Source: Tepidisphaeraceae bacterium | GTDB lineage: Bacteria; Planctomycetota; Phycisphaerae; Tepidisphaerales; Tepidisphaeraceae | NCBI GenBank assembly: GCA_035998445.1 | Contig: DASYHQ010000013.1 | Span: forward strand, 248,001-312,000 | DNA length: 64,000 nucleotides | Direction: 5' to 3' | Shown here: piece after piece, positions 1-64,000 of the stretch | Layout: each line of letters opens with the position of its first letter | Numbering within the stretch: position 1 is the stretch's first letter | Notes under the pieces: model-generated | What the model was told of the DNA's origin: nothing | Seen by the model: only the letters and a program-made list of their open reading frames with translations | Database searches by the model: none | Position numbers and translations under genes: made by a program

Positions 1-2067
1 TTGCTGCATCTTTTGTTTCGGAAGAAGTCGCCGGTCGTGCAGTTCAGCACCATACGGTTCATCCGCTCGAGCATGCAGCGGACGGCGGCGAGGCGCAAGT
101 TGCAGCGGTGGCTGTTGCTGGCGTGCCGGGCGTTTCTGTTGCTGCTGCTGATCTGGGCGATCGCGCAACCGGCCCATCGGGCGGCCGCGAACTGGCTTGG
201 GTCGGCCAAAAGCCCCATCGCGGCAATCGTGATCGACACCAGCTATTCCATGCTGCTGAAGGACCGCGAGACGCCCCTGCTCGACTCCGCCGACGCCGCT
301 GTGCAATCGCTGTTGCGCCAGCAACTGGCCGGCGCGCGGGTCGCGGTCTTCCGTTCGGATGTGCCACCGGCAGATCAGCCGGAGACGTTGCGCGAGTCGG
401 GCGAATGGCTGACGGATTGGTCGCCGCTTCAGCCCACGCCGGCCGGGATGCCACTGGCGGAGCGCATCACCGCGGCCACGGAGTTTCTGAACGATCAGTC
501 GGCCGATCAGAAATGGCTCTTCGTGCTGAGCGATTTTCAATCTCGCGAGTTCCCACGGCCAGTGACCGCACCCGGCGACGTGCGGGCCGTCTTCATCGAC
601 CTGCACGCTGACGACGCTCGGTCGGCCGGTGTGACGAACGTCACGGTTCAACCGCAACGGCCGATCCCCGGCGTGGGCAGTGATGCCGTGGTGTCGATCG
701 CCGGGCGGGCGGGCGAATCACGCGCGGTCACGCTTCGGGTCGCCAGCCCGGCGGGCGATGTGTTTTCGGAAAGCACGTTGGTTGGCACGCTGGATCGTGC
801 CGGCCGGGCGCAACTGCGGTTTCCACTGAAGCTGCCGGCCGAGCGATGGCTGACGTTGACCGCGAGCCTGCCCGCTGGCGATGCGTCGGAATGGGACGAC
901 TCGCGAACCCATTTGATCGAGGTGCCACCGCGACGGGTGGTGTCGCTCCTCGCGCCCTCGCCCGCCCCACCGGCCGAGCGATTCCTACGGCTGGCGCTCG
1001 ACCCGTCCGAAGGCGCCGACTCTGCGTGGCCGCTGTTGGTGAAACCGGCCCAAGCCATTGCGCCTGATGCGCAAGTGGCCGTCGCGATGCTCTCGGCGTG
1101 GCCGGCGGCAGAACGCGTGCAGCAGTTGTCACGCTTCGCGCAGTCCGGCGGTGTCGTCATCGTTGCGCTTCAACCCGGTTTGGAAGAGTCGTGGTCTGCC
1201 CTGTCGGCGGATCGTCAGGCAGCGCTCGCGGATTTCCTGGGTGGCACACCCGCTCCGCGCTCGCCGACCGGCACCTTCACGGCGTTGGCCGGTAGCGGCG
1301 CGGCTACCGTGCTGGAAGGTCTGAACGACCCTGCGATGCAGCTTGCTTCCGTCTCAGCCCAGCGATTCGTACCGCTCGCGGAAGTCGCCGGCGATTCGGA
1401 GGTCGTGCTGTCGCTCAGCCGGTCGTCCGGGGTTGGCAGCGAACGGCCATTGCCGTTGCTGTTGCGCCAGCCGCACGGCGCCGGCGCAATCTTCAGTTTG
1501 ACGACGCTCCCCGACCCCCGCTTCACGAACTTGCCGACGCATCCGGTGTTCCTGCCGACGCTGGTTCGGATTGCCGTCTCGGGCACGGGGGGTTCGACGC
1601 CGGCGAACGTGGAGATCGGTCAGCCGATCGTGTTGCGCGATCGGTCGTTAGACGGTCGCCCGCAACTGAACCTGGAGACGCCTCGCCAGGAGCGTTTCGT
1701 CCTGCCGGCGAATCGGGATGAGGGGGGCGTCTCGTTCGTGTTCTCGAACACTGGGTCGCCAGGCATTCACACCATCACCACCGCCGAGCGTGCTGAGCCG
1801 GTGGCGATGGCGAACGTTCAGTTGCCCGGCGCGGAGGCGGAAGTGGACCGCCGCGAGGCGGCCACGGTGGCGTCGGGAGATAACGTGGTGGTCGTGCGTT
1901 CGGTGGAAGAGCTGCAATCGAAGTTCGCGACGTTGTCGGAGCCTGAACCGCGATGGTCGACGCCGATCGCGCTCGTGCTGGTGTTGCTGTGCTTCGAGTC
2001 GCTCATGGGCAGCGTGACCAGCGCATGGCAGTGGCCAATTTGGGGTGCGACGCGTACGGAGCGCTGA
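1..2067 (+). CDS. BatA-type VWA-domain membrane protein, 5'-partial
   Basis: The product resembles the BatA/aerotolerance-regulator N-terminal family found beside MoxR and DUF58 genes. It has a basic N-terminal stretch, a hydrophobic segment at about residues 37-57, and a von Willebrand A fold starting with the MIDAS motif DTSYS near residue 79. A long extracytoplasmic region follows, and a C-terminal membrane segment lies near residues 655-675. The first codon coincides with base 1 and the usual first membrane helix is incomplete, so the true start is probably upstream. Its role is inferred to be in envelope complex assembly. The usual moxR and DUF58 partners lie 9-11 kb away on the other strand. 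Confidence 0.75.
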   Translation: MLHLLFRKKSPVVQFSTIRFIRSSMQRTAARRKLQRWLLLACRAFLLLLLIWAIAQPAHRAAANWLGSAKSPIAAIVIDTSYSMLLKDRETPLLDSADAAVQSLLRQQLAGARVAVFRSDVPPADQPETLRESGEWLTDWSPLQPTPAGMPLAERITAATEFLNDQSADQKWLFVLSDFQSREFPRPVTAPGDVRAVFIDLHADDARSAGVTNVTVQPQRPIPGVGSDAVVSIAGRAGESRAVTLRVASPAGDVFSESTLVGTLDRAGRAQLRFPLKLPAERWLTLTASLPAGDASEWDDSRTHLIEVPPRRVVSLLAPSPAPPAERFLRLALDPSEGADSAWPLLVKPAQAIAPDAQVAVAMLSAWPAAERVQQLSRFAQSGGVVIVALQPGLEESWSALSADRQAALADFLGGTPAPRSPTGTFTALAGSGAATVLEGLNDPAMQLASVSAQRFVPLAEVAGDSEVVLSLSRSSGVGSERPLPLLLRQPHGAGAIFSLTTLPDPRFTNLPTHPVFLPTLVRIAVSGTGGSTPANVEIGQPIVLRDRSLDGRPQLNLETPRQERFVLPANRDEGGVSFVFSNTGSPGIHTITTAERAEPVAMANVQLPGAEAEVDRREAATVASGDNVVVVRSVEELQSKFATLSEPEPRWSTPIALVLVLLCFESLMGSVTSAWQWPIWGATRTER

Positions 2068-2078
2068 GTTCTTTCCAA

Positions 2079-2146
2079 ATAGCCGCCGGCTCGCCGGTGG
2101 TCTTTCCTCCCATGGAACCGAGGACCACCGGCAAGCCGGCGGCTAT
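2079..2146. repeat. REP-like palindrome, family A copy 1
   Basis: The 24-nt arms (2079-2102 and 2123-2146) are near-perfect inverted repeats of the type ATAGCC(G/A)CCGGC...GCCGG(T)GG around a 20-nt loop. The element lies between the BatA-like gene and the nucleotidyltransferase gene. Related copies occur at 3926-3988, 26944-27015 and, as one arm, 28294-28317. It may also act as a terminator, but no T-tract follows. Confidence 0.85.
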
Positions 2147-2213
2147 GTGAAGCCAAAGTCCGCGTTTCCGACCCCTTCGTGGATCGCCCCGCTCAGGCTA
2201 TCTTTGCGGCTCG

Positions 2214-3470
2214 ATGAATGCTCCTAGCTCACCTTCGCGCGAACACGCGGTGGCCGTCGTACGGCGGCTGCGCGATGCGGGCCACGTCGCCTACTTCGCC
2301 GGCGGGTGCGTGCGCGACGAGTTGCTGGGACTGCCCGCGAAGGATTTTGACGTCGCGACCGACGCGCCGCCAGACAAGGTGCGGTCGCTGTTCCGCAACA
2401 CGCAGGCCGTCGGTGCATCCTTCGGCGTAATCCTGGTGCGCATCGAGCGGAGCCAGATCGAGGTTGCCACCTTCCGCACCGACGGCCGCTACACCGACGG
2501 TCGCCGGCCAGACGACGTTCGCTTCAGCACGGCTCAGGAAGACGCGCAACGCCGTGACTTCACGATCAACGGCATGTTCCTCGACCCGCTCACGGGTGAC
2601 GTGGTCGACTACGTCGGTGGACAAGCGGACCTGGCCGCCCGCCGATTGCGAGCCATCGGCAATCCCGACGAGCGCTTTACTGAGGACCACCTGCGCCTGT
2701 TGCGGGCCGTTCGGTTTGCGGCTCGCTTTGGCCTGAAGATCGAAGAGGCGACCGACGCTGCTATCATCCAGCACGCGCCGCTTCTGGCCCGTATCAGCCC
2801 AGAACGCATCGCAGAAGAACTTCGGCGGATGCTGACGCCGGCCACGCGCGACAGGGCGTACCACCTCCTGCGAGAGTACGGCCTCCTGGACGTTATTCTG
2901 CGATTCTTGCCGGCCGCTGGAACGCAAATCAATCCGGCCGTCGACGGATTGCTACCGCGAATCACAGGCTTTACCGGGACCGAACCCATTTCATTCAGCC
3001 TCGCCCTGGCGGCGGCTAGCCTGGAGCATCGCGGTCGAACGGACGATGTGTTGCATCTCACTTCGCCGACGGAGGTGAGGCGTACGTGTGCCGCGCTGCG
3101 CCAGGCGTTGAAGATCAGCAACGACGAGGAACGGGCGATCACCGAGACGCTGATGATCGGTCCGTTGATTGGCGATCAAGTTCCGGCAGTCGCGCCGTTG
3201 AAACGTTTCCTGGCCACGCCGCATTCGCGCGATGCGTGGCTGCTCATGCGGGCGCTCGGAAAAGATGCGCTTGTGGGCCCGGTTCTGACGCAGCTCAGTC
3301 AGACGGACTGTGCGCCCCCGCCGCTCGTAACGGGTGATGATCTGGCCGCCGCAGGCATGAGACCGGGGCCGGCATTCAAGCGCATCTTGGACAGCGTCTA
3401 CGATGCACAACTGGAGGATCGGGTGAAGTCGAAGGATGAGGCGCTCGAACTGGCAAAGCGCATGGCGTGA
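2214..3470 (+). CDS. cca: CCA tRNA nucleotidyltransferase / poly(A) polymerase family
   Basis: This class II nucleotidyltransferase adds CCA (or A) to tRNA 3' ends. The catalytic head is at residues 20-50: GGCVRDELLG followed by KDFDVATDA, which supplies the metal-binding DxD. Further family signatures are RRDFTINGM (about 120), the RA-binding segment DHLRLLRAVRFAARFG (about 159-174) and ISPERIAEELRRML. The length of 418 residues is normal for the bacterial family. The start at ATG 2214 sits just before the conserved domain. CCA-adding and A-adding enzymes cannot be separated reliably by eye, so the exact tail it adds is uncertain. Confidence 0.9.
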   Translation: MNAPSSPSREHAVAVVRRLRDAGHVAYFAGGCVRDELLGLPAKDFDVATDAPPDKVRSLFRNTQAVGASFGVILVRIERSQIEVATFRTDGRYTDGRRPDDVRFSTAQEDAQRRDFTINGMFLDPLTGDVVDYVGGQADLAARRLRAIGNPDERFTEDHLRLLRAVRFAARFGLKIEEATDAAIIQHAPLLARISPERIAEELRRMLTPATRDRAYHLLREYGLLDVILRFLPAAGTQINPAVDGLLPRITGFTGTEPISFSLALAAASLEHRGRTDDVLHLTSPTEVRRTCAALRQALKISNDEERAITETLMIGPLIGDQVPAVAPLKRFLATPHSRDAWLLMRALGKDALVGPVLTQLSQTDCAPPPLVTGDDLAAAGMRPGPAFKRILDSVYDAQLEDRVKSKDEALELAKRMA

Positions 3471-3509
3471 CGCGAGCGTTTGGGTGCCGCTGGTGGCACA
3501 GAGGCGGGA

Positions 3510-3860
3510 CTACTTGCTGCCCATCGCGCTGACGATCTGTTTCAGGTCGCCCACCTGGGTGATGCGCAGGCCGAAGTTTTCACCGACCTTGACGGCCTCG
3601 CCCATGCCGATTGGCTTGTTGTTGATCAGCAGTTCCAGCGGCTCGTCGCTGCTCTTGGCGAACTCGAGGATCGCGCCGACACCGAGTCGCATCACTTCTG
3701 ACAACAGCAGTTTGCGCTCGGCCAGCTTCACGATCACCGGCACGTTGAGGCGCAGGATGCGCTGCAACTCGCCGTTGGTGGGCGTGTTAACGGGCTTGGG
3801 TTGGCCTGAAAGGAGTGGCACGTGCGTTCCCGGTTGTGGCACGCCCAACGCGTGCTGCAC
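3510..3860 (-). CDS. fliN: FliN-like flagellar motor switch protein (SpoA domain)
   Basis: This is a 116-residue protein with a C-terminal SpoA/FliN domain (about residues 36-112), seen as NVPVIVKLAERKLLLSEVMRLGVGAILEF and the terminal segment with INNKPIGMGEAVKVGENFGLRI. FliN forms part of the C-ring with FliG and FliM. The start is a GTG. The frame stays open upstream, but I found no in-frame ATG, so the N-terminus is provisional. No other flagellar gene is in the window, so it could be an orphan or part of a scattered flagellar set. It converges on the upstream nucleotidyltransferase gene with a 39-nt gap. Confidence 0.8.
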   Translation of the reverse strand: MQHALGVPQPGTHVPLLSGQPKPVNTPTNGELQRILRLNVPVIVKLAERKLLLSEVMRLGVGAILEFAKSSDEPLELLINNKPIGMGEAVKVGENFGLRITQVGDLKQIVSAMGSK

Positions 3861-3925
3861 AACGTGATTATCGGCACGACGCCACCGAAGGCAATACCCG
3901 CAATTGCTACGGATGACCCCGTCAT

Positions 3926-3988
3926 ATAGCCCCGCGCTTGCCGGGGGTGCTTGGTCTGAACGAAGACCCCACGCAAGCCGGGGGCTAT
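3926..3988. repeat. REP-like palindrome, family A variant copy 2
   Basis: The arms ATAGCCCCGCGCTTGCCGGG... and ...CAAGCCGGGGGCTAT flank a short loop. The element keeps the ATAGCC...GGCTAT ends and the central CTTGCCGG/GCAAGCC of family A but has a C-rich core. It lies between the divergent fliN-like and eboE-like genes and so overlaps both upstream regions. Confidence 0.8.
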
Positions 3989-4066
3989 GCGGTTATTCCA
4001 CCCGATCAGGCTCATCGGGATCCCAACACCTTGACGACGCTCAAAGGCAACGCGACTCTTTAACCC

Positions 4067-5242
4067 ATGGCGATAAGTGAACTGCCGCTAAGTTACTGCA
4101 CCAATGTTCATCCGGGCCGGTCGATCGCCGAGGTGAACGCGGGGCTGGATCGCTACACCGTCGACATCCGCAACCGATTCGGCCATCCGCTGGCGGCGGG
4201 GTTGTGGTTGGCGAGTCCGGTGGTATCGGAGCTGGCCGCCTCGGATGAGAAGCTGCGAGCGTTCGCCGCGGGCGTGCAGGCTCGGCGACTGCCCTGCTAC
4301 ACGCTGAACGCCTTTCCGTATGGCGATTTCCATAGCGAACGCGTTAAAGACCGGGTCTACCTGCCCGATTGGAGCCAGCCCGCGCGGGCCGCCTATACCC
4401 GCCAGTGCGCACAGGTGCTGGCCCAGTTGATGCCGGCCGAAATCACTGACGGTAGCATTTCGACTGTGCCGCTGGCGTTCAAGGGTCACCCGCATGACGC
4501 CGGCTTTACCGATCAGTGCATCGCGGCGCTGTTGGACCTGTCGCAGTTCCTGACCGACCTCGAACAACGGACGCAGAAGACGATCCGGCTGGCCATCGAA
4601 CCTGAGCCGTCCTGCGTTCTTGAAACGACCGCTGAGGCGCTGGCGTTCTTCGAGCGTTTGTTTGCCGCCGCGAGGGCGCGCGGGGCCGAGGCAATCGCCC
4701 GGCGGCATCTGGGTGTCTGCTTCGACGTCTGTCACCAGGCGGTGGAGTTCGAGGACGTCACGGCGTCCATCGCCACCATTGATGCTGCTGGCGTGCGAAT
4801 CAACAAGGTTCACGTCAGCTGTGCGCTGCAGATCGACCGCCCCGCAACCAACGCCACCGCCCGCGAGGCGCTTCGGCGGTACGTCGAGCCGCGTTACCAG
4901 CATCAAACCACCGCCCGCACGTCCACCGGAGCCGTTGTGCAGGAATTGGATCTGACCGGCGACCTGCTGGACAATCCACCAGCCGAATTCGCGCACGCCG
5001 CTGAGTGGCGCATTCACTTTCACGTGCCGATCAGCGACGCGCAGATCGGCCCGCTGCGCACCACGCGCGACGCCCTGCCCGCCGCGTTCGACGCCGTGGC
5101 GAAGCTGGATTATGCGCCGCATTTAGAGTTGGAAACCTATACCTGGGAAATCATGCCCGGCGAAGGCCCCCCTAATCTGGCTGCCGGCCTGACCCGGGAG
5201 TTGATCGCCGCCCGGCAGATGATCGAGCAAGCCCGCCGCTAA
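4067..5242 (+). CDS. eboE: EboE-like TIM-barrel protein
   Basis: The 391-residue protein matches the EboE family ('metabolite traffic protein'), a xylose-isomerase-like TIM barrel. Recognisable features are the N-terminal LSYCTNVHPG, the middle segment ending in TLNAFPYGDFH, a barrel strand with AIEPEPSCVLE, and a C-terminal LELETYTWEIMP. In cyanobacteria and other bacteria eboE sits in the eboABCDEF cluster, linked to export of secondary-metabolite precursors. None of the other ebo genes is adjacent here. Conserved His/Glu/Asp positions (HVSCALQ, HFHVPISD) suggest a metal-binding barrel, but the substrate is unknown. Confidence 0.8.
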   Translation: MAISELPLSYCTNVHPGRSIAEVNAGLDRYTVDIRNRFGHPLAAGLWLASPVVSELAASDEKLRAFAAGVQARRLPCYTLNAFPYGDFHSERVKDRVYLPDWSQPARAAYTRQCAQVLAQLMPAEITDGSISTVPLAFKGHPHDAGFTDQCIAALLDLSQFLTDLEQRTQKTIRLAIEPEPSCVLETTAEALAFFERLFAAARARGAEAIARRHLGVCFDVCHQAVEFEDVTASIATIDAAGVRINKVHVSCALQIDRPATNATAREALRRYVEPRYQHQTTARTSTGAVVQELDLTGDLLDNPPAEFAHAAEWRIHFHVPISDAQIGPLRTTRDALPAAFDAVAKLDYAPHLELETYTWEIMPGEGPPNLAAGLTRELIAARQMIEQARR

Positions 5243-5297
5243 CCTCTGGCGGCCGCGGTTGTCTGACCGGGACAACCTTTATCTGGAGTGACCGAAA

Positions 5298-5909
5298 GTG
5301 AACCTGACCATCAGCAACTCGTCGCCAGTTTCAGTCGTTCGTAAGGCTTCTTCGATCACCGCTGTTCTCACCGCGGCGCTCGTGTGCACGTCCAGCCTAC
5401 GAGCAGAGCCGCCCACCACCGTCCCCACCACGCAAGCCGCCAAACCCGCCGGCACGGTGCCGCAGGAGCTGCTTGGCGAGTGGTTCCAAGGCACCATCTC
5501 ACCCACCAGCTACTGGGACACGCAGAGCGGCAAGTACCTCGGCAACGCCAGCAGCATGGGCTCGACCTATCGCTTTCATCCCGACGGCACGTACGAGGAA
5601 TACGTCTACATCGAAACGCGCATGTACAACGTCCAGACCGTGATCTGGACCACCTACAAGGGCACCGTCGACTTCAAGGCCGACACCTTCACCGTCACCC
5701 CCACCTGGGGCCACTACAAGACCGGCGGCACTAGCTCGCAGAAGACCGACCGCGACATGACGGAGGAGGAACTGGCCAAGGGGAAGAAGACCTACAATTG
5801 GAAGCTGGAAAAGAACCCCGACACGGGCAAGACGCACTTCGTCGTCCCGTTCGACGATGGCAGTTCGTTCCAGTTCCGCCGGACTGAATCGGATAAGGCC
5901 AAGGAGTAG
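5298..5909 (+). CDS. Secreted protein of unknown function
   Basis: This is a 203-residue protein with a GTG start preceded by a GGAG-like ribosome site in TCTGGAGTGACC. A signal-like segment spans about residues 18-35 (ITAVLTAALVCTSSLRA) with plausible cleavage after LRA, then a Thr/Pro-rich linker. The rest resembles a small beta-sheet domain with repeated YRFHPDGTYEEYVY and DDGSSFQFRRTE strands, reminiscent of lipocalin-like 'residue-lacking' domains. I do not recognise a named family. It is likely monocistronic, with lysA 80 nt downstream on the same strand. Confidence 0.6.
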   Translation: MNLTISNSSPVSVVRKASSITAVLTAALVCTSSLRAEPPTTVPTTQAAKPAGTVPQELLGEWFQGTISPTSYWDTQSGKYLGNASSMGSTYRFHPDGTYEEYVYIETRMYNVQTVIWTTYKGTVDFKADTFTVTPTWGHYKTGGTSSQKTDRDMTEEELAKGKKTYNWKLEKNPDTGKTHFVVPFDDGSSFQFRRTESDKAKE

Positions 5910-5989
5910 GCCGGCGGCCGTCCGGGCTTCCCCGCGCAACGCGCCTCACTTGGCGTTGCCCCGCCGGCGCGTAGAATGCCCGACCCAAA

Positions 5990-7309
5990 ATGGATTACTT
6001 CAACTACAAGAACGGTGAGCTGTACTGCGAAGACGTGCCCGTGGCCAGGATTGCCGCCGAGGTGGGCACGGCCGTCTACATCTATTCGAAGGCCACGCTC
6101 GTCCACCACTACCGGCAGATCGCCGACGCGTTCAAGGCGCTGAACCCGACCATCTGCTACTCCATCAAGAGCAACGGCAACATCAACCTCTGCAAGGTGC
6201 TGGCGGCCGAGGGATGCGGGTTTGACGTCACCAGTGGTGGCGAGCTGTTCCGCGCGTTGCAGGCCGGTGGCGACCCGAAGAAGATGATCTACGCTGGCGT
6301 CGGAAAGACCGATCAGGAGATCATCGACGCGATCAACGCCGGCATCGCGGCGTTCAATCTGGAGTCGGAAGCCGAAATCGAGAACATCGATCGTGTCGCC
6401 GCCAGCATCGGCAAGCAGGCGGTGGGCGCGATCCGCATCAATCCCGATGTCGACCCGGGCGCCAAGACGCACGCCAAGACGACCACCGGCAAGAAGGAGA
6501 CGAAGTTCGGCGTCGACATCGAACGGGCCGAGCGCGTCTTCGAGCAGTACCGCAACCTGAAGAACCTGCGCATCGCCGGTGTGCATATTCACATCGGCAG
6601 CCCGATTTACGACGTGCAGCCATACGTGGATGCGGTGACGAAGATCATCGCGCTCATCGACCGCCTGACGGCCAAGGGTCACAAGATCGAATGGTTCGAC
6701 GTCGGCGGTGGCTTTGGGGTGAACTACGAGCACCCCGAGCAGGCGCTGCCGGTGACCGAACATGCCAAAGCGCTGGTGCCGCTGCTGCAGGGCAAGCCGT
6801 ACCGCATCGCATTCGAGCCCGGTCGATACATTGCGGGCAACAGCGGTATTCTGGTGACGAAGGTGCTGTACCGGAAGACGGGTGGCGAGAAGAAGTTCGT
6901 GATCGTCGACGCCGGCATGAACGACCTGATCCGCCCGACGCTGTACGAGAGCTACCACCACATCTGGCCGGTGCATCCCGATGCTGCGAACCAGCCGAAG
7001 TCGCGATCGAAGTCTACCGAACCGGTGAACGGTGAAGTGGTGGATGTGGTCGGGCCGATCTGCGAAAGCGGCGACTATCTGGCCAAGGCCCGCCCGCTGC
7101 CCACCACCCAGCGCGGCGATCTGCTGGCGGTCTTCACGGCTGGCGCGTACGGCTTTGCGATGAGCAGCAACTACAACAACCGTCCACGCCTGCCCGAGGT
7201 GCTGGTGGACGGCGACAGTTACAAGGTCATCCGCCGACGCGAGACGTTCGAGGACTTGGTGGCCGCCGAGCGAATCCAGCCGCGCCTGAGCCCGTCAAAC
7301 GACCTGTAG
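5990..7309 (+). CDS. lysA: Diaminopimelate decarboxylase
   Basis: The enzyme converts meso-diaminopimelate to lysine and CO2 with PLP, as the last step of lysine synthesis. It is a fold-type III (alanine racemase-like) barrel with the PLP lysine in CYSIKSN (Lys60), the HIGS phosphate/PLP segment (HIHIGSPI), the glycine loop DVGGGFGVNYE, the EPGRYI motif, the CESGD motif (VGPICESGDYL) and GAYGFAMSSNYN near the C-terminus. The length of 439 residues is usual. Together with dapL at 38060-39295 it supports a DapL-type lysine/peptidoglycan precursor route. The reading frame is intact. Confidence 0.95.
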   Translation: MDYFNYKNGELYCEDVPVARIAAEVGTAVYIYSKATLVHHYRQIADAFKALNPTICYSIKSNGNINLCKVLAAEGCGFDVTSGGELFRALQAGGDPKKMIYAGVGKTDQEIIDAINAGIAAFNLESEAEIENIDRVAASIGKQAVGAIRINPDVDPGAKTHAKTTTGKKETKFGVDIERAERVFEQYRNLKNLRIAGVHIHIGSPIYDVQPYVDAVTKIIALIDRLTAKGHKIEWFDVGGGFGVNYEHPEQALPVTEHAKALVPLLQGKPYRIAFEPGRYIAGNSGILVTKVLYRKTGGEKKFVIVDAGMNDLIRPTLYESYHHIWPVHPDAANQPKSRSKSTEPVNGEVVDVVGPICESGDYLAKARPLPTTQRGDLLAVFTAGAYGFAMSSNYNNRPRLPEVLVDGDSYKVIRRRETFEDLVAAERIQPRLSPSNDL

Positions 7310-7343
7310 GGGCAGGCCTCCGTGCCTGCCCTTCTTCTCTTTA
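7310..7343 (+). terminator. Probable intrinsic terminator after lysA
   Basis: GGGCAGGC / GCCTGCCC forms an 8-bp stem around a 6-7 nt loop immediately after the lysA stop. It is followed by the T-rich run TTCTTCTCTTT. The remaining bases to 7552 show no other convincing element. Confidence 0.65.
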
Positions 7344-7551
7344 TGGCGTCGCAGATCACGGCCACGGCCGCGGACGCCTGCCACTGTCATACTTCACCTT
7401 CTCAGCGCCTCCGGCCGATGAAGTTATGGGTCGCAGCATTTGGCCGCGCGCCCTACAATTCCTCGAACGGGCGTGCCCGCGTGCGCCTGACTTGGCATCG
7501 AACGCGACGTTGCTGACGTAAGTTGCGACGGCGTGCGGGAAGGGTATCGCG

Positions 7552-8412
7552 ATGGCGACGGAATTTTACGAGTGGAAGTTCGGTGACGTGTACTACCTGA
7601 AGCGCGGCTGGGGTGAGCCGATCGTGCTGCTGCACAACATCTACCCCGGCGCTAGCCACGAGGAGTTCGAACACAACATCGCCGAGCTCGCGCGGCACTT
7701 CACGGTGTACGCGGTTGACATGCTGGGCTTCGGCCAGTCGGACGCGCCCCACCTGCGGTACACGGGCAACCTGTACGCTTCGTTGATACACGACTTTCTC
7801 GTCGACGTCGTCGGCCAGCCCGCGAACATCGTGGCCGCCGGGCTCACCTGTTCCTATGTAGCAGACGTCGCCGTCTGGCGGCACGAACTGGTGAAGTCGA
7901 TCGCGATGATCTGCCCGCGCAGCGAACCCATCGGCCTGGATTCCCCGCGATGGATCGCTGCCATCCGGCACTTCCTGATCAGCAGCCCGACGCTCGGCCA
8001 CGGCATGTACGAGACGCTCAGCACCGGGTTCGAGGTCGACGCCTTCCTGCGCGGCTGCTTCCACAACCCGCGGAACGTCACGCGTCAGAAGATCGACCGC
8101 CTGGCCGCCAACGCCTCGCACCCGGGCGGCGCGTATCCTTACGCCAGCCTTGTTTCGGGATACCTGGATAGCCCGTTGATGAAGACCTTGCCACACGTGA
8201 GCATGCCCACGTTGCTGATCTGGGGCCGCGAGGCGAAGCCGACACCGGTGGAGCACAGCGTTCGCCTGGCATCAATGTTGCGCAAGGGCCAGCTCCACGT
8301 CGTCGAACAGGCCGGCGCGTGGGTGCATGACGAGCAGTCGAAGATCGTGAACAAGCTGCTGTGCGACTTCGCGTTGAATCGGGGTGCCGGTGCGCAGATC
8401 GCGACGGCTTAA
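7552..8412 (+). CDS. Alpha/beta-hydrolase fold protein with degenerate catalytic triad
   Basis: The 286-residue protein follows the alpha/beta hydrolase plan: VLLHNIYPG (oxyanion loop, about 25), YAVDMLGFGQSDAP (about 60-73), nucleophile-elbow strand IVAAGLTCSYVADVA (about 99-113), TLLIWGREAKPTP, and the C-terminal loop AGAWVHDEQ. The expected Ser is replaced by Thr (GLTCS in place of GxSxG). The acid position appears lost (WGREAK). The catalytic His of the usual GHW is Ala (GAW). It is therefore probably a non-hydrolytic member or one with unusual chemistry. It converges with the TgpA-like gene and is separated from it by 15 nt. Confidence 0.75.
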   Translation: MATEFYEWKFGDVYYLKRGWGEPIVLLHNIYPGASHEEFEHNIAELARHFTVYAVDMLGFGQSDAPHLRYTGNLYASLIHDFLVDVVGQPANIVAAGLTCSYVADVAVWRHELVKSIAMICPRSEPIGLDSPRWIAAIRHFLISSPTLGHGMYETLSTGFEVDAFLRGCFHNPRNVTRQKIDRLAANASHPGGAYPYASLVSGYLDSPLMKTLPHVSMPTLLIWGREAKPTPVEHSVRLASMLRKGQLHVVEQAGAWVHDEQSKIVNKLLCDFALNRGAGAQIATA

Positions 8413-8427
8413 CCGCCTGCCCTTGGA

Positions 8428-10725
8428 CTACGCCTGCTTCCCGCCCTGCGCTGAGGTCGACACCGGTTCCAGTGCCCCCGCCAGGCGTTGCAGCACCGTG
8501 TGCAGGCGACGGCGTCGCGGTGCCGGTAGGTGCATCCGGCCGAAGCGCACCTTGTAGAAGATGCTCGTCAACCGACGAATCGTGTCGTACACCTCGCTCG
8601 GCAGGTACGCGAGGCTGTCGGCGAATTCCTTTGGTGTGAGGTAGTCTGGCCGCTGCATGTTGTGGCGTTCCAGCAGGCGGATCAGGTCGTCATAGAACCC
8701 CAGTTGCCGTACGAGGCGGATCTGCTCGGTCGGCGACAGGTCGTCCAGCCCGATACGCTCGGCCCGGCGGCGAAGGCGCCAGCGTTCCCAGAGGAACCAC
8801 AGGACCGCAACGATCAATCCACCCACCAGCATGATCATGATCGGCGCGATCACCTTCGTCGCGAACAGGCTGAACTTCGACTGAATCCAGTCCATAAAAT
8901 TTGCGAGCGACTGCGACGAGTTCACGGCCGTCTGATCCAGCTTCGTGCTGACGTTGGTGATGAGGCTCTCGCGGTTATCGCTGTCGTAAGCGATGACTGA
9001 GCTGGCCCAGGTGAACTCCAGGAAGTTCATCATTCCGCGCACGCGGTCCATAATCCCCACCTGCCGTGGGCCAGCGTCGCGGCCACTGGTGGGGTCGAAC
9101 GTCTTCCAACCCATTGGCGTCAGCACCTCGACCCATGCGTGGGCGTGGCTCTGCTTCACGGTGTACATGTAGCCCAGATCGCTGTACTCGTCGGAGCGGA
9201 ACCCGATGACCACCCGGCTGCGCAAGTCCAAGCTCTGGCAAAGCAGCGTCATGGCGCCGGCGAAGTACTCGCAGTGACCGCGCTTGAAGTCGTACAGGAA
9301 GCGCACGATTGGATCGTCGTTGTGCGTGCGGCCGAACTCCGTCAGGTCCAGCGTGTAAGCGAACTTCGACTGAAGGTGCTTCTCGATCACGCGAGCGACC
9401 TCCTCGTCCATCGCGTGGGGTTCCCAGCCCTGCTTGCCACCCTCGCCGGCCGAGCGGCGTTCCAGCAGATCCCCGAAGTCGATCTCCTTCAGGTAATCGC
9501 GCACCCGCGGGTCGATCTCCGACTGGAACCAACGCGCGGGCCGCGGGATCATCGACTCCAGCTCATCAGCAAGAATCGGCTGCGGCGCATCGGTCGAGGT
9601 GACCTCGTACTCCAGCCTCTGCACGAGCGGGTCGGCCACCGAAAGCAGCTGGTCGCGCGGCACGTAGCGCAGCCGGATCGGCCGAGCGGACTTGAAGTCG
9701 ATCGGGAAAGGCATCGCGAACAACGTCGAGGAGCCCGTGGGATCAAGCGTGATCCGCTGGCGGTAGATCGACCCCCCCTGCGGCAGCGTGGGCTCCAGCG
9801 CGATCAGCTGATTGGCCTCCACATCTACCGCAGTGCCACCACCGCGCGAGAAGCCTCGGCCGGTGCGCACCCAGCGCCATCCGCTCTCCGGGTTGGCGTC
9901 GTAGCGGTCCAGTGTGACGCCGCGCAGGTAAAGCGGCTGCGTGCCGCGCAACGGTTCGCCATCCTTCGTCACTTGCACGTGCGCGACGGTCTGCGTGTTC
10001 TGCGTAATGTTGGCGATCTGCTGGAAGCTCATCTGATCGCTGAAGCCGGTCAGCGCCTGACTGGGGCGCATCGGCATCGTGCCGAGCATGTTGGCACCGG
10101 TGCCGCGCGGGAACATGAGGAAGACGATTACCGCCGCCACGATTGCGACGCTGGAGACCAGCCCCGTTAAACGGCGCATCGAGCGCGACAGGTAGCGCTG
10201 GTCCTGCCGAAGCACGCTGAGGTTGATGCGGTCTTCTGGCAGCGCGTAGGCCGAACGGGCGTGGTCCGTCTCGACCTTCAGGTGGAACAGCAGGCAGCAG
10301 TAGAGCGACAGAAACAGGTAGGCGATCAACAGCAGCCCGAAGATGAGGCTTGCGGTCGTGATGGAGGCCGCCACCATGAGCAGCAGGCTCAGGACGAGCA
10401 GCTGCGCGTAGTCGCGGTTGGCGCGCTGCTCGTACAGCTTGACGACCTGCAGCAACACCAGGAACTGCCCGATCGTGATGATCGGCGTGCCGCGCACCAC
10501 CATCACCTGCTGCGCGACGTACAGGAACGCCAGCAGCGTCAAGATGTTGGCCATCCACCGCGGCATCGGCGTGAACCTTTTGGTCGCCACCAGCCATGCG
10601 TTCAGCGCGATCGCGCCGCCAGACAGAACAAACAACGCCGGCGCCTGCGCCGCCAGCGTGAAGCCGACGATGCCCAGCGTCACCAGGATGTACAGCACAG
10701 GTTTGAACTGGCGAATGTCGTACAT
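8428..10725 (-). CDS. TgpA-like transglutaminase-domain membrane protein
   Basis: This is a 765-residue TgpA/DUF3488-type protein. About six hydrophobic helices fill the first 200 residues, followed by an extracytoplasmic domain with a transglutaminase-like triad: Cys in RGHCEYFAGAM (about 483), His in HAHAWVEVL (about 526) and Asp in FDPTSG (about 542). A further membrane helix lies near residue 635 (IMIMLVGGLIVAVLWFLW), and a cytosolic DUF4129-like tail follows. It is the third gene of the moxR-DUF58-tgpA set on this strand and starts 82 nt after the DUF58 stop. The family is linked to cell-envelope processes, but its substrate is unknown. Confidence 0.88.
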   Translation of the reverse strand: MYDIRQFKPVLYILVTLGIVGFTLAAQAPALFVLSGGAIALNAWLVATKRFTPMPRWMANILTLLAFLYVAQQVMVVRGTPIITIGQFLVLLQVVKLYEQRANRDYAQLLVLSLLLMVAASITTASLIFGLLLIAYLFLSLYCCLLFHLKVETDHARSAYALPEDRINLSVLRQDQRYLSRSMRRLTGLVSSVAIVAAVIVFLMFPRGTGANMLGTMPMRPSQALTGFSDQMSFQQIANITQNTQTVAHVQVTKDGEPLRGTQPLYLRGVTLDRYDANPESGWRWVRTGRGFSRGGGTAVDVEANQLIALEPTLPQGGSIYRQRITLDPTGSSTLFAMPFPIDFKSARPIRLRYVPRDQLLSVADPLVQRLEYEVTSTDAPQPILADELESMIPRPARWFQSEIDPRVRDYLKEIDFGDLLERRSAGEGGKQGWEPHAMDEEVARVIEKHLQSKFAYTLDLTEFGRTHNDDPIVRFLYDFKRGHCEYFAGAMTLLCQSLDLRSRVVIGFRSDEYSDLGYMYTVKQSHAHAWVEVLTPMGWKTFDPTSGRDAGPRQVGIMDRVRGMMNFLEFTWASSVIAYDSDNRESLITNVSTKLDQTAVNSSQSLANFMDWIQSKFSLFATKVIAPIMIMLVGGLIVAVLWFLWERWRLRRRAERIGLDDLSPTEQIRLVRQLGFYDDLIRLLERHNMQRPDYLTPKEFADSLAYLPSEVYDTIRRLTSIFYKVRFGRMHLPAPRRRRLHTVLQRLAGALEPVSTSAQGGKQA

Positions 10726-10807
10726 AATTCGTGTGGGCGGTGGTTAGAAGTCTGGGGTCAGGCGAAACCTCTTTCACTCGATGCTCGCGATGCGCGCCCT
10801 CAGCGAC

Positions 10808-12037
10808 CTAATGCCCACTAATCTTAGGCTGCTGATCGAACGGCATACAGGTGGCAAAGTCGATTTCGTCGCCGAATCGGAACATCTGTCGGCCACCCAT
10901 TTCGGCCGACGAGAAGACCATCATCGAGCCGCGCGTGCGCTCGCTGAGGCCGATCTGCATGTCGCGCGGTGTGAACAGCACCGCGGTCGTGCCGTGGCCG
11001 ACGATGTCCCGGCTTTCGTCCAGCAGGTGCTGCGTGTTCCGGCTGGTGTTGAGCGATAACCGCGCCAACGTGGTCAGGATGTCGCGCAACTGGCGCTTGC
11101 CGCGCGTGGGTGGAATGGCGACCCACGCGCCGTCCCAGGCGCAGAGGCCGACCGAGATGTCCTGCGCCAGCGCCGCGGAAGCCGTCGATGCCGCCATCGC
11201 GATCGCACGTTCCACCCGAACGTGCTCGGCCTCGCTGCGATCCTGTAGAAACGTGTCTACCAACAACACCAGCCTCGGCGGTGAGACCTGGGTCATCTCC
11301 TTGCTGACGAGCGTGCCGGTGCGGGCGCTACGCTTCCAGTAGATCATGCGCGGGTTCTCACCCTGGCGGTACTCCTTCAACCCGTAGAACTCATCCTCGC
11401 CCCCGCGGCGTGGCCGCATGGTGGCGCCGGTCTTCTCGGCCGACCGGGCCATCTGAAGAACCTTGGGATCGACCTTGCCGATCGGGGGGTAGACGACCAA
11501 CGTGTCGGCGTGCCGTCGCTCGAGGGCGCGCTTGATGAACCCGAAGGGAAAGCTCGTGCTGATCTGGTAGCGGTTCAGCTCGTGCAGGCCACGCCGTTTC
11601 GGCACCACCTCGGTCGGTACGGAAGCCGTCATGCCACCAGCGGCGTGAAGGAGGTAACTGGAGGGTTGCTTGGTGAAGGCCTCCACTCCGTCCAGTTCGC
11701 TCAGTCCGACGGAAAGGCTTGGCCAGAATCGTTTGTGGTTGGTGAACGAATAGGCGATGACCGTCACCTCCCCCACCATCACGGCTTCCGGAATCTCGCG
11801 CTGAACGCGCAGCCGACGAAGCACCAGCCGGCTGATGAACCCGCTGATCACCAGCACGCCGATCATTAGCCCGAATACACCGAACAGCAGGTTGGCCTGG
11901 CTGTTGATGGCCGCCAAGCCCATGAACATCATCATGGAACAGTAGACGAGCCCGGTGAGCGAGAAGTCGAGCGATGGCTTGCGCCGGACCGGCGTAGTTA
12001 CCTGGCGGACGGAGTTGGACGGGCCGCGGGTCGTCAT
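10808..12037 (-). CDS. DUF58 domain membrane protein
   Basis: The 409-residue protein has two N-terminal membrane helices (about residues 28-70) and a C-terminal half with the DUF58 signature ENPRMIYWKRSARTGTLVSKE (about 220-243). A VWA-like region follows with LVLLVDTFLQD. DUF58 proteins are encoded beside MoxR ATPases and are thought to act with them in envelope protein maturation. It lies between moxR (79 nt upstream) and the tgpA-like gene, so co-transcription is likely. The start ATG at 12037 follows the moxR stop without overlap. Confidence 0.88.
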   Translation of the reverse strand: MTTRGPSNSVRQVTTPVRRKPSLDFSLTGLVYCSMMMFMGLAAINSQANLLFGVFGLMIGVLVISGFISRLVLRRLRVQREIPEAVMVGEVTVIAYSFTNHKRFWPSLSVGLSELDGVEAFTKQPSSYLLHAAGGMTASVPTEVVPKRRGLHELNRYQISTSFPFGFIKRALERRHADTLVVYPPIGKVDPKVLQMARSAEKTGATMRPRRGGEDEFYGLKEYRQGENPRMIYWKRSARTGTLVSKEMTQVSPPRLVLLVDTFLQDRSEAEHVRVERAIAMAASTASAALAQDISVGLCAWDGAWVAIPPTRGKRQLRDILTTLARLSLNTSRNTQHLLDESRDIVGHGTTAVLFTPRDMQIGLSERTRGSMMVFSSAEMGGRQMFRFGDEIDFATCMPFDQQPKISGH

Positions 12038-12115
12038 AAGCCGGGATCGCTCGGATTGAACTGCAATCGACGTTCACGCGCGCACAGCCGACCGAACTTG
12101 AGCCGCAATACCGAC

Positions 12116-13048
12116 CTAGCGTGGCGTCGGCACCTTGTCGAGGATGCCTTCCAGCACCCGGGCCGTTGCGTTGGCGTCGCCGTTGTGCAGGTACGACTTG
12201 CTGACCACGCGGTGCGCACAGCACGCAATGAACAGCCCTTTCACGTCGTCGGGCGTCACATAGTCGCGCCCGGCAAGCATCGCGGCGGCCTGCACGCCGC
12301 CTGTTAGCGCCAGCGCGCCACGCGGGGAGACGCCAAGGTGCAACTGGTCGTGGTGGCGCGTCTCGTCGACGAGGTCCAGGATGTAATCGACAATCGCGGG
12401 GTCCAGCCGCACTTGCGGCACCATGTCCTGCAAGCGCACGACGTCGGCCGCCGTCAACACGGCATCCAGTTCGGGTAGCGCGTTGCGGCCGGGCTGGGTC
12501 GTCAGGATCTTATGCTCGGCCGTGCGATCGGGATAGCCGACCGCCACGCGTAGCAGGAACCGGTCCAGCTGGTTCTCCGGCAGGTAGTACGTGCCCTCGA
12601 ATTCAAACGGGTTCTGCGTCGCCACCACCATGAACGGCCGCTCGAGCTTGATCGTCTTGTCCTCGATCGACACCTGCTCCTCGGCCATCGCTTCCAGCAA
12701 CGCCGACTGCGTGCGCGGCGTGGTGCGGTTCACCTCGTCGGCCAACACGATGTTCGCGAAGATCGGGCCCGGCTTGAACTCGAACTGCTCGGTGGTGCTG
12801 TTGAAGACCGACACGCCAAGCACGTCGCCGGGCAACAGGTCGGGCGTGAGTTGGATTCGGCTGAACTTACAGCTGATGCTCTTGGCGAGCGACCGCGCCA
12901 GCACCGTCTTGCCAACGCCCGGCACATCCTCGATCAACACGTGCCCGCGGGCGAAGAGCCCGATCAGCAGCAGGTCGACCGCTTTGGATTGTCCAAGAAA
13001 TACGCGACGAATGTTCGACCGGAGTCGTTCGATTGCGGGATCGGCCAC
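12116..13048 (-). CDS. MoxR-family AAA+ ATPase
   Basis: MoxR ATPases act as chaperone-like remodelling factors with VWA/DUF58 partners. The Walker A motif is DVPGVGKT and is followed by LTPDLLPGDVLG. The Walker B region is NIVLADEVNRTTPRTQSALLEAM, and sensor motifs include MVVATQNPFEFEGTYYLPENQLDRF. The open frame extends upstream to 13204, but that part is not MoxR-like and overlaps the neighbouring gene. I prefer GTG 13048 because AAGGTGG lies 5 nt upstream of it (about 310 residues, typical for the family). GTG 13057 is the alternative. Confidence 0.9.
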   Translation of the reverse strand: MADPAIERLRSNIRRVFLGQSKAVDLLLIGLFARGHVLIEDVPGVGKTVLARSLAKSISCKFSRIQLTPDLLPGDVLGVSVFNSTTEQFEFKPGPIFANIVLADEVNRTTPRTQSALLEAMAEEQVSIEDKTIKLERPFMVVATQNPFEFEGTYYLPENQLDRFLLRVAVGYPDRTAEHKILTTQPGRNALPELDAVLTAADVVRLQDMVPQVRLDPAIVDYILDLVDETRHHDQLHLGVSPRGALALTGGVQAAAMLAGRDYVTPDDVKGLFIACCAHRVVSKSYLHNGDANATARVLEGILDKVPTPR

Positions 13049-13166
13049 GCCTGCCACCTTGATGAGTCGTCCGTTCCTCGTTGTCCGCCTACGGTGGGAA
13101 GACCTACACCCTATCTTAGCAGCCCCGGCCGTAATTGACCAACAGATTAACCGGATGGTGACACGG

Positions 13167-14042
13167 TTAATCGCGCCGGAACCAAGCGTTATCGCTCGGG
13201 CCAACGAAGCCCAACAGCGCTTGCGCGTTGTCGGCCCCGTAGACGTTGGAGCCGTACGTGAACGACATCGGCTCGGCCGTCACGTGACCGTCGGCCCAGC
13301 AGATGTTAGCGCGCTTGCGATGGCGGAAATGGATGGACGGCGACGTGGTGTTGCCGAACGCGTCGAGCGGGGGCTCGACGTACGAGTATTCGATCAAAGC
13401 CGGGAGGGCCATGGCCGTGTCTGCGAAGGCCACCTTTGTCGCCGGCTGCCTGATCATTGTGACCTTCGCAGGCACGTTGCCCACGCGGCGTTCGAATTCC
13501 GAGATGGACAACGACATGATGAGCGTGCCCAGACCGGGCACGCCGGTGCCGCTGCCGAACGCGCCGGCGTTATAGCCGTATCCTCCACAGGCCAATTCGA
13601 ATCCGATCGATTCGTCCGGCGGTTCGAAACTTGGACAGCGCTTGATCTGCGGCGTCTGCAGGAACGGTTTCAGCGGTCCACGATCGAATTCAAACGGGGC
13701 CGAATCATTCGGCCGAACGCCGTGCCAGCGGTGAAGATTGCCACTGATCAAGTCGAAGTGACCGGGCGGCCAGTAGTTGTTAAAGCTGCCCGCATACAGC
13801 AGTGACGCCGTGTAGATCTGCCGCAGGTTGCTCTGGCAGACCGTCCGGCTGGCCGCCTGCCGGGCCGCCGACAGTGATGGGAGCAGGATGCCGATCAGCA
13901 CGGCGATGATGCCGATGACGACCAGCAGCTCGACCAGCGTAAAGCCCCTGGCGCGCGACGTTATCCAACGCGCGTCACGGGAACGGGAACCGGGTTTTGG
14001 CGATGAGCCGGGTCGCATGCGGTTCCCACAGAAGGTGTTCAT
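13167..14042 (-). CDS. Type II/IV pseudopilin-like protein (DUF1559-like)
   Basis: A prepilin leader is present: positively charged N-terminus, then the cleavage/methylation motif [18 protein letters not shown], where processing is expected after the Gly. The C-terminal part carries NICWADGHV, the H-X9-DG-type ending common in planctomycete DUF1559 proteins. Start choice is uncertain: ATG 14042 sits 9 nt after the purine-rich end of repeat B1, and ATG 14018 (after GTGGGAACCGC) is also possible. It lies on the same strand 200 nt downstream of the B12-riboswitch unit, with a repeat pair between, so whether it belongs to that transcript is unclear. Confidence 0.8.
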
Positions 14043-14052
14043 TACGTCTGAT

Positions 14053-14098
14053 CCCCTCTCCCGGTACGCCGGGAGAGGGCTAAGGTGAGGTGATTTCG
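14053..14098. repeat. REP-like repeat, family B copy 1
   Basis: The element has the stem CTCTCCCGG/CCGGGAGAG with a TACG loop, followed by the tail GGCTAAGGTGAGGTGATTTCGA. Copies lie at 14183-14228 (inverted) and 40687-40736. It directly abuts the start region of the pseudopilin gene on the minus strand. Confidence 0.85.
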
Positions 14099-14182
14099 AG
14101 CGGAAATAAGCTGAAGTACGAAAGCTGGAGTGCGGAGCCTTTTGTCCGCTTTTCATCCTTCAGCCTTCATCCTTCCCGCCAT

Positions 14183-14228
14183 TCGAAATCACCCCCACCC
14201 AGCCTCCCCCGGAGTACCGGGAGAGGGG
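14183..14228. repeat. REP-like repeat, family B copy 2 (inverted)
   Basis: This is an inverted copy of 14053-14098 (tail TCGAAATCACCCCCACCCAGCC, stem CCCGG-AGTA-CCGGG). The pair encloses 84 bp of CT-rich spacer, forming a composite BIME-like palindrome between two minus-strand genes. Confidence 0.85.
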
Positions 14229-14244
14229 CCGGAGGGATCGCTAC

Positions 14245-15009
14245 CTAGTCCAAGCGACGGCGGCGTTGCAACAACAGCCCCGCCGCCAGCAGGAACGCCA
14301 GCGACGACGGTTCCGGGACGGCGACCGTGACGAGGTTGTCGATGGCGGCGTAGAGCGGCGTGTTGATGTAGTCCACTCCGCCGTAGGTCGAGCGGTCCGA
14401 CGAAGCCCACTCGACGTCGAACGACACGGCGTTCCCCAGGGGCGTCAGGTCGACCAGTTCCCACGTGGCAACGATGTAGTCCTGGCTGTTGTCCTCGAAC
14501 GTGTAGTCGGCCAATCTAAACGCGACCGAGCCGGTCGTCCCGCCGGTGGCGTTCGCGCCGGCGTAACCGACGAATCTTACGTCGAAGTAGTCGGGGTCGT
14601 TGCCGGTATCGCCTCCGAACTTCTTGGCAAACTGGTCACCCTGCTGCAAGGACTTAGCGGTAAGCGTCGTGTTGGTGACCCGTACCGACGCAAGCGCCTG
14701 GCCCGCGGGCAGGTTGACGTGCCCGGTGTTGTAGACGATCGCGTAGTTGCTGCTGCCGTTGAACCCAATACCCGTAAAGGCGGAGTACTCGTTCTCATAA
14801 CCACCTGTACTCGCGTCGGTATCGTCCGAGTACGTCCAGCCGTTGTACGTGCCCCCGGAGAACGTCATCCCCTCGCTGACGAAACCCGTCGTTCCCACGC
14901 CGTACTCCGGCCGCTGCGTGGGATTGAGTTCTTCAAAGTCATAAGTGGTCGCCGAGGCCACCGAAGCGGACAAAGCGAAAATGGTTGAAATGATTGCGCG
15001 AAGTTTCAT
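14245..15009 (-). CDS. PEP-CTERM protein with DUF4465 domain
   Basis: This is a 254-residue secreted protein. The signal peptide is residues 1-20 (MKLRAIISTIFALSASVASA). A DUF4465-like domain follows: SEGMTFSGGTYNGWTYSDDTDASTGGYENEYSA, then ASVRVTNTTLTAKSLQQGDQFAKKFGG, GSVAFRLADYTFEDNSQDYIVATWELVDLTPLG and a SSDRS..GG..TPLYAAIDNL ending. The C-terminus is a sorting signal, VPEPSSLAFLLAAGLLLQRRRR. It starts 42 nt after the upstream PEP-CTERM stop and shares its cobalamin-riboswitch leader. In Bacteroidota, DUF4465-type surface proteins occur in B12-uptake loci; that is recalled knowledge that I cannot check here. A ligand-binding role at the surface is inferred. Confidence 0.88.
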   Translation of the reverse strand: MKLRAIISTIFALSASVASATTYDFEELNPTQRPEYGVGTTGFVSEGMTFSGGTYNGWTYSDDTDASTGGYENEYSAFTGIGFNGSSNYAIVYNTGHVNLPAGQALASVRVTNTTLTAKSLQQGDQFAKKFGGDTGNDPDYFDVRFVGYAGANATGGTTGSVAFRLADYTFEDNSQDYIVATWELVDLTPLGNAVSFDVEWASSDRSTYGGVDYINTPLYAAIDNLVTVAVPEPSSLAFLLAAGLLLQRRRRLD

Positions 15010-15051
15010 GCTGTTCCTTCTGTTCCATCACTTGTTGAATCGGACCGCAAA

Positions 15052-15882
15052 CTAACGGCTCCGGCGGCGCAAGGCCGCCACGGCGCCGATCGACAGCAGC
15101 GCGATCGCGCTCGGTTCCGGCACCGCGTTGATCACGCCAATGCCCTGGCCGACAGGCAGGCGGAAATCAAAGCCGCCGGTGCCAGTGGTGAGCCAGTTGT
15201 CGAGGATCGGATTGTTCTGGCTGTCCCTAAACGCACCGTTGCCAGGAACGTCGATCAGCTTCACGAACTGGACGTCGTTCAGGTCGACCGCGCCGCTCAA
15301 CACGAGCGCGTTCGTCGTCAGATCGGCCAGGTCGAACGGCGTCCCGAACCCGTTGGCGTGCTTGCCGGCGAGGTTGTGGATGTTCGTTGCGTCGAATCCG
15401 GCGTAGCCTTGGCCGAACGTGCCGTTGAACGTGGTGTTGGTGCTGATCGATGCAAAGCGCGCAAAGTCGGTGCCGTTGCTCGACACCTCCACGTACGCCA
15501 GCTCGGCGAAGACGAACGGCGCACTGGGAAACAGAATGCCATTCTCGAACACCGCGAAATCGGCCCCGCTGCCGTTGCGGATGCCGGTGGGGAACTGCAC
15601 GGTCAGGTAGCCGGGCGACGCGCCGTTGGCGATCTCGGTGGCGTCCAGATCGCCAAGGCTGTTGAAGCCGGTGGTGCTGATGCTCGTGCTGCCGCGCGGC
15701 GCGAACTGCGTGCGGGCCGCGTCGATGGAATCGGCCCACTCCACAAACCGCGCGCTGGCGGCCGGGATGGCGGCGTCGATGGCATTTGAGGTATCGGTGG
15801 GACCGGAATAGATGCCCGCGAGAGCGGGCGAAACGATAGGAATGGCCGCGATTACCGCAACCGGGACGAACTTGCGCATCAT
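15052..15882 (-). CDS. Riboswitch-controlled PEP-CTERM surface protein
   Basis: This 276-residue secreted protein starts at ATG 15882, with AGGAG 7 nt upstream. Its signal peptide is MMRKFVPVAVIAAIPIVSPALA. The mature part has beta-rich motifs seen in 'cell surface protein' families (FAVFENGILFPSAPFVFAELAYVEVSSNGTDF and DVQFVKLIDV) and ends in VPEPSAIALLSIGAVAALRRRSR, a PEP-CTERM sorting signal. It is the first gene after a cobalamin riboswitch (about 260 nt leader with a terminator-like hairpin), so expression should rise when B12 is scarce. A cobalamin-binding or surface-capture function is inferred from regulation, not from a known B12 motif. Confidence 0.85.
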   Translation of the reverse strand: MMRKFVPVAVIAAIPIVSPALAGIYSGPTDTSNAIDAAIPAASARFVEWADSIDAARTQFAPRGSTSISTTGFNSLGDLDATEIANGASPGYLTVQFPTGIRNGSGADFAVFENGILFPSAPFVFAELAYVEVSSNGTDFARFASISTNTTFNGTFGQGYAGFDATNIHNLAGKHANGFGTPFDLADLTTNALVLSGAVDLNDVQFVKLIDVPGNGAFRDSQNNPILDNWLTTGTGGFDFRLPVGQGIGVINAVPEPSAIALLSIGAVAALRRRSR

Positions 15883-15918
15883 GCGCTCTCTCCTGCGCCG
15901 ACTCGCGCGGCGCAAACG

Positions 15919-15966
15919 AAAACCCCCGGCCGTCGCGCGTGCCAGTGGCACGGGAGAAACCGGGGG
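15919..15966 (-). terminator. Terminator-like hairpin in the riboswitch leader
   Basis: On the minus strand ACCCCCGG pairs with CCGGGGGT around an inner GTGCCA/TGGCAC hairpin and is followed by TTTTCGTTT. It lies between the riboswitch and the start codon, about 36 nt before the ATG, as expected of an expression platform for transcription attenuation. Pairing to an antiterminator was not worked out. Confidence 0.6.
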
Positions 15967-16143
15967 TCCGAGAGCACGGGATTGCTGCGTTGGGTCGCCC
16001 ACCCATGACGGTGGTAAACGCGACGATGACGCTGCCTGCGTGGATCAGGGGCCCGGGGTCCCAAAGCATAACGGCCAATGGCCGCGATGCCTTTTCGCGA
16101 GGACGGTCCGAACGGGCTCACCGCACCAAGCGGCGAGCCGAAA

Positions 16144-16328
16144 CGCAGGCAGGTCTTCTGACTCGGGGCCCACCCGGCCGCCTTCCCACCGGTCCGTCGC
16201 AATCGCGATCGACCGGCAGTGGCAAAATGGCCGGGCAGTAATACAGCTGCCCCATACAGCGGCGCGTCCGTGCCGGATTCTCACCGGCTTCCCTTTGACG
16301 CCTCGGCTTCCACCGAAACATCAGGCAT
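16144..16328 (-). promoter_or_regulatory. Cobalamin (adenosylcobalamin-type) riboswitch
   Basis: Reading the minus strand, this region shows the aptamer landmarks in order: GTTTCGGTGG start, AAAGGGAAGCCGGTGAGAAT, CCGGCACGGACGCGCCGCTGT, the conserved GCCACTG box, GGGAAGG, and the 3' end GAGTCAGAAGACCTGCCTGC. This matches the classical cobalamin riboswitch closely over about 185 nt. It precedes the PEP-CTERM gene at 15052-15882. Cobalamin riboswitches normally repress B12 uptake or synthesis genes when B12 is abundant. Confidence 0.95.
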
Positions 16329-16354
16329 AACGCCGCCTGCGTTAACTCGAGGGC

Positions 16355-16382
16355 ACAATACAGCGGGACCTGGAAGATTCAA
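16355..16382 (-). promoter_or_regulatory. Candidate sigma-70 promoter for the riboswitch unit
   Basis: On the minus strand TTGAAT (16377-16382) and TATTGT (16355-16360) are separated by 16 nt, close to the sigma-70 consensus. They would place transcription start just before the riboswitch aptamer. Found by eye only. Confidence 0.4.
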
Positions 16383-16428
16383 GTCGGAGCAACTCAGCCA
16401 ACAGGCACACCCGCGCGCGCCTACGCCG

Positions 16429-16812
16429 TTAGCGCGTTCCTTCGTAGAAGAAGACCTCGCGGACGATTTGCTCGTCCTGAACGGTGTAAATGGCGACCTC
16501 TTCAAGCTTCACGCGTTGGCCGGTGCCGTTGGGCGTCAACTCAAAGGTGAAGTGGACGGCGAACTGGCCACTGGTGACCGCGGTCGGGTCGGCGACACCG
16601 TTGAAGTATGGGCCGCGCACGTATTCCCCGTGAATCTGATTGGCGGCGCCCCACTTCTCCGACTTCTGAATGACCGGCTGCTTCCCGACCGTCTCGTGGC
16701 CACTGGCCTCAACTGAGATGATGGCGTCGGCGTACATGGCGCGCATGACGTCGAAGTTTTTCCCTTGGTTACACAGATCGACGAACTCCTGGGCTAGCGA
16801 CTGAAGGCTCAT
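16429..16812 (-). CDS. SnoaL-like / NTF2-fold protein
   Basis: The 127-residue protein has the compact cone fold of the SnoaL/NTF2 superfamily: an N-terminal helix pair (LAQEFVDLCNQGKNFDVMRAMYADAIISVE) followed by beta strands with FAVHFTFELTPNG, VKLEEVAIYTVQDEQIVREVFFYEG. Members are small enzymes or binding proteins and the substrate cannot be told. It is transcribed toward the riboswitch unit and its stop is about 50 nt before the candidate promoter of that unit. It diverges from the PL8 gene. Confidence 0.75.
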   Translation of the reverse strand: MSLQSLAQEFVDLCNQGKNFDVMRAMYADAIISVEASGHETVGKQPVIQKSEKWGAANQIHGEYVRGPYFNGVADPTAVTSGQFAVHFTFELTPNGTGQRVKLEEVAIYTVQDEQIVREVFFYEGTR

Positions 16813-16962
16813 GATGCGACTCCCTTTGGTAGCGCGGTGGTAGCGACCTCAGCCGGGAAGTGTAGCACAAAAGTGTTTTCGCGCGTGTGTACGCAGCGGT
16901 GACGCAGCGCGGCCTCGCATTCGTTGACGAGACGCGGCATCGCGACGAGGCTACCGGGTCTC

Positions 16963-18978
16963 ATGCATAACCCAACGCTGTGGATCGCGCTCCTTCTGCT
17001 GGCGGCACTTTGGATGGTGGCGCTACCCGTGACAAGCGCGCGGGCGGATGACATGGCCGTGGTGCGCGATCGATTGATCGCAGCAATGGTCCCCGCGTCG
17101 CCGGATGCGAAAGCGCGCGCCATCAAAGCGGCGACGGCACGTGCCGAATCGCAGCAGGCGGATGGAACGTGGAAGGACGTTGGGTACGACGATGCCCGGC
17201 GCAGCGGTTGGCGCACGAGCGATCACCTCACGCACGCTCGCACGATGGCGATCGGCCATCGCCTCAGCGGCGACGCAGAGTTGCGCGACAAAACGCTGAA
17301 AGCGTTCGCGTGGTGGCTTGCCAACGATCCGAAGAACTCGAACTGGTGGCACAACGAGATCGGCGTGCCACGGCTGATCGGCGAAACTGCGCTGCTGCTC
17401 GGCGACGCCCTGCCCGCCGACGTGCTCCCGGGCATCGTCCGCATCCTGCGTCGAAACGATTGGGCCCAGCACACGGGCCAGAACCTGGTGTGGGGCTGCG
17501 GCATTCAGGTGCTGCGCGGCTTGCTTGAGTCGGACCAGACCGCGGTGGCCGAGGCCTTCTCGCGCATGCACACCGAGGTGCGCGTGGGCGAGCCGCAGGG
17601 CGAGGGCATCATGCCCGATCGCAGCTTCCATCAGCATGGGTCGCTGTTGTACTCAGGCGGTTACGGTCGGGCGTTCACGTCCGACGTCGGCCAGTTCATC
17701 GCAGTGGGTTGGGGGACGGCGTTCGCGGCGCCGGCGGAGCCGCTGAACGTGTTTTTGTCGTACCTGCTGGATGGTCAGCAATGGATGATCCGCGGCGTGG
17801 CCATGGACCACTCGGTGGACGGTCGCGAGATCGTTCGCCCACGCCGTTCGTCGCGGTCGCACCCTTCGCCCACGCTTTCGAGATTCGGCGGCCTGGCGAC
17901 AGAACTGGCGGCGCTCGGCGCGCCGCGCACCGACGAGTTGCGCACCTTCGCCGATCGACTTGCCGGCAAGGGCGAGCCGCTGGTGGGCAACCGCACGTTC
18001 TGGTGTTCCGATTACGTCGTCCACCATCGGCCGGACTTCTTCATGTCGATCCGCATGTTCTCGAGCCGCACGATTAACGCGGAACTGGTGAACGACGAGG
18101 GCAAGCGCATGCGCCACGTCGCCAACGGCTGCACGATGCTGTACCGCCGGGGCAATGAGTATGAGGGCATCTTTCCCGCGTGGGATTGGAACCGCGTCCC
18201 CGGCACCACCGCGGCCGCAATCGATTTTGCGAAGAACGCCAAGCCTCGTGTCGCAACGACGGCGAACTTCGTCGGCGCGGTGTCGAACGGACGTTTCGGC
18301 GCGGCGGCGCAGGAGATCGATCACGATGAGCTATCGGCCCGCAAGTTCTGGCTGATGTTCGATGATGGCTTCGCCGCACTTGGCGCGGGCATCAGTTCGA
18401 CAGCGGATGGCACGGTTACCACCAGCGTAAACCAGTGCCGTCTTGTCGGTGACCTGCAGCGGAGTGAAACCAACGTCACGCATGATGGGTTCACTTACGT
18501 CTTTCCAGAGGGCCAGGAGCACCAATTGCGCCAGGGAGCGCAGAGTGGCCGCTGGTCAGATATCGGTGCTGACGTGGCCGCCAAACCGGTGACGATGGAC
18601 GTGTTCAACCTTTCCATCGATCACGGCGTTCGGCCCACCGACGCCAGCTACGCCTACAGCGTGTTCACCGGTGCCGATCGCTCAACCGAGGTGGTGGTGC
18701 TGAGCAACACGCCTGAGCTGCAGGCCGTCACGCATCGCCGCGACCGTGTGACGGCGGCGGCGTTCTGGAAAGCGGGACGGTTCGCGGTCGGTGGCCGGAC
18801 CGTCGAGGTCGACCAGCCCTGCCTGGTGCTCATCGAGAAGCAAGAGCAAGGGGGCGATTCGATCAGCGTGTCAAATCCGCGCAACACCGAACTTACGGTC
18901 ACGGTGACGATCGACGGCACGCCCCACCGCTTTGAATTGCCCGACGGTCCGATGGCCGGTTCGAGCGTGACGCGATGA
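16963..18978 (+). CDS. Polysaccharide lyase family 8 (hyaluronate/chondroitin/xanthan lyase-like)
   Basis: This secreted lyase of 671 residues starts at ATG 16963 and has a signal peptide (hydrophobic LWIALLLLAALWMVALP, cleavage near ARA). A TTG 13 codons upstream would lengthen the N-terminus. An (alpha/alpha) toroid N-terminal domain carries the catalytic Asn in NWWHNEIGVP and the His/Tyr pair in DRSFHQHGSLLYSGGYGRAF. The middle beta-sandwich has the typical FSSRTINAELVN and DWNRVPGTT. PL8 enzymes cleave uronic-acid polysaccharides by beta-elimination, and the exact polymer is not predictable from the sequence. It is probably extracellular or periplasmic. Confidence 0.9.
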   Translation: MHNPTLWIALLLLAALWMVALPVTSARADDMAVVRDRLIAAMVPASPDAKARAIKAATARAESQQADGTWKDVGYDDARRSGWRTSDHLTHARTMAIGHRLSGDAELRDKTLKAFAWWLANDPKNSNWWHNEIGVPRLIGETALLLGDALPADVLPGIVRILRRNDWAQHTGQNLVWGCGIQVLRGLLESDQTAVAEAFSRMHTEVRVGEPQGEGIMPDRSFHQHGSLLYSGGYGRAFTSDVGQFIAVGWGTAFAAPAEPLNVFLSYLLDGQQWMIRGVAMDHSVDGREIVRPRRSSRSHPSPTLSRFGGLATELAALGAPRTDELRTFADRLAGKGEPLVGNRTFWCSDYVVHHRPDFFMSIRMFSSRTINAELVNDEGKRMRHVANGCTMLYRRGNEYEGIFPAWDWNRVPGTTAAAIDFAKNAKPRVATTANFVGAVSNGRFGAAAQEIDHDELSARKFWLMFDDGFAALGAGISSTADGTVTTSVNQCRLVGDLQRSETNVTHDGFTYVFPEGQEHQLRQGAQSGRWSDIGADVAAKPVTMDVFNLSIDHGVRPTDASYAYSVFTGADRSTEVVVLSNTPELQAVTHRRDRVTAAAFWKAGRFAVGGRTVEVDQPCLVLIEKQEQGGDSISVSNPRNTELTVTVTIDGTPHRFELPDGPMAGSSVTR

Positions 18979-19038
18979 TTATCGGGCCGTTGCGTTGAAG
19001 AACTATTGTTCCGCGCGGCGTTGGCCGATGAAGGGATC

Positions 19039-19470
19039 ATGCGGGCGCTATCCATCCGTCAACCGTACGCAGAGCTGATCCTGCGGGGCTTGAAGACCAT
19101 CGAATTTCGCACGCGCGCAACAAAGATCATCGGCGAGCGGTTCTACATTTACGCCGCTAAGACTTGGGCCACGGGCGGCTCCAGCGCGACCGACGCGAAG
19201 CCGAAGATCTGGTCGACCGACCTCACCGTCCCCGGTCGCGACGAGAACTCGACGCCACCGCCGTGGATGCTGACGCTCGCCGACCGCCTGATCCTGCGCG
19301 GTCCGGACGGTGGCGACCTGCCGACCGGCGTCATCGTCGGCACCGCCGTCATCGAGAGGGTGACCCAAGGCCCCACCAGCTACGAATGGCACCTCGGCGA
19401 CGTGCAGCGCGCCACCCGCCTGCGCAAACCAACCGGTCACCCGCAGCCAGTCTGGTTCACGCCCTTTTGA
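19039..19470 (+). CDS. ASCH domain protein
   Basis: The 143-residue protein begins MRALSIRQPYAELILRGLKTIEFRT, the standard ASCH (PUA-like) N-terminus with conserved Gly-Lys-Glu-R residues. It continues through GERFYIYAAKTW and ends with QPVWFTPF. ATG 19039 is preferred because AAGGGATC lies just upstream and the fold begins there. ASCH proteins bind RNA or act on modified nucleosides (YqfB-type amidohydrolases), and no specific reaction is assigned. It follows the PL8 gene by 60 nt. Confidence 0.85.
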   Translation: MRALSIRQPYAELILRGLKTIEFRTRATKIIGERFYIYAAKTWATGGSSATDAKPKIWSTDLTVPGRDENSTPPPWMLTLADRLILRGPDGGDLPTGVIVGTAVIERVTQGPTSYEWHLGDVQRATRLRKPTGHPQPVWFTPF

Positions 19471-19493
19471 CCGCCCGGGTGCAAAAGAAAAAG

Positions 19494-19530
19494 ACACGAA
19501 GCAACTGCCCATTTTGGGCAGTGCTTCGTG
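19494..19530. terminator. Bidirectional terminator between ASCH gene and trxB
   Basis: CACGAAGCAACTGCCC and GGGCAGTGCTTCGTG form a 15-bp stem with one bulged A and an ATTTT loop. A-rich bases lie before it (AAAAGAAAAAGA) and T-containing bases after it, so it can end both convergent genes. Confidence 0.75.
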
Positions 19531-19561
19531 CCTTGGTGTTTCAATCTTCCAAATCGAACGA

Positions 19562-20545
19562 CTAATGAATGCCCTCAGCCGCCAGCCACCGCTCGGCGTC
19601 CAAGGCGGCCTTGCAACCCATGCCGGCGGCGCTGATGGCCTGCTTGTAGATCGGGTCGGCAACGTCGCCGGCGGCGAAGAGGCCGTCGACGCTCGTCGTC
19701 GTGCGGAACGGGTCCTTCAGCACGATGAATCCCTTGTCGTCCAGTTCCACCTTGCCGCGCAGGAACTTCGTGTTCGGCGTGTGACCGATCGCCACGAACA
19801 TGCCCGGCGCATCCACGCGCGTCTCCTGCCCCGTCTGGATGTTCTTCACGATCGCGGCCGTCATGCCACGCTCGTCGTCACCCACGACCTCGTCGACCAC
19901 CGAATGCCACAGCGGTTGCACCTTCGGGTTGGCCAGCAATCGGTCGGCCATCACCTTGCTGGCGCGCAACTGGTCGCGGCGGTGCACCAGGTACACCTTG
20001 CTGGCAAACTTCGTCAGGTACGTCGCCTCTTCCGCGGCCGAGTCGCCACCCCCCACCACCACCAACGGTTGGTTGCGGAAACGCGGCAGCGCGCCATCGC
20101 ACACCGCGCACGCGCTAACGCCGCGGTTCTTGTAGGCGTTTTCGGAATCCAGCCCGAGGTAGTTGGCGCTAGCACCTGTGGAGACGATCACGGTGTGCGC
20201 GTGCAGCGTCTTGCCCGTGCTGTCCGTCAGTTTGAACGGCCGGCTGGTGACGTCGATGTCGACGATGTCCTCCGTCTCGATGCGCGTGCCGAACCGGCTG
20301 GCTTGCTCACGCATTTTCATCATCAGATCCGGCCCTAGAACGCCGTCCGGGAAGCCCGGGAAGTTCTCGACCTCCGTCGTCCAGTTCAGCTGTCCCAGCG
20401 GCAGCGTGCCGCGCAGGCGGTTTTCCTCGGAGATGGCCCCTTCGTAAACGAGCGGCTCCAGGTTGGCACGGGCGGCGTAAATGGCGGCAGTCCAACCGGC
20501 GGGGCCGGAACCGATGATGACGAGCTTTTCTGCGGTGTTGTTCAT
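19562..20545 (-). CDS. trxB: Thioredoxin-disulfide reductase
   Basis: The NADPH-dependent flavoenzyme reduces thioredoxin. The FAD dinucleotide motif is [18 protein letters not shown] near the N-terminus, the redox pair is CAVCDG (about Cys146 and Cys149 from the chosen start), the NADPH motif is [16 protein letters not shown], and the C-terminal FAD motif is [11 protein letters not shown]. Length (327) and domain order are normal. ATG 20545 is chosen over 20557 as it lies closer to the conserved core; both are possible. It converges with the ASCH gene across a hairpin terminator. Confidence 0.95.
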
Positions 20546-20690
20546 TGCTGATTGCATGTTAGCGGGGAACCCGCGGCTGGGGAATTATAGGCGCGCAAGA
20601 CGGGAAAGTGTTCAGCGGCCAGTGGTCAGTCGTCGGCGATCGGCGAATGAAGATCGCCACCTTTGGTCCTAGTGTCCGCTGCTCAGCACT

Positions 20691-21218
20691 TTACTTCGCG
20701 CTATGTCCGGAAGTGAAGACCGCCGGCAGGTGCGGGCCGGGCGGGGCGGCGTGGAAGATGCGTTCGACGTAGGCGGGTCGGAGGTCGCTGGGCAACTGGT
20801 CGAGAGGGAAGAACGCGACGTCGAGCGACTCGTCGTCGTTCACACGGGGCTCACCACCGGTCGCCGTACAGCGGAAGGCGGTGGTGACGTACTGCGCGAC
20901 GTCGCCGTTGGGGTACGTCATCACCACCGACGTATAGACGCCGCTCACACGGTCGACCTTCACCCGCACGCCAGACTCTTCGTACACCTCGCGCACCACG
21001 GCGTCGGCGGGTTCCTCGCCGGGGTCGACCATGCCGCCAATGACGGCCCAGAGGCCGTTGTCCGCACGCTTGGCCAGCAGCAGTTCGTTGCGGTCGTTGA
21101 AGACGATGCCGAGCACGCCGGGAAATAGCAGATAGTCGTGGCCGACCCTCGCGCGGATGCCCTTCACGTACGGCGACATGCCCATAGCGGATTGCTTTCG
21201 TTCGGGTGATTGAATCAT
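20691..21218 (-). CDS. Nudix hydrolase
   Basis: The Nudix box is complete: GGMVDPGEEPADAVVREVYEESG, fitting GX5EX7REVxEExG. The upstream strand LLFPGVLGIVFNDRNELLLAKRADNGLWAVI and the following VSGVYTSVVMTYPNGDVAQYV are typical of the MutT/ADP-ribose-pyrophosphatase-like group. The substrate cannot be deduced. The start is uncertain: ATG 21218 (175 residues) or ATG 21137-21185 further in; the longer frame to 21266 adds a low-complexity Arg-rich head. Confidence 0.85.
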   Translation of the reverse strand: MIQSPERKQSAMGMSPYVKGIRARVGHDYLLFPGVLGIVFNDRNELLLAKRADNGLWAVIGGMVDPGEEPADAVVREVYEESGVRVKVDRVSGVYTSVVMTYPNGDVAQYVTTAFRCTATGGEPRVNDDESLDVAFFPLDQLPSDLRPAYVERIFHAAPPGPHLPAVFTSGHSAK

Positions 21219-21277
21219 GGTGCCTGACGAGCGGCGCCGGGTTGCCCTTGGCCGCTCATCCATCACCAGCAGCCGCC

Positions 21278-21787
21278 CTATTCCAGCGGCACCGGCCCGC
21301 TGCGGTCTGGCCGGCTGGGGGGTGGCGTTGGCGTGTTGATGACGTGCACGGTGCGGCCGGTGTCGTCGTCATCGTCGTCATCCACGTCACGGTTGCGGGC
21401 CTTGTCGCGGCCGATCGGGACGATCACTTCCTTCTCGGTTTCGCCGCGTCGAATCACCTCGTACGTCCCCTTCAGTTCGTCGCTCAGCTGCCCGAGCGAC
21501 ATGCCTCCGGCGGACATGAACAGCAGCAGGATCGCGCCCACCTGCGCCAGCCCCGTCAGCACGCCGAACACGACGTAAAGCCCGACGGCCTGATACATCA
21601 TGAGGCGCAGCGTCGTCAGCAGGACGATGCCCAGCGTGAGGTAGAACGCCGCGTAGAACTGCGGGCGGTTCTTGATGGTGCTGGGAAAGACGAAACACGC
21701 GAACAGGAACGCCACGATGGCGATCGTGATGCCATCGGTCGTGATGATCGTGTAGATCGGAGCGGCTTCGGTTTGCGCGAGTACCAT
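21278..21787 (-). CDS. Membrane protein of unknown function with Asp-rich tail
   Basis: The 169-residue protein has three hydrophobic segments (about residues 16-35, 45-63 and 66-90), then a cytosolic region and a tail with DVDDDDDDDTG and a Pro-rich end. I do not recognise a family. It lies 11 nt upstream of the extended Nudix frame and 33 nt downstream of the GT39-like stop, all on the minus strand, so it may belong to the rlmN-pseudopilin-GT39 transcript. Confidence 0.6.
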   Translation of the reverse strand: MVLAQTEAAPIYTIITTDGITIAIVAFLFACFVFPSTIKNRPQFYAAFYLTLGIVLLTTLRLMMYQAVGLYVVFGVLTGLAQVGAILLLFMSAGGMSLGQLSDELKGTYEVIRRGETEKEVIVPIGRDKARNRDVDDDDDDDTGRTVHVINTPTPPPSRPDRSGPVPLE

Positions 21788-21819
21788 GGCAACAGGATAC
21801 CGCGGATCGCCGATTTTGG

Positions 21820-23577
21820 TTAGTTCGTTTCTCGATCGCTGACGTTCGAGGGCACGAACAGGTCGATTGGCTTGTTGGCCCAGCTGATGCGCGACGGCAG
21901 CAACTGAATCGCGGCGTCGGGGCTCCAGGAGACGAATTCCGTCGGTGGCTCGTTCAACCGATCGACCGCCTTCACGATCGCGTCGAATTCGGCAACGGCC
22001 GGTGGCACCGGGCGGTCGACCGGCTGCAACAACAGCACCCAGCAGAACAGATCGACCGGTGGCATGCTGTACGGTGCCGGCTCATCGAAGATCGCCATTC
22101 GGGTTCTGCCACGGTCGGCCCACATCTCCAGCGTGCGGGCCGCCTCGGTGCGCGTGTCGCTGCGGCCGGTGTCACGCGCGAAGTTCTTGATGTAGATCGC
22201 CCCCGCCGCCACGACCCAGGCCACCAGCGCGATGCCCGCAATGCGACGCGTGCGCGGCAGTTTGATCCAGTTCCGCAGGCCCCCGAGCGCTGCGATCAGC
22301 AGCGCCACGCAGGGCAGGATTGCAAACCGGCCGTACTCGCCCGGCTTGCCGGCCCCCAGCAGCACGAACTGGGCCAGCACCAGAAGCGCCGGCGCCGCCA
22401 GCAGGATCGCCAGCGCCTTGCGTGGAAAATCGACCGCAGCGCCCGGCGTGCGGGCCATGCGCAGCACCCCAACCACGGCCGCAATGCCACCGATCACCGC
22501 CACGGCAAGGCTCGATCCCTCGGCCAGCAGGTCGATCCCGTTGAACAGGCCCCGCACCACCTGCCCCACCTGATAGAAGTTGCCGTGGGCGGTCATGTTC
22601 GAACTGAGCACGCTGGAACCCTGCATCGCGTTCATCACGACGTACGGGTTGCTGATGCCGTAGACCAACGCGCCCGCCCCCAATGCCAGCACGAGGTGGC
22701 CGACGCGCCGCATGAGTGACTGCGGCCGCAGCGCGATCATGAGCAGCAGGATGACGATGCCCGGCAGCGAGAGCAGCACCATCCCCGTGGCCGCACCCCA
22801 AAGTGCGCCGGCAGCGATCGCGCGGCGCGACGAGCCGTTGCGCACGTACGCCGCCGCGGCGAGCGACGTCCACAGCAGCAGCACCGCGCCGGCCAGGTGG
22901 GGCTTGCCCTCGTGGGCCATGTTCACCACCACCGGCATGCAGGCGAACGCGATCCCACCGAGCGACACGGTCAGCAGCGAACCGCTCATCTTTCTCAGGA
23001 TCAGCATGACCGCCGCCACGCCAGCCAGGCCCCACAGTGCCGAGTAGGCGCGCATCACGATGTAGAACCGGCCGAACTGTTCGGGATGATCGAGATAGTG
23101 CGCGACGTCGCCGCGCACCGTCAGCAGACCCATTTCTTCCCCGAACTTCAGCAGCGCGCCGATCGGGTAGACCCACAGCCCGCCGTACTGGTACATGCGC
23201 GGGTCGAGCTGCATCTGTCCCGGGCGCATCTGGCCCAACGCGCGCAGCGTCAGCATTTCGTCGGGCTGGTGCGAGTACAAGCGGTACCGCTGGACGATCT
23301 CGGCACGTTGGGCGTCGGTCGCGTTGACGACCACCGGCGCATCGCGGTTGGCGAGCGGGTTGACGTCATGATCGCTGGCCTGGCCGGCGGCGTCCCAGCC
23401 GCCGGTGAGCGCGATGATCTCGGCGCCGGTCCACGGCTCGCGCGAGGCGAACAGGAACTCGTCGTCGGCACGCGAGGGCAGTCCCCAATTGATGCCGATC
23501 GCGAACGCGCAGATCGCCACCAGGAACGGCGCGACCAAGGCAAGGACGACGCGTGTTTTACTGACGTCGTCGTTCAT
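21820..23577 (-). CDS. GT39/ArnT-like polytopic membrane protein
   Basis: This is a 585-residue integral membrane protein with an N-terminal helix (VVLALVAPFLVAICAFAIGINWGLPSR), a first periplasmic loop with acidic residues (RADDEFLF) and roughly ten further helices. The plan resembles dolichyl-phosphate-mannose/lipid-linked glycosyltransferases (PMT/ArnT, GT-C fold). The sugar donor and target are unknown. The start ATG overlaps the pseudopilin stop (ATGA), indicating translational coupling. The family assignment is moderate because the GT-C motif is weak by eye. Confidence 0.65.
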   Translation of the reverse strand: MNDDVSKTRVVLALVAPFLVAICAFAIGINWGLPSRADDEFLFASREPWTGAEIIALTGGWDAAGQASDHDVNPLANRDAPVVVNATDAQRAEIVQRYRLYSHQPDEMLTLRALGQMRPGQMQLDPRMYQYGGLWVYPIGALLKFGEEMGLLTVRGDVAHYLDHPEQFGRFYIVMRAYSALWGLAGVAAVMLILRKMSGSLLTVSLGGIAFACMPVVVNMAHEGKPHLAGAVLLLWTSLAAAAYVRNGSSRRAIAAGALWGAATGMVLLSLPGIVILLLMIALRPQSLMRRVGHLVLALGAGALVYGISNPYVVMNAMQGSSVLSSNMTAHGNFYQVGQVVRGLFNGIDLLAEGSSLAVAVIGGIAAVVGVLRMARTPGAAVDFPRKALAILLAAPALLVLAQFVLLGAGKPGEYGRFAILPCVALLIAALGGLRNWIKLPRTRRIAGIALVAWVVAAGAIYIKNFARDTGRSDTRTEAARTLEMWADRGRTRMAIFDEPAPYSMPPVDLFCWVLLLQPVDRPVPPAVAEFDAIVKAVDRLNEPPTEFVSWSPDAAIQLLPSRISWANKPIDLFVPSNVSDRETN

Positions 23578-24464
23578 TGGGGTTCGGTTGCCGTCGGCAC
23601 GAGGACACTGTCGGAATACCACGCCGGCCCCACGCCGGTGCTCAGCACGCCGGGCAGCGTCGGCGGCACAACCGCGCCGGGCGGCACGGGTGAGGCCTGC
23701 AGCGCGGTATAAATGTTGTCATTGTTCACGCCGCAAAACTGGGTCAGCGACCACTCGACGTGGCCGTCGCCAAAAAGCACGTTCTGTCCCGCTTGGCCGT
23801 GGTTGAGCGAGTTGCCCATCGACCGTAACGCTGGCCCATCTTCATAGCGCACGGTGGTGACGTTGTTGGAACCGGCGGTGCCCGGGTTCATGTCGGCCAT
23901 CAGGGCGAACTCGGCCCGTACGCGGTCGCTGTTGAGGTGATACTCGGGCAGCGACGAGAACGGCGTGGCGTACGAGTAGGTTAACGCATCGCGCGAGCTG
24001 AAGTTCCCCAGCCGTGGGTTGAAGCTGGCGGCCGCGGCGGCGCGGTCGACGCTGGGGCAGATGAACAGCTTCGGGTCGGCCATGCCACCGCGCACCAGCA
24101 GGTAGAGCGACGCCGTCACGTCGTCGGCGGCAACGGCAGAGCCTTCGGCGAACGGATCGGTCTCGACGTTGCCACCGGTGAAGGCGGTCCAACCGGGCTT
24201 GTCAACGTCGTGGCGAACCGACGGATACTCATTCCGGTTCTCGCGCCCGTACTGGTCCAGCGCCAACTTGATCAGGCGAAAGTTCTCGGCACAGCGCACG
24301 CGGTTGTTCATCTCGCGCACGTTCAGCACGTACGGCACGAAGATGCTGGCCAGGATCCCGAGGATCGCCAGGATCACCACCGCTTCCAACAACGTGAACG
24401 CCCGCCGCCCACCATGGCGAGCGTAGCGCGACGACATATCCTGCATCCGCAACCGCTCCTTCAC
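23574..24464 (-). CDS. Pseudopilin-like protein (prepilin N-terminal methylation motif)
   Basis: This is a 296-residue protein with the prepilin leader RRAFTLLEAVVILAILGILASIFVPYVLNVREMN. The processing site would be after the Ala preceding Phe, with the conserved Glu at +5. The C-terminal half contains QNVLFGDGHVEWSLTQF, the DUF1559-like ending. It overlaps rlmN upstream (GTGA) and the GT39-like gene downstream (ATGA), so all three are translationally coupled. Such proteins are numerous in planctomycetes and their cargo is mostly unknown. Confidence 0.82.
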   Translation of the reverse strand: MKERLRMQDMSSRYARHGGRRAFTLLEAVVILAILGILASIFVPYVLNVREMNNRVRCAENFRLIKLALDQYGRENRNEYPSVRHDVDKPGWTAFTGGNVETDPFAEGSAVAADDVTASLYLLVRGGMADPKLFICPSVDRAAAAASFNPRLGNFSSRDALTYSYATPFSSLPEYHLNSDRVRAEFALMADMNPGTAGSNNVTTVRYEDGPALRSMGNSLNHGQAGQNVLFGDGHVEWSLTQFCGVNNDNIYTALQASPVPPGAVVPPTLPGVLSTGVGPAWYSDSVLVPTATEPQ

Positions 24465-25570
24465 GCCCCTGCCCCCAGTGTCACCAGTTCGCCACCGGCT
24501 GCTTGTTCGTTCTTACGGCGCAGCTGACCGCAGGCGGCGTCGATGTCGCGCCCGCGGCTCTTGCGCACGTGCGTGTTCACGCCGTTATGCCGCAGGATGT
24601 TCTGGAAGTTCACCACGTCGTCCGCGTCGGGCCGCTGGAACGGCAGGCCCTGCACCTCGTTGTAGCGGATGAGGTTCACGTTGGCGCGCAGCGACTTGCA
24701 AACGGTCGCCAGCTGTCGCGCGTGTTCCGGCCGATCGTTCACGCCGGCCAGCAGGATGTACTCGAGCGTGATCTCGCGGCCGGTCTGCTGGAAGTAGTAG
24801 CGCGCCGCGTCCAGGATCTCGTCGATCGCGAAGTGCTCGGCCCAGGGGATGAGCTCCCGCCGCAGCTTCTCGTTGGGCGCGTGCAGCGAGATCGCGAGGT
24901 TGATCGGCAGTTCCTCGTTGGCCAGATCGCGCATGCGGCTGGGCACGCCCACCGTGCTGATGGTGATCCGCCGGGCGCCCATGTTCAGGCCCTTGGGGTC
25001 GTGCAGCACGCGGATCGCCTTCATCACGGCGTTGTAGTTGGCCAGCGGCTCACCCATGCCCATGAAGACGACGTTGGTGATGTGTTCGTTTCGCGGCTTC
25101 ATCAACTGGTTGAAGGTAACAATCTGCTCGACGATCTGGTCGGCCGACAGGTTGCCCTTCACACCGTTGACCCCGCTGGCGCAAAACTTACATCCGACCG
25201 GGCAACCCACCTGCGAGCTCACACAGGCGGTGCGGCGATCGTCGTCGGGAATCATCACCGTCTCGGCGACGCTGTTGTCGGCCCAGGTGAGCAGCAGCTT
25301 GCGCGTGCCGTCGTCGCTGATCTGGTCGCGCGTGATCGTCGATCGCAGGAACGCGAACATCTGCCCGATGCGCCCGCGATCGAGCACCGAGAAGTTGGTC
25401 ATGAGGGGCGGATCGATGACGTTCTTGCGGTAGACCCAGTCGCGCAACTGTTCAGCCCGGAACTTCGGAAACCCGGCCGCGGTGACGGCGGCGTCGAGGT
25501 CGCGGGCGTTCAGTCCGAAAAATGGAGCCGGGGTGACGGTTACGGGATGATTGATGTCGTTCGAAGCCAT
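24461..25570 (-). CDS. rlmN: 23S rRNA/tRNA (adenine-C2) methyltransferase
   Basis: RlmN is a radical SAM enzyme that methylates A2503 of 23S rRNA and A37 of some tRNAs. The [4Fe-4S] motif is CPVGCKFCASG within SSQVGCPVGCKFC (CxxxCxxC). Other signatures are ERVFMGMGEPLANY-type (NVVFMGMGEPLANYNAV), ISTVGVPSRMRDLA, NLAISLHAPNEKLRRELIPW and the C-terminal RKSRGRDIDAACGQLRRK with the methyl-carrier Cys. ATG 25570 is preferred (369 residues). Its stop overlaps the start of the pseudopilin gene. Confidence 0.95.
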   Translation of the reverse strand: MASNDINHPVTVTPAPFFGLNARDLDAAVTAAGFPKFRAEQLRDWVYRKNVIDPPLMTNFSVLDRGRIGQMFAFLRSTITRDQISDDGTRKLLLTWADNSVAETVMIPDDDRRTACVSSQVGCPVGCKFCASGVNGVKGNLSADQIVEQIVTFNQLMKPRNEHITNVVFMGMGEPLANYNAVMKAIRVLHDPKGLNMGARRITISTVGVPSRMRDLANEELPINLAISLHAPNEKLRRELIPWAEHFAIDEILDAARYYFQQTGREITLEYILLAGVNDRPEHARQLATVCKSLRANVNLIRYNEVQGLPFQRPDADDVVNFQNILRHNGVNTHVRKSRGRDIDAACGQLRRKNEQAAGGELVTLGAGA

Positions 25571-25747
25571 AGAATGTAATACGTCCATCGGCGGACGATC
25601 GGCGACGGAAATCGGAAGCGATTTCCGTCCGTCGAGCCGTTTTCCGATTGACGGGATTTACGGTAACTGCTTAGCTGGAAGGACGCAATTGCCCTTGTTA
25701 CCATGGTCCATGGGTCGATCGCACGGACGCAACCGAAACGACGTATC

Positions 25748-26389
25748 ATGTCTATTCTCGGCACAAACATGACGCCGCGCCAAGAGCAGCCAGACGAGCA
25801 GCTGCTGGCCGAGTATCGCGAGGGAAACAAGGCCAGCTTTGCGCTGCTGGTCGGTCGCTACCAACGCGAGCTGTTCCACTTCCTCGTTCGCTTCCTTGGC
25901 GATCGCGCCGCGGCCGAGGACGTGTTTCAGGAGAGCTTCTTACAGGTCCACCAGTCGGCCGAGCAGTTTGACCCCCAACGCCGATTCCGTCCGTGGCTGT
26001 TCACCATCGCCGCCAATAAGGCCCGCGATCTGCTGCGTTCCAACGCGCGCCGGCCCACCAGCCCGCTTCAGGCCAGCATTGGCCGGGGTGATGACGACAG
26101 TGGCGAGTTCCTGGACCTGATGCAGGCCACCGGCGAGCTGCCATCAGAACCGATGGAACGTGAGGAACTGCAGCAGCTGGTGCAGAAGACGGTGATGCAG
26201 ATGCCCGAGCATCTGCGCGAGATCCTGCTGTTGTCGTACTTCCACCAGTTTCCGTACAAGCAGATCGGCGAGATTCTGGACGTACCGCTGGGCACGGTGA
26301 AGAGCCGCCTGCATGCCGCCGTCGCCCATTTCGCCGATCGCTACCGCGCCGCGACCGAAAAGGAACGTCGGCCGTCGGGCCAACAGTAA
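25748..26389 (+). CDS. ECF-type RNA polymerase sigma factor
   Basis: The 213-residue protein has sigma region 2 (FALLVGRYQRELFHFLVRFLGDRAAAEDVFQESFLQVHQS) with RPWLFTIAANKARDLLR as the -10-binding part. Region 4 (MPEHLREILLLSYFHQFPYKQIGEILDVPLGTVKSRLHAAVAHF) is the -35 helix-turn-helix. The linker is rich in Gly/Asp. ATG 25748 is chosen because the sequence upstream is not family-like. The small gene at 26608 follows on the same strand 218 nt later and may encode a regulatory partner, but it lacks a recognisable anti-sigma motif. Confidence 0.92.
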   Translation: MSILGTNMTPRQEQPDEQLLAEYREGNKASFALLVGRYQRELFHFLVRFLGDRAAAEDVFQESFLQVHQSAEQFDPQRRFRPWLFTIAANKARDLLRSNARRPTSPLQASIGRGDDDSGEFLDLMQATGELPSEPMEREELQQLVQKTVMQMPEHLREILLLSYFHQFPYKQIGEILDVPLGTVKSRLHAAVAHFADRYRAATEKERRPSGQQ

Positions 26390-26607
26390 TCCACGTCACA
26401 CTCGGTGGCCGTTCCGATAGTTTTCGCGATATATCGGAGCGCTTCCATTTTTTCTCGAAACATTAGTGATTACCCCCACGTAAGAAGCCATGTCGTGACG
26501 GGAGCAACTGTGCTTGAACGGTTTGCGGGTCGCGACGATTAGACGTTGCCCACTTTTCGATCGGCTGTTACGTTGCTGCCGACCGAGTGGCCTTACGGGG
26601 AATTCCC

Positions 26608-26907
26608 ATGAGTCGTAAACTGTCTGACGAAGACCGCCGTGCCGTTGATATGGTTCTGGATCAGCAGCTGTCGCCCGACGCGGTCGGCAGTGGCCGGGCC
26701 GGTTTCGCACCACCAAGCGCCGATGAGTTCCGCCTACGGTTGCGCCGCGTGCGCGACGTGCTGGGTCTGCTGAACGCGATGCCGGCCCAAGAGCCCTCGA
26801 GCGACCTCGTCGCCCGCACGATGCAGCGGATCAACAGCGCCCCCGCGGGCAAGCCTACGGTGCCGTCCGAATCCGTGCTGTACGGGTTGAACCAGCCTCT
26901 GGCTTAG
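26608..26907 (+). CDS. Small soluble protein downstream of the ECF sigma gene
   Basis: The 99-residue protein starts MSRKLSDEDRRAVDMVLDQ and contains a helical segment DEFRLRLRRVRDVLGLLNAMPAQEPSSDLVARTMQRI. There is no membrane helix, so it is not a classical membrane anti-sigma factor. DEDRRAVDLLLD-type starts are seen in planctomycete proteins next to sigma factors. I call it a candidate regulatory partner by position only. ATG 26608 follows GGGGAATTCCC, which may serve as its ribosome site. Confidence 0.55.
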   Translation: MSRKLSDEDRRAVDMVLDQQLSPDAVGSGRAGFAPPSADEFRLRLRRVRDVLGLLNAMPAQEPSSDLVARTMQRINSAPAGKPTVPSESVLYGLNQPLA

Positions 26908-26943
26908 TTCATCCTCTGTTCTCCCAAGATAAGCGTCCCTCCC

Positions 26944-27015
26944 TACATAGCCACCGGCTTGCCGATGTTCTTCCTGCACCCGGTCGAAGATCACCGGCAA
27001 GCCGGTGGCTATGTA
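26944..27015. repeat. REP-like palindrome, family A copy 3
   Basis: The ends TACATAGCCACCGGCTTGCC and GGCAAGCCGGTGGCTATGTA form a near-perfect palindrome around about 30 nt. The stop codon of bioF (27009-27011) lies inside its right arm. It also lies just after the 26608 gene, so it sits at the convergent junction. Confidence 0.88.
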
Positions 27016-28202
27016 GCGGAGGGACGTTCTCTTACTGCTCGAACCGCGTCGATCAACTGCCGAACTTCCGCATCGGAGTGGGCGCTTGAGAGCGTGACGC
27101 GCAACCGACTGCCCCCCTTCGGCACGGTGGGTGGCCGCACCGCCACCACCAGCAAGCCCACCGACTCCAACTGTGCAGCCGCGGTCAAAGCGGACTCTTC
27201 TGTTCCCAGCAAGATCGGCACGATGGGTGAATCGATCGGCGATGCGCCCGCGATGCCGAGCTCGTCTCGAACCCGGCGTGCTAACTGTCGAACCCGCGTC
27301 GCCCGATCGGGCTCGCGTCGCATCACGTCGATGGCCGCTTCGACTCCCACCGCGATAACCGCGGGAACCGCCGTCGAGTAGATGTACCCGCGACCATGGT
27401 TGATGACGGCATCGCACAGTTCCTGCGACCCACAAACCGCCCCACCCGCCACACCCGCCGCCTTCGAGAAGGTGGTCACCGTCAGGTCCACCGCCGCCGC
27501 GACGCCCAGTTCACTTGCTAGTCCCGCCCCACCTTCACCGTACACACCGCCACCATGCGCATCGTCGACTAGAAGTAGGAAGTCGTGCGAATCCTTCAGC
27601 GACGCAATCGCCCGCAGATCGGCGGCGTCGCCGTCCATGCTGAAGATCGATTCGGTAACGACGACCTGAAGCTGCCCAGCGGGGCGATCCGCAAGCAAGC
27701 GCGACAGTTTGTCGACACCGTTGTGCGGGAAGACGCGGTACTCCGCGCCGCTGCCGCGGACGGCGTCGATGAGCGAGGCGTGACACAGCTTGTCGAGCAG
27801 GAACCGCACGCCACCGGTGTCGCGCCCGATCGCGGCCAGCGCCTGCACCGCGGCGTGGTTGGCCTGGTAGCCGCTGGGCAACAGCACTGCGCCGGCGGTG
27901 CCCTTCCAGTTGGCGATGGCGGACTCGGCGCGCTCGTGGAATACCGTGTGGCCACTGATCAGCCCGGCCGCCCCCGCGCCGGCGCCGACCCGGTCGATCG
28001 CGGCCCTCATCGCGGTGGCGATCTGCGGATGGTGCGTCAGACCGAGATAATTGTTCGACGAGAAATCGATCAAAGGGCGGCCACGGCGCGTGACGTGAAC
28101 AGCGCTCGTTGGCGCAACGGTCGTCCGCGCCCGGTCTCGCTTCTCAATCGCGCGCCGTTCGCGGGCGGCTTGAAGGGCATGGATCCAGTCGGGGGAAATC
28201 AT
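27009..28202 (-). CDS. bioF: 8-amino-7-oxononanoate synthase
   Basis: BioF condenses pimeloyl-ACP with alanine in biotin synthesis (PLP enzyme of the alpha-oxoamine synthase family). Visible motifs are LIDFSSNNYLGL, SGYQANHAAVQAL, VDDAHGGGVYGEGG and the PLP lysine in TFSKAAGVAGGAV (about Lys247). The length of 397 is usual. Glycine C-acetyltransferase is the main alternative because the family is homogeneous. Its last codons and TAG stop are supplied by repeat family A copy 3. Confidence 0.85.
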   Translation of the reverse strand: MISPDWIHALQAARERRAIEKRDRARTTVAPTSAVHVTRRGRPLIDFSSNNYLGLTHHPQIATAMRAAIDRVGAGAGAAGLISGHTVFHERAESAIANWKGTAGAVLLPSGYQANHAAVQALAAIGRDTGGVRFLLDKLCHASLIDAVRGSGAEYRVFPHNGVDKLSRLLADRPAGQLQVVVTESIFSMDGDAADLRAIASLKDSHDFLLLVDDAHGGGVYGEGGAGLASELGVAAAVDLTVTTFSKAAGVAGGAVCGSQELCDAVINHGRGYIYSTAVPAVIAVGVEAAIDVMRREPDRATRVRQLARRVRDELGIAGASPIDSPIVPILLGTEESALTAAAQLESVGLLVVAVRPPTVPKGGSRLRVTLSSAHSDAEVRQLIDAVRAVRERPSAT

Positions 28203-28293
28203 CTGAGATTACGCGAGAAATCGGATGAATTACGTTCAATTAGACCTAGTTGCGCCGCGTGATCTTGTGAGGGTTAACCCATGCAAAAAAGAA

Positions 28294-28317
28294 GACCACC
28301 GGCAAGCCGGTGGCTAT
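28294..28317. repeat. Single arm of REP-like family A (copy 4)
   Basis: GACCACCGGCAAGCCGGTGG followed by CTAT matches one arm of family A and itself forms a 7-bp stem (CCACCGG/CCGGTGG). It lies downstream of the HU gene and upstream of bioF. Confidence 0.8.
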
Positions 28318-28379
28318 GGGAGTCGGAAGCGCACTTGAGTCGCGCGATAATTTGAGACGCGTGGTGACGAACCACGAGA

Positions 28380-28769
28380 TCAGACGGCCTTGCCGTTCGT
28401 CTCGTCCTCGTCGTCATCATCGTCGTCGTCAACCTCCGCCATCTCGGCGACGTCGGGGGCTTCGTCGTCGATGGGGACGCCACCGATCTCGGTGAGCCGT
28501 TGCTTCATCAGCCGGCCGACCTTGAACTTCACGGTGCGCTTCTCGGGAACGGTGACGGGCTCGAGCGTCTTGGGGTTCTGCGCCTTGCGTGCCTTGCGCA
28601 CGCGCGTCTCGAAGACGCCGAAGTCGCGGAACTCAAGACGGTTGCCCTTGCCCAACTCGCTCACGACCGAGTCGAGAAACTGCTGCACCACGCGCTTCAC
28701 TTGCACGCGCTTCAGCGCAGTACGAGTGGCGATACGATCGATCAGTTCTTTCTTCGTAACGGTGGCCAT
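28380..28769 (-). CDS. HU/IHF-family DNA-binding protein with acidic tail
   Basis: The 129-residue protein has the HU/IHF core in its first 90 residues (TKKELIDRIATRTALKRVQVKRVVQQFLD then LEFRDFGVFETRVRKARKAQNPKTLEP). The arm carries the NP turn that intercalates DNA. A roughly 38-residue C-terminal extension is strongly acidic and ends DDDDDDDEDETNGKAV. Core HU proteins lack such a tail; it could modulate DNA binding or mediate protein contact. It lies on the minus strand with its own upstream region. Confidence 0.93.
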   Translation of the reverse strand: MATVTKKELIDRIATRTALKRVQVKRVVQQFLDSVVSELGKGNRLEFRDFGVFETRVRKARKAQNPKTLEPVTVPEKRTVKFKVGRLMKQRLTEIGGVPIDDEAPDVAEMAEVDDDDDDDEDETNGKAV

Positions 28770-28946
28770 TGCTGGGCCTCCCCGAGAGAGATAACACGTT
28801 TATGGACCCACAGTTACTATGCCATTTGCGCCCGACAATGCAAGGGGTGTCGACAAGTTGAATCAACTGAAGTGGTTCGGAATGCAATTGGACGAGCTAA
28901 CGGGCCGTTAAAGTGGCCGGTTCCGTTAAAGCATTAACCCCGCAGA

Positions 28947-29270
28947 TCAACGGGTCGAGACCCACATTTTTGCGGAGACGGCTTGGCGTTCGAAGTCGGT
29001 AAACCGGTCGTAGATGTACTGGCGATCATCGGTGCGGACGTAGGCGTAGGTCGTGATGGCCGTATCGAACCCGACATAGGCGGCGTGTTGCCGCAAATCT
29101 CGCGCAAAGACATACTCGGGAAGCGGTTGCATCCCCGGCACGTCGAACGCCAACGCCGCGCTCGGCTGGCTCAGTTGGGCAACGGGAGGCGGTGGCGCGG
29201 TGGTTTTATCCCGGTGGGACGCGCAACCAGTGATCAAGCCCAACGACAGGATGACGGCAAGCGAACGCAT
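28947..29270 (-). CDS. Putative lipoprotein of unknown function
   Basis: The 107-residue protein has a lipobox at its N-terminus (MRSLAVILSLGLITGC, Cys16), a short Pro-rich linker and a small C-terminal domain with YAYVRTDDRQYIYDRFTDFERQA. The lipobox predicts attachment to the outer face of the membrane. I do not recognise a family. The minus-strand gene lies between HU and cysE and shows no clear operon link. Confidence 0.6.
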   Translation of the reverse strand: MRSLAVILSLGLITGCASHRDKTTAPPPPVAQLSQPSAALAFDVPGMQPLPEYVFARDLRQHAAYVGFDTAITTYAYVRTDDRQYIYDRFTDFERQAVSAKMWVSTR

Positions 29271-29452
29271 GCCAACATCACTTCAAATCCAGTGCCAATA
29301 ACGCTCAGCTTGCTGCAAGTGACGTGGCTGCCTTGCATTGGGGTCGGCCGACGAATCTTGCTTCTGGTTCAATCCGGATGATGCGAAAAGGCAACAGGCG
29401 GCGTTGCCGGCAGGCATCATCGCACGCGCTGATGCGGGCGGGATTCGCGAAC

Positions 29453-30418
29453 TCAAATCTGAAAGTCCGGCGCGAACTCCTTCACGCCCCCCGACCGCTG
29501 CCGGCGTTCCCGGTACTTCAGCTTCGGTGGGTCGGCGGTCACGCGGTTGAACGGTGGCACGGTGGCGGTGATGAAGACGTTGCCGCCGATCAACGCGCCT
29601 TTGCCGATCACCGTATCGCCACCCAGGATTGTGGCGCCCGCGTAGATGATCACGTCGTCCTCGATCGTCGGGTGCCGTTTGCGCGTGCGGAACTCTTCCA
29701 CGTGCCGGTCGGGCGCCAGCGCGCCCAGCGTTACGCCCTGGTAGATCTTCACGTTGTTGCCGATGCTGCAGGTCTCACCGATCACCACGCCCGTGCCGTG
29801 GTCGATGAAGAAACTCCGGCCGAGCGTGGCGCCGGGATGGATGTCGATGCCCGTCAGGCTGTGCGCGTACTCGGTCATAATGCGTGGCAGCAGCGGCACG
29901 TTCATCGTGTACAGCTCGTGCGCCAGCCGCTGGACGAAGATCGCGAACATGCCGGGGTAGCAGAAGATCGTCTCGTCGGTCCCCTTGGCCGCCGGGTCGG
30001 AGTCGTACGCCGCCTGCACGTCGGCGGCCAGCAGCTCGCGAACCTGGGGGACGCGCATCAAAAATGCATGCGTGAACTCGGCGGCCGCCTGGTCGCACTC
30101 ACGGCAGTCCTCGTCCATCACGCCGTCCGGGATTCGCTTGCGGTAGCGCAGACACCTGCGGATCTGCTCGTACAGCATGTCGGCGATCTCCAGCGTCAGC
30201 TCGCCGAGGCGGAACTGAACGCTTTCCTTCGTCAGGCCCTGCTTGCCGAAGTATCCGGGAAAGACGAGCTCGCGCAGCCGATCGACGATCTCGATCACCT
30301 TGTCGCGGTTCGGCAGCAGCACGCTGTCGAGGTGCGTCAACCCCGGCAACGACCGGGCCGACTCGACGATGCTCTCGACGACCTGCGACAGACGTTGGTT
30401 CAGTTGCTGGCGATCCAT
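29453..30418 (-). CDS. cysE: Serine O-acetyltransferase (EpsC/CysE type)
   Basis: The enzyme acetylates L-serine for cysteine synthesis. An N-terminal helical region (about residues 1-150) precedes a left-handed beta-helix with hexapeptide repeats: [45 protein letters not shown], which includes the catalytic His/Asp segment. C-terminal [17 protein letters not shown] continues the helix. The start ATG 30418 fits the family's longer (EpsC) form at 321 residues. The gene diverges from the phosphohexomutase gene; the 303 nt between them hold repeat family F. Confidence 0.9.
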
Positions 30419-30502
30419 AAGGCTCGCCCAAGCATACGCCCACCGAATTCAACCGGCAAACGGGAGCCGGTGGGCACGGCGTTCGTGGTCAAAGAAAGAG
30501 GT

Positions 30503-30650
30503 AGCCGCAGAGACGCGGAGAGCGCGGAGACAGAGGGAGAAGAGGAGGATCCACAGAGGCACGGGCTGCCTTCGCCATTTTGATTCCTCTATCCTCTACC
30601 TTCGCTTCCTCTTCTCCATCTATCTCCGCGTCCTCCGCGCCTCTGCGGTT
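30503..30650. repeat. Inverted repeat, family F
   Basis: The arms at about 30503-30547 and 30607-30650 pair with several mismatches: GCCGCAGAGACGCGGAG... versus ...CTCCGCGCCTCTGCGG. The region fills most of the cysE/phosphohexomutase intergenic space and ends about 60 nt before the phosphohexomutase ribosome site at 30713. Confidence 0.7.
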
Positions 30651-30721
30651 CATCTCCTCCAGCATTGCAGAATCCCCCAACCACTTCTGCTACATTGCCC
30701 GCCCAACTTTTCAGGAGATCC

Positions 30722-32095
30722 ATGGAAGCGTTGATGATCGGCGTATCAGGCATGCGTGGCACGATCGGTGGCACCCTGACCCCCGCGACCGTCGCCCGCA
30801 TGGCGGCGGCGTTTGCCGTCTGGACGAAGTCGACCGTGCCGGCCCGGCGGGCGCCGAAGATCGTGTTTGGTCGCGATAGTCGCCCGAGCGGCGCCTGGGT
30901 GCGGGATGCCGCCGCTGCGGTGCTGATCGCCAGTGGCTGCGAGCTGATCGACCTCGACATCGTGACCACGCCCGGCGTCGCCATGATGTGCCGTCACCTG
31001 AACGCCGACGCCGCCATCATCGCAACGGCGTCGCACAACCCGATCGAGTGGAACGGCCTGAAGTTCCTGAACGCCGAGGGCATCGCGTTGCCGCCCGCCG
31101 AGGCGGCGCGGTTGAAGCAACTGTACGACGACGGCGCGACCGACTACGTCCGCGTTACGTCGCTCGTGCCGCCGGCCCGCAATACCGAGACGCACGCGTT
31201 GCACATCAAGCGGGTGCTGGAGCGCGTCGATGTGCTTGGCATCTCGACGAAGCGATTCAAGGTCGTGCTGGACAGCGTGAACGGTGCCGGCTGTGTTGCG
31301 ACGGCGACGTTGTTGAACAAGCTGGGATGTCAGCTGATCCACCTGAACGCCACGCCCAACGGCCAGTTCCCGCACGAGCCCGAACCCACCGAGGCGAACC
31401 TGACCGACCTCGCCGACGCCGTCCGCAAGCAGCGCGCCGACATCGGCTTTGCCCAGGACCCCGACGCCGACCGATTGGCGATCATCGACGAGAACGGCAA
31501 GTACATCGGTGAGGAATATACGCTCGCGCTGGCGGCCAAGTACATGCTGGCCAAGCGGCCCGGCGTGGCGGTGGCGAACCTGTCCAGCAGCCGCATGCTC
31601 GACGACATCGCGGCCCAGAACAACAGCATGGTCGTGCGGTCGTGCGTCGGCGAGGCGAACGTCGTGCAGGCCATGCTGAAGCACGACGCCGTCATCGGTG
31701 GTGAGGGCAACGGTGGCGTGATCGACACGCGCATCGTGGGTGGCCGGGATAGTCTGGTCGGCATCGGGTTCGTGCTCGACCTGCTGGCCGCGTCGAATAA
31801 GAAGCTGAGCCAGCACGTCGCCGAGATCCCCCGATACGAGATCGTGAAGACCAAGTTCGAGTGCCGCCGGGAGGATGCGACCCGCGCCGTGGAGGCCGTG
31901 AAGGCGGCGTTTGCCAGCGAGAAGGTCGACACCCAGGACGGCATCCGCATCGACTGGCCCAACGCCTGGGTGCACGCCCGCGCAAGCAACACGGAACCGA
32001 TCATGCGCATCATCGCCGAGGCGCCGACCCGTGCGCTGGCGGATGAAAAAATCGCGCTGGTGCAGCGGGTGGTGGACACCGCCCTTCGCGCCTGA
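30722..32095 (+). CDS. glmM: Phosphoglucosamine/phosphomannomutase-family enzyme
   Basis: This 457-residue enzyme is of the alpha-D-phosphohexomutase superfamily. The phosphoserine loop is TASHNP (Ser104), the metal loop is DPDADRLAI, and the sugar-binding loop contains GEGNGG; a phosphate-binding C-terminus (ARASNTEPIMRIIAEAP) follows. The family makes glucosamine-1-phosphate for peptidoglycan or interconverts hexose phosphates. The superfamily is not always separable by eye, so glmM is likely, not proven. ATG 30722 is preferred because AGGAG lies 5 nt before it. Confidence 0.85.
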   Translation: MEALMIGVSGMRGTIGGTLTPATVARMAAAFAVWTKSTVPARRAPKIVFGRDSRPSGAWVRDAAAAVLIASGCELIDLDIVTTPGVAMMCRHLNADAAIIATASHNPIEWNGLKFLNAEGIALPPAEAARLKQLYDDGATDYVRVTSLVPPARNTETHALHIKRVLERVDVLGISTKRFKVVLDSVNGAGCVATATLLNKLGCQLIHLNATPNGQFPHEPEPTEANLTDLADAVRKQRADIGFAQDPDADRLAIIDENGKYIGEEYTLALAAKYMLAKRPGVAVANLSSSRMLDDIAAQNNSMVVRSCVGEANVVQAMLKHDAVIGGEGNGGVIDTRIVGGRDSLVGIGFVLDLLAASNKKLSQHVAEIPRYEIVKTKFECRREDATRAVEAVKAAFASEKVDTQDGIRIDWPNAWVHARASNTEPIMRIIAEAPTRALADEKIALVQRVVDTALRA

Positions 32096-32383
32096 AGGAT
32101 GGCGGCGGCGGTTTGGGTAAGGCAAAACGCGAAAACGTGCACCATTTTGCACCATTGTGCAACATCGGGAGGGTGAGGTGGCTGCCGTTGTGTGCGATGC
32201 GTCGGCTATTCGATTGTCAAAGAACTGGCTATCCATCTCTACGCTAGCGCAGCGCGATTGAGGTGGAATCGGCGCAACCGGATTTGTTTTCTTCAAGGCT
32301 CGGTCGGCGCCGGCGCGTCGCAGACAAGAATGTTCACGCGTCGCTTAAAGCGAGGGACCTGTTCCTGTAGCGGCTTGTCCTCT

Positions 32384-32464
32384 GGGTGCCACGGTTTGGT
32401 ACTCCAAGACGTGTCGGCTGCGTGGATCCTACAGCACGGCTTGGAGTACCAAACTGTGGCACCC
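32384..32464. repeat. Palindromic element, family D copy 1
   Basis: GGGTGCCACGGTTTGGTACT and its near-perfect complement AGTACCAAACTGTGGCACCC enclose a 40-nt centre with CCAAGACGTG/CACGGCTTGG. Copies D2 (59993-60159) and D3 (60776-60892) share the same centre. This copy lacks the outer terminal repeats seen in D2. Confidence 0.85.
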
Positions 32465-32477
32465 GAGCGCTACGGCA

Positions 32478-32624
32478 AGGTGCGCCCTGTTCTAGGACAG
32501 AAGACAGAAGAAACACAGGCAAGAATGCCTGTGCCATAGAAGAGAGGCAGAGAGAGTACGGGGGAGACTAAGATGGGGGGAGAGACAGGCAGGAATGCCT
32601 GTCCTACAGAAGAGGGCGCACTTT
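32478..32624. repeat. Composite element with repeat family E
   Basis: Two copies of a short palindrome (ACAGGCA..GAATGCCTGT) lie at 32514-32533 and 32584-32603, each followed by a related AGAAGAG tail. They are enclosed by an outer inverted repeat, GGTGCGCCCTGTTCTAGGAC versus GTCCTACAGAAGAGGGCGCAC. It looks like a small composite, possibly MITE-like, element. Confidence 0.6.
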
Positions 32625-32691
32625 TACTTGGCGTTTCCTGCCTTGGCGGGCTCGGCGGCTTGGCGTTCAACTCATCCGCACCTCCGCCAGC

Positions 32692-33288
32692 CTACGTCGT
32701 GACCGGTGTCGCGACGCCGGTTCGTCGACCGGTTAATGCCATAATGACCCGGCGGCCATTGCGGGCGATGAAGACTACCAGCAACACGATTAGGACGGCC
32801 GCCACGATGGGAACGAGGATCGCCAGCAGCACTGCAACCACGGCGCTGACCCATTCCGCGGTCGAGATCGTGAAGTTGCCGAAGCCGCCGGTGGTGCCGG
32901 TGCTGACGGCACGGGCGAGGACCGTGCCTGCCTGCACCACGCCGGCGACGCCACCGCCACCCAGGGCGGCCAACGTCCACTTCGCCCACGGTTCGTCCAT
33001 GGGCAGCACGGCGCCGGCGACGATCGTTCCTGCGCCGATGGCGGCTGGTGTGGCGACGGTGTCGAGCAGGTTGTCTACCCACGGCACGTAGTACGCCGCC
33101 ACCTCGACGGCGGTCGCGACGCCCAGCACGATCAACGCGGGCATCGACCCGACCCATTCCCAACCGGAAGACGGTTCGATCACGCCTCCCGCTACGGCAG
33201 CCCCCATCCCCAGCAACGGCACGAACACCCGAAACCCGCACGCCGCCGCCAGCGCGAGCCCGGCACAGATCATCGTGAGGTAGTCCAT
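32692..33288 (-). CDS. DUF4126 membrane protein
   Basis: This is a 198-residue integral membrane protein, hydrophobic over nearly its whole length, with conserved GFRVFVPLLGMG near the N-terminus, ALIVLGVATAVEVAAYYVPWVDNLLD in the middle and a terminal helix (VAVLLAILVPIVAAVLIVLLVVFIA). These fit DUF4126. No function is assigned to the family. It is preceded by its own short upstream region and diverges from the agarase-like gene. Confidence 0.85.
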   Translation of the reverse strand: MDYLTMICAGLALAAACGFRVFVPLLGMGAAVAGGVIEPSSGWEWVGSMPALIVLGVATAVEVAAYYVPWVDNLLDTVATPAAIGAGTIVAGAVLPMDEPWAKWTLAALGGGGVAGVVQAGTVLARAVSTGTTGGFGNFTISTAEWVSAVVAVLLAILVPIVAAVLIVLLVVFIARNGRRVIMALTGRRTGVATPVTT

Positions 33289-33427
33289 GCGAGGATTTTA
33301 GCGGAGAAGGAGCCATCTCGGTGCTCTATAAAAGCGGGGCCTCTCTCGAACGTTGCAATCCTGCTAAATGACGGCCCAATGCCAATCGCCTTACCCGATA
33401 AACTAGAATTGTCGTTAGGATAGATCC

Positions 33428-35416
33428 ATGACCGATGTTGCCGACCTCATCCCCCAGTCCCATGTCAATCTGCACGACCGCTTGTTGCCAGAGGTGATTG
33501 AACCCGTGGACCGGTTGGCGAGATCCGGCGTTACGTACACCGTCAACGGCCGCCACGGTCTAGCCAAGGCGACGTATCTGGTGATCGACCTTGAAGCCGA
33601 GGGTGACGTGGCGGCCACCCTGCTGTTGGAGTTTTACGCTCGCGGCACGACCGAACGGACGATCTTCGCGCGGATCGGGCTGTTGCCGCACGTGGTCACG
33701 CGGGTCGCGTTCCCACTGTCGGCACTCGACGGGCAGACATTGTTCCTGCCACGGTCGCCGTTGCGGTTGAAGGCGTGCGTGCAGGGCAAGCGGACGAACC
33801 TGGACGAGGTGGATCGGGTCGTCGTCGCGTTGGAACCGTCACCAGCGCCGCTGCGACTGCGCATCCACGCGCAGCCTCGTCTGAGCGATCGCGCAGAAGA
33901 CGGTCCCGCGTGCGAGCGCGTGTTGGTCGACCCGCTGGGCCAATGGGCCGACCGCACCTGGCCGGGTAAGACGGCTGACGAGTCGGAACTCGTCAGCAAT
34001 CTTCACGCTGCCCGCAACGCTACGGCCACGCCCACCGAACGGGAGACTGATCGAACGGCGTTCGGTGGTTCGAGCACCATCACGTTTCCAGCGACGGGCC
34101 ACTTTCGCCTGCACCAAGACGGGCGCCGTTGGTGGCTGGTGGACCCTGCGGGCGGCGCATTCTTCAGCGCCGGGCCGGACTGCGTACGGCCGGACTCCAC
34201 ATCGCCCATTCTGCCTGGCACGGAACGCAACTTCGCGTGGCTACCGCCCGAGGGTGATTCGCGGTTCAGCGACGCCTGGACGGGCAAATCGAACATCAGC
34301 CATTCGATCGCGAACCTCATTCGCGCCTTCGACGGCAACTGGCGATCCGATTGGGCGGCCATCACCGTGCCGATGCTGAAGCGGTACGGCTTTAACACGG
34401 TCGCCAACTGGTCCGATCTCGAATTCGCGCGGGCCTCGGGCATGCCGTACGTCGTTCCGATGCCCCACTTAAGCACGACGGGCAAGCGACTGTTTCGGTC
34501 CCTGCCTGACGTGTTCGACCCCGCGTACGGCAAGGCCTGCGCTACATGGTCACGCTGGCTCCAACAGTTCAGTGGCGATGCAAACCTGATCGGCTATTTC
34601 CTTACCAACGAGCCCGACTGGGCCTTCGGCAAGCACAATCTCGCCAGCGAAATGCTGGAGGCGAACCCCGGCACCCACACACGGCGAGCACTGGCGGCGT
34701 TCCTGAAGGAACGCTACGCGAACGACGACGCTGCTTGGGCAGCCGCGTGGGATTGCGCGGGTAAGTCGATCGACGCGGTCATCAACGAGACCTGGCGGCG
34801 GGCCGAATCGCGCAGCACGGCGGCGTACGACGATCTGTTCGCGTTCAGTCGGCAAATCGTTCAGCAGTGGATACGCGGCATGATGGAACCGTGCCGCACG
34901 GTGTTGCCACATCACCTGAACCTGGGCGTGCGATGGGCGTGGATCAGTTCCGACCTGTGTTACGAGGTCGCGCCGTTCTGCGACGTGTTCACGATTAACA
35001 ACTACAGCAACGAGCCACCGCTCGGACAGCTGACGGAGATCGAGAAGCGCACCGGTCGGCCGGTCATTATTGGCGAGTTTCACCACGGGTCGACCGACCG
35101 CGGACTACCGTGCAACGGCATCAGTGCCGTCGCAACCGAAGCCGAACGTGGCACGGCCTACCGGCGGTATGTCGAACTGTGCGCCGCGCATCCGGCCTGC
35201 GTTGGCGCACATTACTTCCAGTATTCCGACCAGCCGATCCTCGGACGCTTTGATGGCGAGAACTATCACATCGGCTTCGTCGACACGTGCTTCAAGCCGC
35301 ACGACGAGTTTCTTCAGGCAGCGAGACAGACGCACGAACGGATGTACGACGTCGCCTCAGGGCAAACCGCACTTACCGAGGAGAAGGCTGCCCCTGTGCC
35401 ATCGATCTTCTTCTGA
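33428..35416 (+). CDS. Clan GH-A glycoside hydrolase, agarase-like
   Basis: The 662-residue protein has an N-terminal beta-rich region (about 1-200) then a TIM-barrel catalytic domain. Family-like features are WWLVDPAGGAFFSAGPDCVRP near 240, FLTNEPDWAFG (Glu as acid/base) and VIIGEFHHGSTD (Glu as nucleophile), with YFQYSDQPILGR near the end. The two Glu positions fit clan GH-A, and the overall pattern resembles GH50-type agarases. I could not confirm the family. No signal peptide is seen, so it would act in the cytoplasm unless exported otherwise. Confidence 0.7.
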   Translation: MTDVADLIPQSHVNLHDRLLPEVIEPVDRLARSGVTYTVNGRHGLAKATYLVIDLEAEGDVAATLLLEFYARGTTERTIFARIGLLPHVVTRVAFPLSALDGQTLFLPRSPLRLKACVQGKRTNLDEVDRVVVALEPSPAPLRLRIHAQPRLSDRAEDGPACERVLVDPLGQWADRTWPGKTADESELVSNLHAARNATATPTERETDRTAFGGSSTITFPATGHFRLHQDGRRWWLVDPAGGAFFSAGPDCVRPDSTSPILPGTERNFAWLPPEGDSRFSDAWTGKSNISHSIANLIRAFDGNWRSDWAAITVPMLKRYGFNTVANWSDLEFARASGMPYVVPMPHLSTTGKRLFRSLPDVFDPAYGKACATWSRWLQQFSGDANLIGYFLTNEPDWAFGKHNLASEMLEANPGTHTRRALAAFLKERYANDDAAWAAAWDCAGKSIDAVINETWRRAESRSTAAYDDLFAFSRQIVQQWIRGMMEPCRTVLPHHLNLGVRWAWISSDLCYEVAPFCDVFTINNYSNEPPLGQLTEIEKRTGRPVIIGEFHHGSTDRGLPCNGISAVATEAERGTAYRRYVELCAAHPACVGAHYFQYSDQPILGRFDGENYHIGFVDTCFKPHDEFLQAARQTHERMYDVASGQTALTEEKAAPVPSIFF

Positions 35417-35494
35417 GCGAGCGCGAGTGCGAGTGCGAACTGCGTTCGATTGACGCGCTCCTGTTTGCTGCTACAGGTGTGACGCCAATACCGG

Positions 35495-36844
35495 CTACTT
35501 CGATTTGTTCCCTGCACGCGGCGGGACGGCGAGATCTTTGATCATCGCACGCATGTCGGCGGCCTTGGGGGAATCGGCGTTTCGCTTCAGGGCGTCCTTT
35601 AGGATCGCCGTGGCCCGGCCGGTCTCGTTCAACAATTTCAGCCGTTCGGCCTCGGCGAGCACGGTGGCCGAGTCGTCGAAACGGGTCGTGACCTCTTTCA
35701 CTTTTCCGCCAACGATGCTGACGCTCGCAATGGCCAGACAGCCATCGGCACGCGTCAACACGACACGCGCCGGGCCGTTCGCTGGCTGTTCGAGCGTTAC
35801 TTGTCCGGACGTGCTTGCACGCTCGATGGCCTCGGCGAGCAAGCTAGCCGGCAGCCAGTCGGGCGCGTTCATCGGCAACTGCTGCTGGGGGTCTCGCGCG
35901 GTGGCGGTGAAGGTGGCGTAGTCGCTGATCGGGGTCTTGCGCACGATCGCCCGACCAAGGAAGCTGCCGATCGTGGCGACTGAGGCTTGGTCGTACAGAT
36001 CGCTCGATGGATCGGCCGGCAGCGATCGCCAGTACGCCAGCCACTTCTGTTCAAAGCCGGCGGTGTCACCGAACGCCGTTTGCCACGCGCGCGATGCCGC
36101 ACGCCCCCGGCCGATCTCGTTCATGTAGGTCGAGAACGCCCTGCGGTACCGCCCGTTGTCGGCGTGCACGAGGAAGTGCACCATTGACCACGCCTGGTCA
36201 TAGTTCTGGATCGAAAGATTGCCGTTCCACTCGGCCAACGTTAGCGCCATCACGTCGGTGATCGACTTGAATTCTTCCGCGGCGATGCTTCGCCGGATTC
36301 GCTCCAGGCGCCACGGTGGCACGATGCCGGTGACGAAGCCGTCACCGGTCCAGATGCCTTCACCGAAGTACTCGGCCAGCCCTTCGTCGGCCCAGGTGGG
36401 CAGGTTGCCACCGATCACGGCGTGTGCGAACTGGTGAAAACCCTCGTGCTGCATCGTGTGCCACGTGGCGGCCGAGACGTCGTCACCGGCGATCACGAGG
36501 AGCCGTTGACCATCGAACATGCCCGCCGACCCCGCGACGCCGCCGGCGGTGTAGTAGTCGGTCGCGTCGCGGAACAGGTAGACGGGGAACTTCGTCCGAA
36601 TGGCGCCGGCGAAGCCCGCGGTGCGGCTGGCGTATTCCTCGCCCATGCGCGTCAGCCGCAACACCGCTTCCCGGGCGGCGGGCTCGGGAAGGTCGGTGTA
36701 AAGCCAATAATATTTCGATTCGACCTTGTTCAGCTTCGGCGCCGAACCGTTCGGGCGGGGCAGGTCGGTCGGTCTGCGATCTGCCCCAAACGCCGTGGCG
36801 GTGGGCAGGAGCAGCAGGAAGATGAGGGCAAGCCGCGGAAACAT
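35495..36844 (-). CDS. Gluzincin-type metallopeptidase-like protein (DUF1570-like)
   Basis: The 449-residue secreted protein has a signal peptide, MFPRLALIFLLLLPTATAFG. It carries an HExxH zinc motif in MQHEGFHQFAH (about residues 131-136), with the third ligand Glu in WADEGLAEYF about 20 residues later, as in peptidase MA-like/DUF1570 proteins. The remaining C-terminal half has no obvious motif. The substrate is unknown. Confidence 0.78.
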   Translation of the reverse strand: MFPRLALIFLLLLPTATAFGADRRPTDLPRPNGSAPKLNKVESKYYWLYTDLPEPAAREAVLRLTRMGEEYASRTAGFAGAIRTKFPVYLFRDATDYYTAGGVAGSAGMFDGQRLLVIAGDDVSAATWHTMQHEGFHQFAHAVIGGNLPTWADEGLAEYFGEGIWTGDGFVTGIVPPWRLERIRRSIAAEEFKSITDVMALTLAEWNGNLSIQNYDQAWSMVHFLVHADNGRYRRAFSTYMNEIGRGRAASRAWQTAFGDTAGFEQKWLAYWRSLPADPSSDLYDQASVATIGSFLGRAIVRKTPISDYATFTATARDPQQQLPMNAPDWLPASLLAEAIERASTSGQVTLEQPANGPARVVLTRADGCLAIASVSIVGGKVKEVTTRFDDSATVLAEAERLKLLNETGRATAILKDALKRNADSPKAADMRAMIKDLAVPPRAGNKSK

Positions 36845-36976
36845 GGAGGTGACCTATCCTACCATCGGTACCAACGCCCCGGCGAGGCGTTGACGTCCGG
36901 ATAACCCCGAGCACCGGTCTCGGGCGTCGCGAACGCTTGCAATGGGCGGGCAGTTTGCCACAATCGCCCATCTCGC

Positions 36977-37942
36977 ATGGCACCTGCAAAGCGAAATCTT
37001 CTGGTGGGCACGACGGTCCTGGGCGCATTCTTGGTACTGGGCTGGATGATCATCCAGTTTGGCGGATCGATCGCCACGCCGTTCGCGGCACCGGTGTTGA
37101 ACGTGTCGTTCACCACGACGCGCGCCGACGGCGTCGTCGAGGGCTCGCCGATCATGTATCGCGGTGTGAACGTCGGCAAGGTGACCAAGGTCAGCCTGCT
37201 GCCCGACAACGAGAACGTCGACATCCTGGCGCAGATCAACCGCGAGCTGAATTTGCCCGCCAACGTGCAGGGCACCATTCGCCAGACCAACGTCTTCGGT
37301 GGTGGCGCAGCGATCTCGCTCGACCTGACCAACGGCCAGCCCGAAGGCCAGTTGGCCGACGGGGCCAAGCTGCAATCCCGCTTCGCTGGGTCGGGCCTCA
37401 TTCCGCCTGAGATTGCGGAACTGGCGTCGGACCTGCGCGAGACGAGCCGTCAATTTCGCGAGTCGAACGTGGTGCCGAACATGAACGCGCAGCTGACCAA
37501 GATCGGCACGCTGATCGAAGAGCTGACGAATTTCGTCACCGATACCGAGACGCAGGACAACCTCCGCAAGTCGCTCGCCAACGTCCGCACCGCCACCGAG
37601 TCGGCCAACCGCATCACCGCGAACTTCGAGCGATTCAGCGCGAAGCTGGAATCGATCGGTGACAACACCGACCGCGTCGTGACCAAGGCTGGCGATAGCG
37701 TCGATGACCTGTCGAAGCAGCTCACCGAACGCATGTCGCAGATCTCGCAACTGCTGCACACCACCCAATCGATCGCCGCCAAGATCGACAAAGGCGAGGG
37801 CACCGCTGGCCGCCTCGTGAACGACCCCAAACTGTACGCGGGCCTGGTCGAGACGACCGAATCGCTCAATCTGATCGTCCGCGACATGCAACGCCTCGTG
37901 CAGCAGTGGGAACAGGAAGGCGTGTCGCTCAAGCTGAAGTGA
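36977..37942 (+). CDS. MlaD/MCE-family lipid-transport protein
   Basis: The 321-residue protein has an N-terminal membrane anchor (LLVGTTVLGAFLVLGWMIIQFGG) and an MCE domain at about 38-120 (FTTTRADGVVEGSPIMYRGVNVGKVTKVSLL). A long helical C-terminal part with Ser/Ala/Thr-rich heptad-like segments follows. MCE proteins form hexameric substrate-binding rings in lipid ABC transport systems such as Mla. No permease or ATPase gene lies next to it, so its transporter must be encoded elsewhere or it acts alone. Confidence 0.88.
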   Translation: MAPAKRNLLVGTTVLGAFLVLGWMIIQFGGSIATPFAAPVLNVSFTTTRADGVVEGSPIMYRGVNVGKVTKVSLLPDNENVDILAQINRELNLPANVQGTIRQTNVFGGGAAISLDLTNGQPEGQLADGAKLQSRFAGSGLIPPEIAELASDLRETSRQFRESNVVPNMNAQLTKIGTLIEELTNFVTDTETQDNLRKSLANVRTATESANRITANFERFSAKLESIGDNTDRVVTKAGDSVDDLSKQLTERMSQISQLLHTTQSIAAKIDKGEGTAGRLVNDPKLYAGLVETTESLNLIVRDMQRLVQQWEQEGVSLKLK

Positions 37943-37951
37943 TCGGTGTTC

Positions 37952-38052
37952 GGTTGTCAGTGGTCCGCCGCCCGTTGTTGAAGACCACTGCCCACGCCGC
38001 CCGCCCACTCGCACCCGGTTTCACTCTTAACAACTGACCACGGACAACTGAC
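37952..38052. repeat. Weak inverted repeat between MCE gene and dapL
   Basis: GGTTGTCAGTGGTC (37952-37965) and GACCACGGACAACTGAC (38036-38052) are imperfect inverse copies flanking about 70 nt. The right arm ends immediately before dapL. A related GCCAGTGGTCAGTCG occurs near 20620. Confidence 0.45.
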
Positions 38053-38059
38053 ACCACCA

Positions 38060-39295
38060 ATGGCCACCATTAACGACAACTATCTGAAGCTGAAAGCCGG
38101 TTACCTTTTTCCCGAGATCGGGCGGCGCGTGAAAGCGTTTAGTGAGGCAAACCCGGGCGCGAAGATTATCCGTTTGGGCATCGGCGACGTGACCGAACCC
38201 TTGCCGCAGGCCATTCGCGATGCGATGCACAAGGCGGTCGACGAGATGGGCAACCGCGAGACGTTCCGCGGGTACGGGCCGGAACAAGGCTACGATTTCC
38301 TGCGCGAGGCGATCGCCAAGAACGACTTCCAGTCGCGCGGCTGCGACGTGTCGGCCGACGAGATCTTCGTCAGCGACGGCAGCAAGTGCGACTGCGGCAA
38401 CATCCTCGACATCTTCGGTGAGGGCAACACGATCGCCGTCACCGATCCCGTCTACCCCGTCTACGTCGACACGAACGTAATGGCGGGCCACACCGGCGAA
38501 GCCAACGAGCGCGGCGAGTACGGCAACCTGGTCTACCTGCGCGGCACCGCCGAGAACAACTTCGTGCCTGAACTGCCGACGCAGCGGGTGGACATCATCT
38601 ACCTCTGCTATCCGAACAACCCCACCGGCACCGTCGCCACGAAAGAAACGCTGACCAAGTGGGTGAACTACGCCAAGCAGAACGGGTCGATCATCCTGTT
38701 CGACGCGGCGTACGAGGCGTACATCACCGACGCATCCGTGCCGCACAGCATTTACGAGATTCCCGGCGCCCGCGACTGCGCGATCGAGTTCCGCAGCTTC
38801 AGCAAGCTGGCGGGTTTCACCGGCGTTCGCTGTGCGTTTACGGTGGTGCCGAAGACGCTGAAGGGCAAGGCGAAGGACGGCAGCGAGGTCGATTTGTTCC
38901 GCCTGTGGACCCGCCGGCATACCACGAAGTTCAATGGCGTGTCGTACATTACCCAGCGCGGCGCCGAGGCCGTCTATTCGCCGGAGGGCAAGCAGCAGAT
39001 TCGCTCGCTGCTCGACTTCTACCTCGCCAATGCCAAGCTGATCCGCGAAGGCATTTCGTCCATCGGCCTGAAGGTGTTCGGCGGCGTGAACGCGCCGTAC
39101 GTGTGGCTGAAGACGCCAGGCAACACGACGAGCTGGCAGTTCTTTGATGATCTGCTGAGCAAGGCCAACGTCGTCGGCACCCCCGGCAGCGGCTTCGGCG
39201 CCGCCGGTGAGGGTTACTTCCGCATCAGCGCGTTCAACAGCCGCGCGAACGTGGAAGAGGCGCTGCGTCGCATCAAGGCGAACGTGAAGGCGTAG
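38060..39295 (+). CDS. dapL: LL-diaminopimelate aminotransferase
   Basis: DapL converts tetrahydrodipicolinate directly to LL-diaminopimelate using glutamate, a short route to lysine and peptidoglycan. It is a fold-type I PLP enzyme with [57 protein letters not shown] and the PLP lysine in [16 protein letters not shown] (about Lys249). The length of 411 residues is usual. It complements lysA at 5990-7309. Confidence 0.96.
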
Positions 39296-39319
39296 GCGCA
39301 GCCGTCCTGAGCCGACAAT

Positions 39320-39402
39320 GTCATCCTGAGGTACTTCGAAGGATCTCTTCTGTCCCGCGTACAAAAGACGGGGAAAGATCCTTCGGAGTATCTCAGGATG
39401 AC
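39320..39402. repeat. Inverted repeat, family C copy 1
   Basis: GTCATCCTGAGGTACTTCGA pairs with TCGGAGTATCTCAGGATGAC with few mismatches across an 83-bp element. The stem continues into AAGGATCT/AGATCCTT. It sits between dapL and the GH130 gene. A related but diverged copy is at 40565-40668. Confidence 0.82.
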
Positions 39403-39446
39403 GAGTGGTGTCGCCCCCCCTCCGCCCCCGTCCTACTGGAACTTCC

Positions 39447-40451
39447 ATGATCACAGCCGACCTCACCTCCGCGAGAATTATCAAGCGTCACCCGACCCCC
39501 GTTTTGGCCAAAGAGGACGTGCCCTTCCCCGCCACCTGCATCTTCAACGCCGGTGTCTGCAAGTTCGGCGGGCGCTACGTGATGCTGTTCCGCAACGACG
39601 TCGGCGAATGGGGCAAGTCGCACTTCCACACGACCAACCTCGGCCTAGCCTTCAGCGACGACGGCATCAAGTGGACCGTGGAACCCAAGCCGGTTTGGGA
39701 CAGGTCGGATCCCGGCATTATCGCCGCCACCGATGGCGACATCATGCGCGTCTATGACCCGCGGCTGATCCCGATCAACGGCCGCTGCTACGTCTGCTTC
39801 GCCTGCGACACCAAGCACGGCCTGCGCGGTGGCGTGGCGGTGACGGAAGACTTCCACAAGTTCGAGGTGCTGTCGCTGTCCGTCCCGGACAACCGCAACA
39901 TGGTCCTGTTCCCCGAGAAGATCGACGGCAAGTACGCCCGCCTGGAACGCCCCATGCCCGTCTACAGCCGCGGTGGCGACAAGTTCGACACGTGGTTCAG
40001 CGACTCGCCGGACCTGCGGTACTGGGGCAACAGCCACCTGGTCGCCGGCGTCGAACACTTCCCCTACGCCAACGACAAGATCGGCCCGGCCGCCCCACCG
40101 ATCAAGACAAAAAAGGGTTGGCTGACGACCGTCCACACCGTCGATCGCGACAACGACCGCGGCAAGAACGGCTGGGAAGCCAAGTGGCAGAAACGCTACT
40201 GCGCCGGCCTGATGCTGCTGGACCTGCACGAACCTTGGAAGATCGTCGGCCTGAGCCGCCAGCCGCTGTTGGCCCCGGAAAACCAGTGGGAGCGAGACGG
40301 CTTCCGCAACGACGTCATCTTCCCCGGCGGCATGATCTTGGAGGACAGCGGCGAAGTGAAGATCTACTACGGCGCCGCCGACACGTACGAATGCCTGGCG
40401 ACAGCGCACGTGGATGATCTGCTGAAGCTGTGCGAGCCGGTGGCGGGATAG
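39447..40451 (+). CDS. Glycoside hydrolase family 130 (mannoside phosphorylase-like)
   Basis: The 334-residue five-bladed propeller-like protein starts MITADLTSARIIKRHPTPVL. Motifs include FNAGVCKFGGRYVMLFRN, IMRVYDPRLIPINGRCYVCFA and GMILEDSGEVKIYYGAADT near the C-terminus. GH130 enzymes phosphorolyse beta-1,2- or beta-1,4-mannosides, and the linkage is not predictable here. ATG 39447 is chosen; the longer frame begins in the preceding repeat. Confidence 0.88.
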   Translation: MITADLTSARIIKRHPTPVLAKEDVPFPATCIFNAGVCKFGGRYVMLFRNDVGEWGKSHFHTTNLGLAFSDDGIKWTVEPKPVWDRSDPGIIAATDGDIMRVYDPRLIPINGRCYVCFACDTKHGLRGGVAVTEDFHKFEVLSLSVPDNRNMVLFPEKIDGKYARLERPMPVYSRGGDKFDTWFSDSPDLRYWGNSHLVAGVEHFPYANDKIGPAAPPIKTKKGWLTTVHTVDRDNDRGKNGWEAKWQKRYCAGLMLLDLHEPWKIVGLSRQPLLAPENQWERDGFRNDVIFPGGMILEDSGEVKIYYGAADTYECLATAHVDDLLKLCEPVAG

Positions 40452-40564
40452 CAGCGGCGACTTGCGAGTCCTTCGGTCGCGTCCCTATCGCCCGCCGCTG
40501 CGCCGTCTTTCAACCCGAGCGGAGCCTAAAGGCTTGCGGACAAAACCACAGCCCAGTGCGCTAC

Positions 40565-40668
40565 ATGTCATCCCGACTTTAGCGGTAGCGACCCGAGGGA
40601 TCTCCCAAGGCCGCACCGTCCGTCATTCTAGATCCCTCAGGTCGGCAAGCCTCCCATCGGGATGACAT
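40565..40668. repeat. Inverted repeat, family C-like copy 2
   Basis: ATGTCATCCCGA and TCGGGATGACAT end an approximately 104-bp palindrome with internal GAGGGATCT/AGATCCCTC. It is related to 39320-39402 in its outer TGTCATCC and inner GGATCT parts. It lies in the 248-bp convergent space between GH130 and miaA. Confidence 0.75.
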
Positions 40669-40686
40669 TCCGTGCGGTGCCGAAAC

Positions 40687-40736
40687 TCGAAATGCACCCT
40701 CACCTAGCCTCTCGCGGCGTACCGGGAGAGGGATCG
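40687..40736. repeat. REP-like repeat, family B copy 3
   Basis: TCGAAATGCACCCTCACCTA followed by a stem GCCTCTCGCGGCG-type/ACCGGGAGAGG matches family B of 14.1-14.2 kb. It overlaps the 3' end of miaA, whose stop codon at 40700-40702 is within it. Confidence 0.82.
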
Positions 40737-41638
40737 GAACCAGCATTCATCACCGCATCGACCAACGTCTCCAACGGCTGGTCGCCGCTGATCCACGTCA
40801 CGTTTGGGAAGCGCCTGATCCACTTCAATTGCCGCTTGGCTAACTGGCGCGTCGCGATCTTGATCTGCTCGATCGCGTCGGCGAGCGATGACTTACCGTT
40901 CAAATACGCGATCAACTCTGCATACCCGGTCGCCTCGGCGGCCGTTGGGGAAAGCTGGCCGTAGGTTCTCAGCAGTTCGCGCGTCTCATCGACCCAGCCG
41001 GCGTCGATCATCTGCTTTACCCGCGCGTTGATCCGGCGGTTCAGCGCCTCGCGGTCCCAGTTCAACCCGATCCATTTCGCTGGATGGCGTTGCTCGGCCG
41101 AGGCCCAGTCGGTCTGGAAAGATGAGATCGGCTGGCCCGTTAGCTCGTAGACCTCCAGCGCGCGAATCGTCCGCCGACTGTCGTTGCGGTGGATGCGGGC
41201 GGCGGCGATGGGGTCGACGGTCGCAAGCCGGGCGTGCAGTTCTTCCGGCGGTTGTGCCCTTAGCCGATCCCGGAGTTCCGCGTCGGCGGCTGGACCGTCG
41301 AACAGACCCTCGAACAGGGCTTTGTAATACAGCGGAGTGCCACCCGTAGCGATGATCGGCGTCTGCCCCGCGGCCGACAGCGTCGCGTCCGCAAGCTCGA
41401 CGAACCGGGCGACCGTGAACGGCTCGTTCGGCGCCACGAGGTCAATCAGATGATGCCGCACCGCCGTCTGCTCGGCCATGGTTGGTTTGGCCGTGCCGAT
41501 GTCCATGCCGCGGTAGACCTGCATCGAATCGACGCTGAGGATCTCCCCGCCCACGCGGCGCGCGATCTCCATCGCGACGGCCGACTTGCCCGACGCCGTC
41601 GCCCCCAGAATGACCAATGTGTTCGGTGTAGATGCCAT
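40700..41638 (-). CDS. miaA: tRNA dimethylallyltransferase
   Basis: MiaA adds the dimethylallyl group to A37 of tRNAs. The P-loop is GATASGKSA near residue 12, followed by VDSMQVYRGMDIGTAKPT, the DMAPP/tRNA region (HHLIDLVAPNEPFTVARF) and TGGTPLYYKALFEGL. The length of 312 residues is normal. The last 15 or so residues (SDPSPGTPREAR) are encoded by repeat family B and so are likely an added tail, not part of the fold. Confidence 0.94.
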   Translation of the reverse strand: MASTPNTLVILGATASGKSAVAMEIARRVGGEILSVDSMQVYRGMDIGTAKPTMAEQTAVRHHLIDLVAPNEPFTVARFVELADATLSAAGQTPIIATGGTPLYYKALFEGLFDGPAADAELRDRLRAQPPEELHARLATVDPIAAARIHRNDSRRTIRALEVYELTGQPISSFQTDWASAEQRHPAKWIGLNWDREALNRRINARVKQMIDAGWVDETRELLRTYGQLSPTAAEATGYAELIAYLNGKSSLADAIEQIKIATRQLAKRQLKWIRRFPNVTWISGDQPLETLVDAVMNAGSDPSPGTPREAR

Positions 41639-41747
41639 GATGGCAACGACTGCAAAAATGGCAGAAAACGATCGGACCGTGCCCCGCAGACCCGTTTCGC
41701 AACCTATGACTGATCAGCCATTTACGGCACGCGTGCTCGACGCGCCT

Positions 41748-41764
41748 TTGGCACGACCTTTGTT
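41748..41764 (+). promoter_or_regulatory. Sigma-54-like promoter for hsp20
   Basis: TTGGCACGACCTTTGTT resembles the -24/-12 consensus TGGCACG-N4-TTGC. GG at -24 and G at -12 are present with the required 10-nt spacing, but the C of -12 GC is T. It lies 62 nt before the hsp20 start. The element was found by eye. Confidence 0.5.
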
Positions 41765-41825
41765 TTATCCCCTCTCGTCGCGGCAAGACTACTGGAAGCC
41801 GTGGATCTAAGAAAGGAGATATGCT

Positions 41826-42272
41826 ATGGCACTGCCCACTCGAGTGAACCGTATGGCAACCATCGATCCGGTGGAAGCGATGCAGCGTGAGTTTGACACC
41901 GTGCTCGGTCGGTTCTTCCCGGCCGGCAATGGTAACGGTAACCGCCTGGCGCCCTATGGCGTGGACGTCCGCGAAGATGGCGATCACATCTACGTCGAGG
42001 CGGAACTGCCCGGGTTCAAGAAGGATGACGTCGACATCACCTTGGAGAATCAGACCCTCACCATCGCGGCCGAGCGTCGGGAATCGAACGGTGAGGAAAA
42101 GAAGGGCGAACTGCTGCTGAACGAGCGCCGCTATACCCGCTTCCTCCGCAGCTTCACCCTGCCACCCACCGTGGACGAGCAGACGGTGAACGCCAGGCTG
42201 AGCGACGGCGTGCTCACGATTACGCTCAACAAGCGCGAAGAGAGCAAGCCGCGGAAGATCACGGTCGCCTAA
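41826..42272 (+). CDS. Hsp20/alpha-crystallin small heat-shock protein
   Basis: The 148-residue protein has an alpha-crystallin domain (about residues 40-140): YGVDVREDGDHIYVEAELPGFKKDDVDITLENQTLTIAAERR and the C-terminal NARLSDGVLTITLNKREESKPRKITVA, including the conserved GVL motif. The ribosome site is strong (AAAGGAG 8 nt before ATG). Small heat-shock proteins hold unfolding proteins in a refoldable state. A sigma-54-like element is upstream, and a strong terminator follows. Confidence 0.95.
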   Translation: MALPTRVNRMATIDPVEAMQREFDTVLGRFFPAGNGNGNRLAPYGVDVREDGDHIYVEAELPGFKKDDVDITLENQTLTIAAERRESNGEEKKGELLLNERRYTRFLRSFTLPPTVDEQTVNARLSDGVLTITLNKREESKPRKITVA

Positions 42273-42302
42273 GCGACGGGGTTCCTCTGTCCCTGCTACC
42301 GA

Positions 42303-42337
42303 ACGGCGGCGCGCGACAGCGCGCCGCCGTCCTTTTC
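42303..42337 (+). terminator. Intrinsic terminator after hsp20
   Basis: ACGGCGGCGCGC and GCGCGCCGCCGT form a perfect 12-bp stem with a GACA loop, followed by CCTTTTCT. It ends about 30 nt after the hsp20 stop and 20 nt before the ligA stop, so it lies in the convergent space. Confidence 0.85.
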
Positions 42338-42354
42338 TGTCGATGTCGGCTGAC

Positions 42355-47119
<4,765 letters not shown>

Positions 47120-47185
47120 GCTTCGGCAGCGACGTGGAATGACAACAACCCTGCATCCGGGCTTTCGTTCGATTACAATCCGTCC

Positions 47186-48289
47186 GTGGATCATGAACGA
47201 AATGAAACGCGGGTGGCGGTCAACCTGCCCGACCAAGCCTACGAGGTTCGCGTCGCCCGCGGGCTGCTGCCCTCGATCGGACGCATCGTCCGCGAGTTCA
47301 GCCCCACTGCCAAGAAGGCGCTCGTGCTGACCGATGCCAACGTGGCCGGCGTTCTACTTGAACCGGTGACGGCTACGCTCGAGGCGGCCGGCTATCAGGT
47401 CACGAGCTGCGCCATTGCGGGCGGCGAGACATCGAAATCGCTCGAAGGTTTGGCCCCGGCATACGACGCCTTCCTGTCGGCCGGTATCGATCGGCGAACA
47501 CCGTTGATCGCGTTGGGTGGTGGCATCATCGGTGACATGGGTGGCTTCGTCGCGGCCACGCTGTTGCGGGGCGTGCCGTTGATTCAGGTGCCGACGACGC
47601 TGCTGGCGATGGTCGATTCGAGCGTGGGCGGCAAGACGGGCGTAAACCACCGCGTGGGCAAGAACCTCGTCGGCGCGTTCTACCATCCGAGCGTCGTGGT
47701 CGCCGATGTAGAGACCCTGCGCACCCTGCCCCAACGCGAGCTGCGTGCGGGGCTGGCCGAGTGCATCAAGCACGACATCATTCGCGACGCCGATGGATTC
47801 GCCTCGCTGGAAGAGAGCGTCGCCGACGTGCTGCAACTCTACTTGGATCGCCTTGTCGATCTCGTCGCTCACAACGTCGCCATTAAGGCCAAAGTGGTGA
47901 TGGCCGACCCATTCGAGCATGGCGAGCGTGCGCACCTGAACCTGGGTCACACCTTCGGCCACGCGATCGAGACGACGACTAACTACAAGTACCTGCATGG
48001 CGAAGCTGTCGCACTGGGCCTCGTGGCGGCGGCGCGACTGGCGCAGTCCCTCGCGTTGATCGACGCGCCGACGGCGGGCCGGATCGTGCGCCTCGTGGCC
48101 GCGGCCGGTCTGCCGACGCACGCGAGCGATCTCGACACCGATCGCATCGTCGCCAGCATGGCCCACGACAAGAAGGTACGAGACGGCCGGCTGCGGTTCG
48201 TGTTGCCCAATGGGCTGGGCAGCGCGGTGGTCCGCGATGACGTGCCGGTCGAACTGGTACGGCAAGCCGTGCAATCGCTGCGGGGGTAA
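47186..48289 (+). CDS. aroB: 3-dehydroquinate synthase
   Basis: AroB makes 3-dehydroquinate in the shikimate pathway using NAD+ and a metal ion. Motifs include GGETSKSLEG, ALGGGIIGDMGGFVAATLLRG, QVPTTLLAMVDSSVGGKTGVNH, LRAGLAECIKHDIIRD and HLNLGHTFGHAIET, which holds the metal-binding His residues. The length of 367 residues is typical. A GTG start is used. The stop overlaps the dprA start (TAATG), indicating translational coupling. Confidence 0.96.
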   Translation: MDHERNETRVAVNLPDQAYEVRVARGLLPSIGRIVREFSPTAKKALVLTDANVAGVLLEPVTATLEAAGYQVTSCAIAGGETSKSLEGLAPAYDAFLSAGIDRRTPLIALGGGIIGDMGGFVAATLLRGVPLIQVPTTLLAMVDSSVGGKTGVNHRVGKNLVGAFYHPSVVVADVETLRTLPQRELRAGLAECIKHDIIRDADGFASLEESVADVLQLYLDRLVDLVAHNVAIKAKVVMADPFEHGERAHLNLGHTFGHAIETTTNYKYLHGEAVALGLVAAARLAQSLALIDAPTAGRIVRLVAAAGLPTHASDLDTDRIVASMAHDKKVRDGRLRFVLPNGLGSAVVRDDVPVELVRQAVQSLRG

Positions 48290-49485
48290 TGGACATGGGT
48301 TTGATTCATTGGCTGACGCTGTCGCTTACACCGGGCATCGGTCCGATCCTGACGCGCCGCATCGTCGACGCCACCGGCAGCGCCGCGGCGGCGTGCGAGG
48401 CCACGCTGGCGACGTTGCGCAATATCGAGGGCATCGGCACCGCTAAGGCCGACAAGATTTTCGCGGGGCTGAGGTCGGCGGCTGGATTGGTGCAAGATCA
48501 GCTCGACCGCGCCGCCGCTGCGGGGGCTACGATCGTTTGCCCGGACGACGCGCTCTACCCGTTCCTGCTGCGCGAGATTCCCGATCCACCGAGCGTGTTG
48601 TACGTGAAGGGGACGCTGCAGCCTCGCGACCTTCACGCCGTCGCGATTGTGGGCAGCCGCAAGTGCAGCCACTACGGCCGCGAGCAGGCCGAGCGGTTCG
48701 CGGCGCTGCTGGCCGGTGCGGGGGTCTGCGTGATAAGCGGTGGCGCCAGAGGAATCGATTCGGCCGCCCATCGTGGGGCGTTGTCTCACCCGAACGGGCG
48801 CACGCTGGCGGTGCTGGGCAGCGGCATTGACGTCCCCTACCCGCCGGAGAATGCGAACCTCTTCGTGCAGATCGCCCAGCGTGGTGCCGTGATCAGCGAG
48901 TATCCAATGGGCACGCCCCCCACGCCCGAGAACTTTCCGAAGCGCAACCGCGTCGTCAGCGGCATGAGTCGCGGTGTGTTAGTCATCGAAGCCGACGAAC
49001 GCAGCGGCGCGCTCATCACCGCGCGGCAGGCGATCGAGGACCACAACCGCACCGTCTTTGCCCTGCCTGGCCGGGTCGATAACGCGATGAGCCTTGGCCC
49101 GCATAAACTGATCCGCGAAGGCGCGACGCTGGTGCGCAATCTGGAAGACATTCTCGAAGAACTTCCACCCCTTTCCGACGCGGCCTCGGCACCGGCCGTT
49201 GGTCTCTTCGATGCAGTTGACAGCGCGCCGCAAGTGACGAAGGCCGCGCCGACAGAAGCCATGATCGCCGCAATGCCGGTTGCGCCGCCCGCGGATATCG
49301 GACTTTCGGATCGGCAACGCCTACTGCTGGCGCAACTGGACGCGCAACCGCAGTCGATCGATCAGTTGATCGACCGTTCATCGCTGGCGGCCAATGTCGT
49401 CCTTCAGGAACTGACGCTGCTCAGCCTGCGCGGCTTGGCCAAACGGGTCGATGGTCAAACCTACGTTCGCGGGCGTGCGCGATGA
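48289..49485 (+). CDS. dprA: DNA-processing protein A
   Basis: DprA/Smf protects incoming single-stranded DNA and loads RecA in transformation. The Rossmann-like core has VAIVGSRKCSHYGREQAERFAALLAGAGVCVISGGARGIDSAAHRGAL, with GSRxxSxYG and SGGARGID typical of the family. The C-terminal ERSGALITARQAIEDHNRTVFALPGRVDN and a winged-helix end follow. It overlaps aroB upstream by 1 nt and the Nudix gene downstream by 4 nt (ATGA). Confidence 0.94.
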   Translation: MDMGLIHWLTLSLTPGIGPILTRRIVDATGSAAAACEATLATLRNIEGIGTAKADKIFAGLRSAAGLVQDQLDRAAAAGATIVCPDDALYPFLLREIPDPPSVLYVKGTLQPRDLHAVAIVGSRKCSHYGREQAERFAALLAGAGVCVISGGARGIDSAAHRGALSHPNGRTLAVLGSGIDVPYPPENANLFVQIAQRGAVISEYPMGTPPTPENFPKRNRVVSGMSRGVLVIEADERSGALITARQAIEDHNRTVFALPGRVDNAMSLGPHKLIREGATLVRNLEDILEELPPLSDAASAPAVGLFDAVDSAPQVTKAAPTEAMIAAMPVAPPADIGLSDRQRLLLAQLDAQPQSIDQLIDRSSLAANVVLQELTLLSLRGLAKRVDGQTYVRGRAR

Positions 49486-49943
49486 ATACGCGAAGCGACA
49501 TGATCGCTGTCTTCGTCGTCCGCCGGTCGGCAGATCACGGCCACGAATTCCTGCAATTGCGGCGCTCGGCGAGCGAGTTCATGGCTGGCAGTTGGCAAAT
49601 CGTTCGCGGGAAGATCGAATCGGGTGAGACGGCCGTCCATGCCGCTCTGCGTGAACTGCTGGAGGAAACAGGACTGACGCCGATCGAGTTCTACGCCCTG
49701 TGCAGCGTCGAGACGTTCTTCCTGGCGAGCCGCAACACGATCATGCACGTGCCAGTGTTCTGCGCATTCGTTGATGACACCGCGGCCGTAACGCTCAACG
49801 AGGAGCACGATGCTTCCCGCTGGGTTCCGCGACTCCGTATGCGCGCCGCGATCACGTGGGCCAGCGAGCGTGCCGTCTTACGCGAAGTACTCGACGATCT
49901 ACTGCCCAACAGCCTCGCCAAGCCGCACCTGCGCGTTACTTGA
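49482..49943 (+). CDS. Nudix hydrolase, third gene of the aroB-dprA set
   Basis: The 153-residue protein contains the Nudix box GKIESGETAVHAALRELLEETG (GX5EX7RExxEExG fit). The preceding FLQLRRSASEFMAGSWQIVRG places the substrate strand as in dATP/dihydroneopterin triphosphate pyrophosphohydrolases. The substrate is not determined. The start overlaps the dprA stop. It converges with the GDSL gene across a strong hairpin. Confidence 0.88.
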   Translation: MNTRSDMIAVFVVRRSADHGHEFLQLRRSASEFMAGSWQIVRGKIESGETAVHAALRELLEETGLTPIEFYALCSVETFFLASRNTIMHVPVFCAFVDDTAAVTLNEEHDASRWVPRLRMRAAITWASERAVLREVLDDLLPNSLAKPHLRVT

Positions 49944-49967
49944 ACGGCCAGCAAGGAAACTGAACCG

Positions 49968-50010
49968 GCTTCACCGTGGTATGGGCGTCTGGCCCATACC
50001 ACGGTGAAGC
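49968..50010. repeat. Perfect 19-bp hairpin between convergent genes
   Basis: GCTTCACCGTGGTATGGGC (49968-49986) and GCCCATACCACGGTGAAGC (49992-50010) form a perfect 19-bp stem with a 5-nt loop. No clear T-tract follows, so it may be a repeat element as well as a terminator for the two convergent genes. Confidence 0.75.
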
Positions 50011-50036
50011 GCCATCCGAGCCCGCATTCCCGCTCT

Positions 50037-50681
50037 TTACATCGAGAAACCGATCGCCTTCAGAAATGCCATCGCAAGGATCGCGTGGCCGTGCGGGTTG
50101 GGGTGTACGCGGTCCCCCGCAAGCATGCCGGGGTAGAGCGTCGTCGTCGCGCGGTCGAACGCCGCCTGAGTGTCGACGAAGATCGCGTCGTGGTCGGCGG
50201 CCACCTTCTTCACCAATGCGCCATACTCGTCCATGCGGGCACGCATCGGTTCGGACTTGTTCGGCTCGATGTAGAACGGCGTCATCAGCACGAGGCCCTT
50301 CAGTGACGGCCTGACCTCGCGCAGGATCTCGCGGTAAGTCGCCTCGTACTCTTCCGGCAGGATAAGCGCCTCAGGCCGCCTCGGCGGAGCGAAGTGGCGC
50401 CAGACATCGTTGGTACCGATCATCACCGACAGCCAGTCGGGCTTCTGCTCGATCATGTCGGTCGTCCAGCGGTCCTTCAGGTCGCGCACCGTGTTGCCAC
50501 TGATGCCGACGTTCACGACGCGGATCTGGCGGTCCGGATACGCACCGCTGATCAGCGCATCAACCATCGCCACATACCCATTGCCAAGTTGCCCGTGCCC
50601 CTCGGCGATCGGCCGCGCACGGCCCGTATCGGTAATCGAGTCGCCAATCATGACCAGTTTCTGCTTCTCGGTGATCTTCAT
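50037..50681 (-). CDS. SGNH/GDSL-family hydrolase
   Basis: The 214-residue protein has all four SGNH blocks: MIGDSITDTG (Ser), ISGNTVRD (Gly), MIGTNDVWRHF (Asn) and DRVHPNPHGH (Asp/His). This suggests an intact lipase/esterase or carbohydrate esterase, but the substrate is unknown. No signal peptide is seen, so it is probably cytoplasmic. It is the last gene of the minus-strand operon that begins at 52992. Confidence 0.88.
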   Translation of the reverse strand: MKITEKQKLVMIGDSITDTGRARPIAEGHGQLGNGYVAMVDALISGAYPDRQIRVVNVGISGNTVRDLKDRWTTDMIEQKPDWLSVMIGTNDVWRHFAPPRRPEALILPEEYEATYREILREVRPSLKGLVLMTPFYIEPNKSEPMRARMDEYGALVKKVAADHDAIFVDTQAAFDRATTTLYPGMLAGDRVHPNPHGHAILAMAFLKAIGFSM

Positions 50682-50701
50682 CGCGTTCAGTGCTCCAGGT
50701 G

Positions 50702-51085
50702 TTAGTTGCGATTGATCATAAACGTAGCCGCGTCTGCAAAAAAGCGGTCCAGCAGTGGCCGGGCCGTCTCGGGCGTTTGCACCTCATTCAACGCGGCGTT
50801 CATCAGGGTGATCCAGCGATCGCGCGCGGCCTGATCGATGTGGAACGGCGCGTGCCGCATGCGCAGCCGAGGGTGCCCCCGCTGCTGCGAATACGTTTGC
50901 GGCCCACCGAAGCGCTGGATGAGAAAGTCCCGCAACCGCCGTTCGGCGTTGGCCATGTCGTCCTTGGGATACATGGGTCCCAGCAGGTCGTCCAACGCAA
51001 CGCGCCGATAGAACGCGGCCGTCAACTGCGTGAAGTACGCCTCGCCGAGCAGCGTGTACAGATGAGTGTCGAGCAGGTTGGTCAT
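50702..51085 (-). CDS. Group II truncated haemoglobin-like protein
   Basis: The 127-residue protein contains TLLGEAYFTQLTAAFYRRV with the B10-type Tyr and the signature RFGGPQTYSQQRGHPRLRMRHAPFHIDQAARDRW, where His in MRHAPF is the proximal haem ligand. This fits the trHbO/group II family, involved in oxygen or NO chemistry. ATG 51085 is chosen; the ORF continues 12 residues upstream. It follows the SDR gene in the operon. Confidence 0.9.
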   Translation of the reverse strand: MTNLLDTHLYTLLGEAYFTQLTAAFYRRVALDDLLGPMYPKDDMANAERRLRDFLIQRFGGPQTYSQQRGHPRLRMRHAPFHIDQAARDRWITLMNAALNEVQTPETARPLLDRFFADAATFMINRN

Positions 51086-51137
51086 GGTAAATCGTAGGCG
51101 GCGAGAGAGGTAACCGGTCACGGGTGATGCGGGGCTA

Positions 51138-51929
51138 CTAACGAGCCGAATTCACGCGCTTGGCCGCCTTCAACACCAGGGCGCGCGGCAGCAATCGGGT
51201 GGCGACCGTTAACAGGCGGTTGTTCAAGCCGGTGACCGACAACCGCCGACCGGCCATCATGGCATCGTAGCCGATCTTAGCGACGCGCTCGGACGACATC
51301 ATGCTGATCGTCGTCAGTTTCGAATTGCGGACGTTCGCGCGGTTGAAGAAGTCCGTACCGGTCGGTCCTGGGCAGACGGCCGTGACGGTGATGCCCTTGT
51401 GCCGCAACTCAGACGAAAGGGCTTCGCTGAAGCTGAGCACGTACGCCTTCGACGCGTAGTAAACCGCCATCAGCGGCCCCGGCAGAAAGCCGGCGACCGA
51501 GGCCACGTTCATGATCCGCCCGCGACCGCTCTTGATCATGCCGGGCAACAGCAGCCGTGTGAGGTGCGTGAGCGTGGCGATGTTCACCTGTATCATCGCC
51601 ATCTGCTGCGAAACGTCCGCGTCCGCGAAGGGCCCGTGCGTGCCAAAGCCGGCGTTATTAATCAGGATGTCGATCGCAATGCCGCGGTCGGTGAGTTCGG
51701 CGACCAGATCCGGCGCGCTGGCTGGATCAGACAGGTCCTTGACGATCACGCGAACCGTGACGCCCGACTGCCGCAACGCCGCTGCGATCAGTTCCAGCGC
51801 CGCCTCATTCCGCGCCACAAGCACCAATGAATACCCATCGGCTGCCAACAGGCGCGCCAAGTCGCGGCCGATACCGCTGGAGGCGCCCGTCACTAAGGCG
51901 AAGCTGTCTCTCCGATCATTCAATTTCAT
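51138..51929 (-). CDS. Short-chain dehydrogenase/reductase
   Basis: The 263-residue protein contains the cofactor motif VTGASSGIG, the structural NNAG and the catalytic Ser/Tyr/Lys in VASVAGFLPGPLMAVYYASKAYVLSF (SxnYxxxK). Substrate and direction are unknown. ATG 51929 overlaps the LMW phosphatase end by 14 nt. It is intact and lies in the same operon. Confidence 0.92.
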   Translation of the reverse strand: MKLNDRRDSFALVTGASSGIGRDLARLLAADGYSLVLVARNEAALELIAAALRQSGVTVRVIVKDLSDPASAPDLVAELTDRGIAIDILINNAGFGTHGPFADADVSQQMAMIQVNIATLTHLTRLLLPGMIKSGRGRIMNVASVAGFLPGPLMAVYYASKAYVLSFSEALSSELRHKGITVTAVCPGPTGTDFFNRANVRNSKLTTISMMSSERVAKIGYDAMMAGRRLSVTGLNNRLLTVATRLLPRALVLKAAKRVNSAR

Positions 51930-52386
51930 TCCCCTGCTTGCGGGCTGCGATGAGCAGTTCGTCGGCCAACTGCTGCACCAGCCGTTCGATGTCCGCCAGT
52001 GCTTCATCAGGCTTGGCCGCGTCCAGATCATGAACGTGCCAGTACGTCACCCGATTCTCCCAACCGGGATGCCGCGCGACCAACAACGGCCGATGCTCAC
52101 CCTCCTTCAGCGCGATCACTAGATGCGCTCGCGACAGGTCGTCGGCCGTGCAGGCGATACCACACCGATGCTCGGCGTCACATACCACGCCAAGTTCGAT
52201 CAAGCGCCTGACGGTGTCACCCGAAATGTTCCCCGGCAAACCAGCCGCCAGCTCAATCGCCAAGCCCCGCGATTCGGCACGAAAAAGGAGACCGCGTTCG
52301 CGAGCTATATAATTGAACAGGTGTTCGGCGAACCGGCTGCGGTAATAGTTGCCGGTGCAGAGGAAAAGAATCGTTGGCCAACTCAT
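51916..52386 (-). CDS. Low-molecular-weight protein-tyrosine-phosphatase-like protein
   Basis: The 156-residue protein carries the P-loop LFLCTGNYYRSRFAE, giving C(x)5R with the Cys10/Arg16 pair, and an Asp-containing DL(D) region near the C-terminus (HVHDLDAAKP). It may be a phosphatase or an arsenate-reductase relative; neither can be excluded. The start overlaps the stop of the nucleotidyltransferase (ATGA). Confidence 0.85.
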   Translation of the reverse strand: MSWPTILFLCTGNYYRSRFAEHLFNYIARERGLLFRAESRGLAIELAAGLPGNISGDTVRRLIELGVVCDAEHRCGIACTADDLSRAHLVIALKEGEHRPLLVARHPGWENRVTYWHVHDLDAAKPDEALADIERLVQQLADELLIAARKQGNEIE

Positions 52387-52847
52387 GATTCCGGGAGCTT
52401 TTTCAAGTCCAACTGGTCTTTGTCACGGCCACTCGCGAGCTTGTTCGCACGAAGGTCTGCCAGACTAACGATCGAAACCGGCGTCCCGTCGAGAAGATCG
52501 ACCACCCGGCGACGGAAGCAGTCTCCAAACGTTACACCTGATGGACCAGTCAGCAGGTCTATCCGAACCGGAGGCACCCCGAACATGTGAACCTTGCCCG
52601 GCACCAAGAACCGGTCGGGGTCCGCGGCTGGCTCAGCGAACCCGAACTTGCCGAGCGCGCTGGCCACACGTCGCGCGTTTTCAGCCGTTGTTGCAATCCA
52701 TAGATCGATGTCGCCGGTGAACCGGTGATACCCGTGGTAGTTCACGGCGTATCCGCCCAGCAAGAGGTACTCAACCCCCTCGGAGTTCAGCAACTCGATA
52801 AACTCTCTGAAGTTTGGGTCGAGCGATATCCTCGGTTGCATAGCCAT
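52383..52847 (-). CDS. Nucleotidyltransferase (MNT-like, DUF6036-like)
   Basis: The 154-residue protein has the nucleotidyltransferase core GGYAVNYHGYHRFTGDIDLWIATT, with the GG and DxD signatures, and RIDLLTG later. Such MNT proteins occur as toxins or as antitoxin-like AMPylases beside small partner genes. The start ATG 52847 lies 77 nt inside the upstream small gene. The alternative M3 is also possible. Confidence 0.85.
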   Translation of the reverse strand: MAMQPRISLDPNFREFIELLNSEGVEYLLLGGYAVNYHGYHRFTGDIDLWIATTAENARRVASALGKFGFAEPAADPDRFLVPGKVHMFGVPPVRIDLLTGPSGVTFGDCFRRRVVDLLDGTPVSIVSLADLRANKLASGRDKDQLDLKKLPES

Positions 52848-52992
52848 AGTTCAAAGCTCTGATGCGCTCGAGCGCCACCATCCGTTCCACCGGTGTGCAC
52901 GTCTGCCATTGGCGGACGTCTTCGGCATCGGCAGCGGACATGCTCCCGGACCACGTTGGCCAATCGCGGCGCTTGGGGGTCGCAGCTTCCAT
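52771..52992 (-). CDS. Small partner protein upstream of the nucleotidyltransferase
   Basis: The 73-residue protein starts MEAATPKRRDWPTWSGSM and ends RPKLQRVYRVAELRGG. CTPVERMVALERIRALNYG is a helix typical of small planctomycete partners of MNT genes. It overlaps the next gene by 77 nt, so translation would be coupled. Only the tail of a longer ORF that reads antisense through fba was used. Confidence 0.6.
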   Translation of the reverse strand: MEAATPKRRDWPTWSGSMSAADAEDVRQWQTCTPVERMVALERIRALNYGYATEDIARPKLQRVYRVAELRGG

Positions 52993-53108
52993 GATCGCAC
53001 CCTTCTCACGCTTAGCAGCCGTCGAACACGCTGTGAAACACGAAGGGATCGCTTCCCGCATTATACGTGGAAGCGATCCCTCAAAATCAATCGAAAGTGC
53101 CGCTGAAC

Positions 53109-54137
53109 TCACGCCACCTTCGCGCCCTTGCTGTAGTACCCCGGCATGGGCTTGCCGAGCTTTTCCCAGTGCTTGTTCACAGCCTCTGCCTTGCCGGCGC
53201 TGTTGAGCATGTGCAGCTTGCGTTGGACCATCTTCGTGATCGCCTCGCGGGCGGGGCCCAGGTAGTTGCGCGGGTCGAACTCGGCGGCCTTGGTGGCGAA
53301 GACTTCCCTGATCTTGGCGGTCATGGCCAGGCGCAGGTCGGTGTCGATGTTCACCTTGCACACGCCGTACTTCTGCACCGCCATGGCGATCTGGTCCTCC
53401 GGCACGCCCTTGGCGTTGGGCATGCTGCCGCCGTACTTGTTCACCAAATCGATGAACTCCTGCGGCACGCTGCTGCTGCCGTGCATCACCAGCGGCAGGC
53501 CGGGGCAGGTCTTCATGATCTGCTCGATCCGGTCGAACGCCAGCACCGCCTCGTGCTTGAACTTGAACGCGCCGTGGCTCGTGCCGATGGCGACGGCGAG
53601 GCTGTCGCACTTGGTCTTTTCCCAGAAGTCCTTCGCCTGCGTCGGCTCGGTCAGGAACTTCTCGATGTTCTTGGCGTATTCTTCCGCGTCCAAACCGACC
53701 ACGTCTTCCTCGATGCCGCCCAGCATGCCCAGCTCGGCCTCAACGGTCACGCCGGCGGCGTGGGCCAGCTTCACGGCGTCGCTCGTCAGCTTCACGTTGT
53801 GGTCGTACTCGTGGTGGCTGCCGTCGATCATCACCGACGTGTAGCCGTCGTTCACGCACTGCTGGATCAGCTCGATCGTGTCGCCGTGGTCGCAGTGGAC
53901 CGCGATCGGGATCGTCGGGTTCTCGGCGACGCCGGCGTCGATGATGGCCTTCAGGTATCGGATGTTCGCGTACTTGCGCGCGCCCTTGCTGATCTGCAGG
54001 ATGCACGGCGAGCTTTCCTTCACGCAGGCCTCAATGATCGACTGCGCCAGCTCCATGTTGTTGACGTTGAACGCGCCAATCGCGAATCCCCCGTCGTAGG
54101 CAAGGTCGAACATCGGCTTCGTGGTCATCAGCGGCAT
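53109..54137 (-). CDS. fba: Class II fructose-bisphosphate aldolase
   Basis: The enzyme splits fructose-1,6-bisphosphate in glycolysis/gluconeogenesis using a divalent metal. Motifs are AIGAFNVNNMELAQSII, PIAVHCDHGDT (zinc His), SVMIDGSHHEYDHNVKLT, LGMLGGIEEDVVG (metal Glu), GTSHGAFKF and LVMHGSSSVP. The length of 342 residues is normal. ATG 54137 has AGGAAG upstream. The long plus-strand ORF over it is a shadow. Confidence 0.96.
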   Translation of the reverse strand: MPLMTTKPMFDLAYDGGFAIGAFNVNNMELAQSIIEACVKESSPCILQISKGARKYANIRYLKAIIDAGVAENPTIPIAVHCDHGDTIELIQQCVNDGYTSVMIDGSHHEYDHNVKLTSDAVKLAHAAGVTVEAELGMLGGIEEDVVGLDAEEYAKNIEKFLTEPTQAKDFWEKTKCDSLAVAIGTSHGAFKFKHEAVLAFDRIEQIMKTCPGLPLVMHGSSSVPQEFIDLVNKYGGSMPNAKGVPEDQIAMAVQKYGVCKVNIDTDLRLAMTAKIREVFATKAAEFDPRNYLGPAREAITKMVQRKLHMLNSAGKAEAVNKHWEKLGKPMPGYYSKGAKVA

Positions 54138-54281
54138 AGTGTGGGCTTCCTTTCGTGGTGTTTCCCCTTTGATTGTAGAGGAACCCGCGATGGATTCAAC
54201 GCCCGCGATGTCCCCCACCCGCGCCCCCACCCGCGCCACCGCCCGCGCCACCGCCCCCGCCGTCGTCGCGCCTTACCCCGC

Positions 54282-55382
54282 TCACGCCACCAACAACGGC
54301 CTCACCGTCCCGCCGCCATCGATCGCCCGGTTCACCGCGTACTTCCCGTTCATGGCCGGCTGATATCGCCCCGCGTTCACCTCGTCCAGCCACCGGTCGC
54401 GCAGCTCCCGCGCCGCCGCCACCAACTGCGGGTCGTTCTTCACCTTCACCCTCGGCGTCGGCGTCGGCCGCTCCGCCACCTTCGCTAGTTCCGTCGTCGT
54501 CACCGCCGTCACGTCGACCGGCATCGGCACCGCAAACACCACCCCGTTGCGCGGCTGCTCCAGCCGCACCGGCGCGATCGCCTTCGCCTTCCGCACCGCC
54601 GGCCTTCGCTTCGCCGGTTCATCCGTCAACAACCGCGGCGCCGTCGGCAGCAGCACCGGCATCTCGTCCCGCCAGTTCACGCCCGGCGGAATCGGCAGCA
54701 CCAACCGATCCTCCCGTATCGCCCCGCCCGTCGTCTGACTCGGAAACCACCACGGCGTTACTTCGTCGTCCTGGCGTATCCGCTTCTGCCAGAAGATATG
54801 CGTCCGCGCCTTCTTCTCACTCCCTGTCCGAAACGCCAACGCCACAAACCCCATGCTCTCCCAGAACCGGTTGGCCTCGATGTCCTGCGCGCACCAACAG
54901 CAGTACAGCTTGCACCCCCAAGCGCTCCGCTCAAACTGCGCCTTCAATAGCGACGCAGCCACGAGCGACCTTCTATACGCCGGCAACACGTTCATCTGAT
55001 AGATAATGCCCACGTCGTCGCGCTTGAAGTACTGGTCGCACCCGATCAGATAGCCGACGCGCGTCCCCGTCACCAACGAGCCGGACGCGTGAGCGACGGA
55101 TTCCGATGCACCGGCCGCTAACGCTCGCGGCTCGTTCACCTCTGCCACCAACACGTGCCCCGCCTTCACCTTCCCCTCCAACTGCTTCGTCGGCATCCAC
55201 CCCACCTGCTGGGTCGTCTGCTTCTGCATCGCATCCATGAACCCCACGTCCGCCAGCGTCCCCGCCCGCACCGTGATGTTCACCCGTGGCTCCACCGCCA
55301 ACAGCGTCTGCGTCGCCGCCGCCGCCGTTGTTGCCGTCGCGGCTGTCATCAGAACGTTCGTAGTGGATTGGGTCTCGTTCAT
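54282..55382 (-). CDS. GNAT-family acetyltransferase with C-terminal extension
   Basis: The 366-residue protein has a GNAT domain at about residues 36-200: the acetyl-CoA-binding strand IIYQMNVLPAYRRSLVAASLLKAQFE and AQDIEANRFWESMGFVALAFR near its end. A roughly 150-residue C-terminal extension rich in Pro and basic residues follows, with no recognised domain. Substrate unknown. It is divergent from the PEP-CTERM cluster. Confidence 0.78.
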   Translation of the reverse strand: MNETQSTTNVLMTAATATTAAAATQTLLAVEPRVNITVRAGTLADVGFMDAMQKQTTQQVGWMPTKQLEGKVKAGHVLVAEVNEPRALAAGASESVAHASGSLVTGTRVGYLIGCDQYFKRDDVGIIYQMNVLPAYRRSLVAASLLKAQFERSAWGCKLYCCWCAQDIEANRFWESMGFVALAFRTGSEKKARTHIFWQKRIRQDDEVTPWWFPSQTTGGAIREDRLVLPIPPGVNWRDEMPVLLPTAPRLLTDEPAKRRPAVRKAKAIAPVRLEQPRNGVVFAVPMPVDVTAVTTTELAKVAERPTPTPRVKVKNDPQLVAAARELRDRWLDEVNAGRYQPAMNGKYAVNRAIDGGGTVRPLLVA

Positions 55383-55539
55383 CGCCGCGCTCCTAAGCTC
55401 GTCCGTTATGGAATTGACGTACAGTTGCTTCGCTTTCGAACCGGCCTCATGCTAGGATGCCCGGGCCGACGGTGACCCCGTCGGCACCGCGTCGATCGAC
55501 TGGAGATCGTCTGACGCGTTTACCCGGGAGAAAACCGCC

Positions 55540-56109
55540 ATGCCCAGCCACCGCTTCGTTCCGCTTGCCGCCGTCGCAGTCGTCACGTCGCTGTCCGCCG
55601 CGTCGGCGGTCGCCGCGCCCATCACCTACTTCGAGCAGGTCAGCGGCGATTTGCCCGGCAACGACGTCTCCACCGCCACCTTCACGCTCGACGTCGGCCT
55701 GAACACCGTCAACGGCACCTTCGGCGAAACCGACGGCGGCGACTTCGACGCCTTCGGCTTCATCGTCCCGGCCGGCCTGGAAGTCCTCAGCGGCAAGCTG
55801 CTGCTGACCGACGCCACCGGCGACATCCTCGACACCGCCTGGTCGATCGACGCCGGCATCGGCGACTTCACGCCCCAGCTCGAGGTCGTCCTCGCCACCT
55901 CGCCCGGCTTCACCCCCTTCGCCGCCGCCACGCTGCCCGCCGGTTCGTACACGATGTCCCACCGCTTCTACGACGGCAACGGCACCGCCAACTACACCTT
56001 CATCTTCGACGTCCACCAACCCACCACCGCCGTCCCCGAACCCGCCTCGCTCGGCCTGCTCTCCCTCGCCGGCCTCGCCGTGTTGCGTCGCACGCGTTCG
56101 ATCGCGTAA
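55540..56109 (+). CDS. PEP-CTERM protein, paralogue 1
   Basis: The 189-residue secreted protein has a signal peptide (FVPLAAVAVVTSLSAASAVAA). The mature part begins PITYFEQVSGDLPGND and contains LDVGLNTVNGTFGETDGGDFDAFGFIVPAGLEVLSG, then a PEP-CTERM ending VPEPASLGLLSLAGLAVLRR. It is paralogous to 56161-56703 and 57820-58398. The ribosome site is GGGAGA 9 nt before ATG. Confidence 0.88.
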   Translation: MPSHRFVPLAAVAVVTSLSAASAVAAPITYFEQVSGDLPGNDVSTATFTLDVGLNTVNGTFGETDGGDFDAFGFIVPAGLEVLSGKLLLTDATGDILDTAWSIDAGIGDFTPQLEVVLATSPGFTPFAAATLPAGSYTMSHRFYDGNGTANYTFIFDVHQPTTAVPEPASLGLLSLAGLAVLRRTRSIA

Positions 56110-56160
56110 GGTTTGTCGGTCGTCCGCCGCTCGTCGTTGTCCGATCTGAAAGGCCCACAC

Positions 56161-56703
56161 ATGATCCGCTCGTTCGTCCTCGCCACGTTGCTGTCCGCTG
56201 CGCCGGTCCTGGCCGCGCCCATCTCGTACGTCGAATCGATCGACGGCGACTTGCCCGACTCGTTCTTGTATGCCACCACCTTCACGCTCGACGTCGGCCT
56301 GAACACCGTCGCCGGCCAGTTCGGCTCCGACACGTCCGACTACGACGCCTTCGGCATCATCGTCCCCGCCGGCCTCGAAGTGATCAGCGGCAACGTGCTG
56401 CTCGCCGATACCAGTAACAACCTCACCAGCACCACCTGGCTGCTCTACGACGGCCCCGCCGACGACGCCTCGATCCGCGAGTTCATCGAAGCGCCCTCGC
56501 CCGGCTCCACCAACTTCGCCACCACCACCCTGTCCGCCGGCCGCTACACGATGTACCAACAGTTTCTCACCGGCTACGGCAGCGCCAACTTCACCTTCAG
56601 CTTCGACGCCCGCCAAACCGCCGCCGTCCCCGAACCCACCTCCCTCGCCTTGCTCTCCCTGGCGGGCGTCGCGTTGATGGCCCGCAGGCGCGCCGGGGTT
56701 TAG
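56161..56703 (+). CDS. PEP-CTERM protein, paralogue 2
   Basis: The 180-residue secreted protein has a short signal (FVLATLLSAAPVLAAP) and the same mature motif set: YVESIDGDLPDS, LDVGLNTVAGQFGSDTSDYDAFGIIVPAGLEVISG. The ending is VPEPTSLALLSLAGVALMARRR. ATG 56161 follows GAAAGGCCCACAC. Identity with paralogue 1 is strong in the central segment and weak elsewhere. Confidence 0.87.
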   Translation: MIRSFVLATLLSAAPVLAAPISYVESIDGDLPDSFLYATTFTLDVGLNTVAGQFGSDTSDYDAFGIIVPAGLEVISGNVLLADTSNNLTSTTWLLYDGPADDASIREFIEAPSPGSTNFATTTLSAGRYTMYQQFLTGYGSANFTFSFDARQTAAVPEPTSLALLSLAGVALMARRRAGV

Positions 56704-56799
56704 CCGCGAATTGAATTGACATCGAACTACTGCGAATTAAACTTGCCCTTGCAAGCGTGGTCGTTCATCTCCCTGGCGTTGAAACGGAAGGCTAACTCG

Positions 56800-57666
56800 A
56801 TGACTCGTACGTTCCTTTGTGCCGTGGCCAGTGCGTCGATCCTTCTGTCAGCCGAGGCCACCAGCGCCGCGATGATCGTCGCCGACTTCAACGACCTCAC
56901 CATCGGCACCCTGAACAACAAGGGTGGCGGCACGGGGCTCAGCGGGAACTGGACCGGCAGCGCCGGCGGCTCGGTCGTCGCCAACGACCTGACCTCCACG
57001 CTCTACAACCGCCCGCAGGCCGGCAACGCCCGGCGGGCCCGCAGCGAGAACAGCTCCGGCCTTCGTCAGAACTACCGCACGATCGCCGTCTCACCCACCG
57101 GCACGGTCTGGTTCTCGTTCCTCGCCCGGGCCGAGGCGTCCGCTTCCCAGGCCGGCCTGTCGATCAACGCGCCCACCCCGACGCCCTTCAACGACCCCGG
57201 CACGTTCTACGCCTACCTGTCCGGCAGCACGCTGCAGTACCAGTTCGGCGCCGGCACCGCCGGTAGCGCCGCCAACGTGGCCACGGTCAACTCGACCGCC
57301 CTGGTGGTCGGCCGCATCACGATCGCCGGCAGTGGCGGGGCCGATGCGGTCACCCTTTGGGTCAACCCCGACCTGATCGCCAACCCGAACATCGACGCCT
57401 ACACGCCCGTCTACAACAACGCGTCCGTCAACGCCCTGGACACCTTCTCGCACATCGGCGTCGTCGCCTCCCGCTTCGACGGCGGCAACACCGGCGCCGG
57501 CAACGTCGACAACATCCGCATCAGCGACGGCAACGGCAACGCCGCCACCGCCTACACCGACGTCACCGGCGTCACCGCCGTCCCCGAGCCCACGTCCCTC
57601 GCCCTGCTCTCGCTCGGCGGCGTGGCCTTGCTCGGGCGTCGCAGATCGATCGCACGCAAGGCATAG
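56800..57666 (+). CDS. PEP-CTERM protein, unrelated to its neighbours
   Basis: The 288-residue secreted protein has a signal MTRTFLCAVASASILLSAEATSA and a beta-rich body (MIVADFNDLTIGTLNNKGGGTGLSGNWTG, TVWFSFLARAEAS, DAVTLWVNPDLIANPN, ASVNALDTFSHIGVVASRF). It resembles LamG/jelly-roll-type lectin-like modules but no family is certain. It ends VPEPTSLALLSLGGVALLGRRR. ATG 56800 follows GGAAGG. Confidence 0.85.
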   Translation: MTRTFLCAVASASILLSAEATSAAMIVADFNDLTIGTLNNKGGGTGLSGNWTGSAGGSVVANDLTSTLYNRPQAGNARRARSENSSGLRQNYRTIAVSPTGTVWFSFLARAEASASQAGLSINAPTPTPFNDPGTFYAYLSGSTLQYQFGAGTAGSAANVATVNSTALVVGRITIAGSGGADAVTLWVNPDLIANPNIDAYTPVYNNASVNALDTFSHIGVVASRFDGGNTGAGNVDNIRISDGNGNAATAYTDVTGVTAVPEPTSLALLSLGGVALLGRRRSIARKA

Positions 57667-57819
57667 AATCGTCCCATCTTGCCGCACTTATCCGGCGTCA
57701 TCGCGGCGCTCCATCCATTCGCCGCTGCCTGCTTGATTCGGTTCGCCGCGCCGTTACGCTTCATGGGCAGTTCCCGCAAGTTGAGCAGGTCCGCTTACGC
57801 CGTTCTGGGGATCATTATC

Positions 57820-58398
57820 ATGAAGCCGTTGTTCGCCGCCTCCGTCCTGGGGTCGCTCTGCGTCCCAGCCACCGTCGCCGTCACCTCGCTGTCCGCCGCG
57901 TCGGCCGTCGCCGCGCCGGTCCATTACTTCGAGCAGGTCAGCGGCGATCTGCCGCAGGACTACGCCGGCAACACCGACGCGCCGGTCCTCACGCTCGACG
58001 TCGGCCTCAACACGATCAACGGCACCTTCGGCACGACGCCGTCCTACGACTTCGACTCCTTCGTGTTCATCGTCCCCGCCGGCCTCACGGTGCTCAGCGG
58101 GCAACTGGTCGTCACCGACGCCACGGGCGACATCGAGGACGGCAGCTGGATGGTGCTCGACGGCATCGGCGTCTTTCAGGAGTTCGTCATCGCCACCTCG
58201 CCCGGCGTCACCGACTTCGCCGCCAACACGCTGCCCGCCGACTCCTACCTGATGAGCGGCCTCGACTTCGGCGGCGACGGCACCGCCAACTACACCTTCT
58301 CCCTCACCGTCGCCGCCGTCCCCGAACCCGCGTCGCTCGGCCTCTTCGCCCTCGCCGGCGCGGCGCTCTTGCGCCGCAGGGCGACGCGCCGGGCGTAA
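57820..58398 (+). CDS. PEP-CTERM protein, paralogue 3
   Basis: The 192-residue secreted protein starts MKPLFAASVLGSLCVPATVAVTSLSAASAVAA. The mature part opens PVHYFEQVSGDLPQDY and repeats the paralogue motif LDVGLNTINGTFGTTPSYDFDSFVFIVPAGLTVLSG. It ends VPEPASLGLFALAGAALLRRR. ATG 57820 follows GGGGATC. It is closest to paralogue 1, suggesting duplication across the unrelated gene between. Confidence 0.88.
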   Translation: MKPLFAASVLGSLCVPATVAVTSLSAASAVAAPVHYFEQVSGDLPQDYAGNTDAPVLTLDVGLNTINGTFGTTPSYDFDSFVFIVPAGLTVLSGQLVVTDATGDIEDGSWMVLDGIGVFQEFVIATSPGVTDFAANTLPADSYLMSGLDFGGDGTANYTFSLTVAAVPEPASLGLFALAGAALLRRRATRRA

Positions 58399-58586
58399 GC
58401 GATCCACGCCAACGGTCCAACCCGGGGCGAGCCGGGTGCCACGATCCGCTGCGCCGCGCCGTGCCGAGCCACCGCTGCGACTCCCGCACGACGCGCCGTA
58501 GCGCACCGTGGCACCCGCCCGCCCAATCCACCGACCACCGACGGCGGCCCACACAACTCGGCCGCCGTTCGGCAATCGGCGATCGC

Positions 58587-59294
58587 TCACGCCGCGATCG
58601 TCATCGGCTTGGCCTGCGCTGCGACGCCGGCGAACTGCAGGAACGTCGTCACGGGCATCGATATCGGCCCCGTGAGCGCGGTCCTCGTGTACCACGAACA
58701 TGCAAGCCATACCTGAGCGCCGGCCGGCACGGTCGCGTCGAACGTGACGGTGAAGTCGCCCTTGGTGAAGTCGCCCTGGTAGGCCCACAGCGCGGGGTCC
58801 GAGGGGTAGGACGATCCCACGTAGGAATAGACCTTGGCGCCGATCACGTTGGTCGGTTTGCCGCGCTTCGACTCGCCGTCGTCGCGATGGATCCGGCCCT
58901 TGACCGTGCGGCCGACGACCGCCTCGATGTCCATCTTGGCCTGGCTCGTCGGCGCGGTCACCGACGTGGGGCGCTTGGGCACGTGGACGCCGATCAGCGT
59001 CTTGTCGGCGTCGCTGATCGACGTGCTGGCGAGGATCAGCTTGTAGTATTCCCGCGCCAGCGGCAAGAGGGCGTCACGCGCTGCGTCGCGAGCCTCGCGA
59101 AGCGCCTTCGACCGCGTGCTGGAGGCGTCCGACGCCGTCAGCGCGGCCGCGGCCGCGAGGTAGGCCTCGTGCACGGTCGTGTACGCGCTGAGTTGTGCGA
59201 CCGAGAGATTGTACTTCGCCGCATCCGCGGTCGCGCGGGCGTAGAAGTTCGTCGTCCAGGCGACGAGGGGCGACTGCAACAGTGGGACGGCCAT
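58587..59294 (-). CDS. Hypothetical protein of a small widespread family
   Basis: The 235-residue protein has a perfect ribosome site (AGGAGGT 8 nt before ATG 59294). The first half is helical (WTTNFYARATADAAKYNLSVAQLSAYTTVHEAYLAAAAALT and DALLPLAREYYKLILASTSISDADKTLIGVHVP). The second half is beta-rich and Ig-like, with VTFDATVPAGAQVWLACSWYTRTALTGP. It resembles an unnamed bacterial family seen near secreted or phage-like genes. I can give no function. Confidence 0.65.
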   Translation of the reverse strand: MAVPLLQSPLVAWTTNFYARATADAAKYNLSVAQLSAYTTVHEAYLAAAAALTASDASSTRSKALREARDAARDALLPLAREYYKLILASTSISDADKTLIGVHVPKRPTSVTAPTSQAKMDIEAVVGRTVKGRIHRDDGESKRGKPTNVIGAKVYSYVGSSYPSDPALWAYQGDFTKGDFTVTFDATVPAGAQVWLACSWYTRTALTGPISMPVTTFLQFAGVAAQAKPMTIAA

Positions 59295-59598
59295 GGGCCA
59301 CCTCCTAGGGTAACTGTCAACGGGGCCGTACCCGTCAGAAACCGTTCCGACGCCGCTCGCATTGCATGAAAGATCGGCCGCACCGCTCGGTCGCTTTACG
59401 CACATTCAGGAAAATGATTTTATTTACTACAATCGTCTTCGAAGTCCCACTTCTTCCCCGCCGTCCGCTCACCACTCCGCACGTCCGGCCCCCTTCTCCC
59501 GCCCGTCGCAGCGGGTCAGATAAAGGCCCGCCCCCCGCACTGCTACACCCAAGCCCCTCAAATCGACGCCTTTAAACCGTCCGTTCGCGTCATTAAAA
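59295..59598. other. Gene-free stretch before the tandem repeat
   Basis: About 300 bp with no convincing coding signal. It contains a T-rich patch (ATTTTATTTACTAC) and precedes the 21-bp array. A 70-codon ORF on the minus strand (59469-59681) enters the array and reads as repeat translation only. Confidence 0.5.
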
Positions 59599-59976
59599 CG
59601 TACGAGTTCGTGCCGCGCCCGTACGAGTACGCAGCGCGCCCGTACGAGTTCGTGCCGCGCCCGTACGAGTACGCAGCGCACCCGTACGAGTTCGTGACGC
59701 GCCCGTACGAGTTCGCAGCGCGCCCGTACGAGTTCGCAGCGCGCCCGTACGGGTTCGCGCCGCGCCCGTACGGGTTCGCGGCGCGCCCGTACGGGTTCGC
59801 GCCGCGCCCGTACGAGTTCGCGGCGCGCCCGTACGGGTTCGCGGCGCGCCCGTACGAGTTCGCGGCGCGCCCGTACGAGTTCGCGGCGCGCCCGTACGAG
59901 TTCGCAGCGCGCCCGTACGGGTTCGCAGCGCGCCCGTACGAGTTCGCGGCGCGCCGGTACGAGTGCGCGCCGCGCC
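59599..59976 (+). repeat. Tandem array of 18 units of 21 bp
   Basis: Eighteen consecutive 21-bp units such as CGTACGAGTTCGCGGCGCGC(C) run from 59599 to 59976, with a degenerate nineteenth after. Units vary at few positions (GAG/GGG, TTC/TAC, GCGGCG/GTGCCG/GCGCCG). As the unit is a multiple of three, the plus frame stays open as (RPYEFAA)n and the minus strand also reads through. It is a minisatellite, not a CRISPR. Confidence 0.95.
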
Positions 59977-60158
59977 CGTACGGCTTCCCGGCTCTAGAGC
60001 GTGTTATGCACTTTCCAGCTCAGAGACTGGCTTGGGTGCCACGGTTTGGTACGCCAAGCCGTGCCGGTACGCGCAGACACGGCTTGGAGTACCAAACCGT
60101 GGCACCCAGCGTCGTCACGCCTGCGTTACTGGCCCCCAAAGTGCATAACACGCTCTAG
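59610..60158 (+). other. Open frame over the heptapeptide repeat
   Basis: The frame translates the array as about 17 copies of R-P-Y-(E/G)-(F/Y)-(A/V)-(A/P), then continues into element D2. The C-terminal part has no family likeness and the frame ends inside the palindrome. I saw no signal peptide or membrane helix. It may be a real repeat protein or merely a consequence of the 21-bp period. Confidence 0.3.
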
Positions 60159-60159
60159 A
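59993..60159. mobile_element. MITE-like palindromic element, family D copy 2
   Basis: TCTAGAGCGTGTTATGCACT and AGTGCATAACACGCTCTAGA (22-bp perfect terminal inverted repeats at 59993-60014 and 60138-60159) enclose 123 bp. Inside is a second inverted pair (GGGTGCCACGGTTTGGTAC / GTACCAAACCGTGGCACCC). This is the most complete family D copy. No transposase is encoded. Confidence 0.85.
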
Positions 60160-60216
60160 TAGACAATTCCGATTTCCTGCCTCATCGCGTAAATGCGACG
60201 GCGCTCGAAGAGATCT

Positions 60217-60720
60217 CTAGTAGCCGCGCGGTTCAGTCGCCGTTGCGGTGGCGACACCGCCGAGGCCTTTCAGGTCTCGCACGCTCGAGACTTGAAATCC
60301 CGCGTCCTTCGCAATGTCACGAACGGTCCGGTCCAGACCGACCGGGCACGGTCCAACATAGATCAGCGCGCGCGGTCGAGATGGCAGCCCAATCGTAATC
60401 CCGCCAAGGCGGGCCGTCTGATCCGCTGAAGCCAACGCATCGGCGATCCGCGACGCGAGAAGTGGATTCCGTACCACGCGCGAGAGATCGAGCGGCATCG
60501 GCGCATCATCGGGCGCCGTGTGTAACATTACCGATGGCGCAGAGGGTTGCTGTCGCGCTACACGGGTCGGATCGAGCGGCCTTACCGTCCGTGGCATTTG
60601 GGTTTGCGGGGGATTGATCGGCGGCGCGTGCGTATCACGTTTCGAAAGCCGATATGCCACGTACACGGCGCCGAACGTTGCGCCAGCACCGATGATCGCA
60701 GCAATGATGGTGTCCGACAC
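60217..60720 (-). CDS. Small membrane-anchored protein of unknown function
   Basis: The 167-residue protein uses a GTG start (60720) with a GGAGGAGGAAT ribosome site. The N-terminal helix TIIAAIIGAGATFGAVYVAYRLS is followed by a Pro-rich linker and a C-terminal soluble region (LLASRIADALASADQTARLGGITIGLPSRPRALIYVGPCPVG). I recognise no family. The longer frame to 60978 reads through repeat D3 and is not supported. Confidence 0.6.
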   Translation of the reverse strand: MSDTIIAAIIGAGATFGAVYVAYRLSKRDTHAPPINPPQTQMPRTVRPLDPTRVARQQPSAPSVMLHTAPDDAPMPLDLSRVVRNPLLASRIADALASADQTARLGGITIGLPSRPRALIYVGPCPVGLDRTVRDIAKDAGFQVSSVRDLKGLGGVATATATEPRGY

Positions 60721-60746
60721 GATTCCTCCTCCTAACGGATCATAAT

Positions 60747-60779
60747 CTATGGCTTGATGCAGTCCTCCGACACCAGCCG
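60747..60779 (-). pseudogene. C-terminal remnant of the MmeI-like methyltransferase gene
   Basis: On the minus strand CTGGTGTCGGAGGACTGCAT reads LVSEDC and continues to IKP then TAG. It matches the ending LVSDDCIRP of the methyltransferase fragment at 63563-63947. The upstream coding part is replaced by element D3 at 60776. It is a very short remnant. Confidence 0.6.
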
Positions 60780-60892
60780 GGTGCCACGGTTTGGTACTCC
60801 AAGCCGTGTCTGCGCGTACCGGCACGGCTTGGAGTACCAAACCGTGGCACCCAAGCCAGTTTCTGAGCTGGAAAGTGCATAACACGCCGGGT
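60776..60892. mobile_element. MITE-like palindromic element, family D copy 3 (inverted)
   Basis: This is the inverse orientation of D2: the part from GGTGCCACGGTTTGGTACTC to AGTGCATAACAC matches D2 with about one mismatch over some 115 bp. One terminal repeat is missing at the 60776 side, where it abuts the LVSEDCIKP remnant. Sequence similarity of this level suggests recent movement or conversion. Confidence 0.8.
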
Positions 60893-61210
60893 GTTCTCAG
60901 ACAGGGGCCGCGAAAATGGGAGCCGCGAAAAGGGGACATCCAGAATATCCCGCCGAGCGACTCGCCCGTCGAACACACCTGACCCGGGATATTCTGGATG
61001 TCCCCTTTTCGCGGCTCGTGCCATTCCGCCGATCACTTCCGCCTGGCTCGTCTACTGACTCTGTGGACAAACGATACGACGTCAGTGGGGATTTACGCGG
61101 GTTGTCGAAAACTTTGCGGATAATCCGCTTCCGGTACTCATCTGGGTACGATCGCCTCAGGGGGAGTACAGTACTCCCCTGAAGAAACCAATCACCTCCA
61201 GGAGAATCTC
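60893..61210. other. Gene-free stretch between D3 and the lipoprotein gene
   Basis: About 320 bp holding the long inverted repeat 60921-61016 and then unremarkable sequence; a short GTACTCC/GGGAGTAC pair near 61156-61180 precedes the lipoprotein ribosome site. Confidence 0.5.
60921..61016. repeat. Long perfect inverted repeat (32-bp arms)
   Basis: AGCCGCGAAAAGGGGACATC...(60921-60952) and its perfect complement ...GATGTCCCCTTTTCGCGGCT (60985-61016) are separated by 32 nt. Both arms are 32 bp with no mismatch. It is distinct from families A-F in this window. Confidence 0.92.
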
Positions 61211-61801
61211 ATGTCGCGCTTCGCATGTATTGCATTAAGCATCTGTCTCGTTCTCACCGGCTGCACGTTCTCGGTAAAGGACACGGCTGGGATTCGGCGG
61301 TGCCTCGAAGATGCGGGACGCGCCGAGTCGTATGCGGTGGCGATCAAGGAGCGGTACCAGCCTAACGATCCCCAGTACAACCAATTCTCCAGCACGTACC
61401 TCGTCGCCTCGACCACAACGAATGGTTACCTTGAGGGTCTTAGCGGCGACATCAGGATCAGGGGCGTCGTCGACGTGCCGGTCGAAGATTACGAGGCGTC
61501 CCGGGCCTTCACCGAACTGACACAGCTGGACGCTCAGGGTCGGGAACTGATGGGCGCGGGGGTCGACCCCGCGTCTGTGGTCACGACGGGTGCCATCGTC
61601 AAGTTTGCCGTTGAAGTGGTCAATGAGATTCAGGCCTGGCACGACCGAAGGAAAGCGAAGGCGATCGCGGGAGTGATCGAGACCCTGCAGCAATCCAAGA
61701 TGCGCACGTTCGCTAGCCTTAACCAGCAGGCGCTCGCCACGCGATACGCATCGCCAGCCCCCGGTACGCCGGCGACCGCGCCGGCCTCAGCTCAGCCTTA
61801 A
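61211..61801 (+). CDS. Putative lipoprotein of unknown function
   Basis: The 196-residue protein has a lipobox (IALSICLVLTGC, Cys18) and a helical body: RRCLEDAGRAESYAVAIKERYQPNDPQYNQFSSTYLVASTTTNGYL, then VKFAVEVVNEIQAWHDRRKAKAIAGVIETLQQSKM. It ends in an Ala/Pro/Thr-rich tail. The ribosome site is CAGGAGA. The family is not recognised. Confidence 0.65.
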   Translation: MSRFACIALSICLVLTGCTFSVKDTAGIRRCLEDAGRAESYAVAIKERYQPNDPQYNQFSSTYLVASTTTNGYLEGLSGDIRIRGVVDVPVEDYEASRAFTELTQLDAQGRELMGAGVDPASVVTTGAIVKFAVEVVNEIQAWHDRRKAKAIAGVIETLQQSKMRTFASLNQQALATRYASPAPGTPATAPASAQP

Positions 61802-61810
61802 CCCGACACG

Positions 61811-61845
61811 TCCACCGGCTGGGCCGGGCCGGCCCAGCCGGTGGA
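61811..61845. terminator. Hairpin between convergent genes
   Basis: TCCACCGGCTGGGCC and GGCCCAGCCGGTGGA form a perfect 15-bp stem around GGGCC, between the lipoprotein stop and the metallopeptidase-like stop. No T-tract is seen. Confidence 0.65.
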
Positions 61846-62883
61846 TCAACGGAACAGGCGAAGGCCATCGAGCGTAACGCCCGCTGCAGCGGCGTTCATC
61901 TCGTAACCGAACGCGGCCGGGTCACGTGCGACGGTCTCCGCCAGCTTCGCAACGCGTAAGGACAGATCAGCAGCACGCCGGCGATCGTCCTCAGTAACGA
62001 ATGCGGATTCCGCCAGGTGCTGCAGCTCGAATTCCGAGAAAGCGAGCGCCCGCTGATGATGCAGCGGGTGTGTCGGATTTGCCTCCGTGTCGGTGTTGCT
62101 GCCTTGCATCACCTGCATCCACGAGAGGAAGAGCATTGGGGCGCCGATGGGCGTCTCCCGCGCCTTCAGCAGAATCTCATGCGCGGTGGCGTCGGCTTGC
62201 GTTTCAACTTCGGGCGTTGATTCCACGGTGCCATGCAGCACGTGCGCCACCTCGTGGGCGATGATGAATACGAGCATGCTGTCTGCCGTCGACGCCGCCG
62301 CTCTCGCGATGGGCACCGGCCCGCCGACGGCTTCGAGCTTCTGACGAGCGCTCTCGGCGATGACGGGCTCTGACCCGTATCCACCGGGATATGAGATCAG
62401 ACCCGAGGCGAGCATGGGATTGACGATCACCTCGCCGTTCTCGCGCGATCGCATGTAAAACAGATAGTCGTTCAGCCACTTCACGTCGGCGATGGTCGTC
62501 GCGAACTCCGCGGCCAGCGCCACCTTGCCGATCGAACGGATCGTCTCCGCAGAGATGACGATCGCCTGCTTGCCTTGACTGTCGGGCGGCCTTGTGACTG
62601 CGAAGAACTTCTGCGTTCCGAACGGGTTCAATGAAATAGACAACGTCCGCAGCTTTTCGCGCTCCGCATCCGTCAAGGCGCACCGGATCAGTTCAAGCCG
62701 GTCCTGCAGTATCTGTTGCATTCCTTCGGCGTCATTCTCGCGATGCCGCTGTTCCCACGCGACCAACGCCTCGTCCCCTCGTGGCGCATCGACGCGTCCG
62801 TCAAACTCCCGTGGCGATGGCTTACAGCACGATGCGACCGCGACAAAGATCGAGACTGCACAAGCGAACTCATTGCATCGCAT
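61846..62883 (-). CDS. HExxH metallopeptidase-like lipoprotein
   Basis: This is a 345-residue putative lipoprotein with lipobox VAVASCCK near residue 18. The zinc motif is HEVAHVLHG (about residue 208), with a likely Glu ligand in EVETQADATAHEIL about 20 residues later, as in M48-type peptidases. The rest is helical. ATG 62883 is chosen because AAAGGGG lies before it. The function is inferred from the motif only. Confidence 0.72.
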   Translation of the reverse strand: MRCNEFACAVSIFVAVASCCKPSPREFDGRVDAPRGDEALVAWEQRHRENDAEGMQQILQDRLELIRCALTDAEREKLRTLSISLNPFGTQKFFAVTRPPDSQGKQAIVISAETIRSIGKVALAAEFATTIADVKWLNDYLFYMRSRENGEVIVNPMLASGLISYPGGYGSEPVIAESARQKLEAVGGPVPIARAAASTADSMLVFIIAHEVAHVLHGTVESTPEVETQADATAHEILLKARETPIGAPMLFLSWMQVMQGSNTDTEANPTHPLHHQRALAFSEFELQHLAESAFVTEDDRRRAADLSLRVAKLAETVARDPAAFGYEMNAAAAGVTLDGLRLFR

Positions 62884-62994
62884 GATCCGTCCCCTTTCAT
62901 ATGGTGCGGCGCGTCGCGGGTAACGCATTACCCGTTGCGGTCGCCGACCGAATCGGTTCCATCACAATTCTTGGCACGCCGTCACCAGTCGCTT

Positions 62995-63528
62995 TCACCC
63001 GTCCCGAGAGACGGGGAACTCGAACCCGTAGTACGAACCGTCCACGCGTTCCTGCTCCCAGACTTCCCTGATCGCGGCGGATCTTCCGTAGGAGGCCATG
63101 CCCGCCCGCCACGCGTTCCAGACGCGTTCGTCGATGTAGCCGGCGTCGAAGAACAGGAATTCCTCGGCGCACAGGTTGAAATAGTCGACGACCTTGGCTC
63201 GGTCCCTGCCCGTCAACGTATCGCGCTTTTGGCTGATCGCGCGCAGTTCCTCGTTCATCCTGTCGTATCGGTCGTTGAACTTCTCGAACAGCTCGATGAA
63301 ATGAACGGTCTCTGTCGCGTGCTGGTTGAAGAAGAACGCAGCGACCGCGCCGACGACTGCCAGCCAGCCAAATACCCATTCCGGCGTGCGCAGGGCCGGG
63401 ATCGCCGTGCAGACGACGCCGACCAAGATCGCTATCGCGATGACGCGCCACACGAGACGTGGCCGAACGCGGAGTTTGTTCTTCCGGTCTTCGCGCGGCT
63501 CGAGATAGCGTGTGATCGATTCCGACAT
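62995..63528 (-). CDS. DUF4760-like membrane protein
   Basis: The 177-residue protein has two N-terminal membrane helices (RLVWRVIAIAILVGVVCTAIPAL and VFGWLAVVGAVAAFFFNQ) and a cytosolic helical part: HFIELFEKFNDRYDRMNEEL, VVDYFNLCAEEFLFFDAGYIDERVWNAWRAGM. This resembles DUF4760-type proteins. The ribosome site is AAGGAGA. The function is unknown. Confidence 0.65.
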   Translation of the reverse strand: MSESITRYLEPREDRKNKLRVRPRLVWRVIAIAILVGVVCTAIPALRTPEWVFGWLAVVGAVAAFFFNQHATETVHFIELFEKFNDRYDRMNEELRAISQKRDTLTGRDRAKVVDYFNLCAEEFLFFDAGYIDERVWNAWRAGMASYGRSAAIREVWEQERVDGSYYGFEFPVSRDG

Positions 63529-63562
63529 CGCAGGTCTCCTTTTTCAGGCGGACGGTAGTTGT

Positions 63563-63947
63563 TCATGGCCTAATGCAGTCGTCGGACACCAGCTTGGCCG
63601 GGTCGCCGTACGTTGGGGGCACGTCGGGGGCGGTGACGGGTTGGCCGGCCTGTTCGCGGGCGGCGACGGTGGCGGTAGACCTTGGTGAGGTCGACGCCGC
63701 GCTTCTTCATCTCGATGAGGACGACGGGCTTCCAGACGTAGTCGGCGAACGCGGTGCCGCCGCCGTCCTCCTTGGCCTTCCTTATGCGCATCTCGGGCGA
63801 GCCGCCGACGTCGAGGGAGCCCTGCTGGCCGAAGGCCTGGAAGAGGCGGTCGAGGAAGATCTGGGCCTGGCCCCGTTCGTCGCCGGTGATGTGCTTGGCG
63901 GACCAGTCGACGAAGTCCTGTAGCTTGGCGGTGCGCGATTCGTGCAT
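63563..63947 (-). pseudogene. Internally deleted MmeI-like DNA methyltransferase
   Basis: The first about 100 residues match the N-terminus of MmeI/Eco57I-type restriction-modification methyltransferases: KLQDFVDWSAKHITGDERGQAQIFLDRLFQAF, then TAFADYVWKPVVLIEMKKRGVDLTKVYR. After KVYR the frame shifts: the +1 frame gives TVAAREQAGQPVTAPDVPPTYGDPAKLVSDDCIRP and TGA, a plausible C-terminus. The methyltransferase centre, several hundred residues, is missing, so the gene is a remnant. Confidence 0.8.
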
Positions 63948-64000
63948 GAAGCGGTCCCCGGGGTGCGTTGCGACGCCCGCCCGCCCCTTGCCCGGAAGCG

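Follow-up and report, generated by a model that had tools for sequence, protein, structure and literature searches.

A probable B12-repressed operon for surface cobalamin capture in a planctomycete, with BtuH-like and BtuJ-like proteins and a pseudopilin partner

A cobalamin riboswitch and the genes behind it in a Tepidisphaeraceae bacterium very likely constitute a B12-repressed operon for surface cobalamin capture, in a host that is probably a B12 auxotroph. The window, the whole stretch of DNA analysed, is 64,000 nt long (assembly GCA_035998445.1, contig DASYHQ010000013.1, positions 248,001–312,000 of the forward strand). The host genome is 5.84 Mb and 95.5% complete, so the gene absences given below are provisional. 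Scarcity of B12, or of a related corrinoid, would leave the aptamer unoccupied and the operon expressed. With ample B12, the occupied aptamer would silence the operon, either at the ribosome site or through the terminator hairpin. Proteins 1 and 2 would be exported, fixed in place by exosortase acting on their PEP-CTERM tails, and would bind B12 with a BtuH-like domain (protein 1) and a BtuJ/DUF4465-like domain (protein 2). The H-X9-DG pseudopilin (protein 3) probably aids the display or export of these two proteins, or the passage of B12 across the outer membrane. Uptake would be completed by an ABC transporter of the btuFCD type whose genes lie elsewhere. Surface B12 capture under riboswitch control was proposed in an earlier note on this DNA, and it is the reading best supported by the sequences and predicted models, with B12 binding as a prediction. 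The features are listed in Table 1.

Table 1. Features of the riboswitch-led operon (positions in the window)
Feature	Position	Strand	Details
Cobalamin riboswitch aptamer (RF00174), complete	16131..16332	-	81.1 bits, E 2.1e-18
Candidate L13-type loop motif GUCCUCGCG (tentative)	16096..16104	-	directly 3' of the aptamer
Candidate intrinsic terminator	15914..15970	-	stem ACCCCCGG...CCGGGGG around a nested hairpin, followed by UUUUCGUUU; -30 to -33 kcal/mol
Shine-Dalgarno AGGAGAG of gene 1	15888..15894	-	read directly from the sequence
Protein 1, 276 aa	15052..15882	-	signal peptide, BtuH-like beta-sandwich, PEP-CTERM tail
BtuH-like beta-sandwich domain	about residues 44-252 of protein 1		invariant DFAVFEN motif, N114
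Protein 2, 254 aa	14245..15009	-	signal peptide, DUF4465/BtuJ-like domain, PEP-CTERM tail
Protein 3	13167..14042	-	prepilin-type pseudopilin, C-terminal H-X9-DG motif; frame open upstream to 14156

The minus-strand cobalamin aptamer, recognized in the earlier note from the letters alone, is matched by the RF00174 covariance model with a score well over the gathering score of 31.5 bits. The match spans model positions 1–189, the full aptamer, and a genome-wide search found no second match. The terminator-like hairpin described after the aptamer is also present, and it is unusually strong. Its stem lies at 15967–15923, and the UUUUCGUUU tail reaches to 15914 and ends about 32 nt before the ATG. 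Within the 64 kb, searched on both strands, no exact 7-bp GC-rich stem other than the pair ACCCCCGG/CCGGGGG is followed by TTTT, and the folding of the leader beats 200 of 200 shuffles (z -5.5). The terminator scan does not report the main hairpin because its loop exceeds the length allowed by the scan. A sigma-70 scan gave no promoter. The tentative motif GUCCUCGCG could kiss the sequence GGACGCG of L5. A (C)CUCGCG(A) loop is seen 3' of the aptamer in several related leaders (loci L003, L004, L024, L036, L050, L053 and L081), and in some relatives it is near the start codon. The shut-off could be transcriptional here, through the terminator, and translational in relatives with the (C)CUCGCG(A) loop.

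Genes 1 and 2 are on the same strand with 42 nt between them, and the signal peptides of both products are readable in the sequence. Family models match both proteins as PEP-CTERM proteins and the second as DUF4465, in agreement with what the earlier note had read, and, as it also stated, neither a B12-synthesis gene nor a TonB receptor is found directly beside the two genes. Upstream of the operon is a SnoaL-like gene, followed by a gene for a polysaccharide lyase of family 8 (16924–18978) that adjoins the operon in the divergent orientation. Between genes 2 and 3, a REP-like palindrome of the type CCTCTCCCGG...CCGGGAGAGG occurs twice (14224–14199 and 14085–14055). These palindromes could influence read-through into the pseudopilin gene.

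The PEP-CTERM tail that the earlier note read in protein 1 matches its family model with 23.1 bits; the note left the rest of the protein unexplained and missed its likeness to BtuH. No Pfam domain other than PEP-CTERM is found in protein 1, and searches of the PDB with protein 1 alone or with its single relatives gave no relative and nothing for the BtuH-like domain, respectively. BtuH is reached only when the family is used as a profile or the fold is searched. The model predicted from 55 family members (pLDDT 87.6, pTM 0.83) is closest to the BtuGH domain (8blw_B, residues 392–660; Z 11.9) and the BtuH2 domain (7biz_A, residues 318–592; Z 11.8). The third match is the CBM32 of AlyQ (Z 7.6), which the BtuH paper describes as a modest structural neighbour of BtuH (PMC8941943). 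Only the two BtuH domains are clearly above the background. The family profile was built on a core-domain alignment, since dockerin tails had misled the profile made from an earlier alignment, A1. Against the entire PDB it hits one chain, 8blw_B, within the BtuH domain (E 1.8e-4), and the profile-profile comparison of the family with BtuH by hhalign gives a probability of 91%. In the reverse search, a profile from two BtuH fragments was run against 4955 ORFs, and all 40 matches at E<=0.1 belong to the protein 1 family. The matches are weak but exclusive in both directions.

Asn399 of BtuH2 contacts the B12 phosphate (PMC8941943). It falls in the motif GNAF, with a numbering offset of 100 that we infer, and aligns with N114 in the DFAVFEN motif of protein 1, where Asn is conserved in 55 of 55 family members. 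This comparison covered Asn399; the other contacts of BtuH2 are His476, Tyr510, Trp511 and Trp577 (corrin ring), and BtuH also has bound metals. The two-way profile searches and the aligned Asn support the fold match, and protein 1 can be considered as carrying a predicted BtuH-like domain. The family is seen in Planctomycetota, Verrucomicrobiota, Lentisphaerota, Cyanobacteria, Myxococcota, Desulfobacterota, Betaproteobacteria, Bacteroidota, Spirochaetota and Paenibacillus. Of the 24 family members in alignment A1, which come from the window and loci L003–L031, 19 give weak matches to the LIC_13355 lipoprotein family model of NCBIfam (best E 5.5e-6), a hint that the domain family has a lipoprotein branch.

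Protein 2 matches DUF4465 with 131.7 bits against a cut-off of 25, and sequence matches link protein 2 to the solved DUF4465 structures 9hmu, 9qpm, 9fct and 4jqr. Its PEP-CTERM score is slightly under the Pfam cut-off and over that of NCBIfam. The predicted model (pLDDT 90.8) has the augmented beta-jellyroll fold and superposes on cyanocobalamin-bound BtuJ1 with Z 26.0 and an rmsd of 2.0 over 199 residues. It scores Z 23.8 against 9hmu, and the best match to an unrelated fold has Z 9.2. The connection between DUF4465 and B12 loci of Bacteroidota, which the earlier note brought up, is in the literature: BtuJ1 and BtuJ2 are DUF4465 proteins that bind B12 (PMC12751083), as do eight divergent DUF4465 proteins, one of them from Mucisphaera calidilacus, a species of Phycisphaerae (PMC13398666). 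Protein 2 keeps the HI-loop motif (N/G)TPxY with the B12-binding Tyr, as NTPLY with Y220. At the site of the DE-helix Tyr (Y146 of BtuJ1), which contacts B12 in BtuJ1 and is a common but not defining contact in DUF4465, protein 2 has Leu116. Tyr is present in 88 of the 98 relatives with a residue there. Because of this replacement, protein 2 is an unusual member of DUF4465 and its affinity for B12 may be reduced. Its HI-loop also has an insertion, at least residues 213–214, that is absent from 101 relatives.

The linkage of the two genes is conserved. Among 397 genomes of the class Phycisphaerae, 73 contain the protein 1 family, 64 contain DUF4465, and 57 contain both. The two are adjacent on the same strand in 55 genomes, that is, in 55 of the 64 with DUF4465 and 55 of the 57 with both. 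Four DUF4465-bearing genomes seemingly without protein 1 have a more BtuH-like version adjoining DUF4465. A cobalamin riboswitch is found at 18 of the 20 pair loci scanned in the class. From a second collection covering several phyla, 50 loci were picked solely by similarity to protein 1; scanned with Rfam, 36–38 of them show a same-strand cobalamin riboswitch upstream of the protein 1 gene. DUF4465 and the protein 1 domain are fused in one ORF at 8 of 80 loci. These counts far exceed chance, though they are not phylogenetically independent, owing to shared ancestry. It is very improbable that the riboswitch has no control of these genes and is associated with them by accident. The 248 nt between the aptamer and the ATG would be compatible with such an accident, but dozens of genomes from several phyla show the same gene order.

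In Bacteroidota and Betaproteobacteria, the protein 1 family gene is found with TonB receptors, and in Bacteroidota also with DUF5074 (BtuG-like) proteins. These neighbours bear on whether the operon could have a B12-regulated purpose other than uptake, such as storing B12 or keeping it from competitors, or binding some other ligand at the surface. An uptake step that relies on PEP-CTERM anchoring would be unusual, and the folds of proteins 1 and 2 also resemble carbohydrate-binding modules. However, the matches to carbohydrate modules are far below those to B12-binders, and relatives share operons with TonB receptors and BtuG-like proteins, so that a purpose other than uptake seems quite improbable.

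Several loci show other arrangements. In Paenibacillus sp. 598K (L129:7387–9515), an AdoCbl riboswitch lies directly 5' of a gene for a protein with a BtuH-like domain, DUF4430, a transcobalamin-type domain, and three S-layer anchors. In Rhodopirellula solitaria (L131:7701–13466), a protein of 1922 residues with one BtuH-like and three DUF4465 domains is encoded behind a cobalamin riboswitch, and a pseudopilin frame directly precedes it. A Lentisphaerales locus (L091:4964–9032) contains two DUF4465 domains fused to a BtuH-like domain, and it is the sole locus seen with both a pseudopilin and a TonB receptor. A B12 locus of Bacteroidales has a BtuH-like gene and a TonB receptor beside the gene of a 432-residue protein (L140:6018–7313) whose only known domain is a T9SS tail.

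The genome encodes a complete MetH, the B12-dependent methionine synthase, and one btuFCD-like operon, while the B12-independent MetE family, CbiC and CobS are not found in it. The host probably depends on imported B12 on account of these presences and absences, and B12 auxotrophy is the simplest reading of the gene content. One exosortase is encoded. The single TonB receptor found in the genome is on a different contig from the operon and not near a riboswitch. Genes for a sensor histidine kinase and for a GGDEF/EAL regulator precede it (L159:1018–8814).

The two PEP-CTERM genes of the earlier note stand, but a third conserved partner, the pseudopilin gene, was overlooked; it lies beyond positions 14245–16382, to which that note was confined. 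Protein 3 has the prepilin N-terminal motif (TIGR02532, 24.4 versus 16.3 bits) and matches GspG-type pseudopilins. Its C-terminal H-X9-DG is read in the sequence, TIGR04294 itself not being among the reported matches. Its subfamily has the signatures RWHG, FExGCGGYGYN, EYSFAEPP and SIHFRH, and the other pseudopilin of the window (23574–24464) matches it weakly. In most PVC loci, the subfamily adjoins protein 1 or DUF4465, often overlapping the preceding gene by a few bases. It is present at 23 of 29 loci in the class set. Among the 80 loci, it is adjacent at 31 of the 44 PVC loci versus 3 of the 36 others, and TonB receptors, searched for with few seed sequences as queries, are nearby at 3 PVC loci versus 20 of the others. 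One locus has both. Judged by gene order, protein 3 is a conserved operon partner of the B12-binder genes.

Two roles can be considered for protein 3. It may well, though short of probably, act in export and display only, as a dedicated minor pseudopilin assisting type II secretion in bringing B12-binders with PEP-CTERM or dockerin tails to the surface, and B12 would then enter via the unlinked TonB receptor. The resemblance to GspG-type pseudopilins is consistent with this role, and so is the occurrence of one TonB receptor and one btuFCD-like operon elsewhere in the genome. However, that receptor sits among signalling genes away from the riboswitch, and TonB-bearing phyla export the same domains without the pseudopilin gene. 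The other role, which we regard as unlikely, is TonB-independent uptake. Here, the pseudopilin would be the moving part of a machine like a type II secretion system or type IV pilus that replaces BtuB and carries either the surface proteins with their B12 or B12 alone across the outer membrane. The opposite distributions of pseudopilin and TonB receptors between PVC and other loci, the frequent gene overlaps, and the distinctness of the subfamily from the window's other pseudopilin would fit such a machine. Against it, the operon is without a secretion or pilus ATPase, and the TonB counts depend on the few seeds. Besides, PVC genomes contain dozens of DUF1559 paralogs with no known transport role: 74 of these related pilin-like proteins in R. 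baltica (PMC2754498) and 68 in P. limnophila (PMC10632474) have no known function.

That DUF4465 is a B12-binder and frequently has a C-terminal sorting tail is already known (PMC12751083). The B12-binding domain of BtuH was reported to be without known structural homologs (PMC8941943). To our knowledge, three things are absent from the literature searched: the assignment of the protein 1 family to a widely distributed BtuH-like domain, the paired operon of planctomycetes, and the pseudopilin that accompanies it. A search for cobalamin riboswitches together with PEP-CTERM proteins found nothing relevant. The relative of BtuH occurs in many phyla, where its gene mostly follows a B12 riboswitch and where BtuJ-like domains adjoin it or are fused to it, and the Bacteroides-style capture kit therefore looks ancient and widespread. 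Unnamed surface proteins of planctomycetes also gain a testable function. The operon also raises the question of how B12 crosses the outer membrane of PVC bacteria without a linked TonB receptor. If a TonB-independent pseudopilin system were true, a branch of DUF1559/H-X9-DG, a large orphan family, would have its first function.

The closest known counterpart of protein 1 is BtuH, the C-terminal domain of BtuH2 and BtuGH of B. thetaiotaomicron. They share the predicted fold, the two-way profile match, the phosphate-contact Asn, and the co-occurrence with a BtuJ-like protein behind a cobalamin riboswitch. Unlike BtuH, protein 1 has no PKD or propeller domains, and the identity in the structural alignment is 16–20%. 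Its family has PEP-CTERM or dockerin tails, extends over many phyla, and has no Pfam family. Protein 2 resembles BtuJ1, BtuJ2 and DUF4465 (PF14717, IPR027828) in its above-cut-off family match, its fold and its HI-loop NTPxY, and it is likewise predicted to be exported and riboswitch-controlled. It differs from BtuJ1 and BtuJ2 in its PEP-CTERM anchor, where they are lipoproteins, in Leu116, in the HI-loop insertion, and in the lack of an adjacent btuB. Protein 3 shares the prepilin N-terminus and the H-X9-DG motif with the H-X9-DG/DUF1559 pilin-like proteins of PVC bacteria (PF07596, TIGR04294), but belongs to a distinct subfamily tied to B12-binder genes. As a whole, the operon is similar to the btu loci of Bacteroides (btuB, btuG, btuH, btuJ, btuK), which are also riboswitch-controlled sets of surface B12-binders. 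In contrast to those loci, it has no adjacent TonB receptor (btuB) or BtuG, and it includes a pseudopilin.

Follow-up and report, generated by a model that had tools for sequence, protein, structure and literature searches.

The stretch of DNA considered here, a window of 64,000 nucleotides from a Tepidisphaeraceae bacterium, harbours close to one end two fragments of MmeI-type genes, which encode single-polypeptide restriction-modification (RM) enzymes. Three accessory genes and two palindromic repeats lie between them, and the features are arranged as follows.

60217..60720, minus strand: 167-aa ORF beyond the left tail, with a GTG start behind AGGAGGAGG and one membrane helix predicted by eye; no family match
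60747..60779, minus strand: final 10 codons, with the stop, of a second, diverged MmeI-type gene (DNA and coding patterns, short tail profile)
60776..60887, unstranded: 112-bp palindromic repeat adjoining the left tail, with dozens of genomic copies (genome search, DNA fold)
60920..61020, unstranded: palindromic element with 33-bp arms, DNA fold z -12.3, with related copies elsewhere in the genome
61211..61801, plus strand: 196-aa predicted lipoprotein with an LTGC lipobox identified by eye; no family match
61846..62883, minus strand: 345-aa lipoprotein-like protein with HEVAH (HExxH) and a lipobox-like start; matches to M48 (0.046) and M78 (0.033) both below cut-off
62995..63528, minus strand: 177-aa membrane protein starting just past the right tail; no family match above cut-off
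63563..63670, minus strand: C-terminal tail of the same MmeI-type gene as the next feature, out of frame and with its own stop at 63563 (full-gene profile positions 934-968, E 2e-6; tail profile 4.7e-21)
63669..63947, minus strand: first ~90 residues encoded by an MmeI-type RM gene, including the nuclease motif AD-x9-EMK (Pfam MmeI_N 2.7e-7; profile positions 2-90, E 2e-45)

The right fragment (63563-63947, minus strand) consists of the first ~90 and the last ~35 residues of the enzyme, fused. In relatives the intact gene encodes ~970 aa, with a C-terminal end of the form VTAPGxPxxY...LVT(E/D)DCIRP. An HMM search, the check put forward in the first-pass annotation of this DNA, matches residues 6-91 of the fragment to MmeI_N (E 2.7e-7) over the gathering score, and its N-terminal part is 76% identical over 92 residues to the intact gene in the relative L041. 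A full-gene profile of 970 positions (window coordinate = L012 coordinate + 58999) matches at 63669-63935 (positions 2-90) and 63566-63670 (positions 934-968); the two parts are out of frame at the junction, where ~843 profile positions are gone. The reading frame stays open for 125 aa, 32 out-of-frame residues following the N-terminal ~92. As profile positions 91-933, comprising the methyltransferase and target recognition domains, are absent, the fragment is a remnant rather than a member of the type IIL RM genes. In the part of PMC4833311 available, MmeI, itself a type IIL RM enzyme, is divided into nuclease (1-155), spacer (156-300), methyltransferase (301-620), recognition (621-825) and C-terminal bundle (826-919) regions, the N-terminal PD-(D/E)XK domain carrying D70...E80-M-K82; by these limits, the window copy retains a portion of the nuclease together with the extreme C-terminus. 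Set against that description, the remnant is alike in AD-x9-EMK, the D-x9-ExK motif of the MmeI_N domain being found in the alignment, and both it and its intact relatives match MmeI_N, but without spacer, methyltransferase and recognition domains it cannot be an active member. The earlier proposal that this copy kept both ends and lost its catalytic centre is therefore correct for the ends and for the missing methyltransferase and recognition regions, but not for the nuclease motif, which is still present. The window's genome has no further MmeI_N match.

The left fragment encodes RLVSEDCIKP followed by a stop, resembling the family tails that end in LVT(E/D)DCIRP, and stops at the start of the 112-bp palindromic repeat. 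Taken by itself, the short tail profile matches it weakly (E 0.31 in the window). A tail DNA pattern has two matches in the window against 0.04 expected, and the coding pattern (E/D)DCI(R/K)P has exactly two matches in the 5.84-Mb genome, one at each window fragment, with none for a reversed-pattern control. Compared by eye, the two tails agree at 23/27 bases; four codons differ, each change being synonymous or conservative. The profile, the Pfam match and the twofold occurrence of the tail pattern thus bear out the first-pass view of two remnants of one gene type, and of a decayed RM island, both fragments being ends of MmeI-type RM genes.

The genes between the fragments had been described as lipoprotein, metallopeptidase and DUF4760-like. 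Lipoprotein genes are indeed found and an HExxH motif is visible, but peptidase matches fall below cut-off and Pfam gives no DUF4760 match. Judged from its sequence, the 345-aa HEVAH protein is a probable metallopeptidase; a Lit-like peptidase was considered and rejected, given E values of 0.039 to the Lit model and 2.5e-4 to the U41 model and a lipobox suggestive of export. Since homologues of the 177-aa membrane protein occur in 2/247 other class genomes, and of the 345-aa protein in 0/247, these can be regarded as sporadic accessory genes. Searches of plasmids and of solved structures gave no match to the window cassette proteins, and no match identifies defence genes in this cassette. A homologue of the membrane protein, 48% identical, lies at 4292-7608 of L224, among genes that by eye resemble DUF2971, a DUF4065-like protein and an HD hydrolase.

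The loss of the core of MmeI-type genes recurs among relatives, most of the genomes compared being metagenome-assembled drafts. In a survey of the class with the N-terminus, 25/397 genomes had a match: 18 frames are at least 791 aa long (one of them containing a stop and another broken by a frameshift) and seven are shorter than 400 aa. All seven short frames have a C-terminal match downstream, which for G004 covers profile positions 878-901 only, at a contig end. A second scan, from which the best 80 of 234 relatives were kept, gave 60 frames of at least 850 aa and 20 short ones, five of which (L089, L117, L125, L136 and L166) have lost the core and retain both ends by profile. L121 is a sixth, recognised through a BLASTP match of its end to that of L136 (2e-29); that end has no match to the profile and an E value of only 0.2 to an intact gene. 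Because L089 and L125 duplicate the contigs of G019 and G004, each pair was counted once, and the union by profile comprises ten loci: the window, L089, L125, L136, L117, L166, L075, L076, L077 and L078, the last being the weakest (36 N-terminal positions, E 1e-8), with L121 added by BLASTP. In the ten, the N-terminal parts extend to profile positions 37-242, and the tails start from 833-937. Among the 11, BLASTN alignments cover only the two ends and the surviving pieces of the gene (66-94% over 31-497 bases).

Several loci fall outside this count: those with small lesions (L108, L111, L123, L130, L044 and L079), diverged genes of cyanobacterial type that have lesions or lie near contig ends (L143, L146, L150 and L162), loci at or near contig ends (L116, L126, L139 and L137), L142, where the gene end is lost and no tail is present within 8.8 kb, and L102, where an older decayed copy lies upstream of an intact gene. 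L144 was rejected as a core swap and forms a contrast case, in which an IS3-type insertion has both gene parts around it. A phylum survey with the N-terminus, matching 5/392 genomes, was too thin for use.

More than 1 kb separates the ends in 8/11 loci, and in six of these eight the intervening DNA includes another anti-phage system, as listed below. PDC and HEC are names from the PADLOC library, which covers known and candidate systems; in the part of the PADLOC paper available (PMC8565338), Hma is described and HEC-03 is not.

L089: restriction endonuclease and methyltransferase
L125: XamI restriction endonuclease and Eco57I-type methyltransferase
L136: fused methyltransferase-restriction endonuclease
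L121: methyltransferase, HTH regulator and BsuBI/PstI restriction endonuclease
L117: DUF6978 and DUF1828/1829, corresponding to PADLOC PDC-M24A/B
L077: AAA/DUF3696 ATPase and partner, corresponding to PADLOC HEC-03B/A

The cassettes can be tightly bounded: at L117 the tail resumes at the stop of the last gene, and at L077 the N-terminal frame and the first gene overlap. L075 and L078 have ordinary genes between their ends, with no defence match among the genes examined (Pfam only), and nothing is left between the ends of the window's right fragment, L166 (0.28 kb) or L076. The recombination hotspot suggested in the first-pass annotation accordingly finds support at the level of the gene family, with the core gone in ten loci and L121. 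The flanking genes look ordinary where sampled (a planctomycete cytochrome, solute-binding protein, PAP2, ferric reductase, SpoIIE, NERD and others). Nine of ten flanking proteins at six loci, one of the ten being a window neighbour, have no PADLOC match at 1e-5, and the tenth matches through a generic response-receiver domain; in this sample, the clustering of defence genes around the site that marks a defence island was absent.

A second MmeI subfamily was matched in 33/397 class genomes, five of these being cross-matches to the first, and both ends without the core were found in three of the remaining 28 or so. Ten of the 28 have short frames, all of which were examined, and seven are lesions, contig ends or unresolved. 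The ends of L216 are fused in the same manner as in the window. In L217, from a two-contig genome, a methyltransferase (2.9e-93) and a 227-aa ORF without a match lie between the ends, and in L214 a methyltransferase (8e-97) and an opposite-strand ORF without a match, the tail here having an E value of 9e-5 in a six-sequence search. In L210, an ORF resembling a methyltransferase comes after the N-terminal fragment and runs to the end of the contig.

Supernumerary gene ends are also found. L089 and L105 each have several tails, and L095, L100 and L115 have one extra tail downstream of the gene, that of L115 being spread over two frames; in L110 and L113/L045 there are additional N-termini upstream. 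The extra tail of L095 agrees at 58/72 positions with a gene from another genome and at 32/71 with the gene next to it, which ranks 54th of 55, and so derives from a different allele. By contrast, the extra tails of L105 (67/81) and L100 match their own gene best, and may therefore be local duplicates; L115 is intermediate. The origin of the tails thus appears to be mixed. At 12973-15617 of L105, the intact MmeI-type gene is followed by three more tails of the same type over 2.6 kb, and at 3252-4407 of L045, which shares its contig with L113, a stub of 26 residues from an MmeI N-terminus precedes a 348-aa ORF, RhuM-like by eye, and an intact MmeI-type gene.

Across these genomes, the ends of MmeI-type genes persist while their cores vanish and other defence systems take over, and at L095 the tail of a former allele remains. 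We consider it likely that the window locus is the scar left by serial turnover of RM and other defence genes, in which occupants were replaced or deleted from the inside while the ends of the gene persisted. A single-gene MmeI-type RM enzyme would formerly have occupied 63.6-63.9 kb and lost its spacer, methyltransferase and recognition region, the ends becoming joined. An older or neighbouring allele would survive only as its final 10 codons, 2.8 kb off and beyond three accessory genes, while the same gene type was repeatedly emptied or refilled in relatives. The last step at the window would be an internal deletion, perhaps via a short CGCCA microhomology, as guessed from the junction. This order of events is a reconstruction, a close relative being absent from the genomes compared: the neighbouring NERD gene is present in 2/60 other relatives, and an orthologous empty or intact site for comparison is hence lacking. 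The intact genes of relatives have other neighbours in the loci examined, and the fragment ends are homologous to them, whereas a single intact methyltransferase gene in the same setting throughout, or ends without homology, would have spoken against the first-pass reading. The window cassette lies between two tails and not inside an MmeI-type gene, and the window represents a quiet, emptied case of a wider pattern, itself the more interesting part.

Such turnover might be favoured because incoming defence DNA would be kept when the resident RM gene is destroyed and the restriction barrier is gone. Loss of a one-polypeptide RM enzyme should moreover be tolerated, nuclease and methylase going together. 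The conserved ends may survive because they are not selected against, or through a part in recombination, and the route could be insertion followed by deletion or exchange through the ends. A bolder reading, which we put forward tentatively and regard as rather doubtful, is that the ends act as portable homology arms, through which bounded defence cassettes are swapped by ordinary homologous recombination without a dedicated mobile element; if this were true, a restriction gene would be a landing site for its own replacement.

The window could instead reflect plain decay, a single large internal deletion with a second copy reduced to a stub and unrelated passenger genes between. The loci with nothing left between their ends (the window, L166 and L076, and likewise L216 of the second subfamily) agree with this, and so, when only large deletions are considered, do the breakpoints: their positions in the ten loci have a probability of 2e-13 if free and uniform, but of 3e-4, only moderately unlikely, among deletions of at least 591 positions, both figures being descriptive as the limits are data-derived. 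As it leaves the complete and differing defence systems between the ends of six loci unexplained, we judge decay alone unlikely. Much less probable still is site-specific integration at the 3' end of the gene with duplication of the tail, in the manner of islands at tRNA ends. Extra tails do lie downstream in a single orientation in the window, L089, L095, L100, L105 and L115, but their starts are spread over profile positions 833-943 rather than one crossover point, which argues against a fixed recombination site, the ORFs inspected by eye included no recognisable integrase, and neither the loss of cores nor the foreign allele at L095 would be accounted for.

Two further explanations have very little to commend them. 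The N-terminal 92 residues and their out-of-frame extension could form a retained functional small protein, with its nuclease motif intact and its frame open to 125 aa, but only ~92 of the ~155 nuclease residues are left by the domain limits in the available part of PMC4833311, the 32 residues that follow are out of frame, and the tail is in another frame. An assembly artefact might be feared in draft genomes, most of those compared being metagenome-assembled, but the 366-kb contig that encloses the window belongs to a genome 95.5% complete and 0.4% contaminated, and the pattern repeats in independent assemblies, including L217 with its two contigs. The preferred reading therefore remains that of serial turnover.

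RM insertion with long target duplication was reportedly described by Nobusato et al. in 2000, direct repeats of gene sequence flanking the inserted genes. In place of near-identical direct repeats, the repeats here have diverged (23/27 bases between the window tails, 32/71 for the L095 tail), and at L095 one comes from another allele. Replacement of RM loci is already known: in the Helicobacter pylori pabI locus, as given in the accessible portion of PMC4615327, a large internal deletion is filled by a foreign segment, hrgC. That case concerns one site, one species and a two-gene RM system, whereas here there are many sites, a one-gene RM system and whole defence systems as the filling. Similarly, the enterobacterial immigration control region has differing defence genes at the same place across genomes, but its anchors, in the text of PMC12707154 at hand, are conserved housekeeping genes rather than the ends of the displaced defence gene. 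The available part of PMC12421847 describes replacement across a species, not at one locus. The fast turnover of RM systems despite their rarity on mobile elements was left open, and small integration hotspots suggested, in the portion of Oliveira et al. 2014 (PMC4176335) available. Intact MmeI-type enzymes are likewise uncommon on plasmids (10/72,556 records at E 1e-60), with hardly any in phages (2/50,697 records, partial and 24% identical). The literature searched, which covered few subscription journals, holds no description of recurrent replacement inside MmeI-type genes, and so far as we could find this is a new form of a known process. The gene ends provide a readable record of the earlier system at a site, and a simple search for a short N-terminus followed by a tail could reveal defence cassettes in genomes without a defence island.

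The surroundings of the left fragment are rich in repeats. Palindromic elements at 60024-60155, 60776-60887 and 60920-61020 have dozens of genomic copies, representing most of 92 matches, and the first two have a nested palindrome GGTGCCACGGTTTGGTAC and a TGTTATGCACTTT end in common. Next to them, 59599-59982 is a 21-bp tandem array of 18.3 copies with 89% matches, where an ORF reads RPYEFAARPYGFA repeats, and at 55540-58398 similar secreted proteins with PEP-CTERM-like C-terminal motifs are encoded in a row, apparently as tandem paralogues when judged by eye.
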